Positions 1 through 64,000 of a DNA stretch of 64,000 bases are shown here, one piece after another (position 1 is the stretch's first letter; each line of letters starts with the position of its first letter). The stretch is taken from positions 3,312,001 to 3,376,000 of the forward strand of contig NZ_CP058990.1 of the NCBI RefSeq assembly GCF_019021925.1, in the 5' to 3' direction. Below the pieces are notes generated by a model that searched no databases, was not told the origin of the DNA, and saw only the letters and a program-made list of their open reading frames with translations. Origin of the DNA: Cellulophaga sp. HaHaR_3_176. Its GTDB lineage: Bacteria > Bacteroidota > Bacteroidia > Flavobacteriales > Flavobacteriaceae. The position numbers and the translations under genes were made by a program.

Positions 1-59
1 TTGTTTCTGTAAACTTGAATTTCTTCGCTTGAAGAGTTGTGGTTCATTTGAGCTTCCAT
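1..59 (-). CDS. 5' end of an unidentified protein, cut by the window edge
   Basis: An ATG on the minus strand at 57-59 opens a frame that runs off the left edge with no stop. The 19 visible residues begin MEAQMNHNSSSEEIQVYR. The hydrophilic, Ser/Asn/Glu-rich start is typical of a cytoplasmic N-terminus, but too little is present to name a family. It lies 126 bases downstream of scoB on the same strand, so it could be the next gene of that transcription unit or have its own promoter. Its reality rests only on the open frame and its position. Confidence 0.45.
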   Translation of the reverse strand, partial: MEAQMNHNSSSEEIQVYRN

Positions 60-185
60 AGTTGAATAGATTAATTAGGTTTTGTTGGGGTATTTTAATT
101 TTTAATAAATTTAATAAAAAAGAAAAGACAAATTAAATTATTGTTGTGAAATTGGTGGTTTATGTTGAGAATTGCAGAATATTTG

Positions 186-839
186 TTATTCCTTCATTTC
201 AGGAACCTCTCCATTTATTATTAATTTACCTTCTGTAGCTTTTTTAATTTCATCAATGCTAACACCTGGTGCGCGCTCTAATAAAAGAAAACCATCATTA
301 GTAACTTCTAAAACGGCGAGGTTCGTAACTATTTTCTTTACACAATTAACACCAGTTAAAGGCAAGCTACATTTTTTTAATAATTTAGATTCTCCCGCTC
401 TGTTAGTATGCATCATGGCTACAATTATATTTTCGGCTGAAGCAACAAGGTCCATTGCACCTCCCATACCTTTTACCATCTTACCTGGTATTTTCCAATT
501 TGCAATATCTCCGCTATCAGATACCTCCATGGCACCTAGGATGGTTAAATCGACATGTTGACCTCTAATCATTCCGAAACTAGTTGCAGAGTCGAAGAAG
601 GAAGCGCCTGGTAAGGTTGTTATCGTCTGTTTTCCTGCATTTATAACGTCAGCGTCTTCATCTCCTTCAAAAGGGAAGGGCCCCATGCCTAAAACGCCGT
701 TTTCGCTTTGGAACTCTACATTAATATCTTCTTGAACATAATTTGCAACAAGTGTTGGTATGCCAATACCTAGGTTTACATAATAACCGTCTTTTACTTC
801 TCTTGCAATTCTTTTCGCGATTCCTATTTTATCTAACAT
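186..839 (-). CDS. scoB: Succinyl-CoA:3-ketoacid CoA-transferase, subunit B
   Basis: This is the beta subunit of the heteromeric 3-oxoacid CoA-transferase. The enzyme moves CoA from succinyl-CoA to acetoacetate, linking ketone-body and short-chain keto-acid use to the TCA cycle in the cytoplasm. The 217-residue length is normal for the subunit. The SENGVLGMGP stretch carries the expected catalytic glutamate (Glu46), and a glycine-rich GIGIP segment lies near residue 25. The gene starts 2 bases after the small zinc-ribbon gene, which itself overlaps the scoA stop, so the three genes are almost certainly co-transcribed in the order scoA, zinc ribbon, scoB. Assignment is secure at family level; the preferred acyl group cannot be read from sequence. 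Confidence 0.93.
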   Translation of the reverse strand: MLDKIGIAKRIAREVKDGYYVNLGIGIPTLVANYVQEDINVEFQSENGVLGMGPFPFEGDEDADVINAGKQTITTLPGASFFDSATSFGMIRGQHVDLTILGAMEVSDSGDIANWKIPGKMVKGMGGAMDLVASAENIIVAMMHTNRAGESKLLKKCSLPLTGVNCVKKIVTNLAVLEVTNDGFLLLERAPGVSIDEIKKATEGKLIINGEVPEMKE

Positions 840-841
840 AA

Positions 842-1180
842 TTATTTTCGTCTTATCGTATATTTATTAAAGCCATTAACCGCATTACTTTCTTGTAACC
901 ACATGAGTATTGGTATAGCAAATGAAACCATTCCAATCGCGCCATATAGGCCTAGTAATATTAAAGTTGAAAATATGCCTAAGGCAATACCTAAAATAAT
1001 TAGCCTCATATCAATAACGGCTTCAATATTGTTAATATGTTTTTTTTCGACTCTACTACATTTTGTACAGTTTACTCTAACTTCATCACCTTCTTTCATT
1101 TGTAGATCACCTCTTGTAGTTTCACTAGACTTGTAATAATTCAATTTTTTACAAGAAGAACAAGTGTATCGCAGTCTCAT
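842..1180 (-). CDS. Small zinc-ribbon membrane protein of unknown function
   Basis: This 112-residue protein has two CxxC pairs (Cys7/Cys10 and Cys38/Cys41) that would form an N-terminal zinc ribbon. A hydrophobic stretch of roughly residues 58-96, long enough for two membrane helices, follows, and the tail is short and basic. It is probably an inner-membrane protein with the ribbon in the cytoplasm. Its ATG overlaps the scoA stop codon (TAATG) and it ends 2 bases before scoB, so it is translationally coupled into the CoA-transferase operon. I do not recognise a named family. A role with the CoA-transferase is suggested only by position. Confidence 0.75.
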   Translation of the reverse strand: MRLRYTCSSCKKLNYYKSSETTRGDLQMKEGDEVRVNCTKCSRVEKKHINNIEAVIDMRLIILGIALGIFSTLILLGLYGAIGMVSFAIPILMWLQESNAVNGFNKYTIRRK

Positions 1181-1881
1181 TACTTTTTGGGTCTAACTGT
1201 TTTCTGTTCTATTCTTTTCTCATAATCAGATCCTTGAAAAATTCGTTGTACAAATATCCCTGGAACATGAATTTCGTTTGGATTTAATTCTCCAGCAGGT
1301 ACTAATTCCTCTACTTCTGCAATGGTTATTTTTGCTGCACCACACATTACCGGATTGAAATTACGAGCAGTACCTTTAAATATTAAATTACCAGCTTCAT
1401 CACCTTTCCAAGCTTTTACAAATGCAAAATCAGCTTTATAAGCTTCCTCTAGCACATACATTTTGCCATTAAACTCTCTTGTCTCTTTTCCTTCTGCAAC
1501 TTCGGTACCATAACCAGCTGGGGTATAAAATGCAGGAAAGCCAGATTGTGCGGCTCTACATTTTTCAGCAAGTGTACCTTGAGGTGTTAATTCTACATCT
1601 AATTCACCACTTAACATTTGTCTTTCAAATTCATCATTTTCTCCAACATAAGAAGAAATCATTTTTTTAATTTGATGCTTGTGTAACAACAATCCTAAGC
1701 CAAAATCATCTACTCCAGCATTGTTTGATATGCAGGTAAGGTCTTTTACACCTAATTGCACTAAATGTGTAATTGCATTTTCAGGAATTCCGCACAATCC
1801 AAAACCACCCAACATGAGAGTCATTTTGTCTTCTACACCTTTTAACGCTTCTTGAACGTTTGAAACGGTTTTACGAATCAT
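1180..1881 (-). CDS. scoA: Succinyl-CoA:3-ketoacid CoA-transferase, subunit A
   Basis: This is the alpha subunit partner of scoB. The 233-residue protein has the [10 protein letters not shown] signature at residues 25-34 and the SNNAG segment typical of family I CoA-transferase alpha chains. It is the first gene of the leftward operon scoA, zinc-ribbon protein, scoB. The stop codon overlaps the start of the next gene by one base. The hairpin at 1936-1969, just upstream, ends the preceding PBP1A unit, so scoA should have its own promoter in the short AT-rich interval 1882-1935. The function is the cytoplasmic transfer of CoA between succinate and acetoacetate. Confidence 0.93.
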
Positions 1882-1935
1882 TATTGATGTTTTTATAGTT
1901 AAATTAAGTTGCTCTAATTTACTTTTTTAAAATGA

Positions 1936-1969
1936 AAAAGCCCTCTCTTTTGATAAAGAAAGGGCTTTT
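1936..1969 (-). terminator. Factor-independent terminator after the PBP1A gene
   Basis: A 15-base stem with one mismatch (AAAAGCCCT on the left, AGGGCTTTT on the right) closes on a 4-base loop. Read leftward the stem is followed by a T tract. It sits 22 bases past the PBP1A stop codon and just before scoA. Confidence 0.8.
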
Positions 1970-1990
1970 AAAATATGTTTTAATGCTATT

Positions 1991-4339
1991 TTAGAAATCT
2001 AAATCTTCTAAATCATCTTCAGCAGGAGCATCATTTTCTTGTTGCTCTTCTAAGTATTTAGCACAATCTAAATCAATAGACATGTTGCTAGGTTTTTTAA
2101 AATCACTATCAGAAACGTCTAATTCTTTATTTGCATAATTTTTTGTCATATAAAGGCCCCAAATAGGTAATGCCATTGAAGCACCTTGACCGTAAGTAAT
2201 ACTTTTAAAGTGGGTTGCTCTTTCTTCACCACCTACCCAAACACCTGTAACTAGGTTAGGTACCATACCCATAAACCAACCATCACTGTTGTTTTGTGTA
2301 GTTCCTGTTTTACCCGCAATTGGGTTTGTTAAATTATACGGATACCCTGTGATTATTTCCTTATAGACTTTAGCATTTTTATTATAATTATGTCTCAATC
2401 TTCCACCTGAACCAGATTGTACTACACCTTTCATTAAATCAACCATAGCGTATGCAACATCTTTACTCATTACATCTCTAGTTTCAGGAACATATTCGTA
2501 AAGTACAGTACCATTCTTATCTTCTATACGAGTAACTAAAACTGGATTTACAAAAACACCTTCGTTAGCAAATGTTCCAAAGGCACCAACCATTTCGTAA
2601 ACATTTACGTCTGGTGTACCTAGTGCAATAGAAGGTACTTCAGGTATTTCTCTAGTAATACCCATATTTTTAGCCATATTAACAATTGCTTTTGGTCCAA
2701 CTTTATCCATAAGTTGAGCAGTAACAGAGTTCATAGAATTTGCTAAGGCCTTTTTTAAAGATACCATTTCTAATGAAAATTTTCCATCAGAGTTTTTTGG
2801 ACACCATGCATCTGGGTTACCATGTTTACCAGCCTCGATACAATATTCATCATCAGGGAAAGTATGACATGGAGATAAACGTAATTGGTCAATAGCGGCA
2901 GCATAAACAAAAGGTTTAAAAGTAGAACCTGCTTGTCTTGCACCTTGTATTACATTGTCATATTGAAAATGTTTATAATTTAAACCACCAACCCATGCTT
3001 TTACGTGACCTGTTTGTGGCTCCATAGACATCATTGCAGTTCGTAAAAATGATTTATAATAACGAATAGAGTCTAAAGGAGTCATTATCGTGTCTCTTTC
3101 TTGGCCTTCACTATTCCAATCAAAAACAACCATTGAAGTTGGTTTTTTAAATGAAGCTCTTATTTCTTTTTCAGTTTTACCTTGCTTTTTTAATAACCTC
3201 CATCGGTCAGAAGATTTCATTCCACGCTCCATGATACGATCAGTTTCTTTTGTCGTCAAATCTAAAAAAGGAGCTGTTTTGTTTCTTTCAGGTGTGTTTT
3301 GTACAAAAAATTCAGCTTGTAAACGCGTCATATGCTCTTTAACAGCATCTTCAGCATTTTTTTGCATACGTGAATCTATTGTCGTGTATACTTTTAAACC
3401 ATCTAAATAAATATTCCATTTATCTCTTTCGCCTTCTAATGCTGGTTTAGGGTTCTTTTTAATCCAATCATTTAAAAAAGATTGTAAATGCATTCTAAAA
3501 TACGTGGCTAAACCATCTCTATGCGATTCAGGTGAATAGCGTAAAGCTAACGGCTTTTTTTGTAAAGAGTCTTTCGTGCTTATGTTAATGTATTCGTATT
3601 TAGCCATTTGTGCTAAAACTACATCACGCCTATTTTTTGTGCCAACTGGGTTTCTTTTTGGTAAAGGATTGTAAAGAGATGAGTTTTTAAACATACCAAC
3701 AAGCATAGCTGACTCTGAAACGTTCAAATCCTTAGGTTCTTTACTAAAATATATTTTTGCAGCAGAACGGATACCATCAGCATTGTTTCCAAAATCGTAG
3801 ATATTGAAATACATGGCTATAATTTCTTCTTTAGTATATTGTCTTTCTAAACGCGTTGCAATAACCCATTCTTTTATTTTTTGAGTATATCTCTGCCAAC
3901 CACGAGCAGCAGTACCTGTAAAAAGTTGTTTTGCTAATTGTTGAGAAATAGTACTTGCACCACCTTTTGTTCCTAAATACACAAAAGCTCTTAAAGTACC
4001 CCAAGCATCTACACCTGAGTGACTGCGGTAACGTGCATCTTCAGTTGCAACTAATGCATCTACTAAGTTTTTTGGTAACTCTTCAAAAGCAACAGGAGTT
4101 CTGTTATCATCTAAATAATATTTACCTAAAGTTTCCCCATCTGAAGATATAATTTCAGTTGCTAAATTTGTTTGAGGGTTCTCTAAACGTTCAAAGGTTG
4201 GTAGCTCACCTAGCCAGCCCCATGAAGCTATTAAAAATACGAATACAACAGATAGGATACCTGTTATAAATAAAATCCAAAACCATTTTATAAATTTAAA
4301 ATAGTTGTTTGTTACTTTCTTTTTCTTAGCCGTTGCCAT
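1991..4339 (-). CDS. Class A penicillin-binding protein (PBP1A type)
   Basis: This is a bifunctional peptidoglycan synthase anchored in the inner membrane by a helix at residues 18-42. The glycosyltransferase (GT51) domain has its catalytic glutamate at Glu100 in the EDARYRSHSG motif and the GGASTISQQLAKQLF motif near residues 126-140. The transpeptidase domain has the nucleophile motif STFK (Ser472-Lys475), SMN at 535-537 and KTGT at 677-680. All catalytic motifs are intact, and the 782-residue length is normal. It begins 4 bases after gldH and ends in a strong terminator, closing the ricT-gldH-PBP1A operon. The C-terminal tail is acidic (Glu/Asp-rich). It polymerises glycan strands and cross-links stem peptides. 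Confidence 0.95.
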   Translation of the reverse strand: MATAKKKKVTNNYFKFIKWFWILFITGILSVVFVFLIASWGWLGELPTFERLENPQTNLATEIISSDGETLGKYYLDDNRTPVAFEELPKNLVDALVATEDARYRSHSGVDAWGTLRAFVYLGTKGGASTISQQLAKQLFTGTAARGWQRYTQKIKEWVIATRLERQYTKEEIIAMYFNIYDFGNNADGIRSAAKIYFSKEPKDLNVSESAMLVGMFKNSSLYNPLPKRNPVGTKNRRDVVLAQMAKYEYINISTKDSLQKKPLALRYSPESHRDGLATYFRMHLQSFLNDWIKKNPKPALEGERDKWNIYLDGLKVYTTIDSRMQKNAEDAVKEHMTRLQAEFFVQNTPERNKTAPFLDLTTKETDRIMERGMKSSDRWRLLKKQGKTEKEIRASFKKPTSMVVFDWNSEGQERDTIMTPLDSIRYYKSFLRTAMMSMEPQTGHVKAWVGGLNYKHFQYDNVIQGARQAGSTFKPFVYAAAIDQLRLSPCHTFPDDEYCIEAGKHGNPDAWCPKNSDGKFSLEMVSLKKALANSMNSVTAQLMDKVGPKAIVNMAKNMGITREIPEVPSIALGTPDVNVYEMVGAFGTFANEGVFVNPVLVTRIEDKNGTVLYEYVPETRDVMSKDVAYAMVDLMKGVVQSGSGGRLRHNYNKNAKVYKEIITGYPYNLTNPIAGKTGTTQNNSDGWFMGMVPNLVTGVWVGGEERATHFKSITYGQGASMALPIWGLYMTKNYANKELDVSDSDFKKPSNMSIDLDCAKYLEEQQENDAPAEDDLEDLDF

Positions 4340-4343
4340 AGCT

Positions 4344-4829
4344 TTATTTATTACTTTTTTCTATTTGATATCCGACATCTGTAATGCCTTCTAAATTTAC
4401 AATTCCATCTACACTACCATTTTTTCTCATGGCATGCGATACTTTTAATTTGTAAATACCTTTTGTTGGTAAAATGATTTTTTCTTTATACCAAAGCTTA
4501 TTCTCTTTAAGGCTACCATAACCTTTACCTAACCATTGCCCATCAGGTAATGTCATTTCATATTCTAAAGTATCTTTTACTGATGATCCGTCAGGATAAC
4601 CTAACTCTGCAATGATGAAAATATTGCTGTAAGCAAAAGTTTCATCATTTCTCAAATTGATAAATAAATCGTACGATTGAATAGTATCTATATCTGAGAA
4701 TTGAAACTCAATTTGAGCATCTTTTTCCCATTCACCATCTACAGTAGCTTTATACTCAGATTTTACAATATTTGAATCACAAGAGATAAATAATGTGATT
4801 AACAAGAGAGCAAGAATGTGCTTAACCAT
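4344..4829 (-). CDS. gldH: Gliding motility lipoprotein GldH
   Basis: GldH is one of the lipoproteins needed for gliding and type IX secretion in Flavobacteriia. The start chosen (MVKHILALLL) gives a 161-residue protein with a clear lipoprotein signal and lipobox cysteine at Cys17 (LFISC). The longer open frame upstream is only a shadow of the ricT tail. The ATG overlaps the end of ricT by 8 bases (ATGGTTAA), so translation is probably coupled. The mature part is a beta-rich domain without recognisable catalytic motifs. The order ricT, gldH, PBP1A fits the usual flavobacterial arrangement as I recall it. The exact biochemical role of GldH is not known. Confidence 0.9.
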   Translation of the reverse strand: MVKHILALLLITLFISCDSNIVKSEYKATVDGEWEKDAQIEFQFSDIDTIQSYDLFINLRNDETFAYSNIFIIAELGYPDGSSVKDTLEYEMTLPDGQWLGKGYGSLKENKLWYKEKIILPTKGIYKLKVSHAMRKNGSVDGIVNLEGITDVGYQIEKSNK

Positions 4830-6222
4830 TATCATTATTAGTAGGTCTTTTTCTATCGTTTCTACGCTTATTCGGATTTGCTTTTTTAACAGGCGGATTT
4901 TTTGTAGTATCGGCAGGTTTGTTTGGATTTGGTCCTTTAGCGTTCGGATTAGTGTTTTTAGCTTTTTGAGCCTTATTTCTAGGTTTGCTATTTGGATTAG
5001 GTTTTCTGGCCGGCGGATTTTTTGTGTTATCAGCAGGTTTATTTGGGTTTGGTCCTTTAGCGTTCGGATTCGTATTTTTAGGCTTTTGCGCCTTATTCCT
5101 AGGTTTGTTATTGCGTTTTTGTTTTGGCTTATCAAACCTTGTAAGGCTATCTTGCCCAACAACATTTTCAAAAACCTTTTCTATTTCTTTATCATCAGAA
5201 ACTTCTAACGCATACTCTTCTATACTACTTACTTTTTCTTTATTTTTTACTTTCTCAAGCATTTCATTTACTTGATCTTTATGTAAAGGATGCCAGTTAG
5301 CCCAATCATCTTTATAACAAAACCAAAGTGTAGACTTAAATATGTCTACTTTTTGACACATAGCTAAACCTTTCTCAGTCATTATTTTGGTTTCTTGAGA
5401 AGGAAAATCTTTTAAGGCATCTAAATACACATCAAGCTCGTAATTTAAACAACACTTTAATTTACCACATTGTCCAGCTAATTTTTGTGGATTTAAAGAT
5501 AATTGCTGATAACGTGCTGCTGATGTACTTACAGATCTAAAATCTGTTAACCAAGTAGAACAACATAACTCTCTACCGCATGAGCCAATGCCACCAAGCC
5601 TTTGTGCTTCTTGACGATAGCCTATTTGACGCATTTCAATTCGAATACCGAATGATTTTGCCATATCTTTTATTAACTGACGAAAATCTACGCGTTCTTC
5701 AGCTGTATAATAAAAAGTAGCTTTAGAACCATCACCTTGAAACTCTACATCTGAAAGTTTCATTTGTAGGTTTAAAGCAATAGCAAGTTCACGAGAGCGT
5801 TTTTGTATTTCAGCTTCGCGATCTCTACATTTTTGCCAAATATCTATATCTTTTTGAGAGGCTTTTCGGTATAGTTTAGGAACATCATCGTTTTTATAAT
5901 CTTGATTTTTCTTTTTCATTTGAACTTTCACAAGTTCTCCTGTAAGCGTTACCATTCCTATATCATGGCCAGATTGTGCTTGAGTAGCAACAATATCACC
6001 GATAGATAATGAAAGATTTTCTGTATTTCTAAAAAATTCTTTTCTACTATTCTTAAATCTAACTTCTACGCAATCAAACGGTTTATCGCCATTAGGCAAA
6101 GACATGTTTGAAAGCCAATCAAAAACGGTTAATTTATTACAACCATCTGTGCCGCAAGTACCATTGTTCTTACAGCCCTTTGGTTGTCCGTCTTTACCAG
6201 TTGAACAACTGCTACAACCCAT
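4822..6222 (-). CDS. ricT: RicT/YaaT-like PSP1-domain protein with repetitive tail
   Basis: The N-terminal 350 residues match the PSP1/RicT (YaaT) family, cytoplasmic regulators that act with RicF and RicA in Bacillus, where they affect RNA processing and development. Cysteines cluster at the start (Cys3, 6, 17, 23, 28). Further motifs, CGRELCC and CGKLKCCLNYE, sit in the PSP1 core and could hold an iron-sulfur cluster, as reported for the Ric proteins. The last 110 residues are a disordered Asn/Pro/Lys-rich tail made largely of two near-identical 40-residue units, encoded by the 120-base tandem repeat at 4868-5107. The 466-residue length is more than the usual core because of this tail. The gene is first in the ricT-gldH-PBP1A unit. 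Confidence 0.88.
   Translation of the reverse strand: MGCSSCSTGKDGQPKGCKNNGTCGTDGCNKLTVFDWLSNMSLPNGDKPFDCVEVRFKNSRKEFFRNTENLSLSIGDIVATQAQSGHDIGMVTLTGELVKVQMKKKNQDYKNDDVPKLYRKASQKDIDIWQKCRDREAEIQKRSRELAIALNLQMKLSDVEFQGDGSKATFYYTAEERVDFRQLIKDMAKSFGIRIEMRQIGYRQEAQRLGGIGSCGRELCCSTWLTDFRSVSTSAARYQQLSLNPQKLAGQCGKLKCCLNYELDVYLDALKDFPSQETKIMTEKGLAMCQKVDIFKSTLWFCYKDDWANWHPLHKDQVNEMLEKVKNKEKVSSIEEYALEVSDDKEIEKVFENVVGQDSLTRFDKPKQKRNNKPRNKAQKPKNTNPNAKGPNPNKPADNTKNPPARKPNPNSKPRNKAQKAKNTNPNAKGPNPNKPADTTKNPPVKKANPNKRRNDRKRPTNNDNG
4868..5107 (-). repeat. Two tandem 120-base units inside the ricT tail
   Basis: The two units are collinear with an offset of exactly 120 bases (for example CAGGTTT at 4914 and again at 5034, AGGTTTG at 4981 and 5101). 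Each encodes a 40-residue block of the form KPRNKAQK..NTNPNAKGPN. The period is a multiple of three, so copy-number change would keep the frame. Similarity drops outside these bounds. Confidence 0.85.
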
Positions 6223-6347
6223 ATTATTTATATTGATTTCTTAAAAACTAGATGTTTTTTAAGAAAAAAGGTTCATACTAAAATTTAATAAATGTAAAGA
6301 TAGTGAAATTTAAATGCGACTGAAATTATAAAAAAAGCAACGATTTA

Positions 6348-7379
6348 CTACTTTTTATATTTTAGGACCTCAGATCGCCCTTTTTTGAATATTTTATTAC
6401 TTACTGTTTTGCCTTTTCGGAGTGCTTTTTGTTCTTCAAATGGCAGTTCATGAACATCTTTACACGCTGTTGAACAGCAATTGTTCATGGTTTTAGCACA
6501 CTCTTCGCATTGAATGAATAGCAAGTGACAGGCTTCATTTGCACAATTTTCATGATTATCACAAGGTTTCCCACACTGGTGGCAATTAGAAATCACATCA
6601 TCAGTAATTCGTTCACCTCTTCTATGGTCAAAAACAAAATTCTTGCCCATAAACTTATTTTCAAGATTATCACTTTTTACCTGTCTTGTGTACTCTATAA
6701 TTCCACCCTCTAATTGGTAAACTTGCTTAAAGCCTTTGTGTTTGTAATATGCGCTAGCTTTTTCACAACGGATACCGCCAGTACAATACATTACTAACTT
6801 TTTATCTTCTTTATGATCTTTTAAATCATTCTCGATAATATCTAAAGAATCGCGGAACGTATCTACATCAGGTGTAATGGCATTTTTAAAATGACCAATT
6901 TCACTCTCGTAGTGGTTACGCATATCAACCAAAACAGTGTTTGGGTCTTCGATTAATTTATTAAACTCTTCTGCATCTACATGAATACCTTTTTTAGTTA
7001 CATCAAAGGTATTATCATCTAAACCATCAGCAACAATTTTATTGCGGACTTTTACTTTTAGTTTTAAAAAGGATTTGTTGTCTTGCTCAATAGCAATATT
7101 TAAGCGTACATTTTCTAAAAAGCTAATACTATCAAGGTGATTTTTAAATAGCTCGAAATTTTCTGCAGGAACAGATAACTGGGCATTAATACCTTCTTTA
7201 GCGATGTAAATTCGACCTAAAACATCTATTTCGTTCCAGGTGATAAACAAATGATTTCTAAATAATTCAGGGTTGGCAATATGCGCATATTGATAGAAAG
7301 ATATCGTAAGGCGCTCTTTTCCGGCCTCTTCGATAAGAGCTGCTCTTTCTTTTGCGCTCAAAGTATTGTACAGTTGCAT
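6348..7379 (-). CDS. trhO: tRNA uridine(34) hydroxylase (rhodanese family, TrhO/YceA)
   Basis: TrhO hydroxylates uridine 34 of certain tRNAs at C5, an oxygen-dependent step towards the modified wobble base. The 343-residue protein has the family layout: an N-terminal acylphosphatase-like domain (about residues 20-115), a rhodanese domain with the active loop CTGGIRC (Cys199 and Cys205), and a C-terminal cysteine-rich region with several CxxC-type pairs (roughly residues 265-310). It is a single leftward gene with its own promoter (7419-7449). The 125 bases between it and ricT hold only AT-rich sequence, and I see no convincing terminator there, so some readthrough into ricT is possible. Confidence 0.9.
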   Translation of the reverse strand: MQLYNTLSAKERAALIEEAGKERLTISFYQYAHIANPELFRNHLFITWNEIDVLGRIYIAKEGINAQLSVPAENFELFKNHLDSISFLENVRLNIAIEQDNKSFLKLKVKVRNKIVADGLDDNTFDVTKKGIHVDAEEFNKLIEDPNTVLVDMRNHYESEIGHFKNAITPDVDTFRDSLDIIENDLKDHKEDKKLVMYCTGGIRCEKASAYYKHKGFKQVYQLEGGIIEYTRQVKSDNLENKFMGKNFVFDHRRGERITDDVISNCHQCGKPCDNHENCANEACHLLFIQCEECAKTMNNCCSTACKDVHELPFEEQKALRKGKTVSNKIFKKGRSEVLKYKK

Positions 7380-7418
7380 GCTATACTAATTTTTTGAGTT
7401 AGTAATTAGATTAAGCTA

Positions 7419-7449
7419 CAAATTTACTGGTTATATAGTAGTTAGGCAA
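7419..7449 (-). promoter_or_regulatory. Bacteroidota-type promoter for trhO
   Basis: On the minus strand TTG (7447-7449) is followed after exactly 20 bases by TAAATTTG (7419-7426), a perfect match to the TAnnTTTG -7 element used by the Bacteroidota primary sigma factor. It lies 40 bases upstream of the trhO start codon. Confidence 0.6.
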
Positions 7450-7493
7450 GTAAATACCAATCTACTTAAGATGAGTGGGTTTGTTTAAATTAA

Positions 7494-7520
7494 AAAGACC
7501 TTGAGTGTGTCAAGGTCTTT
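7494..7520 (-). terminator. Terminator-like hairpin with no gene in front of it
   Basis: The perfect 11-base stem (7494-7504 with 7510-7520) is followed by TTTTT on the minus strand. No annotated leftward gene ends here, so it may end a short transcript started upstream of recA, or act in a leader. The structure is certain; the function is inferred. Confidence 0.45.
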
Positions 7521-7665
7521 AAAAGGTCATTTTAAAAATTTCTTTTTCATAGAAATAAATAATTTAAAAAAGACCAAACAACCCATTGTCAAAATAGATA
7601 ATGAGTTGTTGAGTTTGTTATAGTCACAATATAGATGCGAGTTTTATAAAAAGGTTGCGTGCTAA

Positions 7666-7696
7666 TTGCGATATGGAAAAAGAAATGGTAATTTAG
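7666..7696 (+). promoter_or_regulatory. Probable recA promoter
   Basis: TTG (7666-7668) is followed after 20 bases by TAATTTAG (7689-7696), one base off the TAnnTTTG consensus and 19 bases ahead of the recA ATG. The spacing matches the trhO promoter exactly. I see no LexA-type operator. Confidence 0.4.
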
Positions 7697-7715
7697 CCTT
7701 TCTAATACTATAAAG

Positions 7716-8723
7716 ATGAGCGCAGAGAAAGAAGCAAAATTAAAAGCACTAAAACTTACACTTGATAAACTTGACAAAACTTACGGTAAAGGAGCTGTAA
7801 TGAAATTGGGAGATAGCGTTGTTGCAGACGTTGAGGTTATCCCGTCAGGTTCTTTAGGTTTAGATATTGCTTTAGGTGTTGGAGGATATCCAAGAGGAAG
7901 AGTAATTGAAATATATGGTCCAGAATCTTCAGGTAAAACAACATTAACGTTACATGCAATTGCTGAGGCTCAAAAAAATGGAGGAATAGCGGCTTTTGTT
8001 GATGCAGAACATGCTTTTGACCGTTTTTATGCTCAAAAATTAGGTGTAGATATTGATAATTTAATTATATCACAACCAGATAATGGTGAACAAGCTTTAG
8101 AAATTGCTGACAACTTAATTAGATCAGGAGCAATTGATATTGTAGTTATTGATTCTGTTGCGGCATTGACGCCAAAAAGTGAAATTGAAGGTGAAATGGG
8201 AGATTCTAAAATGGGTCTTCATGCTCGTTTAATGTCTCAAGCATTACGTAAACTTACAGGGTCTATCAGTAAAACAAATTGTACTGTGATATTTATTAAC
8301 CAGTTACGTGAAAAAATTGGGGTTATGTTCGGTAATCCAGAAACAACAACAGGTGGTAATGCTCTTAAGTTTTATGCTTCAGTTCGTTTAGATATTAGAA
8401 GATCTACTCAAATAAAAGATACTGATGGTAATGTACAAGGAAACAAGACCAGAGTAAAAGTTGTAAAAAATAAAGTTGCTCCACCATTCCGTCAAACAGA
8501 GTTTGATATTATGTACGGAGAAGGAATATCTAAAGTAGGTGAGATTATCGATTTAGGTGTTGAATACGAAATAATTAAAAAGAGTGGATCTTGGTTTAGC
8601 TACGGAGACACTAAATTAGGACAGGGTAGAGATGCTGTTAAAAACCTTCTACTAGATAACCCAGAACTTTTTGAAGAGTTAGACGTTAAAATACGAGAAG
8701 CCATAACAACTGTTAAATCTTAA
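7716..8723 (+). CDS. recA: Recombinase RecA
   Basis: RecA is the DNA strand-exchange ATPase of homologous recombination and DNA-damage repair. The 335-residue protein has the Walker A motif GPESSGKT at residues 68-75, the conserved [11 protein letters not shown]alker B region, and the [21 protein letters not shown] stretch covering loop L1/L2 in normal order. The start at 7716 leaves the usual short N-terminal helix. It is a rightward single gene with its own promoter and a strong terminator directly after the stop. No intein or truncation is present. Confidence 0.98.
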
Positions 8724-8725
8724 TT

Positions 8726-8757
8726 AAAATCCCGATGAAAATCGGGATTTTTCTTTT
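8726..8757 (+). terminator. Terminator after recA
   Basis: An 11-base perfect stem (AAAATCCCGAT with ATCGGGATTTT) closes on a GAAA tetraloop and runs into TTTCTTTTTT. It begins 3 bases after the recA stop codon. Confidence 0.9.
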
Positions 8758-8807
8758 TTAAACGCAACCATTTTTATTATACATCATCTTAAAAGAAAAA
8801 GTATAGT

Positions 8808-9230
8808 ATGAAGATTAAATTTGTATTTTCCTTGATGGCTGTTTTACTTCTTTGTTTAACAAGTTGTAGTATAGAGGACAATGAAAATTTTGAATTTGTA
8901 GCATTACCAATTGCGAGTGTAGAAATACCAGAACATTTTACTTTAAATGAAACGTATGAAATTAAGGTAGTTTACAGTTTAGATTCTGATTGCACTTTTT
9001 TTGAAGGTTTTGATTTTATTAATGAAGAAATTACGACCAGAAACGTTACTGCGATTGCGTCTACAATTGTAGATTCTGATGATTGTAAAGAAATTTCTGA
9101 AGAAATAGAAACTTCTTTTAACTTTATTGTTTTGTATGAAGGTACTTATTTATTTAAGTTTTACGCAGGGCAAGATGATGAAGGAGAGCCTATATATATA
9201 GAAAAAGAAGTGCCTGTAATGGCAGAGTAA
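8808..9230 (+). CDS. Small lipoprotein of unknown function
   Basis: This 140-residue protein has a lipoprotein signal peptide (MKIKFVFSLM, lipobox LTSC with Cys20) followed by an acidic, beta-rich mature part. I do not recognise the family. The mature part contains three cysteines near residues 64, 90 and 94 that could be oxidised. It stands between the recA terminator and the ECF sigma gene, 28 bases before the latter, so it may be the first gene of that unit and a candidate member of the sigma regulon. That link rests on spacing only. Confidence 0.75.
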   Translation: MKIKFVFSLMAVLLLCLTSCSIEDNENFEFVALPIASVEIPEHFTLNETYEIKVVYSLDSDCTFFEGFDFINEEITTRNVTAIASTIVDSDDCKEISEEIETSFNFIVLYEGTYLFKFYAGQDDEGEPIYIEKEVPVMAE

Positions 9231-9258
9231 ATTAGCAATCATATAACCACCAAACAAT

Positions 9259-9804
9259 TTGAGTCTAGAAGAACTCATTAATAATTGCAAAAAAGGCAAT
9301 AGGAAAGCTCAAGAGCAGCTGTACCGAGATTATTCTCGAGTACTGTTTGGTGTGTGTCTCAAATATTCAAAAAACAAAACAGAGGCAGAAGATAATTTGC
9401 ATGATAGTTTTTTGATTATTTATAAAAAAATAGATCAATTTAAATATAGCGGATCTTTTGAAGGATGGTTAAAAAGAATAACCGTTAATACTGTATTACA
9501 GAAATACAGAAAAGATTCTAGTCTAAGTTTAGTTTCAGAAGAAATAGAAGAAGAAGTAGAGGTGGAAACAAGCTATTTAGATATTAGCTTACCTAAATTA
9601 TTAAATTACATTCAAAATTTACCGAATAAATACCGAATAACATTTAACATGTATGTGTTAGATGGCTATTCGCATAATGAAATTAGCGAGATGTTAGGTA
9701 CATCAGTTGGAACATCAAAATCTAATTTGGCAAGAGCTCGAAAGATTTTAAAAGAGAAAATAGAAGCAGACATTAAAATTAATACGTCACAAGTATTAAA
9801 ATAA
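9259..9804 (+). CDS. ECF-type RNA polymerase sigma factor
   Basis: This is a 181-residue group IV (ECF) sigma factor. Region 2 spans about residues 20-85 (EAEDNLHDSFLIIYKKI) and region 4 about residues 115-165, with the helix-turn-helix GYSHNEISEMLGTSVGTSKS that would bind the -35 element. The start is a TTG: an in-frame stop lies 15 bases upstream and no ATG fits. The next gene, 42 bases downstream, encodes a membrane-anchored protein likely to sense or restrain it. No FecI/FecR or TonB receptor lies next to it. The stimulus and targets cannot be read from the sequence. Confidence 0.9.
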   Translation: MSLEELINNCKKGNRKAQEQLYRDYSRVLFGVCLKYSKNKTEAEDNLHDSFLIIYKKIDQFKYSGSFEGWLKRITVNTVLQKYRKDSSLSLVSEEIEEEVEVETSYLDISLPKLLNYIQNLPNKYRITFNMYVLDGYSHNEISEMLGTSVGTSKSNLARARKILKEKIEADIKINTSQVLK

Positions 9805-9846
9805 TTAGTGATCTGTATCAGTATATAATAATGCAATTTTTGCAAT

Positions 9847-11334
9847 ATGAGTAAGAAAAAATTAGACGAATTGTTCAGAGAACAATTTAGAGATTACGAT
9901 GCTACCCCAGATGAAAAAGTTTGGGATAATATTGAAGCGTCTCTTGATAAAAAAGATAAACGAAAAATTATCCCTATTTGGTGGAAGCTAGGTGGTGTTG
10001 CAGCTATTCTTGTGGTTTTTTTCTCTTTGTATAACCCTTTTGAAATTATAATTAATGATGGAATTGAAGAAGTTGATATTACTTATGATTCTGACAATGA
10101 AATAGATGGTGTAAATATTGAAGAGACACAAATTTCGGATACGGAAAGTAGTGATGCTAAAGAAGAAATTAATACTGAAAAAATAGAAGAGAATCATTTA
10201 GACAAGAATTCATCTTATGTTTCTAATTCAACTAAAAAGAGTTCGAATATAAAAAAACAAAATACAGTTAATTTTAATAGTAAACGTAAATCAAGTGTTG
10301 GTGCTAACAACGTAGCCAGTAGCTATAAGAGTACATCTGAAGATCAAAACAATTTAATAAATTCAAGTGAAGTTAATAAAGGTTCTAATGTAGATAATGC
10401 ATCAGAAAATAATATTATAGTTGTTAATAGAGAAATAGATTCAAAACAAAAAAATGATTATAAAGCTTTGGCTAAAATTGATAACAACGAAGCAATTGCT
10501 AATAAGTTAACGAGGGAAGAAGAAGCTGCTCAAAAAAACAAAGAAAAGAAGAAATCTATTTTTGATGAGATAGAAGAGAAAGAAGAAGAAGTTGCTGAAA
10601 ATAATGTGAAAAAATGGTCTGTTGGGCCGATTGTTGCTCCTGTTTATTTTAATGGAATAGGAGAGGAGTCGCCCATAAGTTCTAGTTTTAATCCAAATTC
10701 AAAAACTGGAGATGTTAATTTTAGTTACGGAGTATCAGTAGCTTATGAAGTAAGTAAGAAGCTTAAAATTAGATCAGGAATACATAAAGTTGATTATGGT
10801 TATACAACTAATCAGATAGAGTTTTCTTCATCTTTTAACGGTGCATCTGTAGCTCAATTAGAAAACATAAATTATGCGGTTAATTCTGAAAATGTTACAG
10901 TTAATAGCGCTTTTGTAAATACAGCAGACGCTCCGTCTTTTTCAAATGATATTACTGGTAAAAATGCAAGTTTAAATGGTAACTTACAACAGCAATTTGG
11001 TTATCTAGAAGTGCCATTAGAGGTTAATTATGCATTGCTTGATAAGCGTTTTGGTATAAATATAATAGGCGGTTTAAGTTCTTTGTTTTTAGTAGATAAT
11101 ACTGTTTTATTAAACTCAGGTGACCAAAGCACCTTATTAGGCGAGGCAAATAATATAAATTCAATTAATTTTAGTACTAACGTGGGTTTTGGCTTAAACT
11201 ATAATATTACGCCTAAATTTCAATTCAATGTAGAGCCAGTATTTAAATACCAATTAAATACATTTTCAAACACCTCTGGTGGTTTTCAACCATTTTCAGT
11301 TGGAGTATATAGTGGTGTAAATTATAAGTTTTAA
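9847..11334 (+). CDS. Membrane-anchored protein with C-terminal outer-membrane beta-barrel domain
   Basis: This protein is the probable partner of the upstream ECF sigma factor. It has a short cytoplasmic N-terminus with the motif ATPDEKVWDNIEASL (residues 19-33), which I recognise from flavobacterial proteins encoded beside sigma genes, and one membrane helix (about 43-63). A long low-complexity linker rich in Asn, Ser, Lys and Glu covers about residues 75-250. The last 240 residues resemble a porin-like (OMP_b-brl) barrel ending in an aromatic (YKF) as barrels do. I infer a trans-envelope link from the outer membrane to cytoplasmic sigma control, but no anti-sigma activity can be proven from sequence. 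It shares its TTAA stop with the opposing plsC. Confidence 0.75.
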   Translation: MSKKKLDELFREQFRDYDATPDEKVWDNIEASLDKKDKRKIIPIWWKLGGVAAILVVFFSLYNPFEIIINDGIEEVDITYDSDNEIDGVNIEETQISDTESSDAKEEINTEKIEENHLDKNSSYVSNSTKKSSNIKKQNTVNFNSKRKSSVGANNVASSYKSTSEDQNNLINSSEVNKGSNVDNASENNIIVVNREIDSKQKNDYKALAKIDNNEAIANKLTREEEAAQKNKEKKKSIFDEIEEKEEEVAENNVKKWSVGPIVAPVYFNGIGEESPISSSFNPNSKTGDVNFSYGVSVAYEVSKKLKIRSGIHKVDYGYTTNQIEFSSSFNGASVAQLENINYAVNSENVTVNSAFVNTADAPSFSNDITGKNASLNGNLQQQFGYLEVPLEVNYALLDKRFGINIIGGLSSLFLVDNTVLLNSGDQSTLLGEANNINSINFSTNVGFGLNYNITPKFQFNVEPVFKYQLNTFSNTSGGFQPFSVGVYSGVNYKF

Positions 11335-12065
11335 ATACTTAACTCTTTAAGAATAACAGATCTAATTTCGTCTCTTAAAGATGCTTTGTGAGCCTCATCT
11401 AAATCTGAGGTCTTAAAAAAATGATGAATTTTAGCCCTTGTTCTTCCTGGTTTACCTTTGGTAATCGTAAACGGTAAACGTTTTTTATTGTCATAAAACG
11501 TCATGGGTACAATAGGGATTTCATGAGCAATGGCCATTTTAAAAGCACCATCTTTAAATTGATCTAAAACAATGTTTTCTTCAGGTACACCACCTTCAGG
11601 AAATATACATATACTAAGTCCGTTATTTAACCTTTTTTGAGCGCTACGGTAAACTGCGGTTCTACTTTTAGCATCACTACGATCAACCATGATGGCAACT
11701 CTTTTAAAGAAAAACCCAAACACAGGTATTTTCGATAATTCTTTTTTACCCACAAAAACAAAAGGGTTTTTGCTAAGTTTCAACATCAACATAATATCTA
11801 ACATGCTTGTGTGGTTAGCGATCAGCATATAACTTTTTCCTTTTACAATTTTTTCTTCTCTTTCTATTTTAGGAATGCAACCCATTCCGAATAAGATAAA
11901 ATTTGCCCATAAGTTTCTGGTAACCCAAAAAAACTGTGGGTACCATTTTTCTGAGAGAGAAAGAATTATAAGTACAGGTAGTAAAATAAAGATTGGAATT
12001 GCTACCAAAATGTAGAACCAAATCTGATAAAGTATGCTTCCTATTTTTTGAAGAAATTTAATCAT
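11331..12065 (-). CDS. plsC: 1-acyl-sn-glycerol-3-phosphate acyltransferase
   Basis: This is a membrane-bound acyltransferase that adds the second acyl chain to lysophosphatidic acid in phospholipid synthesis. The 244-residue protein has hydrophobic segments in the first 65 residues, the catalytic NHTSMLD box (His85, Asp90) and the substrate-binding FPEGG motif at 155-159. It faces trpS across a 71-base divergent gap and overlaps the preceding rightward gene tail-to-tail by 4 bases (TTAA). The family also contains lyso-ornithine-lipid acyltransferases, so the exact acceptor is less certain than the chemistry. Confidence 0.88.
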   Translation of the reverse strand: MIKFLQKIGSILYQIWFYILVAIPIFILLPVLIILSLSEKWYPQFFWVTRNLWANFILFGMGCIPKIEREEKIVKGKSYMLIANHTSMLDIMLMLKLSKNPFVFVGKKELSKIPVFGFFFKRVAIMVDRSDAKSRTAVYRSAQKRLNNGLSICIFPEGGVPEENIVLDQFKDGAFKMAIAHEIPIVPMTFYDNKKRLPFTITKGKPGRTRAKIHHFFKTSDLDEAHKASLRDEIRSVILKELSI

Positions 12066-12107
12066 AAATTCAAAAGTAACAATTTTATGAGGTTATACTA
12101 TTTGTTT

Positions 12108-12115
12108 TACCTTTG
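12108..12115 (+). promoter_or_regulatory. Probable -7 element of the trpS promoter
   Basis: TACCTTTG matches TAnnTTTG perfectly and lies 21 bases before the trpS ATG. The upstream element is weak: only TTT occurs at the expected distance. Confidence 0.45.
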
Positions 12116-12136
12116 TAGGATAATTTTTTATAAGAA

Positions 12137-13105
12137 ATGGCACGAATTTTAACGGGAATACAAAGTACAGGAACACCACATTTAGGAAATATTTTAGGGG
12201 CAGTTATGCCAGCAATTGAAATGGCAAATGATCCTAAAAACGAATCTTTTCTATTTATAGCAGACATGCATTCACTTACTCAAATTAAAAATGGTGAAGA
12301 ATTAAGGTATAATACGTATGCCGTTGCAGCAACCTGGCTTGCTTTTGGTTTAGATATTTCTAAAACTGTATTTTACAAACAAAGTGCTATTCCGCAAACA
12401 GCAGAACTTTCGTGGTATTTGAGTTGTTTTTTTCCATACCAACGTTTAACGCTGGCACATTCTTTTAAAGATAAAGCAGATCGTTTAGATGATGTAAATG
12501 CAGGTTTGTTTTCATACCCTATGCTAATGGCAGCAGATATTTTATTATACGATGCAAATATAGTACCTGTTGGTAAAGATCAATTGCAGCATATTGAAAT
12601 GACACGTGATGTTGCTTCTCGTTTTCATGCACAAATGGGAGAAACTTTTGTTTTGCCAGAAGGTAAAATTCAAGAACAAACTATGTATGTTCCAGGAACA
12701 GATGGTGCTAAAATGAGTAAGAGTAAAGGGAACTTAATTAACCTTTTTCAGACAGATAAAAAGTTGCGTAAGCAAATTATGGGCATCCAAACGGATAGTA
12801 CACCGATGGAAGAACCAAAAAACCCTGATACAGATAATGTATTTGCGTTATATAAAATACTTGCTAACGATGAGCAGGTAGAAGAAATGCGAGCAAATTA
12901 TATAAACGGAAATTACGGATATGGCCATGCAAAACAAGCCTTATATGAAGTAATTATAGCTAGATTTGGTGAAGCTCGTGAAAAGTTTGATTACTACATG
13001 AATCATACCGATGAAATTGATAAGGCGTTAGAAATTGGTGCAGTAAAAGCACGTAAAATTGCTAATGAGGTTTTATCAAGAGTTAGGGAAAAAGTAGGGT
13101 ATTAG
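12137..13105 (+). CDS. trpS: Tryptophanyl-tRNA synthetase
   Basis: This class I aminoacyl-tRNA synthetase charges tRNA-Trp in the cytoplasm. The 322-residue length is normal. The HIGH-type motif appears as TPHLGN (residues 13-18) and the KMSKS loop is intact at 192-196. The Rossmann core and the C-terminal helical anticodon-binding part follow in normal order. It is a single rightward gene with a -7 element just upstream and a terminator about 30 bases after the stop. I see no T-box or leader peptide; the leader is only about 15 bases. Confidence 0.97.
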   Translation: MARILTGIQSTGTPHLGNILGAVMPAIEMANDPKNESFLFIADMHSLTQIKNGEELRYNTYAVAATWLAFGLDISKTVFYKQSAIPQTAELSWYLSCFFPYQRLTLAHSFKDKADRLDDVNAGLFSYPMLMAADILLYDANIVPVGKDQLQHIEMTRDVASRFHAQMGETFVLPEGKIQEQTMYVPGTDGAKMSKSKGNLINLFQTDKKLRKQIMGIQTDSTPMEEPKNPDTDNVFALYKILANDEQVEEMRANYINGNYGYGHAKQALYEVIIARFGEAREKFDYYMNHTDEIDKALEIGAVKARKIANEVLSRVREKVGY

Positions 13106-13132
13106 ATATATATTTAAATTTGAAGATAAAAC

Positions 13133-13160
13133 AAGAACCGACCATAGCGTCGGTTTTTTG
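13133..13160 (+). terminator. Terminator after trpS
   Basis: The stem AACCGAC/GTCGGTT closes on a 6-base loop, and a T run (TTTTTTGTTTTT) follows. A-T pairs extend the base of the stem. Confidence 0.8.
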
Positions 13161-13255
13161 TTTTTAAACATAGTTTTAAAAATGGTATTTAAAGTTTTAA
13201 TTCAACGATTTATCGACAAACGGCATAATATTTTATATTCTTAATAATACTCAAA

Positions 13256-13301
13256 AGCTAACAAACTAAATGGTTTGTAATTTTGTTTTTAGTTTGAAGC
13301 T
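13256..13301. repeat. Nested inverted repeats between trpS and dprA
   Basis: Two alternative hairpins share the same arm. The inner one pairs ACAAAC (13261-13266) with GTTTGT (13273-13278). The outer one pairs AGCT plus CAAACTAAA (13256-13270) with TTTAGTTTG plus AGCT (13288-13301). The element lies in the gap where trpS and dprA converge, so it may act as a second terminator for either gene. Confidence 0.45.
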
Positions 13302-13330
13302 AAAACGTGTTTTATTAATCTCACTTTTGA

Positions 13331-14434
13331 TTAAAGTGCCTCAAATAGCTTTCCAGGCAGAGGTCGAATTACGCCTTTCATTTCCATATTCAATAATGTA
13401 GAGGATGTTTTGAAAATGGGAAGTTTACAATCTAGTGCAATAGTATCTAAAACTTGTTTACCTTCTTTTTGTAAGTAAGAATAGATCATTTCTTCAGTAG
13501 TTTCTAATTGTACAAAAAGTTGTTGCTGTACTGGTTTTGAATTTTTATTATTTATTTCCCAGCCTAAAATATAAATTAAATCAGCTGCTGAGGTTATCAT
13601 GTGAGCTTTCTGTTGTTTTATAAGGTTATTGCAGCCAATACTATATTTATCTTCAGAGCGCCCAGGTACCGCAAACACATCTCTATTATAACTGTGTGCT
13701 ATATCAGCAGTAACTAAGCTTCCTCCTTTTTCGGCAGACTCTATAACAATTGTTGCTTCACTCATACCTGCAATAACTCTATTCCTTTTCAAAAAATTTT
13801 CTCTTTCAGGGTTGCTGCTAGACCAAAACTCTGTAAGAAATCCACCATTTTCTTCTATTGATGACATGTATTTAAAATGTGCTTTTGGATAAATTTGATT
13901 TAAACCATGAGCCAAACAACCTATTGTTTGTAGACCATGTTTAACTGCTGCTTTTTGCACACAAATATCAACACCATAAGCAAAACCACTAACGATTATT
14001 GGATTGAGTGGAGCTAAGTCTTCAATTAGTTTTTCACAAAAAGATGTACCGTAACTCGTTATGTTTCGTGTTCCGACAACTCCAATGATTTTCCTATTTT
14101 CTAAATTAATATTTCCTCTTTTAAATAATAAAATAGGACTATCAATACATTGTTTTAAATAAGCAGGGTAATCTGCATCCATAAAATAAAACACTTTTAT
14201 GTTTTCTTTTTGAATATAATCGTACTCTTTTTCGGCTGCTTTTAGATATTCTTCATTAAAAAGGTTTTTTAATGTAAAAGAACCAATACCATCAATCTTT
14301 AACAAATTGTGCATTTTGTCGGTGAAAATTGCAGTTGGACTGCCGCAATGTGAAATTAACTTTTTTGCAGTTACATCTCCAACATTTGGTATGCGTTGTA
14401 ATCGTAGTGCTGCAATAAGTTCAACTTCAGTCAT
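13331..14434 (-). CDS. dprA: DNA-processing protein DprA
   Basis: DprA loads RecA on incoming single-stranded DNA during natural transformation and is also kept widely in non-competent bacteria. The 367-residue protein has a helix-hairpin-helix-like N-terminus (about residues 12-60), a Rossmann DprA core (GTRNITSYG at 121-129, SGFAYGVD at 149-156, then AEKGGSLVTAD), and a C-terminal winged-helix domain (about 305-367). The gene is divergent from the SPOR gene and lies about 5 kb from recA, but I see no other competence genes in the window. Confidence 0.93.
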   Translation of the reverse strand: MTEVELIAALRLQRIPNVGDVTAKKLISHCGSPTAIFTDKMHNLLKIDGIGSFTLKNLFNEEYLKAAEKEYDYIQKENIKVFYFMDADYPAYLKQCIDSPILLFKRGNINLENRKIIGVVGTRNITSYGTSFCEKLIEDLAPLNPIIVSGFAYGVDICVQKAAVKHGLQTIGCLAHGLNQIYPKAHFKYMSSIEENGGFLTEFWSSSNPERENFLKRNRVIAGMSEATIVIESAEKGGSLVTADIAHSYNRDVFAVPGRSEDKYSIGCNNLIKQQKAHMITSAADLIYILGWEINNKNSKPVQQQLFVQLETTEEMIYSYLQKEGKQVLDTIALDCKLPIFKTSSTLLNMEMKGVIRPLPGKLFEAL

Positions 14435-14536
14435 TTAATAAGTGTTATGTATGAGGTTGCAATGTAAAGGAAATAAAATGTTAATAAAAAGTAATTTTAG
14501 ATGTTTTACTGCATCCGATTTTTTACAATCTTTGTA

Positions 14537-15490
14537 ATGATGAGATTAGAACACTACATTGAAGAGTTATTATACAGATACAACTGTGTAATTGTACCAG
14601 AATTTGGAGCATTTTTAACACAAAATAAATCTGCATACATAAAAGACGATACCCATACATTTTACCCGCCATCTAAAGTTTTGTCATTTAATAAACTGTT
14701 GGTTTCTAATGATGGCTTGTTAGTTTCTTATATTGCAGACGCTGAAAAAACAACGTATGACGATGTTTTACAACGATTAGCTGTTTTGACAAAAAAATGG
14801 GAAAAGCAACTTCAAAATAGTGAACGTTTAGTTTTAGATAATATCGGAGAATTTTGGATTGGGAAAGAAGGTAAATTACTTTTTGAACCATCTAAACGTG
14901 TAAATTATTTAACGACATCGTTTGGCTTATCATCATGTGTTTCTTCTGAAATTACACGTGAAATTTTAAAGGATCAAATAGTAGAGTTGGAAGAAGAAAT
15001 TCCATTTATTATAACACCTGAACAAAGAGAAAAAAAGTCTTTCAGACCATTTTTAAAATATGCAGCTGTAGCTTTTTTAACATTATCATTAGGTCTTACA
15101 GGTTTTCGTTATTACACTGAAAATAACTCAAACCAAGTATTAGCACACCAAGATGCTCAAAAAGAGGTTTCAAGACATATTGAAGAGGCAACTTTTTTTG
15201 ATGCTGCACCTTTAGAGTTGCCAGCATTAAATATAAAAGCAACCATTATAAATAACAGTTCAGAAACTACATATCATGTTGTAGCAGGTGCTTTTAAAGT
15301 AAAAGATAATGCTGATAAAAAAATCAATCAATTAAAATCAGAAGGGTTTAATGCTAATTACATTGGTATTAATAAATTCGGTTTTCACGTGGTTAGTTTT
15401 GATAGCTTTACAGAAGTAAATGAAGCCTTAAATTATTTAAGAACTATTAAGCGCACAAAATCTAGTGATGCTTGGATGTTTCAAGAATAA
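14537..15490 (+). CDS. HU-CCDC81 and SPOR domain cell-envelope protein
   Basis: The protein has two N-terminal HU-CCDC81-type domains (about residues 1-145, opening MMRLEHYIEELLYRYN), one membrane helix (about 173-190), a periplasmic linker, and a C-terminal SPOR domain (about 243-317, TYHVVAGAFKVKDNA) that binds denuded septal peptidoglycan. The start was moved 12 codons downstream from the longest frame because family members begin with the HU-like segment. It probably acts at the division site and may connect to DNA or other cytoplasmic partners. This architecture is common in Bacteroidota but poorly studied. It is divergently transcribed from dprA. Confidence 0.82.
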   Translation: MMRLEHYIEELLYRYNCVIVPEFGAFLTQNKSAYIKDDTHTFYPPSKVLSFNKLLVSNDGLLVSYIADAEKTTYDDVLQRLAVLTKKWEKQLQNSERLVLDNIGEFWIGKEGKLLFEPSKRVNYLTTSFGLSSCVSSEITREILKDQIVELEEEIPFIITPEQREKKSFRPFLKYAAVAFLTLSLGLTGFRYYTENNSNQVLAHQDAQKEVSRHIEEATFFDAAPLELPALNIKATIINNSSETTYHVVAGAFKVKDNADKKINQLKSEGFNANYIGINKFGFHVVSFDSFTEVNEALNYLRTIKRTKSSDAWMFQE

Positions 15491-15548
15491 TCCGCACTTA
15501 TTTTTTAAAGAGTTTTAAGCGTGTATCTTTACGCAAAAAATTAGAAGT

Positions 15549-16070
15549 ATGAACTCTAAGACTCCTAGTGAATCTAGAACAATTATGACCGATATGGTCT
15601 TGCCAAGTGAAACAAATCCATTAAATAATTTATTTGGAGGAGAATTATTGGCGCGTATGGATAGAGCAGCAAGTATTGCGGCACGAAGACATAGTAGACG
15701 TATAACGGTTACCGCATCTGTTAATCATGTAGCTTTCAACCAATCTGTTCCTGTGGGTAGTGTTGTAACTGTTGAAGCATCTGTTTCAAGAGCATTTAGA
15801 ACCTCTATGGAGGTTTATATAGATGTTTGGATGGAAGATAGGTTTACAGGCGCTAGAAGTAAAGCAAACGATGCTATATATACATTTGTTGCCGTTGATG
15901 ATACCGGTAAACCAACTGAAGTGCCGCCAATTGAACCAGAGACTACAATGGAAAAAGAACGTTTTGAAGGTGCATTACGAAGAAAGCAATTGAGTTTGGT
16001 TTTAGCAGGTAAAATGAAACCACATGAGGCAACAGAGCTAAGAGCTTTGTTTATGAATGATCCTAAATAA
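15549..16070 (+). CDS. Acyl-CoA thioesterase (hotdog fold)
   Basis: This 173-residue single hotdog-domain protein matches the YciA/BFIT-type acyl-CoA hydrolases, which release fatty acids and CoA from acyl-CoA. The stretch ETNPLNNLFGGELLARMDRA holds the conserved Asn and Asp region, and VNHVAFNQSVPVGS follows in the second part. The chain-length preference cannot be told. The gene lies 58 bases downstream of the SPOR gene on the same strand and could be co-transcribed. It ends 2 bases from the opposing EnvC-like gene. A TATCTTTA sequence about 20 bases upstream is one base off the -7 consensus. Confidence 0.87.
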   Translation: MNSKTPSESRTIMTDMVLPSETNPLNNLFGGELLARMDRAASIAARRHSRRITVTASVNHVAFNQSVPVGSVVTVEASVSRAFRTSMEVYIDVWMEDRFTGARSKANDAIYTFVAVDDTGKPTEVPPIEPETTMEKERFEGALRRKQLSLVLAGKMKPHEATELRALFMNDPK

Positions 16071-16072
16071 AC

Positions 16073-17302
16073 TTATAACTGATAAATCCACTCTTCAGGA
16101 TTTAAACGAGAGGTGTCTTGGTATAAATAGAATTTTAATAAGGTTTGGTTATTTATTGCATTTGTATAAATAACACCTAATTCTTCTTTTGTTTTTACTT
16201 GGTCACCTTTTTTTACATACACATCCGACAAATTGTAGTACGTACTAATAAAATTACCATGTTTTATTTGCACACCTTTATTACCACCAGGTACACTAAT
16301 TACTGCAATAACCTCCCCTTCAAAAATAGCACGAGCTTTAGTTCCACTATCTGTTGCTAATATTACGCCATTATTTTGGTGCTTAATACCAGGGTAAACA
16401 GCATCATTATAAATACCAAAACCTTTACTTTTAAAACCTTTTTCTACTGGCCAAATTAACTTGCCTTTATTAGATGCGAAATTTTTCGCAACTATTTTAG
16501 CTTCTGGTGTTAAAAAGAATTTACTACTATTTGAAGTTTTACCAGCTTTTTTGTTTGAACTAACAATGGCGCTACGTATTAATTTTTCTATTTGTTGATC
16601 TATTTTGCGAGCTTCTCTTTCTTTTTTCTTGATAGTAGCTGCATATTTACTTTCGTTTTTACGAATCGTATTTAGCAGTTCGCTTTGAGAGCTTTTTTCT
16701 TCAATAAGTTTCTTTTTAGCGCTTGTGTTTTCGGCTATTAATAGATCTTTAGTTTTACGCTGCTCCGTTAATTCAATATTTAATGATTGTAGTTCAGTAG
16801 TTTTAGAAGAAATTTCTTCTCCTTGCTCTTTTCTAAATTTAGTATACTGCTTCATATATTGAAGCCTTTTAAAGCCTTGATAGAAGCTTTCCGAAGAAAG
16901 TAAGAACATTAGTCTACTTTGTTTTGATTTGTTCTGATATGACTTCTGAATCATTACAGCATAATCATCCTTGAGCGTTTTTAATTCATCTCTAAGCTTA
17001 CTAATGTTTCTAATATTAGCATTTAGTTGACGATTTAGTAAATTCGATTGTTCATTAGTTACCCTAATTAACTGCTGGCGTACTTTTATCTTTTGGTCTA
17101 AAGCATCCATTTGATCTAAGACATTTCCTTTTTCTTTTTTCTCAGCATATAATAATTTATTTATTTGCTGAATTTCTTGCTGAAGCTTAGCACGCTTAGC
17201 TTCTAAATTTTTTTGCTCAGTAGTTTGTGCATAGCTAAATGTAGAAATGAGCAAAAAAGAAATAAATAGAATGTATATACGAAATAATGAAGATGCTTGC
17301 AT
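16073..17302 (-). CDS. EnvC-like murein hydrolase activator (degenerate M23 domain)
   Basis: This is a secreted envelope protein with a signal peptide (about residues 1-25), a long coiled coil (about 28-245) and a C-terminal LytM/M23 domain (about 285-409). The metal-binding residues of active M23 peptidases look lost: the usual His in the YxHL motif is Asn (TYYNLSD), and the HxH region reads LLKFYLY. This is the pattern of EnvC, which activates amidases at the division septum without being a peptidase. It is last in the leftward run from the 22 kb lipoprotein, 1 base after the DUF4292 gene. Members of this family are often named as peptidases in databases. Confidence 0.85.
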   Translation of the reverse strand: MQASSLFRIYILFISFLLISTFSYAQTTEQKNLEAKRAKLQQEIQQINKLLYAEKKEKGNVLDQMDALDQKIKVRQQLIRVTNEQSNLLNRQLNANIRNISKLRDELKTLKDDYAVMIQKSYQNKSKQSRLMFLLSSESFYQGFKRLQYMKQYTKFRKEQGEEISSKTTELQSLNIELTEQRKTKDLLIAENTSAKKKLIEEKSSQSELLNTIRKNESKYAATIKKKEREARKIDQQIEKLIRSAIVSSNKKAGKTSNSSKFFLTPEAKIVAKNFASNKGKLIWPVEKGFKSKGFGIYNDAVYPGIKHQNNGVILATDSGTKARAIFEGEVIAVISVPGGNKGVQIKHGNFISTYYNLSDVYVKKGDQVKTKEELGVIYTNAINNQTLLKFYLYQDTSRLNPEEWIYQL

Positions 17303-17303
17303 A

Positions 17304-18074
17304 TTACTTTAAGATAATTTCTTTAAAACCATTTGGTATACTGTATGGAAATTTTAAATTTTTATCAAACTCAATATTTTTATATTCAATTGTAATCAAG
17401 CTTTGGTTGCCATCCATAGTAGCAACTATGCCAATTTCATTTGGTAAAACCTTTTTCTCAATCTCTTGATAGTTTTTATAATCGATTTGTAATAATCTAC
17501 CTTTTTCAGGTTGCGCTATTTGTTGCATTCCTATTCTAAAATTTTTAGGCTCAATTTGAAAAAGAATTTTAAATAAATTGAGAGTCTTCTTTGGTTTTAG
17601 TTCATAGGTGTCATTTGTGATGGCCGCGTCGTATTTATCTTTTTTTAAATCTAATATAGCTTGGCCAAGTAAAACACTTTGTACTTTCTCAAAATTGAGC
17701 TCTGTTCCTAATATATTGCTTAAATACGTGAAATCACCATCAAAATAAGTATTATCTAATTTATTATAAAATGTTACTCTTTCAGGTGTGATATAAGCTT
17801 TGACTAACCCAAGTGTGGCACTTATCCATATAGCCTTATCCTTCTCCATTCTAAGGCTTACACTAAAGCCTTGAGACGCATTCTCATCTTGATAATCAAT
17901 TTTCATTTTACCAGAAATAGTATTAAAGTCTAATGCATTTGCATAATGGGCCTTAATAATGGCTTTTGAAGTCAAATCGTTATTGATTGTGCCACCCGTA
18001 ACTACTTTGGTAGATTTGCAAGATACTATTGAGAGCATCAATACACCGTAAATTATATTTTTAATCACTTTCAT
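17304..18074 (-). CDS. DUF4292 lipoprotein
   Basis: This 256-residue protein has a lipoprotein signal (lipobox SIVSC, Cys19) and matches DUF4292, a Bacteroidota family with a predicted LolA/LolB-like beta fold. It probably sits in the periplasm, attached to a membrane. Its fixed place between a TPR protein and the EnvC-like gene, with gaps of 5 and 1 bases, suggests an envelope-assembly function, but none has been shown to my knowledge. There is no sign of truncation. Confidence 0.8.
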   Translation of the reverse strand: MKVIKNIIYGVLMLSIVSCKSTKVVTGGTINNDLTSKAIIKAHYANALDFNTISGKMKIDYQDENASQGFSVSLRMEKDKAIWISATLGLVKAYITPERVTFYNKLDNTYFDGDFTYLSNILGTELNFEKVQSVLLGQAILDLKKDKYDAAITNDTYELKPKKTLNLFKILFQIEPKNFRIGMQQIAQPEKGRLLQIDYKNYQEIEKKVLPNEIGIVATMDGNQSLITIEYKNIEFDKNLKFPYSIPNGFKEIILK

Positions 18075-18079
18075 ATTTT

Positions 18080-19030
18080 TTAAAATCCAGGTCTAACTTT
18101 ACGTAAATACTGGTTTGCCTTAGCGGTATTTTTAATAGCATTATACGCATCAGCTAACTCTCGATAAATATTATTAGCTAGTTTTATATCATCTAGCATG
18201 TAATCTAACGATTCTTCTAAAGTGCTTATCGCTTCTTTAAAACGTTTCTTTTTATTTAGCGATAATCCTTTTGCATAGTAAAAGTAAGGTTGGGCAGGGT
18301 AACTATCTAATGCTTCTTGAGAAACAGTATCTAATATTAAATAATTATTGGTTCTTATTAAGCCAGATATTCTTACTTTATAATATTCTATTGAGGCAGC
18401 TTCGCTGTTTGAATTATCTACTTTGGTGTATGTATTCTTAAAAGTAAATGTTTCTTTTTTTACCTCTTTTTGAGCTAATCCTATATTTATTTTAGAATTT
18501 AATTCTTCTGTGAAAGATGATTTTTTTAAAGTGTTGATTATTTGATTTGCAGAATCGTAGTATTCCATTTGATAATATATCAACGCTAAGTTTTGTTTAA
18601 ACTCTAAGTTAGAATTAGGTAGTTGATTAGTAATATCATTAACTCCACTATGTTTTAAATTTAAAACCTCTAACAATGTGCGTGTGTACCAAAAATTACT
18701 AGGGTCTGAGTTTACTGCACTAATTGCATATTGTTGTGCCAATTCAAATTGTTTTGTTAGCTGATATACTTTTGCTAATTCAAAATCAACAACTGCATTA
18801 TCAGCATCTATTTGTTTGCAGTTTAAAAATAGATTTGCGGCTTTATCATAGTTTTCAATCCCTTTTTGTTTTAAGGCATCAAAAAAATTTTCTTGAAAAC
18901 TATCGGTATATTCTTCTAAAAAAACTTCAGCACTTTCTTCAATATTTATTTTTTCTTCTTGGGTAAAAGCAGAGCTAGAGATTATAATAAACCCCCAAAA
19001 AAATATGTTATGAAGTGTGTTTGTTTTCAT
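18080..19030 (-). CDS. Secreted tetratricopeptide-repeat protein
   Basis: This is a 316-residue periplasmic protein with a signal peptide (about residues 1-23) and several TPR-like helical repeats, seen best at about 50-130 and 225-310. Such repeats act as protein-binding scaffolds. It leads the three-gene run TPR, DUF4292, EnvC-like. A terminator at 19043-19074 separates it from the upstream nucleotidyltransferase gene, so this run may have its own promoter in 19031-19091. No enzyme motif is present. Confidence 0.8.
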   Translation of the reverse strand: MKTNTLHNIFFWGFIIISSSAFTQEEKINIEESAEVFLEEYTDSFQENFFDALKQKGIENYDKAANLFLNCKQIDADNAVVDFELAKVYQLTKQFELAQQYAISAVNSDPSNFWYTRTLLEVLNLKHSGVNDITNQLPNSNLEFKQNLALIYYQMEYYDSANQIINTLKKSSFTEELNSKINIGLAQKEVKKETFTFKNTYTKVDNSNSEAASIEYYKVRISGLIRTNNYLILDTVSQEALDSYPAQPYFYYAKGLSLNKKKRFKEAISTLEESLDYMLDDIKLANNIYRELADAYNAIKNTAKANQYLRKVRPGF

Positions 19031-19042
19031 AATATTTATAAA

Positions 19043-19074
19043 AGCTAGCCTTATATTTAATAAAAAGGCTAGCT
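19043..19074 (-). terminator. Terminator after the sugar-phosphate nucleotidyltransferase gene
   Basis: The 10-base perfect stem AGCTAGCCTT/AAGGCTAGCT has a 12-base loop. Read leftward it follows the stop at 19092 by 17 bases and ends in a short T-rich stretch. Confidence 0.6.
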
Positions 19075-19091
19075 GTTTTAAGTAGCTAAAA

Positions 19092-20108
19092 TTATTCTAA
19101 TATAGAATAATCGCCAATACTAATGCTTTCAAAATTACCATTATATTTCACATGGTTACCAACCATTGCGTTGTCTAAATTAGCATTAGTTATTTTAGTA
19201 TTCGTCTGTATTAAACTATTCTTAACAGTTGAGTTTTCAATAACCGTATTTTCACCTACTGAAACGAATGGTCCTACTGTTGTGTTTTTTAGTATAACAT
19301 TATCTCCAATAAAGCATGGTTCAATAATATTTGCATTTTCTAAAGTAACAGATTTAGAAATTAACTCTACTCCATCAGCATGTAAAAAACCTAACATACG
19401 TTGGTTAGTTTCAATAGTTACAGCTTTATTGCCACAATCCATCCACTCACTAACAGTACCAGTTTTAAAAACTTTACCATCAGCCATCATTCTTTTAATA
19501 CCATCATTTATTTGGTATTCTCCACCATTGATGATATTGTTATCTAAAACATATTGCAATTCGTTTTTAAGAACAGCAACATCTTTAAAATAATAAATAC
19601 CTATAACAGCTTGGTCACTAACAAAAGTTTCAGGCTTTTCTACTAGTTCAACAATTTCGTTTTTATCATTTAAATTCACAACGCCATATGCAGAAGGGTT
19701 ATCAACTCTTTTTGTCCAAATAACACTATCCGCATCTTTATCTAAATCAAAATCTGCTCTAATTAATGTATCTGCATAAGCAATAACTGCAGGACCAGAT
19801 AAAGAGGGTTCAGCACACATAATTGCATGACCAGTACCTTTAGGATCTAATTGTCTATAAATACTTGGTTTTGCGCCAAGTTCTGTAGCTAGCTCTTTTA
19901 AACTTTCGACAACATCGTCGCCAAAAAAAGCAGGATCGCCTAAGATAAAAGCAATTTCATCTATTTTCTCGTTTAACACTCCTGCTATATCAGCAACTAA
20001 CCTGTGTACAATAGGTTTGCCAGCAACAGGAATTAATGGTTTTGGAACCGTTAAACTATGTGGCCTTAGTCGTGACCCACGACCTGCCATTGGAACAATA
20101 ATTTTCAT
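19092..20108 (-). CDS. Sugar-phosphate nucleotidyltransferase with left-handed beta-helix
   Basis: This NDP-sugar pyrophosphorylase makes a nucleotide sugar from NTP and a sugar 1-phosphate. The N-terminal Rossmann-type domain has the GRGSRLRPHSLTVPKPLIP signature (residues 9-27), with Arg and Lys for phosphate binding. The C-terminal part (about 250-338) has hexapeptide-like repeats that form a left-handed beta-helix. It resembles RmlA- and GlmU-type enzymes, but the nucleotide and sugar cannot be fixed by eye. It follows dut and a flippase gene, so its product may feed lipopolysaccharide or glycan export. A dedicated rfbA exists in the polysaccharide locus at 62 kb, so this is a second, distinct enzyme. 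Confidence 0.85.
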   Translation of the reverse strand: MKIIVPMAGRGSRLRPHSLTVPKPLIPVAGKPIVHRLVADIAGVLNEKIDEIAFILGDPAFFGDDVVESLKELATELGAKPSIYRQLDPKGTGHAIMCAEPSLSGPAVIAYADTLIRADFDLDKDADSVIWTKRVDNPSAYGVVNLNDKNEIVELVEKPETFVSDQAVIGIYYFKDVAVLKNELQYVLDNNIINGGEYQINDGIKRMMADGKVFKTGTVSEWMDCGNKAVTIETNQRMLGFLHADGVELISKSVTLENANIIEPCFIGDNVILKNTTVGPFVSVGENTVIENSTVKNSLIQTNTKITNANLDNAMVGNHVKYNGNFESISIGDYSILE

Positions 20109-20216
20109 AATATTATGATATCAATTTATTAATGATTGTGTTTATTTTGATGAGCAATTTTCATGCTCAAAACAGCAACGTTTTAATTACATATTTGTTT
20201 TGCGAAATATTGTAAA

Positions 20217-20651
20217 TTATTTAACACCGGTACTCCCAAAGCCACCTTCGCCTCTTTTAGTTTCTGATAATTCGCTAACAACAACCCATTCAGCACGTTC
20301 GTGTTTTGCAATAACCAATTGTGCTATTCGTTCTCCATTTTCAATCACAAAAGGCTCATTCGATAAATTAACTAAAATAACACCAATTTCGCCTCTGTAG
20401 TCTGCATCTATTGTTCCGGGAGCATTCAATACTGTAACTCCTTTTTTTGCAGCTAAGCCACTACGTGGTCTTACTTGCGCTTCAAAACCTACGGGTAGTT
20501 CAATAAATAAACCAGTTTTGATAATAGAACGCTCTAAAGGCTGTAATGTAATTGCTTCAGAAATATTTGCACGAAGATCCATTCCTGCTGATGCACCAGT
20601 TTCGTAATGCGGTAAATCATGTGATGATTTGTTGATAATGTTAATCGTCAT
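20217..20651 (-). CDS. dut: Deoxyuridine 5'-triphosphate nucleotidohydrolase
   Basis: dUTPase cleaves dUTP to dUMP and pyrophosphate, keeping uracil out of DNA and feeding dTMP synthesis. The 144-residue trimer-type protein has all five motifs: [15 protein letters not shown], the substrate-binding [20 protein letters not shown], and the C-terminal [10 protein letters not shown] lid. The start overlaps the flippase stop by 4 bases (ATGA). The 108 bases between dut and the nucleotidyltransferase gene hold nothing obvious. Confidence 0.96.
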
Positions 20652-22108
20652 TTTTTTAAAAGTATTTGTCTTATTTTTTCATTTTCTAATTTATATACTA
20701 ATGCTAAAAACAAAAGTAAAAGAATAGAACCGATTACTAAGCTTCTATCAAAAATGTAAAACGATAAGATAGAAAAAAGTATAGAAACGGATAGGTAGAA
20801 ACCTATTTTTCGCATGTTATAGGGTACTGGATAGTGTTTTTTTCCATAGTAATATGATAAAAACATCATTGTTCCGTACGCTACAACTGTTGCAATTGCA
20901 GAAGCCATATAGCTTATGTATGGTATTAAGGTTATATTAATTACAATAGTTAAAAAGGCACCTATAAAAGATATAAAAGCTCCATACCTTGTTTTATCTG
21001 TTACTTTATACCATACCGATAAGTTATGATATATACCCAAGAAAAAGTTTGCAAGAATAATTAAGGGTACAATTTTCATTGCCTCCCAATAAGCTGTATT
21101 GTTTACGAAAATAATTTTTAAAACATCAGCAAAAACTACGACAGATAATAATATTACACTACCTAGTATTACAAAGTAATTTGTAATTTGAGCATATGTT
21201 TTTTGTGGATTTTCAGATTTAGAATGACTAAAAAAGAAAGGTTCAATACCCATTCTAAAAGCAGTAGAAAATAAGGTCATAAATAATGCTAGTTTATAAC
21301 AAGCTGCATATTTTCCGATTTCAGCCTCTGCAATATTCTCTGGTAATAATTTTTCCAATAAAATTTTATCAAATACTTCGTTTATCGTAAATGCTATTCC
21401 TGCTAGTAATACGGGCATAGCATATTTCATCATTTTTCTCCACAACTCTTTATCGAAAACATATGTGTTTTTTATATAAAGTCCAAGCATAAATAAAAGT
21501 GTTATTCCGCTGGCTATTAAGTTTGAGATCAAAATATATGATACCTGAAAATCTTCTTTATAAATTGAAGAAAAGAAAGAATCGCTGTTTGTAGCTATTA
21601 TTTTGGGTAGTGCAATTAAGAAGAATAAATTAAGCCCTAAATTAATTGAAATATTTGCAATTTTTAATATTGCATATTTTAAAGGCTTTTCATTTGCTCT
21701 TAACCAGGCAAATGGAATTATAACTAAAGCATCTAGCGCTAATATATATATGGCGTATTTTATATATTTTGGATGAATACCAGTAATAGATACTAGTGGA
21801 CTTTGTAGTATTAACGATAGTATAAAAAACAATATAGTTGAGGCTGCTATAGATAATAATGCAGTTGAAACTACTTTGTTTTTATCTTCTGTATTATGGT
21901 AAAATCTAAAAAAAGCAGTTTCCATACCATAGGCGAGTATGACATTAAAAATGGCAAACCATGAAAATATAATAGATACCTCGCCATATAAGCTTGGTGC
22001 CATCGCATCTGTATATATTCTCACCAATATAAATGACAGCATCCTCGGAAGAACCGTAGCTAATCCGTAGATAAAGGTTTGCTTAAAAAGATTTTTTATT
22101 AGGCTCAA
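20648..22108 (-). CDS. Oligosaccharide flippase (Wzx/MurJ-like MOP family)
   Basis: This 486-residue inner-membrane protein has about 14 predicted hydrophobic helices, as in polysaccharide-export flippases that move undecaprenyl-linked sugars across the membrane. The N-terminus ([20 protein letters not shown]) is typical of the family. It is coupled to dut by an ATGA overlap. A second flippase gene lies in the polysaccharide locus at 58.7 kb; this copy sits with conserved housekeeping genes and is more likely to serve a general cell-envelope glycan. The substrate is unknown. Confidence 0.87.
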
Positions 22109-22161
22109 AAAATTATTCTAATTAGGCCTCAAAAGTAGGTATTAAATGCCTGTGTACAAAG

Positions 22162-22677
22162 TTAGTTCATCTGTTTACTTGAATATATTAAAGGTTGTTT
22201 TTGTTTAATTCCAGTAATTTTAATGTATTTAACTTTTTTACCGTCTTTTTCAATATAAGAGAGTATGGCTTCGTTATTTTCTATAACAAAAGGAAATTGT
22301 TCATTTTCGTTTTTTTCTAGCTTAGGTGGTCGATTACCTACTTCATTTTTAATGTTACCATGCATGATGATATCATTTTGGTGAAATTCTTTGTCTAAAA
22401 ATTTAGCAAGTATATATCTCTTACCATTATTTATTTCATAAGTAACATCAGTAATTTTTCCTCTAAAATATAACTGCTGCATCGCTATATTTTCATCTTT
22501 TATTTGACTAATCGGAATTTTAACTTCAGTTCCTGAACCGCTCTTCTCTTTACCACCAACCCATTTTTGACTTGTAGGTGTTGATACTTTGAATGGAGCA
22601 TTTTCTTGTAGTTTTTTCTGAGATGAACAACTGCTAATAGTAATTAGCATTGTTGTTAAGTATATTAAGTTTTTCAT
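22162..22677 (-). CDS. Lipoprotein of unknown function
   Basis: This 171-residue protein has a clear lipoprotein signal (MKNLIYLTTM, lipobox ISSC with Cys17) and a beta-rich mature part. I do not recognise the family. It is the first gene of the leftward run towards the flippase and dut, 53 bases away, and it follows the terminator of the ATP synthase operon. A YFRGKITDVTYEINNGKRY segment may indicate an OB-like or SH3-like fold, which is a guess. Confidence 0.72.
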   Translation of the reverse strand: MKNLIYLTTMLITISSCSSQKKLQENAPFKVSTPTSQKWVGGKEKSGSGTEVKIPISQIKDENIAMQQLYFRGKITDVTYEINNGKRYILAKFLDKEFHQNDIIMHGNIKNEVGNRPPKLEKNENEQFPFVIENNEAILSYIEKDGKKVKYIKITGIKQKQPLIYSSKQMN

Positions 22678-22755
22678 AATCTGGTATTTAGTACTTTATA
22701 AAGATATAAAACCCAATTTTAGTGCCAAACATTTTAGTTAAGAGTTTAAAACAAA

Positions 22756-22778
22756 AAACCCCGCTTTTAGCGGGGTTT
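22756..22778 (-). terminator. Terminator of the ATP synthase operon
   Basis: The 10-base perfect GC-rich stem AAACCCCGCT/AGCGGGGTTT closes on 3 bases. Read leftward it is followed by TTTGTTTT. It lies 23 bases past the atpG stop. Confidence 0.9.
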
Positions 22779-22800
22779 GTATTTATAGAATATAAAAGTA

Positions 22801-23661
22801 TTAATTACTTAATGCTTCAGCGCCACCAACAATTTCTAAAATTTCGTTCGTAATAGCAGCTTGTCTTGCTTTGTTATATGTTAATTTCAATTGATCTCTC
22901 ATTTCTGTAGCGTTATCTGTGGCTTTATGCATTGCTGTCATACGTGCCCCGTGCTCACTAGCGAAAGAATCTCTAACACTCTTGTATAATTGTGTTTTAA
23001 GTGATTTTGGTATTAATTGTTCTACAATTTCGGTCTTAGAAGGCTCGTAAACATATTCAGCACTAACAGTTTCTGTGCTAGATACAGGAACAATTGGTAA
23101 AAATTGCTCAGTCATTATAATTTGAGTAGCTGCATTCTTGAACTTGTTATAAACAATTTCAATTTTATCATAAGAACCACTGGTAAATTTATCCATTAAT
23201 TCTTCTGCAATTTCAGCAACATTATCAAACGTTAGGTTATCATAAACAGAACTATAATTATTAAGTACAGTATGTTTTTTTGATAAAGCATCATTCGATT
23301 TTTTACCGATAGCGATAAAATCTACTTGTTTTCCTGCATACGTTTGGTTTGCAAGAAGTAAACTTTGCTTGATAACGTTTGTGTTAAATGCACCACATAA
23401 ACCTCTGTTTGAAGTTATAGATACTATTAATACTTTGTTTACCTCGCGGTTATCAGCATACTGGTTGCCTGTGTTTTCGTCTAAACTAGCACTCAAGCTT
23501 TGTAAAAGCTCAGTAAGTTTGTCAGAATAAGGACGCATAGCAGTAATTGCATCTTGAGCTTTCTTCAATTTAGCAGCAGATACCATTTTCATGGCACTGG
23601 TAATCTGCATAGTAGAAGATACTGATGCTATTCTGTTACGTATTTCTTTTAAGTTTGCCAT
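22801..23661 (-). CDS. atpG: ATP synthase F1 gamma subunit
   Basis: The gamma subunit is the central rotating shaft of F1, coupling c-ring rotation to catalysis in the beta subunits. The 286-residue protein has the conserved N-terminal coiled coil (MANLKEIRNRIASV) and C-terminal helix (YNKARQAAITNEILEIVGGAEAL). It is the last gene of the leftward atp operon and is followed by a strong terminator. The 76 bases between atpA and atpG contain a long inverted repeat (23676-23724). Confidence 0.97.
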   Translation of the reverse strand: MANLKEIRNRIASVSSTMQITSAMKMVSAAKLKKAQDAITAMRPYSDKLTELLQSLSASLDENTGNQYADNREVNKVLIVSITSNRGLCGAFNTNVIKQSLLLANQTYAGKQVDFIAIGKKSNDALSKKHTVLNNYSSVYDNLTFDNVAEIAEELMDKFTSGSYDKIEIVYNKFKNAATQIIMTEQFLPIVPVSSTETVSAEYVYEPSKTEIVEQLIPKSLKTQLYKSVRDSFASEHGARMTAMHKATDNATEMRDQLKLTYNKARQAAITNEILEIVGGAEALSN

Positions 23662-23675
23662 ATTTTATAGTATTT

Positions 23676-23724
23676 AGTACTTAGTATAAAGTTATTAGTT
23701 ACAAACAACCCTATACTAAGTACT
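23676..23724. repeat. Long inverted repeat between atpA and atpG
   Basis: Arms AGTACTTAGTATA (23676-23688) and TATACTAAGTACT (23712-23724) pair perfectly over 13 bases around a 23-base loop. A related piece (TATTTAGTACTTT) occurs near 22685, after the operon, which suggests a dispersed intergenic repeat. The arms read about the same on both strands. Confidence 0.7.
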
Positions 23725-23737
23725 TTGTACTTAATAC

Positions 23738-25318
23738 CTATTTTTTATATTTAGCTGATAAATCTTTACAAACTGAAGTTAATACATCAATAACCTCGTC
23801 TGTTAATTTACCTGCTTTTAAAGAATCTAAAGAATCTCTATGCTTAGCATTTAAAAACTCAATAAAGTCACGTTCAAATTCTTTTACCTTAGTAACAGGA
23901 ACATCTCTCAATAAGTTTTTAGAACCAGCATAAATGATTGCTACTTGATCTTCTACCGTAAAAGGATCGTTTTGAGCTTGCTTTAAAATTTCAACATTAC
24001 GACGTCCTTTTTCAATTACACTTAATGTAGCTGCATCTAAATCTGAACCAAATTTAGCAAAAGCCTCTAACTCACGGAAAGCAGCTTGATCTAACTTAAG
24101 TGTACCAGATACTTTTTTCATTGATTTAATCTGAGCATTACCACCAACACGAGATACAGAAATACCTACGTTAATTGCAGGACGTACACCTTGGTTGAAT
24201 AAATCTTGCTCTAAGAATATCTGACCATCTGTAATCGAAATTACGTTTGTTGGGATATAAGCAGAAACATCACCAGCTTGAGTTTCAATAATTGGTAACG
24301 CTGTTAATGATCCACCACCTTTAACTATAGGCTTTAAAGAATCAGGTAAATCATTCATATCTTTTGCAATAGAATCATCTGCGATTACTTTAGCAGCACG
24401 CTCTAATAATCTAGAATGCAAGAAGAATACATCTCCTGGGTATGCCTCACGTCCTGGAGGTCTTCTTAATAAAAGAGAAATTTCTCTATAAGCAACCGCT
24501 TGTTTAGATAAATCATCATAGATGATTAAAGCTGGTCTACCTGTATCTCTAAAGTACTCACCAATTGCAGCACCTGCAAATGGAGCATATACTTGCATAG
24601 AAGCAGGGTCAGATGCATTAGCTGCAACGATAGTTGTATATGCTAAAGCTCCGTTATCTTCTAGTGTTTGTGCAATGTTTGCTACTGTAGATGCTTTTTG
24701 ACCTATAGCAACATATATACAATATACTGGCTTGCCAGCATCGTAAAATTCTTTTTGATTTAAGATAGCATCGATACAAACTGTAGTTTTACCAGTTTGA
24801 CGGTCACCAATAACTAACTCACGTTGTCCTCTACCAACTGGGATCATAGCATCAATTGCTTTAATACCTGTTTGTAAAGGTTCAGTAACTGGCTGACGAT
24901 AAATTACACCTGGAGCTTTACGCTCTAAAGGTAATTCATAAAGTTCACCAGAAATTGGGCCTTTACCATCAATAGGTTTACCTAATGTGTTTACAATACG
25001 ACCAACAATACCTTCACCAACTTTAATAGAAGCAATTGTTTGTGTACGTTTTACTACAGTACCTTCTTTAATATCTCTAGAAGGACTTAATAGTACAACA
25101 CCAACGTTGTCTTCTTCTAAGTTTAGAACGATACCTTGCAATCCACCTTCGAATTCAACTAACTCACCGTATTGTGCATTAGATAATCCGTAAACTCTTG
25201 CGATACCATCACCGATTTGTAAAACCGTACCTACTTCGTCTAAAGAGGCTGTAGCTTCAAATCCTGATAATTGTTGTTTTAATATTGCTGATACCTCAGC
25301 GGCTTTTACTCCTGCCAT
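23738..25318 (-). CDS. atpA: ATP synthase F1 alpha subunit
   Basis: The alpha subunit is the non-catalytic nucleotide-binding partner of beta in the F1 hexamer. The 526-residue protein has the P-loop GDRQTGKT at 171-178 and the conserved arginine region [17 protein letters not shown]. The N-terminal beta-barrel and C-terminal helical domains are both present. It follows atpH by 57 bases. The beta (atpD) and epsilon (atpC) genes are absent from this operon, as is usual for Bacteroidota, where they form a separate pair. Confidence 0.98.
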
Positions 25319-25375
25319 GTTATTAAAGATATAAGTTGTAGTACAAATTTATACTTTGTAACCACGTTATTATAA

Positions 25376-25915
25376 TTATAAACTGTTTGTAAACTCTCTT
25401 TTTAAATTACTTAATTTACTTGCGATGCTAGCATCGTATTGTAAATCTCCTACTCTAAGTACAAAACCACCAAGAATTTTTTCATCGATAGTACTTTCAA
25501 TAACGACTTTTTTCCCTGTTAATTCTACTACTTTTTCTAATATCTTCTTTTCTAAATCAGAAGTTAAAGGAACTGCAGTGGTTACAAAAGCAACACCTTG
25601 TCCTTTTAAATCTTCATTTAAGATGATGTATTTTTGAGCAACTTCATTTAATAGACCAATTCTTTTATTGTCTACTAAAACTCCAATTAAGCTTTTTGTA
25701 ACTGCATTTGCATCTTTAAAAATTTCTAATAAGATATTTTTCTTATCTAAACTTTTAACTACAGGGCTACTTAATGTGTCAGCAAGCTCTTTACTTTCAT
25801 TAATTGTTTGTGCAATAGAACGCATATCGTTTTCTAAAGCCTCCAAAGCCTTATTTTCAACGGCTTGGTCTAATGTTGCTTTTGCGTATCGTACCGCAGC
25901 TCTAGATTCGCTCAT
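25376..25915 (-). CDS. atpH: ATP synthase F1 delta subunit (OSCP)
   Basis: Delta ties the top of F1 to the peripheral b stalk. The 179-residue protein has the conserved N-terminal start SRAAVRYAKAT, a helical domain, and the C-terminal DEKILGGFVLRVGDLQYDASI block found in this subunit. It starts 4 bases after atpF and precedes atpA. Nothing unusual is seen. Confidence 0.95.
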   Translation of the reverse strand: MSESRAAVRYAKATLDQAVENKALEALENDMRSIAQTINESKELADTLSSPVVKSLDKKNILLEIFKDANAVTKSLIGVLVDNKRIGLLNEVAQKYIILNEDLKGQGVAFVTTAVPLTSDLEKKILEKVVELTGKKVVIESTIDEKILGGFVLRVGDLQYDASIASKLSNLKREFTNSL

Positions 25916-25919
25916 GCTC

Positions 25920-26417
25920 CTAGTTTAATTTTATGTCACCCAACATGTCTTCAACCAATTTTAATTGCTTGTCTCCGTTAGATAATTGTTCTTTTATAAC
26001 TTTTTCTGCTATTTCAATTGATAAAGAAGCTACCTGATTTTTAATATCAGCAACAGCAGCTTTCTTTTCACCTTCAATAGCTTCTTGAGCTTGCTTAAGC
26101 ATTTTATCACCTTCAGTTTTAGCCTGATCTTTAGCATCAGCTAACATCTTATCTTTAATGTCACGTGCTTCTTTAATCATGCTTTCTCTTTCTGTACGAG
26201 CTTCTTGTAATAAACGCTCACTATCAGCAGTAATATTTTGCATTTCTTTTTTAGCTTTTTCAGCAGCAGCTAATGCATCTGCTATACCCGTTTCTCTTTC
26301 GTTTAAAGAATTCAAAATTGGTTTCCAAGCAAATTTAACCATTAATGCAATTAAGATTAATAGTATGAAAGCTTGCATGAAAAATAAGCCTATCGGAAAA
26401 TCGTTAAAAATATCCAT
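25920..26417 (-). CDS. atpF: ATP synthase F0 b subunit
   Basis: The b subunit forms the peripheral stalk that stops F1 from turning with the rotor. The 165-residue protein has one N-terminal membrane helix (about residues 8-28, ending KFAWKPI) followed by a long charged coiled coil that reaches to the delta subunit. The layout and length are normal. The gene lies between atpE and atpH. Confidence 0.95.
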   Translation of the reverse strand: MDIFNDFPIGLFFMQAFILLILIALMVKFAWKPILNSLNERETGIADALAAAEKAKKEMQNITADSERLLQEARTERESMIKEARDIKDKMLADAKDQAKTEGDKMLKQAQEAIEGEKKAAVADIKNQVASLSIEIAEKVIKEQLSNGDKQLKLVEDMLGDIKLN

Positions 26418-26510
26418 ACGATGTTATTCTGTATTATTTGTTAGTTTACTTTTTAAAGCACAGTAGTAACCAACCGTTAATACTGTGCTTCAATTTGCTT
26501 TGATCGGAAA

Positions 26511-26723
<213 letters not shown>

Positions 26724-26741
26724 TTAAAAAATAAACTCTTG

Positions 26742-27938
26742 TTAAATAAAATCTGCTCTTACATCTTCTACATCACTTACTTCATGGCCATGATCATCAT
26801 GTTCGTGATCATGATCGTGTTCCGCTACAGCCATACCAATAAATAATGACGATAACATAGTAAAAATGTAGGCCTGTAAAAAGGCAACTAATAATTCTAT
26901 TACGGTTAAAAATAATGTTAAAAATACAGATATACCTGTTGCGCCTACTGTACCGAATTGTGCTTTCAATAAAATCATTAAAGCTGCAATACCCATAACT
27001 ACTGAGTGACCTGCTGTAATGTTTGCAAATAAACGTACAAATAATGAAAATGGTTTAGTTAATATTCCTAATAATTCAACAGGAATAAGTGCTATTTTCA
27101 TAAGTACAGGTACTCCAGGCATCCAAAAAATATGTTTCCAATATTCTTTATTACCACTAAATTGAACAATTAAAAAAGTGAATAAGGCTAAACATACAGT
27201 AACAGCTATTTGTCCCGTAACATTAAAACCTATTGGCGTTAAACCTAATAAGTTTAGCACCCATATAAAGAAAAATACGGTTAATAAAAAGCCCATGAAT
27301 TTACGGTAGTGCTTTTCGCCAATGTTAGGTCTTGCAATTTCGTCACGTACATATAAAACCAGAGGTTCTAATACACGAGCAAAACCAGTAGGTATCGCAT
27401 TCTTTTTATATCCACTAGCTAAAGACCTGAAACCGAATAACATTAATAAACCTGCTAATAACATTCCGAACACACTTTTTGTAATCGAAAAATCTAAAGG
27501 TTTATGTGCATTTGTTGGGTGATGCTCTTCATCAAAGTTGATGTTAGTTGTGTTAGCATCTAATTCATAAATTACACTGTGTAATTTTGCAAATTTAGAA
27601 CCGTTACGTTCTACAATAACTTGTCCATTATCATCATGGTGAAATTCTGATGACATAAAAGTTGTTAATCCATTACTTGACCACAAGATTACAGGTAGAG
27701 GAAAACCGATATGTTTAGTCTCTTCTGCATCATTTGTATAGGAGAAAAGGTGAAAATCGTGAGAATCCTTAAGGTGATGCTTGATATAATCGTCAATATC
27801 CCCTTTAGTATTTATTTTACCACTTACAGCCTCAGCATGATCTTCTTTTTCAGGATCTGACATAGAAAACCCTTGAAATGAGGATATAAGGATAATTAAT
27901 AAAGCTACTCTACTAATGTATTTTGATGCTATATTCAT
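26742..27938 (-). CDS. atpB: ATP synthase F0 a subunit with N-terminal extension
   Basis: The a subunit carries the proton half-channels beside the c ring. The membrane part begins near residue 155 and includes the essential arginine in the LFVRLFANITAGHS segment. The 398-residue length exceeds the E. coli-type subunit because a signal-peptide-like stretch (about 1-26) and a soluble, His- and Asp-containing domain of about 120 residues come first. Such extensions are usual in Bacteroidota. The C-terminus is very His/Asp-rich (EHDHDHEHDDHGHE), which could bind metal. The gene follows the DUF6168 gene and precedes atpE. Confidence 0.95.
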   Translation of the reverse strand: MNIASKYISRVALLIILISSFQGFSMSDPEKEDHAEAVSGKINTKGDIDDYIKHHLKDSHDFHLFSYTNDAEETKHIGFPLPVILWSSNGLTTFMSSEFHHDDNGQVIVERNGSKFAKLHSVIYELDANTTNINFDEEHHPTNAHKPLDFSITKSVFGMLLAGLLMLFGFRSLASGYKKNAIPTGFARVLEPLVLYVRDEIARPNIGEKHYRKFMGFLLTVFFFIWVLNLLGLTPIGFNVTGQIAVTVCLALFTFLIVQFSGNKEYWKHIFWMPGVPVLMKIALIPVELLGILTKPFSLFVRLFANITAGHSVVMGIAALMILLKAQFGTVGATGISVFLTLFLTVIELLVAFLQAYIFTMLSSLFIGMAVAEHDHDHEHDDHGHEVSDVEDVRADFI

Positions 27939-28033
27939 TATAAACGATTCGAAAAATTACTCCCTTAAAATTTTGCGCAAAGGTAGTTATTAAAAATATA
28001 AATCAAATATTTTTTTTTGTTATTCTTGATGAA

Positions 28034-28411
28034 CTACAATCGTTTTAAAATTTTGGAAATAAAAAGAACCTCTACGGTTAAGAATAAAGCAAGTGGAACT
28101 AGCATATAAAAGCGCTCTATACGAGGTAATGGAGTTGCGCCAAAGACTAATTCTTCAAAAATAATTACAAAGAAAATTATTTTTAAAAAAAGTGTTCCTA
28201 GGTATACAAATCCTAGTTGTTGTTTTAAAATTTCAGCAGATGCTAAGTATGCAAATAAAATGCAGATACCTAAAGAGAATAAATAATGGTATAAATAGAC
28301 CTTACCCAGCGGAAAAGAGATCTCATCTTCAACTAAATATAAATGAGTATATTTTGAAAAAATGAATAGTATTGAAAAAACTACAATGTAGTTAATGATA
28401 GATTTTAACAA
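28034..28411 (-). CDS. DUF6168 membrane protein of the ATP synthase operon
   Basis: This 125-residue protein has four hydrophobic segments (about residues 5-20, 40-62, 68-92 and 100-122) and matches the small DUF6168 family found between atpZ and atpB in Flavobacteriia. Its place is that of AtpI, which in other bacteria helps assemble the c ring, and it may do the same work. This inference comes from position and topology. It starts 5 bases after atpZ. Confidence 0.75.
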   Translation of the reverse strand: MLKSIINYIVVFSILFIFSKYTHLYLVEDEISFPLGKVYLYHYLFSLGICILFAYLASAEILKQQLGFVYLGTLFLKIIFFVIIFEELVFGATPLPRIERFYMLVPLALFLTVEVLFISKILKRL

Positions 28412-28416
28412 AGTAA

Positions 28417-28644
28417 TTATGTGTTAAGTTTATTCGCTTGGCGAATTAAAGAATATATAGATATAAAAATAGCCACAAGTGTAACTGAAATTTCTAAGTA
28501 AGTGGTAGCGAATTTTTCATCTAACCAAGTACCTAATAGGTTGCCCAAATAAATAGTTAAACCCATTTGAATACCAATTCCAGATAGTTTTGCAGCAGTT
28601 TGTAACCCTTTGTTTACTTTTTTAAGAGGCTTTTGCGGTTCCAT
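28417..28644 (-). CDS. atpZ: AtpZ/AtpI-family F0F1 assembly protein
   Basis: This 75-residue membrane protein has two helices (about residues 21-40 and 48-68) and the GIGIQMGLTIYLGNLLGTWLDEKF pattern of the AtpZ/AtpI family. AtpZ and AtpI are accessory proteins encoded at the head of atp operons and linked to c-ring assembly or ion uptake. Its start lies inside the bactofilin gene (23-base overlap, different frame), which points to coupled translation. Confidence 0.85.
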   Translation of the reverse strand: MEPQKPLKKVNKGLQTAAKLSGIGIQMGLTIYLGNLLGTWLDEKFATTYLEISVTLVAIFISIYSLIRQANKLNT

Positions 28645-29041
28645 TTGATGTGTTGCCTGTTTTGTTTAAGCTACCACCTTTAGCATTGCCCATAGTACAA
28701 GATGCATTAAAAGTAGCGCCAGGTTCAACAGCTAGTTTAGAAACAGATACAGTACCTTCAATAACAGCAGTCGATTTTAAAGTAAGTAATTCAGAAACCA
28801 AAAGTTCTCCGTTAAAATTACCTTCTATATCAGCATTAACACATTCTACCTTACCGTGTATATAACCATCTTTACCAATAACAACCTTACCAGATGTCTT
28901 TACATTACCATCTAGCTTACCATCTATTCTGAAATCTGCTTCAGAAATGATATCTCCTTTTATTTTTGTGTTTTTTTCAATTCTATTTGGTTGTCCTCCT
29001 AATTCTGTCATTCCTTTAGGTTTTTTATTATCTGAAAACAT
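28622..29041 (-). CDS. Bactofilin (polymer-forming cytoskeletal protein)
   Basis: This 139-residue protein has a central right-handed beta-helix domain (about residues 18-110) made of short repeated turns (IKGDIISEADFRIDGKLDG). It has short disordered ends, with a Gly/Asn/Ser-rich C-terminus. Bactofilins self-assemble into filaments without nucleotides, attach to the inner membrane, and place cell-wall or polar proteins. The gene begins 3 bases after sprE and overlaps atpZ, so it is locked into the unit sprE, bactofilin, atpZ, atp genes. Its function in this organism is not known. Confidence 0.9.
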   Translation of the reverse strand: MFSDNKKPKGMTELGGQPNRIEKNTKIKGDIISEADFRIDGKLDGNVKTSGKVVIGKDGYIHGKVECVNADIEGNFNGELLVSELLTLKSTAVIEGTVSVSKLAVEPGATFNASCTMGNAKGGSLNKTGNTSNGTAKAS

Positions 29042-29044
29042 GTG

Positions 29045-31597
29045 CTACGGTTTTGGGGTTATAATGTGTTTTTTGTACGCTGTTAGATTCTTATGAACCT
29101 GTACAACTTTATAGTTCGAAGATAAAATTACAAAATTATCATACGGTACGAGGTAATCTTTGTTGTTTTTTAATAATTCTGCATATCCTAAAGCAAATTC
29201 TTGACTTCTAAAGCCATGTGCTATTACAAATTGATTCTCTAAATCATAGACATCAATAGAAATTTTATTTCTGTACTTCAAGTCTACAATTGATTTTTCT
29301 AAGAGTTCTTTTAAATCTTGTGCTTTTTGACTATCGATCATTTTAAATGAGAAAACAAGTTTCCAGTTTTCTGCTTTCTTAGCAGAATTAGGTGTCAAAA
29401 AATCCTTATTGGCTAACTTAGGTAGTTGATCTGCTATAATTTCTTTTGCTTTTTTACCTTCCGGATTGTTAGGATAGTTAAGAGCTACGTAGTTTAATGC
29501 TTCTTCAAAAGCATCATACCCTTGTATGCGACCTATAGCATTTGCTTTTAATAACTCAAACTTAGGAGCAATTGGGTCACCAGTAAATTTATTTATGTTT
29601 TCTTCTGAATTTGTGATTACAGCTAAATATTCTTGATTTAAAAATTGTTTATATAAAGCAGAATATTTGGCATCTGGACTCTCTGCATCACCCTGTAAGA
29701 CGGCTTGTGGGTTTAAAAGTATTTCTGAATACCTAGAGTTTGGGTGATTTGTAATTATGTTTTGCTTCATCTGGGCCACTAGAGGGCTGTTAGATTCTTC
29801 GTATATTTTATATAAATTATATTTTGATGGTAATATTAAACGCTCTTCTGGATCTGATTTTAATACGGTTTCTAATTTACCAGCTGCTAAAAAATTCTCT
29901 TTAAACTTTTCTTTATAAATTAAACCTAATTGATAGTTTGCAAGGTTTCTTTCAGTCTTTAAGCTGTCAATTACAGTAACTTCAGTCGGAATTTGATTTA
30001 TATAATAATCAACCGAATATTTTTGATCTTCATTAATTTCTTTTGTCGTGTTTTTATTATCATTCGCAACAAAATCTTGATCAGATAAAATGGTTGAGCC
30101 TTTATCAGCCCATCTCCAGTTATCTTCTAGGGTTCTATCACCCCAACGCGATCTAAAATCTGTTTTACCATAACCTAAGCTTGTAATATTATAAAAGTAA
30201 AACTTCCCTTTGTTTTGTTTTCCTCCTTTAGTTTCGGCAAAAGCAGCAACACCCTTCGTTTGACGTTCTTCTTCTTTTTTAGCAGCTGCAGTCTCTTTTT
30301 CTTTCAAGTCGGCTATGTAATCACCAAAATATGCAAATTGCTTATCTTTTGGCATATTGTATAATGTAATTACGCTATCCGTATATTGAACAATTTCTTC
30401 ATATGCAATTACATCTTCTAAGTTGTCAAACTTCTTTTTTATTAAACGATATTTTTTAATGTTTTCAGGTAGGTTGGTGAGTGTACTATCATAATAAGCA
30501 CCTGCAATTTTATACTCATTTTTATCAAAGTTGTATTCTCCTAAGTTTTCATAATTAAGCGCATTTAATTGTGGCTTATTTAGTGTTGCTCTTAGCGATT
30601 TGTTGAAGTATGAAATAGCTAAACTATCAGATTGGTTTGTTAAATGATATTCAGCAATTTGTCGATATATTTTATCAAGAAAAGGTCTGTTTTCTCTATT
30701 TTCCTCTAAGTCTGTTAAATACTCTAGTAATTCTAACTTATTTTCAGGAGTGATATCTGTATTTTGAATTTTTTGCAAGTGAGCATTAATCATATACTCA
30801 CGTGGGGATTTTCTGTTAAGATCAATAATTTTATTGAACGCGTAGTTGGCACTGTCTTTATAGCCGAGTTGGTTATATAATTGACCAATTATATAATAAT
30901 AACGTCCTTTTTCAGGATTTTTTTTGGTATAAGCAGACGCTATTTTTAAATTTTGAACGGCAGTATCAATTTTGCTAAGGTTAATATAGGCTTGTGCCAT
31001 CATAGCTCTAGCATCTGCATATTCTTGATCTTTTAGCACCTCAAATTTAAAAAGTCTTTTAAAATTTCTTAAAGCTAATTCATCATTCTCTAAGCGTATG
31101 TTTACTTTTTCACGCCAAATAGCAGCTTCATTAAGTTTATCGCTTTGAGGGTATTTTCTTAAAATGTAATTAAAAGCTTCTAAGGCAGGTAAAAAACGCT
31201 GCTCAAAGTATCTTGTTTTTCCTAGAAGAAGAAAAGCTTCGTCCGTTTGTGGGTTGCGCTCTTCGTCTTTAATATCCATACTGTGCTTTTGTATGGCCTT
31301 AGCAGCTTTTTCTTCTGCAATTTCAAATTTTGGATTTTTATTTTCTGAATCTAAAATGATTTCTTCGCGAATCGTAAGTCGTTCAACAGGTAAAACCTCC
31401 CAATAATTATCTTGGTAAGATAGGTTGAGCTCTTCACGGGCTTCTTCAAAAGCAATGTTACCATTATACAGTACATTATATTTTGTGTTTAGCGCGTGCC
31501 AATTGCGATTTACGAATGCATCTTTTTTGGTAGAACACGCATTAAAGAGCATGCAACCAATTAGTGCTGATAGAATAAGTTTAAACCGAAGTTTCAA
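29045..31597 (-). CDS. sprE: Type IX secretion lipoprotein SprE/PorW
   Basis: SprE (PorW) is a TPR lipoprotein needed for type IX secretion and gliding in Flavobacteriia, and PorW is reported to link the outer-membrane translocon to the rest of the machine. The 850-residue protein has a lipobox cysteine at Cys21 (LFNAC), the conserved start after it (NRNWHALNTKYNVLYNGN), and many TPR-like helical repeats (about residues 110-390 and 520-700). A C-terminal alpha/beta segment covers about 740-850. The start codon is TTG. It heads the run into bactofilin and the atp genes. Confidence 0.88.
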   Translation of the reverse strand: MKLRFKLILSALIGCMLFNACSTKKDAFVNRNWHALNTKYNVLYNGNIAFEEAREELNLSYQDNYWEVLPVERLTIREEIILDSENKNPKFEIAEEKAAKAIQKHSMDIKDEERNPQTDEAFLLLGKTRYFEQRFLPALEAFNYILRKYPQSDKLNEAAIWREKVNIRLENDELALRNFKRLFKFEVLKDQEYADARAMMAQAYINLSKIDTAVQNLKIASAYTKKNPEKGRYYYIIGQLYNQLGYKDSANYAFNKIIDLNRKSPREYMINAHLQKIQNTDITPENKLELLEYLTDLEENRENRPFLDKIYRQIAEYHLTNQSDSLAISYFNKSLRATLNKPQLNALNYENLGEYNFDKNEYKIAGAYYDSTLTNLPENIKKYRLIKKKFDNLEDVIAYEEIVQYTDSVITLYNMPKDKQFAYFGDYIADLKEKETAAAKKEEERQTKGVAAFAETKGGKQNKGKFYFYNITSLGYGKTDFRSRWGDRTLEDNWRWADKGSTILSDQDFVANDNKNTTKEINEDQKYSVDYYINQIPTEVTVIDSLKTERNLANYQLGLIYKEKFKENFLAAGKLETVLKSDPEERLILPSKYNLYKIYEESNSPLVAQMKQNIITNHPNSRYSEILLNPQAVLQGDAESPDAKYSALYKQFLNQEYLAVITNSEENINKFTGDPIAPKFELLKANAIGRIQGYDAFEEALNYVALNYPNNPEGKKAKEIIADQLPKLANKDFLTPNSAKKAENWKLVFSFKMIDSQKAQDLKELLEKSIVDLKYRNKISIDVYDLENQFVIAHGFRSQEFALGYAELLKNNKDYLVPYDNFVILSSNYKVVQVHKNLTAYKKHIITPKP

Positions 31598-31888
31598 TTT
31601 TACGTATTTATGTACTTACATTAACTTAAAAAAAGGTTGATTATTATGTAGTTTATCGATAAATAGTGCATTTATTTTGGCTAGACACTTAAAAAGACTT
31701 TTTGCAGCGTTACTTTTTACAAACCAAGTAGTTTGTTGAATCGCACTCGAAGTTTTAATTTTTACACATTTATGTAGTTAAACTGATTTTTAACACTCAA
31801 AACCTAAGGTCGTTTAACTTGAAGTGGCTTTATAAGATTTACAAAAAAGACTATACAGTCTGTTTTGTCTAAATCGAGTTATTTTATT
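31598..31888. other. Non-coding gap between sprE and the ABC transporter genes
   Basis: No gene is supported in this 291-base stretch. It holds a short terminator-like hairpin for the ABC unit near its right end (31848-31861) and a palindrome ACAAACCAAGTAGTTTGT at 31719-31736, about 120 bases upstream of sprE. I find no convincing TAnnTTTG element for sprE on the minus strand. Confidence 0.5.
31848..31861 (-). terminator. Possible terminator of the ABC transporter unit
   Basis: The 5-base stem AGACT/AGTCT closes on GTAT and, read leftward, runs straight into TTTTTTG. The stem is short, but a further A-T-rich section extends it past one mismatch. It lies 28 bases past the ATPase stop. Confidence 0.45.
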
Positions 31889-32584
31889 TTACCCAGCAAA
31901 AAAGACCTCTAATTCCTTTAAAGTTTCTGTAGATGTCTTAATATCTTTTACAATTTCACCTTTGTTTAAGACAACAATTCGTTCACAAACTTCTGTAACA
32001 TGTATTAAATCATGACTAGAAACTAAAACAGTCACATTTTTATTTGCAGCTAAATCTTTAATAATTTCCTTTAAACGTATTTGTGTAGTTGGGTCTAAAT
32101 TAGCAAAAGGCTCATCTAAAATAACAACATCAGGGTTGCCAATAAATGAGGCAACAATTCCTGCTTTTTTTTGATTTCCTTTTGATAAATCTCGTAAATA
32201 TTTTTTCTGCCCTAAAATTTCACCATGAAAAAAATCTTTAAAATCATTTAATAGAGCATTAATATCTGCCTTGTTTTGGTTTCTTAACTCGCCTATGAAA
32301 TAGAAATATTCTTCAGCGGTTAAATAACCAATTAAAAAAGTTTCATCTATAAAAGCTGAAGTAAACGGTTTCCAATCTTCGCTAATGTTAACCTGTACAT
32401 TGTTATTAAAAATATGACCAGTACTTGGCTGTATTAAATCAAGCAAAAGACTGAAAAAAGTTGTTTTTCCAGCACCATTATTACCAACTAAGCCAAAACT
32501 TTGACCTTTAGGTATTTCTAAGCTTTCAATATTTAATACTGTATTTGTATTATATGTTTTTGATAGGTTTTGAACTGATATCAT
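31889..32584 (-). CDS. ABC transporter ATP-binding protein
   Basis: This 231-residue nucleotide-binding subunit has Walker A GNNGAGKTT (34-42), the signature LSKGNQKK (133-140, a variant of LSGGQ), Walker B VVILDEP (153-159) and the switch histidine in SSHD. It pairs with the DUF5687 permease gene 46 bases upstream. The arrangement of one ATPase and one large permease resembles exporters of the ABC-2 type. The substrate is unknown. Confidence 0.9.
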   Translation of the reverse strand: MISVQNLSKTYNTNTVLNIESLEIPKGQSFGLVGNNGAGKTTFFSLLLDLIQPSTGHIFNNNVQVNISEDWKPFTSAFIDETFLIGYLTAEEYFYFIGELRNQNKADINALLNDFKDFFHGEILGQKKYLRDLSKGNQKKAGIVASFIGNPDVVILDEPFANLDPTTQIRLKEIIKDLAANKNVTVLVSSHDLIHVTEVCERIVVLNKGEIVKDIKTSTETLKELEVFFAG

Positions 32585-32630
32585 ATAACGATTTTTTTAT
32601 AAAATCTAAAAATTAATAATTAATGACTTC

Positions 32631-34103
32631 TTAATTGGTTTGTTTGTAAGCTAAAAGGGTTTTGTACTTTTCTTTTTTATAAATCTCTTCAATTTTTTTA
32701 AAAACAAAACTTTTAAAAACAAAGCCAATAACACCTGATGCCGCAACGAAAGTATAACCCGCAGTTGGGTTAATCAAATAATAACCAAGTGCATAAATTA
32801 TAAGCGGTAATATTAATTTTGGCATCGTAAGCATAATTGTTTTTAAGTTGAAAGATTGCTTATCACCAAATGCTTTTTTAGCAGAAGTCAAATCAATAGG
32901 TGTTCTAGTGTAAGCACCACCTAATAATACTAGATACGAGTTTACACCAATATTATAAACGGCACCAACCAGCACAGCTAAATAAGCATCTACTCCGATT
33001 AGTAAATAAAAAGAAGCTAAAATTGTGCTTATTATTGTTGCAATTACTATTAGATACCATTTAGAATTAAGGTATTCTTTGTATTTGATATTTTGGCTCA
33101 TCATTAATGGGTAGTAAGAGCTGTCCCAACTTGGAACAAATTGACCGAAATTAAATAAGAAACCACCAGAAATAAATATGCCCGCAAAAATACTCCATAC
33201 AGGGCCATCGTATGCCTTAATAGTGTTCGTGAAAAATAATAATCCGTAAAATAAGAATACAAAACTTGTTATTACAGCCATTTTTGACCGCTTGTTTCGT
33301 CTGATTAATTTTATATCATTTTTTAAAAATATTCCTAAGTTACCAAAACGATTTAACCAAGTATAATCTTCTGTTTTTACAACAGTATGTTTTGTTGCTA
33401 AACCAGCATCTAGGTATAAATTCTTTTTAAAATGCCTAAAAGCAACATAGTATAAACCTATTGCAATCGCCCAGAGTACAATTGAAAACCAAGGTGTACT
33501 ACTAAACATATTAAAAAAAGGAGCGGTATATGTGGTAATGTCAAAAACTTCAAAATATTGACAACCAGCTAAAATAGCTATTACTGCAATAATTGGATAA
33601 AAAACGCTATCCTTATTATTGATTATAATATTTATAAAATTATTAGAATAAATTATAGCAATAATTGAAATGTGCCAAGTGATTACACTTAATAGCTCAT
33701 AATCTTTTACTAATAAAACAATGGAAAAAGGAATAAAAAAAAATGCATGAGACCAATTAAAATAAGATACTATAGTTTTTCCTATTGAAAAATTAACGAT
33801 TTGGCTTTTGTTGAAAGGAAGATAGAGTAGTGGCTTTATATTTGTTACAGGCATTTTTTGTAACATATATCTAAACACAAGGTCTACAACTATATAGTAA
33901 ATTATGTATTTATTTACAATGGTAAAAGGGTCTCCAATTTTTTGATCTTCTATAAAAAAATAAACACCAACACCCAAGCCTATAAAAACTACAGTCATAT
34001 AAATAGCAGCAAATGCCATTAATATTTTAATTGCAAGATTACTTTTTAAGGAAGCTGCTCTAAAAAAAGATTTCCATTGAAGATTGATAAAATGCTTTAG
34101 CAT
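32631..34103 (-). CDS. DUF5687 ABC-exporter permease
   Basis: This 490-residue membrane protein has about 10-12 hydrophobic helices and no periplasmic binding-protein motif. It matches DUF5687, a Bacteroidota permease family that is found beside a single ABC ATPase. The N-terminus (FINLQWKSFFRAASLKSNLAIK) begins with a cytoplasmic amphipathic stretch as in ABC-2 permeases. It precedes its ATPase gene and follows the DUF2059 gene by 17 bases, so the three may be co-transcribed. The substrate is not known. Confidence 0.85.
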   Translation of the reverse strand: MLKHFINLQWKSFFRAASLKSNLAIKILMAFAAIYMTVVFIGLGVGVYFFIEDQKIGDPFTIVNKYIIYYIVVDLVFRYMLQKMPVTNIKPLLYLPFNKSQIVNFSIGKTIVSYFNWSHAFFFIPFSIVLLVKDYELLSVITWHISIIAIIYSNNFINIIINNKDSVFYPIIAVIAILAGCQYFEVFDITTYTAPFFNMFSSTPWFSIVLWAIAIGLYYVAFRHFKKNLYLDAGLATKHTVVKTEDYTWLNRFGNLGIFLKNDIKLIRRNKRSKMAVITSFVFLFYGLLFFTNTIKAYDGPVWSIFAGIFISGGFLFNFGQFVPSWDSSYYPLMMSQNIKYKEYLNSKWYLIVIATIISTILASFYLLIGVDAYLAVLVGAVYNIGVNSYLVLLGGAYTRTPIDLTSAKKAFGDKQSFNLKTIMLTMPKLILPLIIYALGYYLINPTAGYTFVAASGVIGFVFKSFVFKKIEEIYKKEKYKTLLAYKQTN

Positions 34104-34120
34104 GGTTGTTTTTTAGATTA

Positions 34121-34525
34121 TTACTGCGCGTATTTTTGTGCTATTTGCGCAACTTTCGCACCCCAAGATTGACCAATCATCATGGCTTTTTGCGAAATTA
34201 AATTTTGTTTAACACTCAATTTTTTACCTAAATCAGTTTCATAAAATTTTAAAAGTTCATCAATTTCATTTTCTGTAAACTCTTCAGCATATAAAACACC
34301 GAGTTGTAGGTATATATCATTTAAAGTACCGTTTGCTTCAGCTTTATAAGCTTCTTTATTGTCAGCACCGACACCAGCACCAATCTGTGCAATAGCATCT
34401 TCAAAGGCACTAGCCCCACCTGATACTTTAATTAATTCAATTCCTTTTGCTTGAATTGCAGAATTTTCTTGAGCTTGAATACTTAATGTTGCAAGCAAAA
34501 TAATAGCAAAAAATAACTTTTTCAT
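34121..34525 (-). CDS. Secreted DUF2059 protein
   Basis: This 134-residue protein has a signal peptide (about residues 1-18, cleavage after QAQ) and matches DUF2059, a small helical periplasmic domain common in Proteobacteria and Bacteroidota. No enzyme motif is present. The last third has the typical FTENEIDELLKFYETDLGKKL segment. It is first in the leftward run DUF2059, permease, ATPase. No function has been assigned to my knowledge. Confidence 0.8.
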   Translation of the reverse strand: MKKLFFAIILLATLSIQAQENSAIQAKGIELIKVSGGASAFEDAIAQIGAGVGADNKEAYKAEANGTLNDIYLQLGVLYAEEFTENEIDELLKFYETDLGKKLSVKQNLISQKAMMIGQSWGAKVAQIAQKYAQ

Positions 34526-34635
34526 GGTACGTGATTTATGTAATGTAATTAATAAGTATTAAAAGTAAAAGAATTGTTACAGTTAGAATAATTGTTTTTG
34601 TTATCATTTCAGTTTTAAATCGTTTAACCTTTGCT

Positions 34636-34643
34636 TAATTTTG
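34636..34643 (+). promoter_or_regulatory. -7 element ahead of the reductase gene
   Basis: TAATTTTG is a perfect TAnnTTTG match, ending 15 bases before the ATG at 34659. The expected upstream TTG is replaced by TTT at about 34613-34616. Its presence here supports the later start codon, since the longest frame would begin inside the promoter. Confidence 0.5.
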
Positions 34644-34658
34644 TATAAAATATTTTTT

Positions 34659-35708
34659 ATGAGCGATTTTCATTCTTTAAAAGTTTCCAATATACAGCCA
34701 TTAACTTCTAGTTCAGTAGCCATTACTTTTGCTGTTCCTGATGATTTAAAAGATGCATTTACATTTAGTGCAGGTCAATATATCACAATCAGTAAAGAAA
34801 TAAGTGGTGTTGAAGTAAGAAGAGCTTATTCTATTTCATCTGTACCAGCTTCAGGTAAAATTACTGTTGGAGTTAAAAAAATTACTGATGGTACCTTTTC
34901 TGTATATGCAAATGATAAAATAAAAGTTGGTGATGTTCTTGAGGTAATGCCACCTGAAGGGCGTTTTGTTTTTCAACCAAGTAATTCTGCAAAACATGTT
35001 GCTGGTTTTGTAGCAGGTAGTGGTATTACACCTATTATGAGTATTGCTGAAACAGTTTTAAAAAGTCATTTAAATAGTACTTTCGTTTTAGTTTATGGAA
35101 ACCAAAATACTGATGAAGTGATGTTTTCTAAAGAAATTAAAGATCTTCAAAAAAAGTATAGTGATAGATTTACGGTACAGCATGTATTTAGTAGGGTTAA
35201 AGAAGAAGGAGCACTTTTTGGTAGAGTAGAAACTTCTACAGTAAATTATATTGTTAAGAATAAATTTAAAGACACTGCTTTTGACGGCTTTTATTTATGT
35301 GGGCCAGAAGAAATGATTGATGTAGTTTCTGATACATTACAAGAATCAGGAGTAGCGAAAGATAAAATACACTTCGAGCTATTTACATCATCAGAAACTG
35401 TAGATACAATGGCTGAAAATTTAGATGGTAAAACTAAAATTGAAGTTGTTGTAGATGATGAAACTTTTTCATTTTCAATGGACAAAAAAATGCTGGTTTT
35501 AGATGCAATTCTAAAAGAAAATATTGATGCTCCATATTCTTGTCAGGGTGGTGTATGTAGTAGTTGTATTGCTCGCGTTACAGAAGGAAAAGCAGAAATG
35601 GTTAAAAATCAGATTTTAACTGACGGAGAAATAGAAGAAGGTTTGATACTAACTTGCCAAGCACACCCATTAACACCATCATTAAAAGTAGATTTTGATG
35701 ATGTTTAA
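34659..35708 (+). CDS. Flavin and [2Fe-2S] oxidoreductase, PaaE-like
   Basis: This is an electron-transfer protein that takes electrons from NAD(P)H through flavin to a plant-type ferredoxin centre. It has an FAD domain with RRAYSISS (near residue 52-59), an NAD domain with GSGITPIMSI and YLCGPEEMI, and a C-terminal [2Fe-2S] domain whose ligands are Cys295, Cys300, Cys303 and Cys333. The layout matches PaaE, the reductase of phenylacetyl-CoA epoxidase, but no paaABCD genes lie nearby, so the true partner is unknown. The start was moved six codons in, to the MSDFHSLKV start that follows the promoter. It overlaps the opposing patatin gene by 4 bases. Confidence 0.87.
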   Translation: MSDFHSLKVSNIQPLTSSSVAITFAVPDDLKDAFTFSAGQYITISKEISGVEVRRAYSISSVPASGKITVGVKKITDGTFSVYANDKIKVGDVLEVMPPEGRFVFQPSNSAKHVAGFVAGSGITPIMSIAETVLKSHLNSTFVLVYGNQNTDEVMFSKEIKDLQKKYSDRFTVQHVFSRVKEEGALFGRVETSTVNYIVKNKFKDTAFDGFYLCGPEEMIDVVSDTLQESGVAKDKIHFELFTSSETVDTMAENLDGKTKIEVVVDDETFSFSMDKKMLVLDAILKENIDAPYSCQGGVCSSCIARVTEGKAEMVKNQILTDGEIEEGLILTCQAHPLTPSLKVDFDDV

Positions 35709-36487
35709 TTGTTAAGCAATTTTTCAAATTCTTTACAAGCGTAATCATATCCGATAGTGAAGGCATTTTCTATGCCTTTTCTATCTAATACTCGAATGTG
35801 CTCTAAATCGGGAGACTCTAATAAAAGATCACATGATCTTATTTTCTTTTTAGCAGAAGCATATATCATTAAATTCGTTACTCTTCCTGTTAGTTGAAAA
35901 GAGTTTTTTAAATCTTTCGGTTGTAGTTTACTTACTATTGAAACATTACTACCTATAATGTAATCACACTTATTTTCAAGAGGTTCTAACGGAAAATTAT
36001 TCATGATGCCACCATCGGCATATAGTTGGCCATTTAATTCGATAGGGCTAAATACTGGTGGCAACGCTGCTGATGCTAAAAGAGGTCTAATTAGCTCGCC
36101 AGTTGAAAAGAAAACTTCATCTCCATCTTGAATATTTGTTGCAACAATATGAAGTTCTCTTTTTAAAGACTCAAAAGAATTTTGAGGAAAATATTTTTCG
36201 AAAATATTTATATATCTATCTGTATCAATAAACCCAGCTTTTGTAATCGTTAAAAAATGATAATTAAAAAGAGGTGTTTCTTTAAAAAAAAGAAGCATAT
36301 TTTCGGCAGAAATATCATTGGCGTATAAAGCACCTACTAAAGCACCAACACTACTTCCTGTAACCATCTTGGCATCTACTCCAAATTCTTTCATAGCTTT
36401 AATCAAACCTACGTGAGCCATGCCACGAACTCCACCACCTGATAATACTAATCCGATTGATTTACTATTAGATAATTCTTTGGTCAT
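35705..36487 (-). CDS. Patatin-like phospholipase (RssA type)
   Basis: This 260-residue serine hydrolase has the oxyanion hole GGGVRG (17-22), the nucleophile elbow GSSVG with Ser46, and the catalytic aspartate Asp158 in DGG. It has no signal peptide, so it is probably cytoplasmic or loosely membrane-bound, and likely cleaves acyl chains from lipids. It resembles RssA-type proteins of unknown substrate. It converges on the reductase gene and shares the TTAA stop with it. Confidence 0.88.
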   Translation of the reverse strand: MTKELSNSKSIGLVLSGGGVRGMAHVGLIKAMKEFGVDAKMVTGSSVGALVGALYANDISAENMLLFFKETPLFNYHFLTITKAGFIDTDRYINIFEKYFPQNSFESLKRELHIVATNIQDGDEVFFSTGELIRPLLASAALPPVFSPIELNGQLYADGGIMNNFPLEPLENKCDYIIGSNVSIVSKLQPKDLKNSFQLTGRVTNLMIYASAKKKIRSCDLLLESPDLEHIRVLDRKGIENAFTIGYDYACKEFEKLLNN

Positions 36488-36674
36488 AAATAGCCATTTT
36501 TAAAGCAGTTGTTTCAAATTTACTATAAAAATCATGGTATTTACATTCAATTTTTCAGACCAGCCAGTTTGTTAATTTTTTATTATTGTATTTTTTATAT
36601 TAGATTATGTATTTCATCGGTTAAATTTTATTTCTTGTTGAGGTTTAATAGGGTACTCTTATTTTTATAAATGA

Positions 36675-36702
36675 CAAAAACCAACTGCTAGGTTGGTTTT
36701 TG
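36675..36702 (-). terminator. Terminator of the SusCD-nucleoside hydrolase-kinase operon
   Basis: The 11-base perfect stem CAAAAACCAAC/GTTGGTTTTTG has a 6-base loop and is T-rich on exit. It lies 26 bases past the kinase stop on the minus strand and could work in both directions. Confidence 0.8.
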
Positions 36703-36727
36703 TTTTAATTGATAAATTCTGTTATAC

Positions 36728-37714
36728 TTATTTTATAAGCACATGTTGTGCTTCTTTTAATAACATAATTCGCTTTTGTAAACCTATCTGTAAAGGCAAT
36801 TGTGCTAATCCAATAATCCTCCTAATGATTTCTATAGCTACAAATTTTTCACATAAACGATCATCTAATGAGCAAGATTTTTTATAGTGATTTAATGCTT
36901 TTTCAATTAATTTTTCTGGCTGATCGGCCATTTTTAAATGTGCAATTGTAACTCCTATTTCAAATTCAGCAAAACCAAAAAAACAAAATTCAGGGTCTAT
37001 AATTTTTATACCTGATGTTGTTTTTAACCAACTACCAGGAAAGTAATCGCCGTGCAATAATATATTACCATCTTCTAGATATAGTTTACCTAATTTTAGT
37101 ACTTCTTCTTTTAATTTTTCATCTTGTTTTAATAGGTTTGCTTGTGCTTGTAAACCTGGCAGAATATCATTTAAGTTAATTCCGTTTTCTTTTAAATACG
37201 GATACTTGAAAATATGCTCATGATTAAGCTCGCGCATTTTCTGATTTACAATTTTCTTAGTAGTAGTATCCGTTGTTATACTATTGTGTAAATTGGCGAT
37301 AAAATCGATAACAGTAAATAAAGCTTCTTCTGAAATAAATTCTCCTTTTTTGTAGAGGAATGAATAGTCAGACCCAGGACCTAAATCATCCATAAGCATT
37401 ACACTATTTTCTTGATCTAAACCAATAAGTTTAGGCATCATTTGTTTTAAATTAGATACATTTTCAATCAATGCGTAAAACTCAGCTTCACGCAAAACAC
37501 GTTCAGTTGGCGCTGCTACTTGAGGGTATTTTTCGACATAATCACGACTTTGCTTTATAATAAAAGATCTTTTATCAGTACGTATACGAAGTGTGAAATT
37601 CATATTACCCTCACCTGGTTTTTCTACAGAAAGAATAGTTTCTCCACTGTTAAGCCAATTTTTAGCTTGAAGATATGAGTTTAATTCTTTTATATTACTG
37701 TTTAATTTTATCAC
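36728..37714 (-). CDS. 5-methylthioribose kinase-like sugar kinase
   Basis: This is a phosphotransferase of the APH fold that resembles methylthioribose kinase (MtnK). The visible matches are the nucleotide-loop GEGNMNF (residues 34-40), the catalytic loop LLHGDYFPGS, the metal motif IIDPEFCFFG and the C-terminal EIIRRIIGLA, each close to the MtnK versions. The start taken is GTG, 1 base past the hydrolase stop; a TTG 24 bases further upstream is also possible. At about 328 residues it is shorter than MtnK (about 397). It is the last gene of the SusC, SusD, nucleoside hydrolase operon. I infer that it phosphorylates ribose, or a 5-modified ribose, released from nucleosides. No mtnA or other methionine-salvage gene is adjacent. 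Confidence 0.75.
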   Translation of the reverse strand: MIKLNSNIKELNSYLQAKNWLNSGETILSVEKPGEGNMNFTLRIRTDKRSFIIKQSRDYVEKYPQVAAPTERVLREAEFYALIENVSNLKQMMPKLIGLDQENSVMLMDDLGPGSDYSFLYKKGEFISEEALFTVIDFIANLHNSITTDTTTKKIVNQKMRELNHEHIFKYPYLKENGINLNDILPGLQAQANLLKQDEKLKEEVLKLGKLYLEDGNILLHGDYFPGSWLKTTSGIKIIDPEFCFFGFAEFEIGVTIAHLKMADQPEKLIEKALNHYKKSCSLDDRLCEKFVAIEIIRRIIGLAQLPLQIGLQKRIMLLKEAQHVLIK

Positions 37715-37715
37715 T

Positions 37716-38771
37716 CTATTTATTTTTATAACTGTCAATTAATTTTTGATGATAATCGGGTGCCACATCAAAGCAATATTTTACTGGTGTTCCTTTGGTG
37801 TCATCACAAAGTAGGTATTGTTTAAATACTTGCTTTTCATTTTCTTTTATAGTGTCATCAGGATGCAGTTCTAAACGCGCTAATAAAGGCTCGGAAATTA
37901 TATCTTCAGGTGAAATGATATAATGACTAGCTAAAGCATCAAAAGGATTGAAACCTGTTGCGCCTTGTGTTTGCCATTGCTCTAACCAAGGTTGTGATGC
38001 TGTTGCCAACCAATTCATTGGTATATTGAAAGCTTTAAGCGTATCTAAATCTTGTTGTTCAATCCAAACTTTACTAGAAACTTCAAAAGGACATAGCACT
38101 AAAGGAACTTCATAATCTAAAAGAACTTGGAATGCAGCATTGTCTAAATCAAAATTTAAATCTTTTGCTTTGACACCTTTCGTACCAATATTAAAAATAT
38201 CATTTGGTGTTCTACGACCCGCAACTAAAACCACTTCTTTAATTTGTGACTTCAGCTCAGGATATTTTAATATTAATATTCCAATGTTTGTTGCAGGGCC
38301 TATGGCTAATATGGTCATAGGTTCTTTTTTGAGAGCGCTTGCCAAAGCTTCTACAGCATCATTTGTCTTTACGTTGTTTATGTCAATAGGCTCTCCTGAA
38401 CCTTTAAAAACGGAGATTTTATGATCGATAAACTCTTTGTTAATATAATTACCAATAGCAAAAGCATTTTCAATACTATTATTACCATAAACAGTACTCA
38501 TCCCTTTTATTTCTACATTTTCAGCATTTAATAATTGCAATACAGCATAGCCATCATCAACATCAGAATATCCAGGTCTATTGATATTTTTCTTGCCAAC
38601 GGCTAAATCAGCATCAATCCATACCATTTTTTTACTTTCAACCTTTTCTTCAATTACAGTCTCTGTTTTTATTTTTTCAGTTTCTGCAATATCTTTTTTC
38701 TTTTCAGAGTTACATGCGCTAAACACTGTTATTCCTAATAAAATACCGATTAGATTAATTTTTTGTCTCAT
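37716..38771 (-). CDS. Lipoprotein nucleoside hydrolase
   Basis: This enzyme of the IUNH family splits the N-glycosidic bond of (modified) nucleosides to give a base and a ribose. The start was moved to MRQKINLIGI, giving a lipoprotein signal with Cys20 (FSAC), so the enzyme acts outside the cytoplasm. The metal site is present but unusual: DAD (53-55) and the DVDD (70-73) pair are separated by an insert of about 13 residues that family members lack (DxDxxxDD normally). The FNPFDALA segment near the C-terminus fits the second ligand region. The longer frame upstream runs into susD and is a shadow. It follows susD by 4 bases. Confidence 0.83.
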   Translation of the reverse strand: MRQKINLIGILLGITVFSACNSEKKKDIAETEKIKTETVIEEKVESKKMVWIDADLAVGKKNINRPGYSDVDDGYAVLQLLNAENVEIKGMSTVYGNNSIENAFAIGNYINKEFIDHKISVFKGSGEPIDINNVKTNDAVEALASALKKEPMTILAIGPATNIGILILKYPELKSQIKEVVLVAGRRTPNDIFNIGTKGVKAKDLNFDLDNAAFQVLLDYEVPLVLCPFEVSSKVWIEQQDLDTLKAFNIPMNWLATASQPWLEQWQTQGATGFNPFDALASHYIISPEDIISEPLLARLELHPDDTIKENEKQVFKQYLLCDDTKGTPVKYCFDVAPDYHQKLIDSYKNK

Positions 38772-38775
38772 AAAT

Positions 38776-40227
38776 TTATTCTTTTTCCCACCATCCTTTA
38801 CTATTAATATTATCTCCGCCAATCCTTTCAGATGCTTCTTGGTAATTTGCATTGTTTGAAGCTTGTTCTGATTCTGGATATAAATACCGAACGGGATATT
38901 TTCCTTCATTAAAATTATCAGGTCCTGCTTTTAAATTAGGAATACCTGTTCTACGGACATTAAACCAAGCTTCGTGCCCTACAGAAATTAGGCTAAACCA
39001 TTTTTGAACTAGTATCTTAGTAAGATCATTTTCACTTCCGTCTAAAGCTATTTCAGGTCTTGTAAAATAATCTGCAGGTAAAACGGTTTTGTAATAATCA
39101 AAACTAGCTGTAATTGCATTTTCGTAATACGTATTTGCATCTCCAGAGATATAGCCTTTAATAACAGCTTCTGCTAATGCAAATTGTGTTTCTGAATATT
39201 GCATGTATTGTGCATCTACACCATCTGGAGCATCGCGGAAAATACTTCCGAATAAAGAAATGTTATTTAAATCGACTCCACTACTTGCAATAGTGTTTGT
39301 AGATTGCCCATTTCCTAAACCATTATATTCTGGTGTTGTATTGTTGCTAGTAGCAGGAGTGGGGCTATAAAGTACTATCATACGTGGATCATTCCATGAC
39401 TTTAAGATAGAATCTGCAGTAGCAGTCATACGGTGTTCATTATAGGTACCTGAAGGAGCGTTGAATAAAGGAAACTGATTTGGTGCAGAACTCAAATAAG
39501 GTACCACGGCATTATCTGCATTTGATTGCATTAGGTTACCAGAATCTGCCAAGGTTTGTAGTGTACTAAAATCAGTACTTCTTTTACTAATACGCATTAG
39601 ATAGCGTACTTGTAAGGAGTTAGCAAATTTCACCCACTTGCTTAAATCACCATTGAATAAAACATCCCCTTCAATAGTGGCGTTGCTATTTTCTAAGGTA
39701 GCAACCGATTTTTGTAACACGGCAATAATCCCAGTTTGTGGGTCAGTATAAATGCTTTCTTGCGTATCATATTTTGGTAAAAACTCACCATCTAAAGCGC
39801 CTAAAGCTTCTGTATAGGGCACATCATTCCATAAATCTGTAAGTTGTGAGAATAAATAACTCTGCATAATATCGCCCACAGCATTGTAAGCTTCATTAGA
39901 GGTTGTTGATGCTTTTATAGATTGAATGTCTGAAAGTAATCCGAAAATTGAATTCCAGTATTCACTATTAGAACCCATTTCATAACGATCTATACGTTCA
40001 AATTCTATACTAGCTGAGAATTGGGCTAAATAATTAGACTGTCTAAACCCTTGTTCGTAGGCATTTAAATCTGATGAAACAGATAGTACGTTCGTCAATA
40101 AAAATTGTGGACTTACCGTTTCTGGATTATTATTGTTTTCGTTAATTTCATTAAAATCGTCAGTACACGCCGTAAAAACGGTACCAAAAATAAGTAGTGC
40201 TAAAAGTAGCTTTATATAATTTTTCAT
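38776..40227 (-). CDS. SusD/RagB-family nutrient-binding lipoprotein
   Basis: This is a 483-residue surface lipoprotein of the SusD-like_2 family that captures the substrate and passes it to the SusC-type channel. The lipobox cysteine is Cys21 (VFTAC), followed by the DDFNEINENNNNPETV start typical of this sub-group. The rest is an alpha-helical TPR-like scaffold. It lies 5 bases after the SusC gene and 4 before the nucleoside hydrolase, which suggests nucleosides or similar ribosides as ligand. The ligand cannot be read directly. Confidence 0.92.
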   Translation of the reverse strand: MKNYIKLLLALLIFGTVFTACTDDFNEINENNNNPETVSPQFLLTNVLSVSSDLNAYEQGFRQSNYLAQFSASIEFERIDRYEMGSNSEYWNSIFGLLSDIQSIKASTTSNEAYNAVGDIMQSYLFSQLTDLWNDVPYTEALGALDGEFLPKYDTQESIYTDPQTGIIAVLQKSVATLENSNATIEGDVLFNGDLSKWVKFANSLQVRYLMRISKRSTDFSTLQTLADSGNLMQSNADNAVVPYLSSAPNQFPLFNAPSGTYNEHRMTATADSILKSWNDPRMIVLYSPTPATSNNTTPEYNGLGNGQSTNTIASSGVDLNNISLFGSIFRDAPDGVDAQYMQYSETQFALAEAVIKGYISGDANTYYENAITASFDYYKTVLPADYFTRPEIALDGSENDLTKILVQKWFSLISVGHEAWFNVRRTGIPNLKAGPDNFNEGKYPVRYLYPESEQASNNANYQEASERIGGDNINSKGWWEKE

Positions 40228-40232
40228 TTTTC

Positions 40233-43200
40233 TTAAAATTCAGTTTTTAGACTAATACCAAAGCTTCTCGTAGACGGATATGAAAAATCTTCTACTCCGT
40301 AAGTAATACTTTGTTCTTGTAACGCATTTAATTCAGGATCAAAATGAGGGTTTTCAGTAAATAACAATAAATTGCTTCCTACTAACCCTAGTTTTATTTT
40401 ATTAAAACCAATAGCACTTACCAATTGATCAGGGAAATTGTAATAGATGCTTACCTGTCTTAATTTTACATAAGAGGCATCATACAAAGCACTGGCTTCA
40501 TTACCGCGATCAAAAAAAGTGTTGTTGTAATCTTGAGCAGAAACTACAGTAGTATTCGCTACGTACTGTGGCGTATCTGTAGTACCTACATTAACTACAC
40601 CAGCACCAATAATACCAGTTTCTCTGCCTTCAAGCGTTTCTTTTAAAACTCCAGAAGTGCTACCTAAAGCTTTTGTTCTAGAAACAATGGTGCCGCCTTG
40701 TCTCCAATCAAATAAGAAGGTGAAATCTAAATTTTTGAAAGAGAATTTATTGTTGAATCCAATTTGAAAATCTGCATTGTAATTTCCTAACAAGCGTAGG
40801 TTAGGATCTTGAATAGGGAATCCGTTTGAATCGTGAACCACTTGGCCGTCAACCTCTATAAAGCCTGTTCCGTACATATCACCAACACGACCATTTTCAC
40901 GAGCAATGTAAAATACCGTGTTAGAACCACCACCACCAGAAAAGATGTTTGCAGTGCCAGTCACAAATTGGTCTACGCCCTCAGGAAGTTCTGTGACAAT
41001 ACTCTTAGAGGTAGAAAAATTAGCAGAACTCTGCCATTGAAAATCAGCATTCTTTATAATAGTTCCGCTTACTAAGGCTTCAAAGCCTCTAGTGCGAACT
41101 TTACCACCATTCACGTTAAAGTTTGCAAACCCACTAGCTTGTGATATGGGTCTAGATATAATTTGATCTACACTGGTATTCTGGTATCCCGCAAGATCTA
41201 TTTGTAACCTTCCATCTAAAAACCAGGCTTCTAAACCTGTTTCAAAAGCATTTAATCGCTCAGGTTTTAGGTTGGCATTTTTTAGAACATTTTCATTGGT
41301 TACCCTAAAATCTGCACCATAATTTTGATTCAATAGAAAGTTCTGATTGTTTTGATACGGATCTGTGTCATTACCAACACTAGCAGCACTAAACCTTAAG
41401 TTTAAGAAAGTGATTGCCTCTGGCATGGTAAACATATTACTTACCACATAACTGAACCCTGCAGAATAATACCCAAAAGAGTTGCTGTTTTCTGGTAATG
41501 TGCTACTCCAATCATTACGGTAGGTAAAATCAAAATATAAGGAGTTTTTATAGGATAGATTTCCTGTTCCATAGATACTATTTATCCTTTTGGTAAATAA
41601 ATTGCTCTCTGCAACTAAAGCAGATTTAGAATTTGCTAAGGTATAAATGTCTGGAATGGCTAATTGTGACGCTTCAGTGAAACTGTATTTAATGTCTTGA
41701 TCAAAACGGTTAGCACCAGCAGCAACAGTATATTTCCAATCCTCATTGATGATATCTTTATACGAGAGTAAAATATCTGTATTCAATTCTCGAAAATATA
41801 CATTGTCTTCTCTAAATGAACCTTCAGGATTTGCATTGGTACTTACAGCACGCCTAAATTCTCTTTTATCATTATAGGTGTCAATACCTGCACGAACTGT
41901 TACATCAAACTTATCAGTAATATTATAAATAGCAGAAGCATTTCCTAAAAACCTATTTTTATTAAAGCTATTAGTGTTTTCAAAAACAGTTAAATACGGA
42001 TTTGTCAACCAATTGTAATTAATATCGAAATGTTGAACATTGGTTTGGCCAGCTTGCCAGTAGTCTTTCAATGACTCAACGTTTGCCTGTCTGCCTGTCC
42101 AATTAAAACCATATAGTGGGTTTTCATATCCATACCCTAAATTAGGGCGATTACCACTTCGGGTGTTTATATAGTTTACAAAAGCGTTTACATTAAGTTT
42201 ATCACTTAAAATCTGATTTACACTTAAAGATATACCATCTCTATCTAAATCTGTATTAGGTACAATACCTTCATTTCTTAAACTACTATAAGATAAACGA
42301 CTACTTCCGTTTTCACCTGAAGAATTTATAGCAATATTATTTTGCTTTGTAATTCCTGTTTCAAAAAAGTTACGGACGTTATCAGGGTTAGATACCCAAG
42401 GTGTTGCTGTAATAGGTGAGTAGGTGCCATCTGCAAAAGTTCTTGCAAGTACATCACCAGCACGTACGGTATTACCGTTAATATCTGTAGAGGGACTATC
42501 AAATTGATTGATTAAAAGTCCTTCGTTTAATCTTGGACCATAACTACTTAAACCACCATCGTTAACTCCAGCTCCAGCGCCATTCTGAAAAGAATATGCA
42601 CCATTGGAACCACCACCATATACGTTTTGGTAATCAGGTTGTGTTAATAATGTTTCAACAGTTAAAGAGCTACTAGTTGTAACACCAAAACCTTTTTTAT
42701 TCTTTCCTCTTTTAGTGGTAATAACCACTACTCCGTTAGCGGCCCTAGCCCCATACAATGCTGCAGAACCAGCACCTTTTAGTATAGAAATAGAAGCAAT
42801 ATCATCAGGACTAATTTCAGATCCACCATTACCAAAATCTACTTCTTGTAATGCACCATTATTTACAAGATTACTTGTAATTTGTTCATTGCTAATAGGT
42901 ACTCCATCTACAACAAATAAGGGTTGATTGCTACCGCCTAACGAATTTTCGCCACGGATAACAATTCGTGAAGAAGAACCAACACCTGATGAGCCATTCG
43001 TAATTTGTACCCCAGCTACTTGACCAGCAAGACTGTTTACAACATTGGTTAATGTAACTTCAGTAAGTTTTTCAGAAGCAACAGTGGTTACCGCTGAAAC
43101 TAAAGATTGCTTTTCCCTTTCAATACCTAAAGCAGTCACCACTATTTCATTCAATTGTTCAGTGTCTGTTTCTAATATAATTTGTTGAGGAAAATTGCCA

Positions 43201-43451
43201 TTGGTTATTGTGATATTTTGACTTTTGTAACCAATTGATGTAATATTAATTATAAAATTATTGGCACTTGTTTCAAAATTAAAACTACCGTCGTCAGAAC
43301 TAACAGAGTAGTTATTTGTTGTTGTCTCGTTTATTGTTGCATAGGGTATTGGCTGTTTATCAGTGTCTACCACAATTCCTTTATATGTATTTGTTTGAGC
43401 AAATACAGTAATTGCAAATAACTGGAGTACAGTTATAAGTGCTATTTTCAT
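40233..43451 (-). CDS. SusC/RagA-family TonB-dependent receptor
   Basis: This is a 1072-residue outer-membrane importer. It has a signal peptide (about residues 1-18), an N-terminal carboxypeptidase-regulatory-like (CarboxypepD_reg) domain (about 20-100), a plug domain with the LNEIVVTALG segment and the SRIVIRGENSLGGSNQPLFVVDG motif (about 100-230), then a 22-strand barrel ending in an aromatic residue (Phe). The substrate is pulled in by TonB. It is the first gene of the SusC, SusD, hydrolase, kinase operon; a hairpin at 43483-43525 lies just upstream. No regulator of the SusR or anti-sigma type is adjacent. Confidence 0.95.
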   Translation of the reverse strand: MKIALITVLQLFAITVFAQTNTYKGIVVDTDKQPIPYATINETTTNNYSVSSDDGSFNFETSANNFIINITSIGYKSQNITITNGNFPQQIILETDTEQLNEIVVTALGIEREKQSLVSAVTTVASEKLTEVTLTNVVNSLAGQVAGVQITNGSSGVGSSSRIVIRGENSLGGSNQPLFVVDGVPISNEQITSNLVNNGALQEVDFGNGGSEISPDDIASISILKGAGSAALYGARAANGVVVITTKRGKNKKGFGVTTSSSLTVETLLTQPDYQNVYGGGSNGAYSFQNGAGAGVNDGGLSSYGPRLNEGLLINQFDSPSTDINGNTVRAGDVLARTFADGTYSPITATPWVSNPDNVRNFFETGITKQNNIAINSSGENGSSRLSYSSLRNEGIVPNTDLDRDGISLSVNQILSDKLNVNAFVNYINTRSGNRPNLGYGYENPLYGFNWTGRQANVESLKDYWQAGQTNVQHFDINYNWLTNPYLTVFENTNSFNKNRFLGNASAIYNITDKFDVTVRAGIDTYNDKREFRRAVSTNANPEGSFREDNVYFRELNTDILLSYKDIINEDWKYTVAAGANRFDQDIKYSFTEASQLAIPDIYTLANSKSALVAESNLFTKRINSIYGTGNLSYKNSLYFDFTYRNDWSSTLPENSNSFGYYSAGFSYVVSNMFTMPEAITFLNLRFSAASVGNDTDPYQNNQNFLLNQNYGADFRVTNENVLKNANLKPERLNAFETGLEAWFLDGRLQIDLAGYQNTSVDQIISRPISQASGFANFNVNGGKVRTRGFEALVSGTIIKNADFQWQSSANFSTSKSIVTELPEGVDQFVTGTANIFSGGGGSNTVFYIARENGRVGDMYGTGFIEVDGQVVHDSNGFPIQDPNLRLLGNYNADFQIGFNNKFSFKNLDFTFLFDWRQGGTIVSRTKALGSTSGVLKETLEGRETGIIGAGVVNVGTTDTPQYVANTTVVSAQDYNNTFFDRGNEASALYDASYVKLRQVSIYYNFPDQLVSAIGFNKIKLGLVGSNLLLFTENPHFDPELNALQEQSITYGVEDFSYPSTRSFGISLKTEF

Positions 43452-43482
43452 AATAATGTTTTATAGGTTGGATAAAATAATT

Positions 43483-43525
43483 GCATAAAAAAGGAGTCTA
43501 GTATGATACTAGATTTATTTTATGC
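43483..43525. promoter_or_regulatory. Long hairpin upstream of the SusC gene
   Basis: TCTAGTAT and ATACTAGA (43497-43513) form a palindrome around one central base. A second pairing, GCATAAAA with TTTTATGC (43483-43490, 43518-43525), continues the stem outward. Read leftward a TTTTTT run follows the inner stem. It can be the terminator of the DUF2064 gene, an operator for SusC, or both. Confidence 0.5.
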
Positions 43526-43545
43526 TGATTTTGATTTTGTAATAC

Positions 43546-44244
43546 CTATAAAGTAGGAGGGCCTCTTAAAAAGAAATTATGAAGTGGTATAGTAAAAGAA
43601 AAACCGCAAGTGCTAGTTTCGAATTTCTTTTTTTCTGACGTGTAATTAAATAAAATATAAGAGCTTACTTTAGATTTAGGATTGCTATATGCAAATTCTA
43701 AAGCATTGTTTTTCGAATCAATGTCAATCAAAGTTTCTAAAACAGAAAAAGAAAGTTCTTTTTCTATAGCAAAACGTTCTATTTCATCAGAAAGTTTACT
43801 CGTAAGCCAAGAGAAGTTTTTAAAAGCCTGTTCATTGAAAGCATTTTTGGTATACCCTAAAAGGTATATACCACCATCTTTAGATGGACCAAAAACCATT
43901 TGTTGATGCGAAAGTGATTTTATCGCTTGGCTAATATGGTTAGCGTTAAGGTTAGGTGTGTCGTTACCAATAGAGATAACTTTTTCGTAACCCTCATTAA
44001 ATAATGACTTGTATGCATTAAAGTAACGTTCAGCGAAAGTAGATCCTTTTTGCTGAGTTTCGTCAACCCAAACAACATCAACACCACTATCTTTTGCAAG
44101 ATTAAGTGTATTTTGATTAAGGAGCTTAAAAAATTGTTTTGATATATTTTTTTTGCTGACCCCAAATAATGGTTTCCTTTCCGCTTCGATTGTAGCAGAA
44201 AGTGAAAAAACAAATAAAACTGTTTTATTATTATTTGGTATCAT
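43546..44244 (-). CDS. DUF2064 glycosyltransferase-like protein
   Basis: This 232-residue protein matches the DUF2064 family (TIGR04282), which has a GT-A-like nucleotidyltransferase fold. Segments ISIGNDTPNLN and GPSKDGGIYLLGY are conserved positions in the family. Some members are linked to arsenosugar synthesis, but no arsenic genes lie here. Its stop is 94 bases before the SusC start, with a hairpin between, so it is probably separate from the SusC unit. Function is not known. Confidence 0.75.
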   Translation of the reverse strand: MIPNNNKTVLFVFSLSATIEAERKPLFGVSKKNISKQFFKLLNQNTLNLAKDSGVDVVWVDETQQKGSTFAERYFNAYKSLFNEGYEKVISIGNDTPNLNANHISQAIKSLSHQQMVFGPSKDGGIYLLGYTKNAFNEQAFKNFSWLTSKLSDEIERFAIEKELSFSVLETLIDIDSKNNALEFAYSNPKSKVSSYILFNYTSEKKKFETSTCGFSFTIPLHNFFLRGPPTL

Positions 44245-44538
44245 TAATCGGGTTGGTCGATGAAATAGTTATAACCTTAATTTATTTAGTAAAAATGTTT
44301 AAAGTAAAGATACTTAACTTTTAAAGTATCTGTCAGTGTAATTACGAAAAACCTTACTAAAGGGTTTGCTTAAATTCAAAAATAATTTCAGTTGTGCTCT
44401 ACTTTTTTTAAAACAGAATTTTAAAAAGAGTAACTCTATTATCAAGAGCATAATTATTTAAACATAAAATTTCTCCCAAATGTAATTTTTAAAAGCTTGT
44501 GGAGCCCAAGATATATAATAATAAACGAATAAATAGAT

Positions 44539-44566
44539 CTTTTAAACCGACTAGGCAGTTTAAAAG
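44539..44566. promoter_or_regulatory. Candidate TetR operator, 9-base inverted repeat
   Basis: CTTTTAAAC and GTTTAAAAG are perfect complements around a 10-base spacer. The total length of 28 bases fits a TetR-dimer site or a short hairpin. It lies about 100 bases upstream of the TetR -7 element. Confidence 0.4.
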
Positions 44567-44568
44567 GG

Positions 44569-44615
44569 TTTCGGTGAATGGTATTTTATTGCATGTATTT
44601 TACATTTCACCGAAA
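44569..44615. promoter_or_regulatory. Second long inverted repeat upstream of the TetR gene
   Basis: TTTCGGTGAATG (44569-44580) pairs with CATTTCACCGAAA (44603-44615) with one bulged base, around a 22-base loop. A further TTTTCACC lies just after it. It could be an operator or a leader hairpin. Confidence 0.45.
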
Positions 44616-44663
44616 TATTTTAGGTTTTCACCTTTATTGTAATCTATTTCTTATATGAGATTA

Positions 44664-44671
44664 TATTTTTG
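44664..44671 (+). promoter_or_regulatory. -7 element of the TetR-type gene
   Basis: TATTTTTG matches TAnnTTTG perfectly and lies 46 bases before the ATG at 44718. A TTG at 44637-44639 is 24 bases upstream, slightly far. The imperfect repeat AGAC-TTTGCG-GTCT lies between this element and the start and could be an autoregulatory site. Confidence 0.4.
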
Positions 44672-44717
44672 TAAAAGACTTTGCGGTCTGTTTGTTAATT
44701 TCCTAAAACCCCAAATC

Positions 44718-45332
44718 ATGGAAAAAAATTTAAAGAGTATGGCTACTGTTCAGCGAATGCAAGTAGCAGGATTAGAGTTATTTTATAAGAATGGATTTTA
44801 TAATACTAGTGTAGATGATATTTTAAAAGAGTTGTCTTTATCTAAAGGTGCTTTTTATTATCACTTTAAATCTAAAGAAGATTTTTTCATATCAATTTTA
44901 CAAAACCTAGTAGTACGTAAAGTGTATAGCATGCTAATTGAACCTATTGAAGGACATGATAATCCATTAGACTTAATTACTAATTGTATTGAAGATGCTT
45001 TACAAACAGCAGAGCATAATGAGAATGATTATGGTTTTGTTTTAAGTAATTTTATAAGTGAATTTAATGGTAAAAACCCTGAAATTATGAAGTACCTGAA
45101 TGATACTTTAAAAATATGGGAGGTTAATTTAGTTTCATCTTTGCAAAAAGGAAAATTTAATGGCTATGTAGACCGTCATATTGACTGTGAGGGTGTAGCA
45201 TCATACATTATGTCTTCTTATATCGGAATAAGGTCTTTAATGGTAGAAGGTACAGCATCTGCTTTAAGATACCGTTATATGCAACAGTTAAAATTCTACT
45301 TTAAAGCAATGGCATCAAAGCAAACAGCTTAA
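44718..45332 (+). CDS. TetR/AcrR-family transcriptional regulator
   Basis: This is a 204-residue one-component regulator. The N-terminal helix-turn-helix is clear (SVDDILKELSLSKGAFYYHFKSKEDFF, about residues 28-55) and is followed by an all-helical ligand-binding domain. The start is taken at MEKNLKSM, 21 codons inside the longest frame, since the region before it contains the promoter and family members begin here. It faces the GT9 gene tail-to-tail with a shared TTAA stop. No efflux or degradation gene is adjacent, so the target is unknown; autoregulation through the repeats upstream is plausible. Confidence 0.88.
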   Translation: MEKNLKSMATVQRMQVAGLELFYKNGFYNTSVDDILKELSLSKGAFYYHFKSKEDFFISILQNLVVRKVYSMLIEPIEGHDNPLDLITNCIEDALQTAEHNENDYGFVLSNFISEFNGKNPEIMKYLNDTLKIWEVNLVSSLQKGKFNGYVDRHIDCEGVASYIMSSYIGIRSLMVEGTASALRYRYMQQLKFYFKAMASKQTA

Positions 45333-46366
45333 TTCGTTAATTCGGTTATTTTTTCAACAACAGAGTCAATTGAAATAGTTTTCATAGCATTTTCATATCC
45401 TTCGGGGAATTTGTTGCCATATACAGAAGTCGGTATTAAAGGGTATTTTTCCCTATCTGCTGTAAGCGCATTTTCTTCTTTTTGAACAAAAGGGTAAAAA
45501 CCAGCATAAGGGTGAGTTACGCCCCAAAGCGTTATAGTAGGTATTGCAAACATTGCGGCTAAGTGAGCGTTTCCACTATCCATGGCTATCATTACATCTA
45601 ATTTAGAAATAACAGCTAATTCTTCTTTAAAAGATACTTTTCCAGCTAAACTAGTTGCGTTTTCATAGGTAGTTGCCCATTTGTTTAATTGCTCTGTTTC
45701 TGATGGTCCTCCACCAAATAGCAGTATTTTATACGTATTGGTAACATTTAAAATAGAAATAACTTTTTCCATCATATTCAACGGGTACATTTTTCCAGAA
45801 AAAGCTGCATATGGAGCTATACCAATCCATTTTTTAGTATCCTTTCCAATAAGATCTTGAGTTGTATCTGATACGTTTTCTTTAGATAGAAGGTTTGCGT
45901 TGTTTAATTTAATATTAAAACCCAATTCTTTAAAAACATCAGCATAGCGTTGATGTGTTGTTTTTAAAGGGGCAAATAGTTTATTTTTTTCAGCAGTTAA
46001 TTTTTTCTTTTCACTTCTGCCTTTCTTAATTTGAATAAATGGAATTCTTGTACTTTTAAAAAACATTTTGAGAATGTTGCTACGAAGCACATTGTGTAAA
46101 TCGGCAACAGCATCAATTTTTAGAGCTTTTAATTCTTTGTAAAGCTTTAAAAGTCCTAAAACACCTTTGTGTTTTCCTTTTATATCTGCCTCGAATACTG
46201 TAACATTTGGTAGTTGTGAAAACATGGGTTTGAAAAAACCTCTAGTCAATAAAGTAATTTTTATTTCAGGGTGCTGTTGTGTTAATGCAAGAAGTACAGG
46301 AACAGTCATGGCAACATCACCCATTGCAGATAACCTGATAACCAATAGGTGCTTGTGTTGTAACAT
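45329..46366 (-). CDS. Glycosyltransferase family 9 (heptosyltransferase-like)
   Basis: This 345-residue cytoplasmic transferase has the GT9 layout of two Rossmann domains, with the RLSAMGDVAMTVPVL start and the C-terminal MDSGNAHLAAMFAIPTITLWG segment that binds the nucleotide sugar. GT9 enzymes add heptoses to the lipopolysaccharide core. It lies 16 bases after the DUF4254 gene on the same strand, a pairing often seen in Flavobacteriia. The acceptor cannot be told. Confidence 0.87.
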   Translation of the reverse strand: MLQHKHLLVIRLSAMGDVAMTVPVLLALTQQHPEIKITLLTRGFFKPMFSQLPNVTVFEADIKGKHKGVLGLLKLYKELKALKIDAVADLHNVLRSNILKMFFKSTRIPFIQIKKGRSEKKKLTAEKNKLFAPLKTTHQRYADVFKELGFNIKLNNANLLSKENVSDTTQDLIGKDTKKWIGIAPYAAFSGKMYPLNMMEKVISILNVTNTYKILLFGGGPSETEQLNKWATTYENATSLAGKVSFKEELAVISKLDVMIAMDSGNAHLAAMFAIPTITLWGVTHPYAGFYPFVQKEENALTADREKYPLIPTSVYGNKFPEGYENAMKTISIDSVVEKITELTN

Positions 46367-46382
46367 GTTTTTAAATTAGGGC

Positions 46383-46985
46383 TTATTTTTTACCTCTAAG
46401 AACAGGGTTTAACTCATCATCATTATACATTTTCATCTGTTTGTAGACTTTCATGTATTTGTTTCCCTTTTCAATATCTTCAAGCAATTGATCTATTGCA
46501 GTTGATAAATCCTTTTTTTGTTCTAAAAGAATTGCTAGTTTATCTTGACATTTTTTTAGATGATCTTGTGAAGCGCCCGTTCTGTTTGCTTCTTCTTTCA
46601 TGTGATAAACTTTAAGCGAAAGAATTGATAATCTATCTATTGCCCAGGCCGGACTTTCTGTATTTATAGTAGCACCTTCTTTTAATTGTACTGACTGATA
46701 TTTATTTAAAAAATAACTGTCAATATACTCAACTAAATCTGTCCTGTCTTGATTGCTAGCGTCAATTTTTCGTTTTAAAACTAAAGCGTCTGTTGGGTTT
46801 ATGTTCGGATCCCGAATAATATCTTCATAATGCCATTGAACTGTGTCAATCCAATTTTTTCGGTATAATAAATGAGCAACTTCATCTTTAGGGTAAGGGT
46901 TTTCAAAAGATTGGTATACATCATCTTTGATATGATATTTATCTATACTTTCTTCGAAAATGGAAAATGCAAAATCACTAAACAT
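46383..46985 (-). CDS. DUF4254 protein
   Basis: This 200-residue soluble helical protein matches DUF4254, a family found mainly in Bacteroidota next to glycosyltransferase 9 genes. No catalytic motif or membrane segment is seen. It is followed by the GT9 gene after 16 bases and so may take part in core-oligosaccharide synthesis, perhaps as a partner protein. That is inferred from context. Confidence 0.8.
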   Translation of the reverse strand: MFSDFAFSIFEESIDKYHIKDDVYQSFENPYPKDEVAHLLYRKNWIDTVQWHYEDIIRDPNINPTDALVLKRKIDASNQDRTDLVEYIDSYFLNKYQSVQLKEGATINTESPAWAIDRLSILSLKVYHMKEEANRTGASQDHLKKCQDKLAILLEQKKDLSTAIDQLLEDIEKGNKYMKVYKQMKMYNDDELNPVLRGKK

Positions 46986-47021
46986 ATATACTAAGTTTTG
47001 TACAAAGATATTTTATTTGTT

Positions 47022-47954
47022 TTAAATAAATCGACCCAATAAGGCAAGGAATGGAATTAGAACAAGCGCAATTAGTAAAATCTCTTTAATATTAGGCTTT
47101 TTAATAGTTTCAATATAGTTAGATAAGAATACTGAGGTAGGGAAAAAGGTTAATAATATTGGTGTTATTGCGTTTGACGATTTAAGTAGTGTTATTACCA
47201 AACCTAAAACGAAATACACGGTAATTAAGCGCATGGTATTAATTCTACCTTGACCTGAGTTTGATAGTTTAATGAATGTGAGAACAATCAATGTTAACGT
47301 TGCAATAGCGTATAATAATAGCTTGATACTATTTTGCCAAACATAAATAAAATCTAATGTAATATTTATAGAAAAAGTATAATGTTTAATTAAAAAATCG
47401 TTTTGATTTAAAAGTGTAGAAACACCTAAGCTAATTATTAAAACAGTTAATAAACCGATTATAGGAACAAACCAGTTTCTAATATTTTTAGGTTCGTATA
47501 AATAAATAGTAACAAAGATTAAAAATATGAATAGTAGTGCCCAATCATAAAATAGACTAGATATTACAACCCACAATGTAGCATCAAAGAGTTTTAGCTT
47601 TATATTTTTTAAAGATTTTATACTAACCAGGCGCCTGATTGCTAAAAGCATGAAAAATGTGCAAAAAACGGAGTTATGGTCTATTAAAACCTCAGGAAAT
47701 AGTACTATTAATAACGTAAAAAATAAAATTGTAAAAGAGTGTGGCTCTGTAATTTTATTACGTTTAATGATAAAATTTATGATAAAAACACTAAATATTA
47801 AAGTAGCTAAAGTTATAACTTCTTCTATTAAATTTTCGTGTTCATAGAGCTTCGAGAATAGAGAAAATACGGCAACAAAATAGAATACAAACAGGAAAGT
47901 AAGTACAATTATATAATTAATTGGTTTTGTTTTGCCAAAAATGCTTGAAATCAT
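47022..47954 (-). CDS. DUF6427 multi-pass membrane protein
   Basis: This 310-residue inner-membrane protein has about 9-10 hydrophobic helices and few charged loops. It matches DUF6427, a flavobacterial family with no known function. It is divergent from the DUF6341 gene and lies 36 bases before the DUF4254 and GT9 genes, so it may be first in that leftward unit. Size and topology recall glycan-related membrane proteins, but I see no motif to support this. Confidence 0.78.
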   Translation of the reverse strand: MISSIFGKTKPINYIIVLTFLFVFYFVAVFSLFSKLYEHENLIEEVITLATLIFSVFIINFIIKRNKITEPHSFTILFFTLLIVLFPEVLIDHNSVFCTFFMLLAIRRLVSIKSLKNIKLKLFDATLWVVISSLFYDWALLFIFLIFVTIYLYEPKNIRNWFVPIIGLLTVLIISLGVSTLLNQNDFLIKHYTFSINITLDFIYVWQNSIKLLLYAIATLTLIVLTFIKLSNSGQGRINTMRLITVYFVLGLVITLLKSSNAITPILLTFFPTSVFLSNYIETIKKPNIKEILLIALVLIPFLALLGRFI

Positions 47955-47974
47955 CTACGGTTTTTATATTTTTG
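47945..47974 (+). promoter_or_regulatory. Promoter of the DUF6341 gene
   Basis: TTG (47945-47947) is followed after 19 bases by TATTTTTG (47967-47974), a full match to the Bacteroidota consensus, 19 bases before the ATG. The TTG overlaps the first codons of the divergent DUF6427 gene. Confidence 0.55.
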
Positions 47975-47993
47975 CTTTGTAAATATAATTAAG

Positions 47994-48215
47994 ATGGAAT
48001 CATTATTTAAAGCGATTGAAGATTTATTTGTAAACGTACTTTTTGCACCGTTAGATGCATTACGATTTATGGAGAGCTGGTGGGCATCAAACACACTAAA
48101 TTGGATATTTATGATTATTGGTAGTATTGCCTTTGTTTATTGGATGCTACAGTTGAAAAAATATAACGATAGTGGAGAAGAAAGAAAAGATGTAACTGGA
48201 CACTCTTACTTATAA
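47994..48215 (+). CDS. DUF6341 small membrane protein
   Basis: This 73-residue protein has an amphipathic N-terminus (MESLFKAIEDLFVNVLFAPLDAL) and one membrane helix (about residues 34-52), then a charged tail. It belongs to DUF6341, a small flavobacterial family that, as I recall, is sometimes misnamed uracil phosphoribosyltransferase. It is a single rightward gene ended by a strong terminator. The function is unknown. Confidence 0.8.
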   Translation: MESLFKAIEDLFVNVLFAPLDALRFMESWWASNTLNWIFMIIGSIAFVYWMLQLKKYNDSGEERKDVTGHSYL

Positions 48216-48223
48216 AACATTTT

Positions 48224-48257
48224 AAAAAAGCCCTTTTCTTAAGAAAAGGGCTTTTTT
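48224..48257. terminator. Bidirectional terminator between DUF6341 and purD
   Basis: AAAAAAGCCCTTTTCTT is followed at once by its perfect complement, a 17-base palindrome whose centre would open as a small loop. T runs border it on both strands. It lies 9 bases after the DUF6341 stop and 5 bases after the purD stop, so it serves both. Confidence 0.9.
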
Positions 48258-48261
48258 ATGT

Positions 48262-49533
48262 TTAAAGATCAAATCCTAAATCTTTTCGATAGTACATTTT
48301 ATCGAATTGTATTTTTTCCATGTTTTCATAAGACTTTTTTAAAGCCTCTTTAAAATCGACTCCAAAAGCAGTAACTGCTAAAACTCTACCACCTGCAGTA
48401 ACAACAGCATTGTTTTTCAATGTAGTTCCTGCATGAAAAACAGTAGCATCATCAATTTTATCAAAACCAGTTATTTCAATTCCCTTTTCATAAGCTTCAG
48501 GGTAGCCACCAGAAACAGCCATTACGGTTGTTGCAGTGCGTTCATCTAACTGTAAATCTATTTGATCTAAAGTTTGGTTAGCAACAGCTTCAAAAACCTC
48601 TAGTAAATCATTTTTAATTCTTGGAATAACAACTTCTGTTTCAGGATCACCCAAACGAACATTGTATTCTATTACTTTAGGACTATTATTAACTTTAATT
48701 AAACCAATAAAAATAAATCCTTTATATGGTAAATTATCCTTTTTAAGACCTTCTACGGTGGGTAAGATTACATTGTCATGTATCTTGTCCATAAACTCCT
48801 TATTAGCGAAAGGAACAGGAGAAATAGCACCCATACCACCAGTATTCAAACCAGTATCACCTTCACCAATACGTTTGTAGTCTTTTGCCGTTGGTAATAC
48901 TTTATAATTTTTACCATCAGTTAAAACAAAGACACTTAATTCTATTCCGTCTAAAAATTCTTCAATAACAACGGTAGTACTTGCTGATCCGAATTTGGCG
49001 CCAACAAGCATTTCTTTCAACTCGTCTTTAGCTTCTTGTAAATCTTTTAAAATAAGAACACCTTTTCCGGCTGCTAGACCATCTGCCTTTAAAACGTAAG
49101 GTGGTTTTAGCGTTTCTAAGAATTGATATCCTTTTTCAAGAGTTTCAGAAGTAAAGCTCTGGTAAGCTGCGGTTGGAATGTTATGACGCATCATAAATTC
49201 TTTTGCAAAATCTTTACTACCTTCAAGAGTGGCAGCAGCCTTTTGTGGGCCAATTACCGGAATAATTTTTAATATTTCATCATTCAAGAAAAAATCATGA
49301 ACACCATTTACTAAAGGATCTTCAGGACCAACAATGACCATATTTATTTTTTCTGAAACTACAGCGTTTTTAATAGCTTCAAAATCGTTTACACCAATAG
49401 CTAAGTTTGTGGCAATGGCAGCAGTACCTGCATTACCTGGGGCAACAAATAGTTTAGAAAGTTTCGGACTTTGTTTTAATTTCCATGCAAGTGTGTGTTC
49501 TCTACCACCTGCACCAAGAATAAGAATGTTCAT
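48262..49533 (-). CDS. purD: Phosphoribosylamine-glycine ligase
   Basis: GAR synthetase joins phosphoribosylamine and glycine with ATP in the second step of purine synthesis. The start is taken at MNILILGAGGREHTLAW, six codons inside the longest frame, as this is the usual family start. The 423-residue protein has the N-terminal nucleotide fold with GAGGREH (7-13), a central ATP-grasp domain (GLAAGKGVLI near residue 150), the metal-binding NVRLGDPE motif near residue 290, and the C-terminal domain. It is a single-gene unit, lying downstream of the polysaccharide locus behind a terminator. Confidence 0.96.
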   Translation of the reverse strand: MNILILGAGGREHTLAWKLKQSPKLSKLFVAPGNAGTAAIATNLAIGVNDFEAIKNAVVSEKINMVIVGPEDPLVNGVHDFFLNDEILKIIPVIGPQKAAATLEGSKDFAKEFMMRHNIPTAAYQSFTSETLEKGYQFLETLKPPYVLKADGLAAGKGVLILKDLQEAKDELKEMLVGAKFGSASTTVVIEEFLDGIELSVFVLTDGKNYKVLPTAKDYKRIGEGDTGLNTGGMGAISPVPFANKEFMDKIHDNVILPTVEGLKKDNLPYKGFIFIGLIKVNNSPKVIEYNVRLGDPETEVVIPRIKNDLLEVFEAVANQTLDQIDLQLDERTATTVMAVSGGYPEAYEKGIEITGFDKIDDATVFHAGTTLKNNAVVTAGGRVLAVTAFGVDFKEALKKSYENMEKIQFDKMYYRKDLGFDL

Positions 49534-49552
49534 AAGAGAAGATTTTGGCAAA

Positions 49553-49583
49553 AATACCTATTGAAGTTGAATCAATAGGTATT
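49553..49583 (-). terminator. Terminator of the polysaccharide locus, overlapping the purD promoter
   Basis: The 12-base perfect stem AATACCTATTGA/TCAATAGGTATT has a 7-base loop and is followed leftward by a TTTTTG exit. The same exit bases read TATTTTTG (49549-49556 on the minus strand), a perfect -7 element 15 bases ahead of purD. The locus and purD thus meet at one compact site. Confidence 0.75.
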
Positions 49584-49611
49584 AATGGTCGGAATATTAT
49601 AATATAATTGG

Positions 49612-50592
49612 TTAAGATTGTTTAGAAAAATCACGGTGTTCTTTTTTCTGTAACTCTTCAGAAGATAATGATTTAAAATAATCATAAACGATTTTTAAAC
49701 CTTCAGCACGCTGGACTTTTGGCTCCCATCCTAAAATTTCTTTAGCTCTAGTGATATCTGGTTCACGTTGCAATGGGTCGTCTTGTGGTAAAGGCTTAAA
49801 GATTATTTTTTGATCTGTGCCAGTCAGTTTAATAATTTCTTGCGCGAACTCAAGAATAGTAGTTTCATGTGGGTTACCAATATTTATCGGGTCAGTATAA
49901 TCACTCATTAATAATCGATAAATACCTTCTACTTGATCATCAACATAGCAGAAAGAACGTGTTTGAGATCCGTCACCAAAAACTGTTAAATCTTCACCTC
50001 TTAGAGCTTGCCCCATAAAAGCAGGAACAACACGACCATCATTCAAACGCATACGAGAGCCGTATGTGTTAAAAATACGAACGATACGAGTATCTACACC
50101 ATGGTAACGGTGGTAGGCCATTGTAAGCGACTCCATAAAGCGTTTTGCCTCATCATAAACACCTCTTGGACCTATAGAACTTACGTTCCCATAGTAATCT
50201 TCAGTCTGCGGGTGTACTAATGGATCGCCATAAATTTCAGAAGTAGATGCAACTAAAATTCGTGATTTTTTTTGTTTTGCTAAGCCTAATAAGTTTAATG
50301 TACCTAACGAACTTACTTTAAGTGTTTGAATAGGTATTTTTAAATAATCGATAGGGCTAGCTGGCGATGCAAAGTGTAATATATAATCTAAATGTCCACT
50401 AACATGTACAAAGTTTGAAATATCATGATGATGAAATTCAAAATTTTCTAAAGGGAAAAGGTGCTCTATGTTTTTTAAATCTCCTGTAATTAGGTTATCC
50501 ATAGCAACTACAGAATACCCTTCTTTTATAAATCGATCACATAAATGTGAACCTAAAAACCCTGCGGCACCTGTTATAAGTATTCTTTTCAT
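49612..50592 (-). CDS. UDP-glucuronate decarboxylase (UDP-xylose synthase)
   Basis: This extended short-chain dehydrogenase converts UDP-glucuronate to UDP-xylose. The 326-residue protein has the NAD loop GAAGFLGS (8-15), the catalytic pair Tyr146/Lys150 in YDEAK, and the [11 protein letters not shown] segment typical of the UXS family. It starts directly at the end of the sugar-transferase gene with no gap, and is last in the polysaccharide locus. UDP-glucuronate would have to come from a UDP-glucose dehydrogenase outside the window. Confidence 0.88.
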
Positions 50593-51945
50593 TTATATTG
50601 CTTTTTCATCACCGACAATTGCTTTTAGAACTGTTTGGACTATAATTTTAAAATCTAATATTAGAGACCAATTTTCAACATAAAAAATATCAAATTTCAC
50701 TCTATTTATAATATCTGAATCTGTTTCAATTTCACCTCGACACCCTTTTACTTGAGCTAAACCTGTAATGCCTGGTTTAACTAATTGTCTAAGCATGTAT
50801 TTATCTACTATGGTATCATATTCTAGAGATAGCTTTAACATATGCGGTCTCGGACCAACGACAGACATGTTACCAAAAAAAACATTATAAAATTGTGGCA
50901 ATTCATCCATGCTGGTTCTTCTTATAAATTTTCCAACTCTGGTAACACGCATGTCATTTTTTACCGTTTGAAACTTATCACCACCATTATCTAGGCCCAT
51001 AGATCTAAATTTATAGCAATAAAATTCTTTGTTATCTATTCCGTTTCGGAGTTGTCTGAAAAATATTGGTCCTTTTGATTCAAGTCTTATAACAAGAGCG
51101 ATTATAGGTGTTAACCAAGATAAAATACCTAAAATAACTACAATAGAAAATATAATATCAAAAGCTCTTTTTAATGCAGCATTAAAAGGATTATGTAATG
51201 AAATATCTCTAAGAGAAAGCACAGGGATATAATCGTAGTATTCGAATTTTAATTTTTTTGAAAAAATATTCTTGTTATCGGGAATGAATTTGAGTAACTT
51301 AAGGTTGTTATCGGCAAAGCTGATAATTGAGCTAATTTGTTGGTTCTTTAATTCAGATACTGAGCAATAAATTTCGCTTACATTATTATAGGTAATGAAT
51401 TCAAAAATTTTATTTAAATCGAATTGAGGATCTTTTACGTCAAATTGGTTTAAAAAATGATATCCATAATCTGTTCTTTCTTTAAATACAGATATTAATT
51501 GATCAGTTTTTTTATTTTTTCCTATAACGATAACATTCCTAAGGTTTCCTTTGACAACTTGTCTGAATTTTTTTATTAAGGCATAGTTGATGAATTTTGA
51601 GCAGAAAATAATTAAAGTAACAATTAAAAAATACTTTAATAAAAGAATTCTACTTATATCAAATTGCTTAAAAAAACCTACAAAAGAGAATAGAATTAAA
51701 AAAAATAATGAGAATTGAGTCATTAATAATTTTAAAATATAGGTAACTCTAGTATGTCGATATATTGTATAAAATTTACTTATAATTGATATTGTAACCC
51801 ATGCTAATGAAATAACACAATGGAATAACAAAGGATTCTGAAAACTTGTAAGAATGTATGAACCAAACAAATTTATTATTGCTAAATCTATTATGTAAGA
51901 AATAGGGTTTAATAAATTAGAAAATCGATGTTTTTTAAAAATCAT
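50593..51945 (-). CDS. Polyprenyl-phosphate sugar-1-phosphate transferase (WcaJ/PssY type)
   Basis: This membrane enzyme moves a hexose 1-phosphate from a nucleotide sugar to undecaprenyl phosphate, starting each repeat unit. The first 290 residues include about five helices and a CoA-binding-like Rossmann segment. The catalytic domain begins near residue 255 (LKRAFDIIFSIVVILG) and has the conserved FRQLRNG, DELPQFYNVFFGNMSVVGPRPH and KPGITGLAQVKGCRG motifs. The length of 450 residues fits the family. It is near the 3' end of the locus, which fits an initiating transferase in flavobacterial clusters. Confidence 0.9.
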   Translation of the reverse strand: MIFKKHRFSNLLNPISYIIDLAIINLFGSYILTSFQNPLLFHCVISLAWVTISIISKFYTIYRHTRVTYILKLLMTQFSLFFLILFSFVGFFKQFDISRILLLKYFLIVTLIIFCSKFINYALIKKFRQVVKGNLRNVIVIGKNKKTDQLISVFKERTDYGYHFLNQFDVKDPQFDLNKIFEFITYNNVSEIYCSVSELKNQQISSIISFADNNLKLLKFIPDNKNIFSKKLKFEYYDYIPVLSLRDISLHNPFNAALKRAFDIIFSIVVILGILSWLTPIIALVIRLESKGPIFFRQLRNGIDNKEFYCYKFRSMGLDNGGDKFQTVKNDMRVTRVGKFIRRTSMDELPQFYNVFFGNMSVVGPRPHMLKLSLEYDTIVDKYMLRQLVKPGITGLAQVKGCRGEIETDSDIINRVKFDIFYVENWSLILDFKIIVQTVLKAIVGDEKAI

Positions 51946-52010
51946 ACTACAAATTAAGTTTTTCTTTTTGAGTCAAATCAAGTTTTTCTAAAATTAATAT
52001 TTAGTAGGTA

Positions 52011-52850
52011 TTAATTTTTTGAATCCAAATTAGTAAACTGAGATAATATTTTTTTATTTATTAATTTTCTTTCCTTATCAAATATCCATCCCCATTTATT
52101 AAAATACTTAATCATAGACGTAACGTGGTAGTAAAGTAATTTACTGCTTTCATAAGAACCTTTACCATGTTTATGCTTTATGGAAACTAAAGGAAAATAG
52201 ATGGTTTTATATTTGTTATAAATTCTTCTAGTTAAATCAATATCCTCTGGATACATAAAGAATCTTTCGTCGAATCCATCAATAGTCTTAAAAACGTTTG
52301 TGTTTATGAACATAAAGCAGCCCATTACATATGGTACTTGAATTATTTTGTCAAAATTAAAAAATTTTAACTCATAGTGATAGTCAAATTTGTTCTGAAT
52401 ATAATTAATAGGTAAAAACCTTCTAACAATTAAATTTAATGGTGTTGGTAATAATTTTGCAGAATATTGGATAGAACCATCAAAGTTAAGAATTTTAGGC
52501 GCTAGAAGTCCGACATCTTGATTTTCATCCATATATTTTATAATAATGGGTATTATAGAAAATTCAAAATCAACATCTGCATTTAATACCAAGTGGTATT
52601 TTGATATTTCTTTTGCTTTATTAATGCCAATATTATGACCCGAGCCAAATCCTACATTTTTCCCCGTATATATATATTCAACATTATTTGAGTTATCAAT
52701 TTTATGTTTTAAGGTGTCTTTAGGTGAGTTGTCAATTAGAAATATTCTGTATTCAAGTTTTACGTTTTTAAATTTTTTAATAATATTTATAATTTCATCA
52801 TAATCTGTATTATAAAGAACAATAGATATTGTTAAATCGTAAATTTTCAT
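52011..52850 (-). CDS. Glycosyltransferase family 2
   Basis: This 279-residue cytoplasmic GT-A transferase has the NVEYIYTGKNVGFGSGHN segment, the metal-binding VLNADVDFEFS motif and a KFDYHYELK region in the acceptor part. It resembles rhamnosyltransferases of the WbbL type, and rhamnose is made by this locus, so rhamnose transfer is a fair guess. It lies 4 bases after the O-antigen-ligase-like gene. A 65-base AT-rich gap without a clear terminator follows it. Confidence 0.83.
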   Translation of the reverse strand: MKIYDLTISIVLYNTDYDEIINIIKKFKNVKLEYRIFLIDNSPKDTLKHKIDNSNNVEYIYTGKNVGFGSGHNIGINKAKEISKYHLVLNADVDFEFSIIPIIIKYMDENQDVGLLAPKILNFDGSIQYSAKLLPTPLNLIVRRFLPINYIQNKFDYHYELKFFNFDKIIQVPYVMGCFMFINTNVFKTIDGFDERFFMYPEDIDLTRRIYNKYKTIYFPLVSIKHKHGKGSYESSKLLYYHVTSMIKYFNKWGWIFDKERKLINKKILSQFTNLDSKN

Positions 52851-52854
52851 TGGT

Positions 52855-54096
52855 TTATTTTTTAGTTGATAAAATTTGCTTTAAAAAAAGTGCATTAAAT
52901 AAGCCATAAAAAACAGCGCCATGCATTCTTGAAAGTACATTTTCGAATAAGAAAAATGGTATTATTAGTATAATGAACGATAAGTAAACATAGTTTTCAA
53001 ATTTGAGAGCTAACTTCAGTTGCAAAAATAATGAACTCAAAAATAGTAATAGAGCAAATACACCTCCAGAAAGTAATAAATTTAAATACGTACTATGTGA
53101 GTTGTAATTCCCTTCTTCATATACTCTTGTGTGAAATTGCAAATAACAATTATTTAATTTTGCTTGAACGTCTCCGACACCAATACCCATAATTGGATTT
53201 TCTTTAAATATTTCTAATGCACATTGGTAGATACCAACTCTAATATTTGAAGATGTATGTGCGATACCAACAGGGGGTCTTAATTTTTGAGCGTTAATTT
53301 CATCTAAAAACCTAACCCTCAAAAATGATATTTGTGTTACTGAAATTACAATAATTAAAATAACGGATGCAGTAGCAACAAGCCTTTTAATTTTTGATTT
53401 AATGGCTAAGAAAACAAGAATAGATACAGCAATAAAGAAGCCTATTAAAGTTGCTCTTGATGCAAATAAAATTGATGTGAACAGGAAAAAAACAACTTGT
53501 AGTATTATTAATATATTTCCTAATCTAGATTGTACGCCTTTTAAAAGTTTATCTATTAAGAAAATTGAACAAAATAGCAACCATATTGAAAAATATGATG
53601 GATGCACATTTAAATTTTTTAGAACAATCCTAAATGGATTATTCCAAAAAGTTACTTCCTCTTGAAATATGAAATTATAAGCTCCAGATCTATAGATGTC
53701 AAAGAAAACATACACCGTAAATAATAGGCATGCTGTGTTAAATACCGCAATCAATTTATTCAATTGATTAACTGTGATTTTTTTTATAAAAAAAAGGATA
53801 AAAAAAGATAAAATTAAAACACTTGAACTTTGTTGAACTCTAGTTAAACCTTCTTTTAAGTTATCGGTATATAATAGACTGACCATCATTAACAGGACAA
53901 ATGATGCACTTGATAAAAAATATAATATATTTTTCTTTTCAAACTTTTCTTTAAAATATATAAAAGACGATAAGCTAACTATCCCAAACAATCCAATAGA
54001 TATAGATATTATATTATATTTATAGAAAGGAAAGCATAAAACTAAAGCAAGAAAATAGAAACGGACGTCTATTTTTTTATTAAAAAGTTTAATCAT
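52855..54096 (-). CDS. O-antigen ligase/polymerase-family membrane protein (first copy)
   Basis: This 413-residue membrane protein has about 11-12 helices and the large periplasmic loop before the last helices with the HSTYLNLLLSGGVF segment (about residue 320-335), which marks the Wzy/WaaL (PF04932) group. It either polymerises repeat units or links the glycan to a lipid or protein. Its start overlaps the GT4 gene end by 8 bases. A second protein of this class lies at 55200-56486, so one is probably the polymerase and the other the ligase. Confidence 0.82.
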   Translation of the reverse strand: MIKLFNKKIDVRFYFLALVLCFPFYKYNIISISIGLFGIVSLSSFIYFKEKFEKKNILYFLSSASFVLLMMVSLLYTDNLKEGLTRVQQSSSVLILSFFILFFIKKITVNQLNKLIAVFNTACLLFTVYVFFDIYRSGAYNFIFQEEVTFWNNPFRIVLKNLNVHPSYFSIWLLFCSIFLIDKLLKGVQSRLGNILIILQVVFFLFTSILFASRATLIGFFIAVSILVFLAIKSKIKRLVATASVILIIVISVTQISFLRVRFLDEINAQKLRPPVGIAHTSSNIRVGIYQCALEIFKENPIMGIGVGDVQAKLNNCYLQFHTRVYEEGNYNSHSTYLNLLLSGGVFALLLFLSSLFLQLKLALKFENYVYLSFIILIIPFFLFENVLSRMHGAVFYGLFNALFLKQILSTKK

Positions 54097-55195
54097 TTAT
54101 TAAATTATTAAAAAGATCTTTCCATCCAACAAAAAAAGGTGGTTTGATTTTTATTTGCTGTGTAGGGTTAGGTTCCAACTTCTGATCAACAAGAAGCTTC
54201 ATAAGGTTCATTAATTCAGATGAATTTTTTGGATTGAAAAAATAACCTTTTTCATAACTGCCTAATGTTTCTTTTGCATAAGGTAAATTAGATAAAAAAA
54301 TCGGTTTCTTAAATTTTTTAAACTCAGTTATAGGTAAACCCCAACTTTCAAGCTTTGAAGGAAAGACTAGAGCATCTACCTGTTCGTAGTATTCAAAAAC
54401 TTTCTTTCTATCTATAAGACCTATAAAACAGAGTCCTTCTTGATCTTTATATTTTTCATGAATGTATTTAGCATATGAATTCAAACTTTCATCTAAAGTT
54501 AGATATATTTTAAGACGGTTTTTGTAATTCTCAGGTAGTTTTTTATATGCATCACAAATCACTTCAAAATTTTTGAAAGATCTTGGAAAACTGGGAAAGA
54601 ACATCTCCTTAACAGTGGTGTCTACTTTTTTATTTGAGTAGTTTGGTTTGATATCTGTTAAATCAATATCAGGATATGCTACAATGACATTTTTAAGATT
54701 AAATCTTTGTTCAAATTCTTTCCTTAGCCAATCTTGTTGTACAATAACACCTTTGTTTTTCTTTATGTTAATTGCGTATAAATAAATGTAAAACAAACTA
54801 AATAAAGAAGCTCTTCCTCCATAAATCCAATCTTTCCAAGTGGGTTTATAATATGGGGTAGCATTATGGCAGTAAACATAAAGGTTTTCACAACTAACAT
54901 TTGGAGTCATATCATGCATTGAAATCCAAACTGATGGATTTATTTTTAATGATAATTTTTTAAAATAATAATATTCATAATATATTCTATAGAACCAATT
55001 TTTTTTAGAGTTTGGAAATTCTATATATTTTATATTAGGAAAGTTGAATAAGTCTTTTGAATTTACTAGTGCTATTATTTCTAAAGAATCATTATTTATT
55101 TTGGATAACTGATTTAGAAAATCCTTCATAACAGAAAGAGGCCCAGCTTCAATTATATTAACTCCAGATATTACTATTACTTGTTTTTTCTGCAT
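54089..55195 (-). CDS. Glycosyltransferase (GT4-like)
   Basis: This 368-residue GT-B-fold transferase has the C-terminal nucleotide-binding motif ALVFPSKLESWGLPITEFKKFKKP (about residue 275-300), in which the conserved Glu is present. The N-terminal domain begins VIVISGVNIIEAGPLSVMKDFLNQLS. It adds a sugar to the growing repeat unit on the cytoplasmic face. It overlaps the next gene by 8 bases and follows the other Wzy-like gene by 4 bases. The sugar is unknown. Confidence 0.82.
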   Translation of the reverse strand: MQKKQVIVISGVNIIEAGPLSVMKDFLNQLSKINNDSLEIIALVNSKDLFNFPNIKYIEFPNSKKNWFYRIYYEYYYFKKLSLKINPSVWISMHDMTPNVSCENLYVYCHNATPYYKPTWKDWIYGGRASLFSLFYIYLYAINIKKNKGVIVQQDWLRKEFEQRFNLKNVIVAYPDIDLTDIKPNYSNKKVDTTVKEMFFPSFPRSFKNFEVICDAYKKLPENYKNRLKIYLTLDESLNSYAKYIHEKYKDQEGLCFIGLIDRKKVFEYYEQVDALVFPSKLESWGLPITEFKKFKKPIFLSNLPYAKETLGSYEKGYFFNPKNSSELMNLMKLLVDQKLEPNPTQQIKIKPPFFVGWKDLFNNLIND

Positions 55196-55199
55196 ATGC

Positions 55200-56486
55200 C
55201 TAGATTAAATTTGAGCTATTCTGTTTGCTTGCTTGGCTAGATAAATAATAGATTAAAATCATTAAAATAAAACCTAACATCGTATAATGACCTTGCCTTA
55301 GAAAGCGTAATATTAAGAGTATTAAAACACCATTATTTATCGCCCACAAATTTTGTGTTATTACGTTGTCTTTAATATTATACTTTATTCTATTTTTAAA
55401 AATAGAAAACAATAATAGAAAGGTACCTATAAAACCAATTTCTACCAACATTCTAAATAATAGGCTATTTGCATCCTGTCTATTAATTTTGAAATTATTT
55501 CTCCAATTACTAGTGGGGATTACATTATTTAAATGTTTATCATAATTTAATTCATACGTTCCAATTCCGGTTCCTAAAAGAGGAGCCTCTTTAAGAGAGG
55601 CTTCAGTAATTTTAAAATTACTATAGAGAGCATATGTGCTCAAGTTTGTTTTTGCAACTTCTTTTGAAGTTACTTTTTTAGCTGTAAAAAGAGTATATGT
55701 TTCATCAACTCGAAATTTAACTGCTGGTATTTTATAAATTAAAAAAGAACTAACAAATAACCCAATTATTAGGCAAGCAAGAAAGATAGGTTTTTTATAA
55801 ATCGGATATTTTGATAAGATTAAAACTAACATACTTAACAGAAGACCAAGTAGGCCTAATGTCGACTTTGCCATAAAAAGAATTACGATTAGAAAAATTG
55901 ACCTTCGTAAAGAAAGTAAGTTTCCAATTCCGAATAGCCTAGCTACAGCTATGAAGATTACTGGCATAAATGCATAAGCCATAAATGAAGGTTCGTAAAA
56001 CCAAGAGTGAAAACGTCCTCTAGGAGCATTTAACCTAATTCCTCCAGTGTCTAAGCCTAAATAAGAGTAATCTACTAAAAAAGTAAGGTTAGTTTTAGTC
56101 CCAATAAATTGTATAACTACTATTATACCAGCTAATGTTATAAGTAGTATATAGTCTTTAAAAATTTTTATGTAGTCAAATTTATATGAATTTAATAATA
56201 GGTATGAAAAAGTGAGTGTTATGGATATTAGAACTAATTGTTTAATTACTAAAAGATATGATTCAGCAGTTAATATCGTAATTATCAAAAATAAAATAAG
56301 ACCAGTAATAAATAATAAGGTTTTTTTTTTATTTAAATTAACTGATTTATGCGTACAGGCATAATAAATTATATAAATAATCATCACAAGATAATTCAGT
56401 CTAAAATCAACACCAATGTCTATTGGTAAAAAAATATTATCCAATAGCACAAAGAATAATACAATTTTATTAATAATTGATTTCAT
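55200..56486 (-). CDS. O-antigen ligase/polymerase-family membrane protein (second copy)
   Basis: This 428-residue membrane protein has about 12 helices and a long external loop near residues 260-340 with the GTGIGTYELNYD segment, features of the PF04932 group. An early extracytoplasmic segment (FHSWFYEPSFMAYAFMPV) contains the aromatic and Pro pattern seen in Wzy polymerases. It is followed after 4 bases by the GT4 gene. I cannot tell from sequence which of the two copies polymerises the repeat unit. Confidence 0.8.
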   Translation of the reverse strand: MKSIINKIVLFFVLLDNIFLPIDIGVDFRLNYLVMIIYIIYYACTHKSVNLNKKKTLLFITGLILFLIITILTAESYLLVIKQLVLISITLTFSYLLLNSYKFDYIKIFKDYILLITLAGIIVVIQFIGTKTNLTFLVDYSYLGLDTGGIRLNAPRGRFHSWFYEPSFMAYAFMPVIFIAVARLFGIGNLLSLRRSIFLIVILFMAKSTLGLLGLLLSMLVLILSKYPIYKKPIFLACLIIGLFVSSFLIYKIPAVKFRVDETYTLFTAKKVTSKEVAKTNLSTYALYSNFKITEASLKEAPLLGTGIGTYELNYDKHLNNVIPTSNWRNNFKINRQDANSLLFRMLVEIGFIGTFLLLFSIFKNRIKYNIKDNVITQNLWAINNGVLILLILRFLRQGHYTMLGFILMILIYYLSSQASKQNSSNLI

Positions 56487-56514
56487 ACTTATATAACCTT
56501 GATTGGTTTATTTA

Positions 56515-57588
56515 TTATGCTAATGCATCTAATAAGAATTTTTTGGAATCTGCGACTAACTCTTTTCTTTTTTTCTCTATTTTATTGTAATCAATTTCTT
56601 TTAGGTGAAGATCTTTATTAAAGTCATTTACGGAGTGAATGAATCTTTCTTCAATTCCTAAATTTGACATTAAAGTCAATTGTCTTCTATTTAAATCCTT
56701 CATAGTTTCTCTACCTAATACAGTGAAGTTCCTTTTAAAAATAATAGAAAAGGCTGTCCCATGAAATGAATTTGTACAAACATATGTTGCTTTAGAAAAT
56801 AAACCTAACCATTTAGACGGGTGAATATTAGTGTAATTCTCAGCTTCTTTGCCTGCGTCATAATGACCTAAGTTAATTACTTTTATTTTCAAAATATCTG
56901 AAAGTATCTGAATATATTTCCTAAAGTCATTACTATCTTCTGTTGTGTAAACAACAAGGTAATCTTCTTTAGGTACTAACTCAAGATCTAAAACAGCAGA
57001 GTAGTCATCTAAAATCAGTGTTGGATCTAAAACTAGTGTTGGATTAACAAGGTTATTAGATATTTCTGACACTTCTTGTTTTGCAAAATCCTCTCTAACC
57101 GAAATTGAACTAAAAGATTGTAGTTTGTTCGAAATATCATTTTTATGCTCTCTATTAAACTTAGTATGTCCTATGCTTGCAGCGTAAGCAATTTTTCTAG
57201 CGGTTTTAGGAACGAAATCTAAAAAATAACCTGGATCTATTCTGCCATTTGTTATTTTGGCATTCCAAACTTGATCACTTCCGCATATAAACGCGTCTTC
57301 AGAGTTTTCGAAAAACTTTACTAAGTCTTTTTGAGAGTATAATATTTTTTCAGTCAGCTTAAAGTGGTTTTTTCTGAATTTATAAAAATTTAAATTCATA
57401 CCTACTTTTTTTGCAGTTTTCATCAAACCTTTAGCAGGTCTATATGTTCTTGATAAAAAGTAAGAAGGTCTGTAGTCTATAATTTTAGCATCATAACCAT
57501 TCTCTATTAAAAACTGACACAAAGCATACCCTTGAAATACAGCTCCGTAATTTAAAACATGGTGGAAATTTATAATATATACTTTCAT
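56515..57588 (-). CDS. Polysaccharide pyruvyltransferase (CsaB family)
   Basis: This 357-residue enzyme matches the CsaB/WcaK family, which adds ketal-linked pyruvate from phosphoenolpyruvate to sugars of surface glycans. The N-terminal FHHVLNYGAVFQGYALCQFL, the DAFICGSDQVWNA motif (near residue 96-108) and the NSFHGTAFSIIFKRNF motif near residue 270 are intact. It is the neighbour of the MurB-like reductase gene, 5 bases away, so pyruvate chemistry is a theme of this locus. The acceptor sugar is unknown. Confidence 0.87.
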   Translation of the reverse strand: MKVYIINFHHVLNYGAVFQGYALCQFLIENGYDAKIIDYRPSYFLSRTYRPAKGLMKTAKKVGMNLNFYKFRKNHFKLTEKILYSQKDLVKFFENSEDAFICGSDQVWNAKITNGRIDPGYFLDFVPKTARKIAYAASIGHTKFNREHKNDISNKLQSFSSISVREDFAKQEVSEISNNLVNPTLVLDPTLILDDYSAVLDLELVPKEDYLVVYTTEDSNDFRKYIQILSDILKIKVINLGHYDAGKEAENYTNIHPSKWLGLFSKATYVCTNSFHGTAFSIIFKRNFTVLGRETMKDLNRRQLTLMSNLGIEERFIHSVNDFNKDLHLKEIDYNKIEKKRKELVADSKKFLLDALA

Positions 57589-57593
57589 ATTTT

Positions 57594-58724
57594 TTATATT
57601 AAAACGACTTCTTTTTCTATGATGACGTCAAATGTCAATAAAACAGATTCTTCTATTTTTGCTGCTAAGGTAATAATATCTTCGCTGGTTGCATTACCAT
57701 AATTTACAATAGTAAGTGGTAGGTGCTTTAAGGTACCTGCTCCTCCAATTCTTTTTCCACTCCATCCACATTTGTCTATTAACCATGCTGCAGAAACTTT
57801 CATTTTATCTTCTAAGTATGGGAACAATATGACATCGGGGTAAGCCTCCTTTAATTGGTTAGCTTTATCAATTGAAATTATTGGATTTTTGAAAAAACTC
57901 CCAACGTTACCTAATTCATTTATGTCGGGAAGTTTAGAAGTTCTGGTTTTTATAACTATTCTCCTTTTTATCGATAGAGGTAATAGCCCAGAGTCTTCTA
58001 ATAAATTTTTAAGAAATCGATAATCAAGTAGTTTTTTGTCGCGTACGGACTTTAAGTTTACACTTTTTCTTAAGTGCGTAAAAAATTCTTTCCAGTACTT
58101 AAAACGTTTTGAAATATAATTACCAGAATAAGAATTCATTTTTAAATCATATTTTGATTTTTTTGATAGTTTATAAACTATCGATGTAATAAGAATTCTA
58201 TTTTTATAATTCTCAGTTTTAAAAATAGAATTTCTATACTCAAAATTACATTCTTCGTTAGAGAGAGTTACTTCTTTTTTTTCGTGTAAATCATAAGCCT
58301 TGACGGTTATAATTAAATCTTTAGCTTCAGTACCATACGCTCCAGCATTTTGAACAGCTGTAGCTCCAACATTGCCAGGTATAAGTGACATGTTTTCTGC
58401 TCCATAATACTTCTTTTTAACACAGAAAGTTACAAAGTAGTCCCAATTTATTCCAGAGCCAACTTCGAGAAAAATGTCATCATTTGTTTCTTTAATGGTT
58501 TTTATAAAATCAATTTTAGGGTGTATTATAATCCCTTCATAATTTTTAGAGAATAGCATGTTACTTCCCCCTCCAAGAATTAAAATTTCTTTTAAGTCGC
58601 CTTCAAATTGTGTAATAAATTCTTTTAATTCTTCTAAATTAGAAAATGAAAAAAATCTATCAGTAATGACGTCTAAGCCAAAAGTATTTGATGTTTTTAA
58701 TGAAATATTTTTTTCAATCATCAT
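57594..58724 (-). CDS. murB: MurB-like UDP-N-acetylenolpyruvoylglucosamine reductase with an insert
   Basis: MurB uses FAD and NADPH to reduce the enolpyruvyl ether of UDP-GlcNAc to the lactyl ether of UDP-MurNAc. The core is conserved: FAD-binding ILGGGSNMLFS (49-59), YR at 163-164, the GSFFKNP motif with catalytic Ser276 (275-281), and the last-domain IEKEVVLI with Glu372. The type I loop, normally short, is replaced by a longer, divergent stretch of about 30-35 extra residues (about 190-258), rich in Lys and aromatics. The gene lies in the surface-polysaccharide locus, not with other mur genes, and overlaps the flippase by 11 bases. It may be a paralogue making a lactyl sugar for the glycan rather than the cell-wall enzyme. 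Confidence 0.8.
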   Translation of the reverse strand: MMIEKNISLKTSNTFGLDVITDRFFSFSNLEELKEFITQFEGDLKEILILGGGSNMLFSKNYEGIIIHPKIDFIKTIKETNDDIFLEVGSGINWDYFVTFCVKKKYYGAENMSLIPGNVGATAVQNAGAYGTEAKDLIITVKAYDLHEKKEVTLSNEECNFEYRNSIFKTENYKNRILITSIVYKLSKKSKYDLKMNSYSGNYISKRFKYWKEFFTHLRKSVNLKSVRDKKLLDYRFLKNLLEDSGLLPLSIKRRIVIKTRTSKLPDINELGNVGSFFKNPIISIDKANQLKEAYPDVILFPYLEDKMKVSAAWLIDKCGWSGKRIGGAGTLKHLPLTIVNYGNATSEDIITLAAKIEESVLLTFDVIIEKEVVLI

Positions 58725-60042
58725 TTTTTCTGTTAATCGTTTTTAAGTCATTAAAGATATTTACCAATCCGTAAAACAAACTTTTTGTTTGTATAAAGAA
58801 AATATACTTATATCTTTTTATAAAAAAATGAGCAATATAAGATGAGGTTACATAAGCAACAAGGGAAGCCCAAACTGCTCCCATAATGCCATATTTTGGT
58901 ATCCAAATAAAGTTTAAAACAATATTAAGAATACCAGCTGCAAGACTTTTTATATATGCTACTTGGTGTTTATTATCAATAATCATTATTTGAGCAGCTA
59001 CCGCTCCCATAGCAATGAAAACGCTTTGCCAGGTAAATACTTTTAAAATTTCTATTGAATCAAGGTATTTGTCACCGTAAATCAAATTTACTATTATTGG
59101 AGAAAGAAATGTTATTAAAATGCATAGAATTATACTTCCCCATGTAATATAATCTGAAAATAATTGAAGTTTTTTTAAATAATCAGTTGACTTACTATTT
59201 ATTTTACTTTTTATCAATGAAGGGCTAATTACATCAGTTAACACCATAGGAATAAAAACAATAAGGCTTATAATTGATACTGCTGCACTATATTGACCAA
59301 CTGAATATTCGTTCAATAAATGTTTAATCATTATTTGATCAAATTGTTGAAATATTACAAGTGCTAAACTAGAAAGAACTAATGGAGATGAGTTAATGAT
59401 TAGTTCTTTACTTATTTTTTTATCAAATTTCCATTGTTTAACTTTTTTAAAACCAATCTGATAAAACATTATTAATAATAATGAAACCATTAAGAGATCA
59501 AACATTCTTATCAATATATATAACAATATTGAGTTACTGTATAAGCTAACTATACCAGCTGTTAATAAAACTAGTAGGCCAACAATTATCTCTATTTTAA
59601 AAATAGTTTTGTTATGAAATTTCGCAATAAAGAATGCTCTTAAAAAGCGAAGTGTTTGAAAAAAGTATGTTAGCCCATATATTAAAATATAAAACCTCAA
59701 TTCACTATCTTCTTCAATAAAATTTACTAAAATTAAAAGAGTTATATAACCAATTATTGAAAAAAAAAGACAAGTAATAAATGCTGAACCTAGAATTTTT
59801 TCAGTATTTATTTCATCTTTTGAAATTTCTCTAATTAAAATATTATGAAGTCTAAATTCTGCCAACACAGAAAGTAACATTACAAAACTAATCGTATAAC
59901 TATATGCGCCAAATTCATCTGGCCCTAATTGTCTTGCGACAATTACACCAATAATAATTAACTTTAATCCAGATAAAAGCTTGGAAACTATAGCCCATAA
60001 TGCATTAATTATTATCCCTTTTTTGATAGTTTTATAACCCAT
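58714..60042 (-). CDS. Polysaccharide flippase (Wzx family)
   Basis: This 442-residue membrane protein has about 12-14 helices and the MOP-fold pattern, with the N-terminal LWAIVSKLLSGLKLIIIGVIVARQLGP segment. It would move lipid-linked repeat units across the inner membrane for Wzy polymerisation. It overlaps the MurB-like gene end by 11 bases, and lies 63 bases after the small lipoprotein gene. It is distinct from the 486-residue flippase at 20.6 kb. Confidence 0.87.
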   Translation of the reverse strand: MGYKTIKKGIIINALWAIVSKLLSGLKLIIIGVIVARQLGPDEFGAYSYTISFVMLLSVLAEFRLHNILIREISKDEINTEKILGSAFITCLFFSIIGYITLLILVNFIEEDSELRFYILIYGLTYFFQTLRFLRAFFIAKFHNKTIFKIEIIVGLLVLLTAGIVSLYSNSILLYILIRMFDLLMVSLLLIMFYQIGFKKVKQWKFDKKISKELIINSSPLVLSSLALVIFQQFDQIMIKHLLNEYSVGQYSAAVSIISLIVFIPMVLTDVISPSLIKSKINSKSTDYLKKLQLFSDYITWGSIILCILITFLSPIIVNLIYGDKYLDSIEILKVFTWQSVFIAMGAVAAQIMIIDNKHQVAYIKSLAAGILNIVLNFIWIPKYGIMGAVWASLVAYVTSSYIAHFFIKRYKYIFFIQTKSLFYGLVNIFNDLKTINRKNDD

Positions 60043-60105
60043 CTAATTCATAATTTTTTTGATAAATGCATTTTGTTGATATTTTTGAACAAAGCACTAT
60101 TTTAT

Positions 60106-60618
60106 TTAGTCACTAAATAAATTTACAATATCATCAGATAGGTCTAAACTTAATAAAAATGGATCGTAAGCTCCATTTAAAATATGACGATTAAAGCTAT
60201 TGGAACTAGGGTTATATTGAATAAATTGATTGGTTCTAAAATTTTTTCCGATTTCTGAACCAGAAAAGGTTTTACTGTTTTTACCTGTGGATAATTTTAT
60301 TTCTAAGATTTCTATAATTGTTTCGTTTCTATTTAATCCTATATCTATTCTAAATTTCATTGGATATGTTCTGTCAGGAAATTTAAAATGTATGTTTTGA
60401 AAATTTGCCCCCCCCTTTACATTAGCTCTTACTTTATTCTCCGGAAGATATAAGTCTTTAGGATCTTCAGAATAGTATATTTCAAAAATATCATCTTCTA
60501 GAACTTTTGCCTTAATATCAATAATTAAATAATCATTAATTTTTTCGCTTTCAGTTTGAGTTGTGTTTTTGCAAGTTGAAAAAGTTAAAAAAGCACAAAA
60601 TAAAATCACTAATTTCAT
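60106..60618 (-). CDS. Small lipoprotein in the polysaccharide locus
   Basis: This 170-residue protein has a lipoprotein signal (MKLVILFCAF, lipobox FSTC with Cys16) and a beta-rich mature part with no family I recognise. It may be a glycan-binding or export-associated lipoprotein, but that rests on its position between rfbD (5 bases away) and the flippase. The coding sequence contains a run of eight G at 60408-60415, read as AAG GGG GGG G (Lys68-Gly-Gly). Slippage there would shift the frame and truncate the protein. Confidence 0.75.
   Translation of the reverse strand: MKLVILFCAFLTFSTCKNTTQTESEKINDYLIIDIKAKVLEDDIFEIYYSEDPKDLYLPENKVRANVKGGANFQNIHFKFPDRTYPMKFRIDIGLNRNETIIEILEIKLSTGKNSKTFSGSEIGKNFRTNQFIQYNPSSNSFNRHILNGAYDPFLLSLDLSDDIVNLFSD
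60408..60415 (-). repeat. G8 homopolymer inside the lipoprotein gene
   Basis: Eight consecutive C on the plus strand (G on the coding strand) stand out in AT-rich DNA, where Lys is usually AAA. The tract covers base 204 to 211 of the gene, and gain or loss of one base would frameshift it after residue 68. Confidence 0.7.
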
Positions 60619-60623
60619 ATCTA

Positions 60624-61487
60624 TTATGATTTTGAAATTACTACATCTAAAATATTATTTTCCCAATTTGGTATTTCTATATCTAATACTTTTTTAATCT
60701 TAGATTTAGACATAACACTATATGCAGGTCTTTTTGCAGGGGTAGGATATTCATTTGTAGGGATGGGAGAAATTTTTATATCAATTTTATTTAACTCAAA
60801 AATCTTTTTAGCAAAATCGTACCAACTTATAGCTCCTTCATTACTATAATGGTAAATACCATAATCTTCTGTTTTTAAATCAATGATTTTTAAAATCAAA
60901 ACAGCTAAATCTTTTGCATGTGTAGGTGAGCCAAATTGATCGTTTACAACACTAATCTCATCTCTTTCTTTACCTAAACGAAGCATTGTTTTTACAAAGT
61001 TATTTCCATACTCAGAATATACCCATGAAGTTCTGATTATAAAATGCTCTTTTAGTATTTCTAGAATGTATTGTTCCCCTTTTAATTTAGAAGAACCATA
61101 AACACTTATTGGTTTTGCACTATCTTTTTCTGTATATGGAGATGTTTTAAGGCCGTCAAAAACAAAATCTGTAGACACGTGAACAAGAGTAGATTTATTT
61201 GCTTTACAGGCCTCTGCTATGTGTTTTACTGCATCTGCATTTACTAAAAAAGCTTTTTCTTGATTTTGTTCGGCTTTATCAACTGCTGTGTATGCTGCAC
61301 AATTAATGCAGTAATCATATTTTTCTTTGTTAAATAAATTTTCTACTTGCGAATTGTTCGTAATATCTAAATCTTTTGATGATTTAAAATGAAAAGTATG
61401 CTGAGGATAATTTTTAGCTACATCTTGTATGCATTTTCCTAATTGTCCATTTGCTCCAGTAACTAAAATTTTAAAATCACTAATCAT
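60624..61487 (-). CDS. rfbD: dTDP-4-dehydrorhamnose reductase
   Basis: RfbD (RmlD) carries out the last step to dTDP-L-rhamnose, reducing the 4-keto group with NAD(P)H. The 287-residue protein has the nucleotide loop GANGQLG (11-17), the active-site YGSSKLKGE with Tyr and Lys, and the HVSTDFVFDG segment. It starts directly at the end of rfbC. It completes the pathway with rfbB, rfbA and rfbC upstream. Confidence 0.94.
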   Translation of the reverse strand: MISDFKILVTGANGQLGKCIQDVAKNYPQHTFHFKSSKDLDITNNSQVENLFNKEKYDYCINCAAYTAVDKAEQNQEKAFLVNADAVKHIAEACKANKSTLVHVSTDFVFDGLKTSPYTEKDSAKPISVYGSSKLKGEQYILEILKEHFIIRTSWVYSEYGNNFVKTMLRLGKERDEISVVNDQFGSPTHAKDLAVLILKIIDLKTEDYGIYHYSNEGAISWYDFAKKIFELNKIDIKISPIPTNEYPTPAKRPAYSVMSKSKIKKVLDIEIPNWENNILDVVISKS

Positions 61488-62030
61488 TTAATTTTTTGCA
61501 TTTTGTAAAGTTGGTAATTCTAGATCTTTGGTAGAAACATTTAAATCATCATGATTTACTTTCCAATCTATATTCAAACTTTTATCATTATAAATAATTC
61601 CACCTTCTGATTCTTTATTGTAAAAATTATCACACTTATAAAAAAACTCAGCAGTTTCACTTAAAACTGAAAACCCATGTCCAAATCCTCTAGGTATAAA
61701 TAATTGTTTTTTATTATCTTCAGAAAGTTCAATTGAAAAATGTTTTCCAAAAGTTGGAGAATTCTTCCTTAAATCAACAGCTACGTCTAAAACAACTCCC
61801 TTTAAAACTCTAACTAATTTTGCTTGAGAATGATCTCCTATTTGGTAATGTATTGCTCTAACAACACCTTTAGACGAAAAAGATTGATTGTCCTGAACAA
61901 AGTGTACTTTTCCAATTAATTCTTCAAAAGTGTTTTCATTAAAACTTTCAAAAAAATAACCTCTATCATCTTCAAAAACTTTTGGTTCAATTACAAAACA
62001 ACCCTTTAAGTAAGTTTCTTTAACAATCAT
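61488..62030 (-). CDS. rfbC: dTDP-4-dehydrorhamnose 3,5-epimerase
   Basis: RfbC (RmlC) inverts C3 and C5 of dTDP-4-keto-6-deoxyglucose. The 180-residue cupin-type protein has the VRAIHYQIG motif with the catalytic His, and [24 protein letters not shown] with the Tyr region. The ATG overlaps the rfbA stop (ATGA, 4 bases), and the gene is followed by rfbD with no gap. All expected motifs are intact. Confidence 0.95.
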
Positions 62031-62896
62031 TTATCTTTATTTAAAATACCTAATAAGTTTTTCCCGTATCCACTCTTCATTAGTGGTTCAGCTAGAGCAA
62101 TTAGTTGGTCTTTATTGATGAAACCCATTTCATAGGCAGCACCTTCAATAGTGCCAATTTTTAATCCTTGCCTTTCTTCTATGACCTCAACAAATTGAGA
62201 TGCTTGCATAAGTGATTGAAATGTGCCGGTGTCTAACCAGGCTGTACCTCTGTCAAGAATGCTTACGCTTAACTTATTCCTCTCTAAATATACTTTATTA
62301 ATGTCTGTAATCTCAAGTTCACCTCTATGGCTAGGGGTAATGTTTTTTGCAATATTTACAACTTCATTGTCGTAAAAGTAAATTCCAGGAACAGCATAAT
62401 TAGATTTCGGTTCTAAGGGTTTCTCTTCAATACTTATAGCTTTCCCTTCGTTATCAAATTCAACTACTCCATAACGCTCAGGATCATGTACCCTATATGC
62501 ATATATAATACCACCGTCTGGGTCGTTATTTGATTGAAGTAAATTTGCTAATCCTGATCCATAAAAAATATTATCGCCAAGTATTAAAGCTACTTTGTCA
62601 TTTCCGATAAACTCTTCACCAATAATAAATGCTTCTGCTAATCCGTTAGGTTCTTCTTGTACAGCATATTCAAATTTACAGCCATATTTTGTACCATCAC
62701 CTAACAAGTCTTCAAATAAAGGAAGATCTTTAGGTGTTGAAATAATTAGTATTTCATTTATACCAGCATAAATTAAAGTTGATAAAGGGTAGTAAATCAT
62801 TGGTTTATCATAAATAGGCATTAATTGCTTACTTACTGATAAGGTCAAGGGGTGTAGTCTAGTTCCAGAACCTCCTGCTAAAATTATTCCTTTCAT
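62027..62896 (-). CDS. rfbA: Glucose-1-phosphate thymidylyltransferase
   Basis: RfbA (RmlA) makes dTDP-glucose from dTTP and glucose 1-phosphate, the entry step to dTDP-rhamnose. The start is taken at [18 protein letters not shown], 20 codons inside the longest frame, as in all known RmlA proteins. The 289-residue length is normal. GGSGTRLHP (8-16) and [17 protein letters not shown] are intact, and the later [13 protein letters not shown] motif is present. It lies 10 bases after rfbB. Confidence 0.95.
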
Positions 62897-62906
62897 ATAA
62901 TTTAGT

Positions 62907-63950
62907 TTATTGGTACATTTTAGAGTAATATTCTTTATAATCGCCAGAGGTAACATTATCTAACCAATCTTGATTTTGTAAAAACCAATCTATAGTTTTT
63001 TCCAAACCTTGTTCAAACGTTACTGAGGGTTCCCAGCCTAATTCTTTGTTTATTTTGGAAGCATCTATTGCATAACGTAAATCATGGCCAGGCCTATCTT
63101 TTACATAGGTAATAAGTTTTTCGCTTTCTCCTTCTTTTTGATTTAGTTTTACATCCATTAATTTGCACAGTAATTTTACTAAATCAATATTCTTCCATTC
63201 GTTAAAGCCTCCAATATTATACGTTTCGTGATTTTCTCCTTTATGGTAAGCAAGGTCTATTGCTGTTGCATGATCTTCAACAAATAACCAATCACGAGTA
63301 TAATTACCATCACCATAAACAGGAAGTGACTTTTTATGAATAATATTATTTATAAATAATGGTATTAATTTTTCAGGAAAATGATTAGGACCATAGTTAT
63401 TAGAACAATTAGTAATTATATAAGGTAAACCATATGTTTCTCCGTAAGCTCTTACAAAGTGATCTGAACTTGCTTTTGAAGCGGAGTAAGGTGAATTAGG
63501 GTCATATGAAGTGCTTTCTGTAAACAAGCCATTAGCACCCAACGAGCCGTAAACTTCGTCAGTACTAACATGGTAAAAACGTTTTCCTTTAAAATTATTT
63601 TTCCAAGATTCTTTTGCTGAATTTAATAAATTCATTGTTCCGATAACATTTGTTTTTACAAAAGCTAATGGATCAGTAATGGATCTATCAACATGAGATT
63701 CAGCTGCTAGGTGTATAACACTATCAAAATTATATTCTTTAAAAATAGAATCGATATACTTAGCGTCTGTAATATCTCCTTTTAGAAAAGTGTAATTTTC
63801 GGATTTTTGAATATCCTTAAGATTTTCTAAATTTCCTGCATAAGTTAACGCATCTAAATTAAAAATTTGATAAGCAGGGTATTTTGTTACAAACCTACGT
63901 ACAACATGAGATCCGATAAAGCCAGCACCACCAGTAATTAGAATTTTCAT
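62907..63950 (-). CDS. rfbB: dTDP-glucose 4,6-dehydratase
   Basis: RfbB (RmlB) oxidises and dehydrates dTDP-glucose to dTDP-4-keto-6-deoxyglucose. The 347-residue protein has the NAD loop GGAGFIGSH (7-15), the TDE triad (130-132), and Tyr155/Lys159 in the YSASK motif. It is the first rhamnose gene on the leftward strand, and a preceding gene seems to end 3 bases upstream of its start, so the transcription unit probably extends beyond the right edge. Confidence 0.96.
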
Positions 63951-63953
63951 AGA

Positions 63954-64000
63954 TTATTCTTTTTTGTAATCTTTAAGGTATACGTTTAATAGAAGCAATA
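63954..64000 (-). CDS. C-terminal end of a gene that continues past the right edge
   Basis: On the minus strand a frame is open from the window edge to a TAA at 63954-63956, giving the last residues LLLLNVYLKDYKKE. The stop is 3 bases before the rfbB start, which is the spacing seen elsewhere in this locus. The charged Lys/Asp/Glu end is plausible for a protein tail. A second frame is also open for 8 codons to another stop, so the assignment is tentative. Confidence 0.35.
   Translation of the reverse strand, partial: LLLLNVYLKDYKKE

Follow-up and report, generated by a model that had tools for sequence, protein, structure and literature searches.

The rus locus of Bacteroides thetaiotaomicron reportedly serves ribose and nucleoside utilisation and carries a PfkB-type ribokinase in the operon. 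The hydrolases of the IUNH family cut N-glycosides. A different type of kinase, MtnK, is characterised by a G-loop (GXGNXN), an HGD catalytic loop, a DXE metal motif, and a twin-arginine RR motif, as described in the excerpt of PMC2194712 at hand. Its relative DrdK accepts 5-deoxyribose and methylthioribose, and is described as having no activity on ribose, in the excerpt of PMC6079011. The arsenosugar biosynthesis genes comprise those encoding ArsM (NF038099), ArsS (TIGR04167), TIGR04282, and TIGR04283, and seaweeds are rich in organoarsenic compounds, chiefly arsenosugars and arsenolipids (PMC6656958, excerpt).

Organisation of the Operon

The window, which is the whole analysed stretch of 64,000 nucleotides from Cellulophaga sp. 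HaHaR_3_176, had been described in a preliminary description as containing four leftward genes with gaps of 1–5 bases, encoding a TonB receptor, a SusD-like lipoprotein, an IUNH-family hydrolase, and an APH-fold kinase. Re-reading of the DNA and domain matches confirmed this layout and the named families; the four-gene operon is real and recurrent, but the unit extends further, to a DUF2064 gene:

43546–44244, minus strand: divergent DUF2064 protein, a TIGR04282 relative whose C-terminal tail reads LRGPP; opens the conserved unit
40233–43451, minus strand: SusC-type TonB-dependent outer-membrane transporter, 1072 aa
38776–40227, minus strand: SusD-like outer-membrane lipoprotein, 483 aa
37716–38771, minus strand: IUNH-family hydrolase, probable exported lipoprotein, 351 aa, ATG at 38771
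36728–37714, minus strand: MtnK-like small-molecule kinase, predicted cytosolic sugar 1-kinase, 328 aa, GTG start

The gaps are 5 bases between SusC and SusD, 4 bases between SusD and the hydrolase, and 1 base between the hydrolase and the kinase, whose GTG start lies 1 base past the hydrolase stop codon. The longer mechanical ORF of the hydrolase would overlap SusD, and the ATG at 38771 was taken as its start. The SusC protein matches TIGR04056 (572.6 bits, cut-off 368) and TIGR04057 (55.2 bits, also above its cut-off) and is paired with a SusD protein that matches PF12771 (288.7 bits, cut-off 27). Among solved chains, SusC is nearest in sequence to BT_2264 (5fq6_B, 423.9 bits), and SusD to the SusD homolog 3ejn. 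The DUF2064 protein matches PF09837 with 75.1 bits and TIGR04282 with 92.1 bits, the latter under the cut-off of 134; it lacks the KTRL motif of canonical copies and has an RGPP-like tail common to its relatives. Because the third codon positions of the RGPP stretch vary, the conservation at the 3′ end of the gene was attributed to the protein, and an RNA element at this site was rejected.

Among the relatives compared (the best 80 of 137), the order SusC–SusD–hydrolase–kinase, for which a search in other genomes had been proposed, recurs at kinase identities as low as 57–59% (L117, L040), and is therefore not due to chance. In most related loci, the DUF2064 gene stands ahead of a TonB receptor gene, be it SusC or another type; it precedes SusC in L032–L038 and L040 (Cellulophaga, Maribacter, and Membranihabitans), as well as in L117 and L039, and stands before ABC genes instead in L041. 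The conserved unit is larger than four genes, and the DUF2064 gene belongs to it. A riboswitch search at Rfam gathering scores returned only a Trp leader in the window, far from the operon; of seven other loci, two gave matches, to Flavo-1 RNAs and to a tRNA. The titles and abstract starts among the matches listed by an open-access literature search held nothing about the operon.

The Kinase, the Hydrolase, and Their Pairing

The kinase matches PF01636 (APH) with 37.4 bits (cut-off 23.2) and the MtnK profile TIGR01767 (MTRK) with 122.5 bits, which does not reach the curated cut-off of 275. The motifs quoted in the preliminary description (GEGNMNF, IIDPEFCFFG, and EIIRRIIGLA) are present, and the MtnK-type motifs GEGNMN, HGD, D-P-E, and RR are conserved across 112 aligned kinase rows, with the RR aligning with positions 332–348 of Bacillus subtilis MtnK. 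Going by the roles given in the excerpt of PMC2194712, the retained motifs are those with which MtnK binds its sugar and phosphorylates O1. Judged by profile, by sequence comparison with solved chains, and by fold, the kinase is MtnK-like, as had been claimed, and the kinship with homoserine, choline, or antibiotic kinases that had been named as speaking against the nucleoside model is not seen. Some sources label members of this family 5-methylthioribose kinase; the window genome lacks the isomerase needed by the known pathway.

The hydrolase matches PF01156 (IU_nuc_hydro) with 103.4 bits (cut-off 34.2), and its nucleoside-hydrolase (IUNH) fold, with the metal-site Asp residues present, agrees with the family originally assigned. 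The lipobox-like motif TVFSAC suggests that the hydrolase is probably an exported lipoprotein. The HD motif, whose His we take to be catalytic, is found in four aligned solved chains and is absent from the window hydrolase. Ahead of the last conserved Asp, the window hydrolase has Phe and the relatives displayed have Phe, Trp, or Tyr, and the Glu of the EFN motif, presumably a 5′-OH contact, is replaced by Asp in 27 of 27 aligned hydrolases.

In 83 of 108 non-redundant loci, the gene next to the kinase encodes a member of a riboside-hydrolase family, either an IUNH enzyme (types A/B or type C) or a lipoprotein of the ADP-ribosylglycohydrolase kind, compared with 2 of 1281 non-adjacent ORFs; the neighbour profiles were built from neighbour clusters, and Pfam names were taken from cluster representatives. 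The kinase–hydrolase pair is a widespread module, and the riboside theme of the preliminary description holds in these loci, whereas the 25 of 108 loci with no adjacent hydrolase count against it. In nine loci, such a pair is accompanied by another type of TonB receptor (TBDR9), and elsewhere by an ABC importer. Hydrolases without a hydrophobic N-terminus are found at all three loci with a YnjB-type ABC importer and at 2 of 25 loci without one (p = 0.003); hydrolase location tracks transporter type, as would be expected if the hydrolysed compound is the transported compound. The missing inner-membrane route noted earlier stands in that no transporter gene adjoins the operon, but some relatives fill this gap with the YnjB-type importer, which was not found in the window genome by a search run without a positive control.

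Linkage and Co-Occurrence with Arsenosugar Genes

The kinase lies near TIGR04282–PNP in 20 of 34 Flavobacteriaceae loci, of which 18 also have TIGR04283 and 12 have DUF547, and relatives are found in which kinase and ADP-ribosylglycohydrolase genes lie near TIGR04282, PNP, and TIGR04283, accompanied by ArsM in ten. The window genome carries TIGR04282–PNP–DUF547–TIGR04283 at about 2,713,310–2,716,273 (G000:C1), unlinked to the operon; TIGR04283 was recognised with 223.2 bits, above its cut-off, and the remaining genes were identified from seeds with phmmer. The best ArsS model match in this genome (E 2.2e-7) is below cut-off, and ArsM has no match at E 1e-60, although 146 of 249 sample genomes do match.

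ArsS is rarer among kinase genomes (18 of 33) than among those without the kinase (165 of 216; p = 0.01, kinship ignored). A plain positive co-occurrence of the two was therefore rejected, and the negative association leaves only the ArsS-negative subset informative. This depletion, together with the lack of the kinase in most ArsS genomes, argues that the kinase is not part of arsenosugar synthesis itself. Within the ArsS-negative Flavobacteriaceae, TIGR04283 is present in 13 of 15 genomes with the kinase and 1 of 51 without it (p = 7e-11, kinship ignored), and among those of at least 3.5 Mb and at least 99% completeness, the counts are 11 of 11 and 0 of 10. Further ArsS-negative genomes of the class give 5 of 8 and 0 of 41 (kinship ignored). 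Outside the class, 41 of 119 ArsS-negative genomes scored as kinase-absent still have TIGR04283, five of which (G261, G276, G387, G434, and G437) show weak partial MtnK-like matches; TIGR04283 therefore has other sources there, and a rule that it accompanies the kinase or ArsS does not extend to these genomes. Individual exceptions are G052, G081, G321, G354, and G486, with a kinase match and neither TIGR04283 nor ArsS; G014, with kinase and ArsS and no TIGR04283; and G242, with TIGR04283 and neither of the other two.

The Flavobacteriaceae counts start from 34 genomes in which the kinase was matched, with G155 (partial, E 7e-4) left out. Kinase status in the phylum sample was taken from TIGR01767 matches, all under the cut-off of that model, and the weak or partial matches in G295, G330, and the five genomes named above were scored as absent. 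The presence threshold for TIGR04283 was E 1e-49, and no ArsS-negative genome fell between 1e-54 and 1e-37. Some ArsS-negative genomes were assigned by elimination, and the presence tables were compiled by hand.

Proposed Function and Alternative Explanations

On balance, we lean towards a riboside-scavenging operon. Its sugar would probably be a 5-deoxyribose substituted at C5, dimethylarsinoyl-ribose (arsenosugar) being the foremost candidate. SusC and SusD would bind a ribose-containing compound and bring it across the outer membrane, and the exported IUNH-fold lipoprotein would split the glycosidic bond of the imported riboside. A permease whose gene lies outside the operon would then carry the freed sugar over the inner membrane, for phosphorylation on O1 by the MtnK-like kinase in the cytosol. 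The sugar 1-phosphate would most likely feed the TIGR04282–PNP–DUF547–TIGR04283 pathway, which in ArsS-carrying relatives would be fed by the ArsS product instead, and it is this presumed common entry that makes a 5-substituted 5-deoxyribose probable. The substrate, the direction of flux, the permease, and every catalytic step are thus predictions, drawn from observed gene order, folds, motifs, linkage, and co-occurrence. The nucleoside-scavenging reading of the preliminary description survives in its riboside theme, MtnK-like kinase, and IUNH fold, but not in methylthioadenosine.

A rus-like system, in which common nucleosides would be hydrolysed outside the cell, the imported plain ribose phosphorylated by the kinase to ribose 1-phosphate, and this product converted to ribose 5-phosphate by phosphopentomutase, is possible, if not what we expect. 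The IUNH-fold hydrolase, the SusCD pair, and the O1-type motifs of the kinase are consistent with it, as is PNP, another ribose 1-phosphate source, in the linked clusters; however, the uniform Asp in place of the EFN Glu, presumably the 5′-OH contact, argues against it, and plain ribose would leave the link of TIGR04283 to the kinase or ArsS within the class unexplained. The reported inactivity of DrdK on ribose (PMC6079011, excerpt) points in the same direction. A more far-reaching reading, an operon dedicated to the uptake and salvage of algal arsenosugars or arsenic ribonucleosides, is rather doubtful. SusCD would import a 5-deoxy-5-dimethylarsinoyl riboside, the hydrolase would release the arsenic-bearing ribose, and the kinase would make its 1-phosphate, which would enter the second half of arsenosugar assembly, so that the kinase would stand in for ArsS and supply bacteria lacking ArsM and ArsS. 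The algal arsenosugar named in the title of PMC6656958 is an O-glycoside, which, given the known N-glycoside substrates of IUNH enzymes, counts against an arsenosugar.

It is improbable that SusCD carries an unrelated solute, such as peptides, with the hydrolase–kinase pair merely co-transcribed. The best solved SusC match, BT_2264, which we take to have a peptide-related role, would fit, but the pairing of hydrolase and kinase with TBDR9 or an ABC importer, and the tracking of transporter type by hydrolase location, would not. Salvage of methylthioadenosine and methylthioribose, or of 5′-deoxyadenosine and 5-deoxyribose, by methionine salvage or the drd shunt is more improbable still, even though MtnK is the closest solved kinase and DrdK takes both 5-deoxyribose and methylthioribose (PMC6079011, excerpt). 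The known routes need an MtnA-type isomerase, and PF01008 has no match in the window genome, in a search that was positive in 9 of 14 control genomes; both routes were set aside for this reason. In addition, the TIGR01767 MtnK cut-off is reached by none of 296 sampled phylum genomes, and methylthioadenosine, previously suggested as a substrate, is not supported in view of these two results.

If bacteria do import and phosphorylate arsenosugars, this would identify genes that turn over organoarsenic and account for orphan TIGR04282 and TIGR04283 copies; even with another group at C5, the analysis describes a widespread family of MtnK-like kinases tied to riboside hydrolases, whose candidate substrates can be assayed.

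Comparison with Known Systems

BT_2264 is the top solved match to SusC in sequence; no resemblance of the hydrolase or kinase is claimed, and the operon substrate is not deduced from it. Of the arsenosugar biosynthesis set, the window genome has TIGR04282 and TIGR04283 and lacks an ArsM match and an above-threshold ArsS, and the operon DUF2064 protein is itself below the TIGR04282 cut-off. MtnK (TIGR01767; 2olc, 2pyw) and DrdK show about 21–27% identity to the operon kinase, in which the stretch preceding the RR helix of MtnK is largely missing. In an alignment of five MtnK-type rows (three annotated as mtnK and two unannotated) and one outgroup, the W-loop reads SWP in most MtnK rows and KYP in the operon kinase. 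The known routes of MtnK and DrdK include an MtnA-type partner, whereas the operon kinase has none in its genome. Like rus, the operon combines a SusCD pair with a nucleoside hydrolase; in contrast to the PfkB-type kinase of rus, its kinase is of the APH/MtnK type, the PfkB matches of the genome lying elsewhere, and the operon has no adjacent transporter gene and an attached DUF2064 gene.

Organization of the operon

The genome holding the window is a single contig of 3.80 Mb. The four operon genes (SusC, SusD, the IUNH-family hydrolase, and the MtnK-like kinase) were confirmed on the minus strand, with intergenic gaps of 5, 4, and 1 bases, and the best named relative of the kinase is that of Cellulophaga algicola (77%). 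Further features of this genome are as follows:

43546-44244, DUF2064 gene, the fifth gene, 94 bases upstream of SusC
44655-45332, opposite strand, divergently oriented TetR-family regulator flanking the DUF2064 gene
near 2.71 Mb of the genome, TIGR04282-PNP-DUF547-TIGR04283 cluster

The DUF2064 gene also precedes SusC in loci L032-L038 (Cellulophaga, Maribacter), L040 (Membranihabitans), L117 (genome G225), and L039 (an Owenweeksia MAG). In the divergent DUF2064 proteins of the window, L032-L045, L049, and L070-L072, a C-terminal LRGPP-like tail is conserved (variants RAPP and KGSP) and the KTRL motif is gone, while the tail is missing from the two canonical copies aligned with them (L108 and L110). 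A TetR-family regulator also borders the rearranged operon of genome G129 (L118), and in L039 the kinase and DUF2064 genes are separated by one for a radical SAM protein (11017-12030). The window-type locus L117 (G225:C91) adjoins DUF547 and two TIGR04283 genes, along with MerT-like and mercuric-reductase-like genes, judged by eye to be of mercury type.

Flavo-1 RNA matches were observed at L070:9852-9929 and L072:10991-11078, at or immediately before the start of the kinase gene and in the interval separating kinase from hydrolase; in the window, an Rfam Trp_leader match (22751-22834, minus strand) barely exceeds its threshold (41.3 versus 41).

The kinase-hydrolase module and its transporters

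A riboside-hydrolase-family gene adjoins the kinase in 83 of 108 non-redundant loci, 74 of them on the same strand, compared with 2 of 1281 non-adjacent ORFs, as scored with profiles built from the kinase-neighbour clusters and named by Pfam on representatives. No such adjacent gene was found in the other 25 loci, some of which are cut by contig ends. The adjacent hydrolases comprise type A (that of the window), type B, which is accompanied nine times by a different TonB receptor, type C, and an ADP-ribosylglycohydrolase-family lipoprotein; the last adjoins the kinase in L030 (191-1492) and 40 other loci, 95% on the same strand.

Of the loci where a hydrolase was found, three (L041, L199, and L072) encode a YnjB-type ABC importer in or beside the operon, and such genes also join the L039 locus. 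The hydrolases of those three loci lack the hydrophobic N-terminus present in 23 of 25 hydrolases from other loci, several of which are congeneric (p=0.003). We read these loci as two variants of one pathway, with either cleavage outside and sugar import, or riboside import and cleavage inside; on this reading, the window operon is the former.

Linkage to arsenosugar genes

Cluster genes were called by phmmer to seeds carrying NCBIfam names in 34 Flavobacteriaceae kinase loci (33 genomes, G225 having two), together with as much as about 10 kb of sequence to either side. TIGR04282 and PNP follow the kinase on the same strand in 20 of these loci, which share cluster ancestry and therefore are not independent events. 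In all but one (L197), an ADP-ribosylglycohydrolase lies between the kinase and TIGR04282-PNP; TIGR04283 occurs in 18 clusters, DUF547 in 12, and ArsM in 10. ArsM is within the kinase cluster in 10 of 13 cases where the genome has ArsS over cut-off, versus 0 of 7 where it does not. In the window genome, ArsS matches only below cut-off and ArsM has no match. Its cluster near 2.71 Mb is headed by a small exported protein (L200:6782-10274, about 2,712,781-2,716,273 of G000:C1); a similar protein precedes TIGR04282 in 8 of 9 loci compared by eye, the exception being L205.

Co-occurrence with TIGR04283 and the possible substrate

Among 249 Flavobacteriaceae genomes, the kinase is present in 33, and ArsS and TIGR04283 exceed cut-off in 183 and 172. 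Kinase and ArsS are anti-correlated, as ArsS occurs in 18 of 33 genomes with the kinase versus 165 of 216 without. In the 66 ArsS-negative genomes, TIGR04283 occurs in 13 of the 15 that have the kinase, being absent from G052 and from G081 (66% complete), and in 1 of 51 kinase-less genomes (G242; p=7e-11, uncorrected for kinship). A hand-chosen ArsS-negative subset of at least 3.5 Mb and at least 99% completeness gave 11/11 versus 0/10. Within the window's class, the ArsS-negative genomes of the phylum sample gave 7/10 versus 0/43, or 5/8 versus 0/41 once genomes also present in the first sample are excluded; beyond the class this pattern breaks down, with TIGR04283 in 41 of 119 ArsS-negative genomes counted as kinase-less. 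Linkage alone is not enough to explain the co-occurrence, since G000 (the window genome), G203, and G129 hold TIGR04283 apart from the kinase locus.

The simplest reading is that TIGR04283 depends, within the class, on a sugar that ArsS and the kinase can each provide. An excerpt of PMC12159101 and its reference reports radical SAM adenosylation of arsenic by ArsS in arsenosugar biosynthesis. Plain ribose, present in every cell, would give TIGR04283 no such dependence, which favours a 5-substituted ribose, for which the arsenosugar moiety is a candidate. Methylthioadenosine, raised as a possible substrate in the preliminary description, is not supported. The operon likely performs riboside uptake, hydrolysis, and O1 phosphorylation, and it is plausible, with good comparative support, that its product feeds the TIGR04283 pathway; that the substrate is itself an arsenosugar is a bold and rather improbable proposal.
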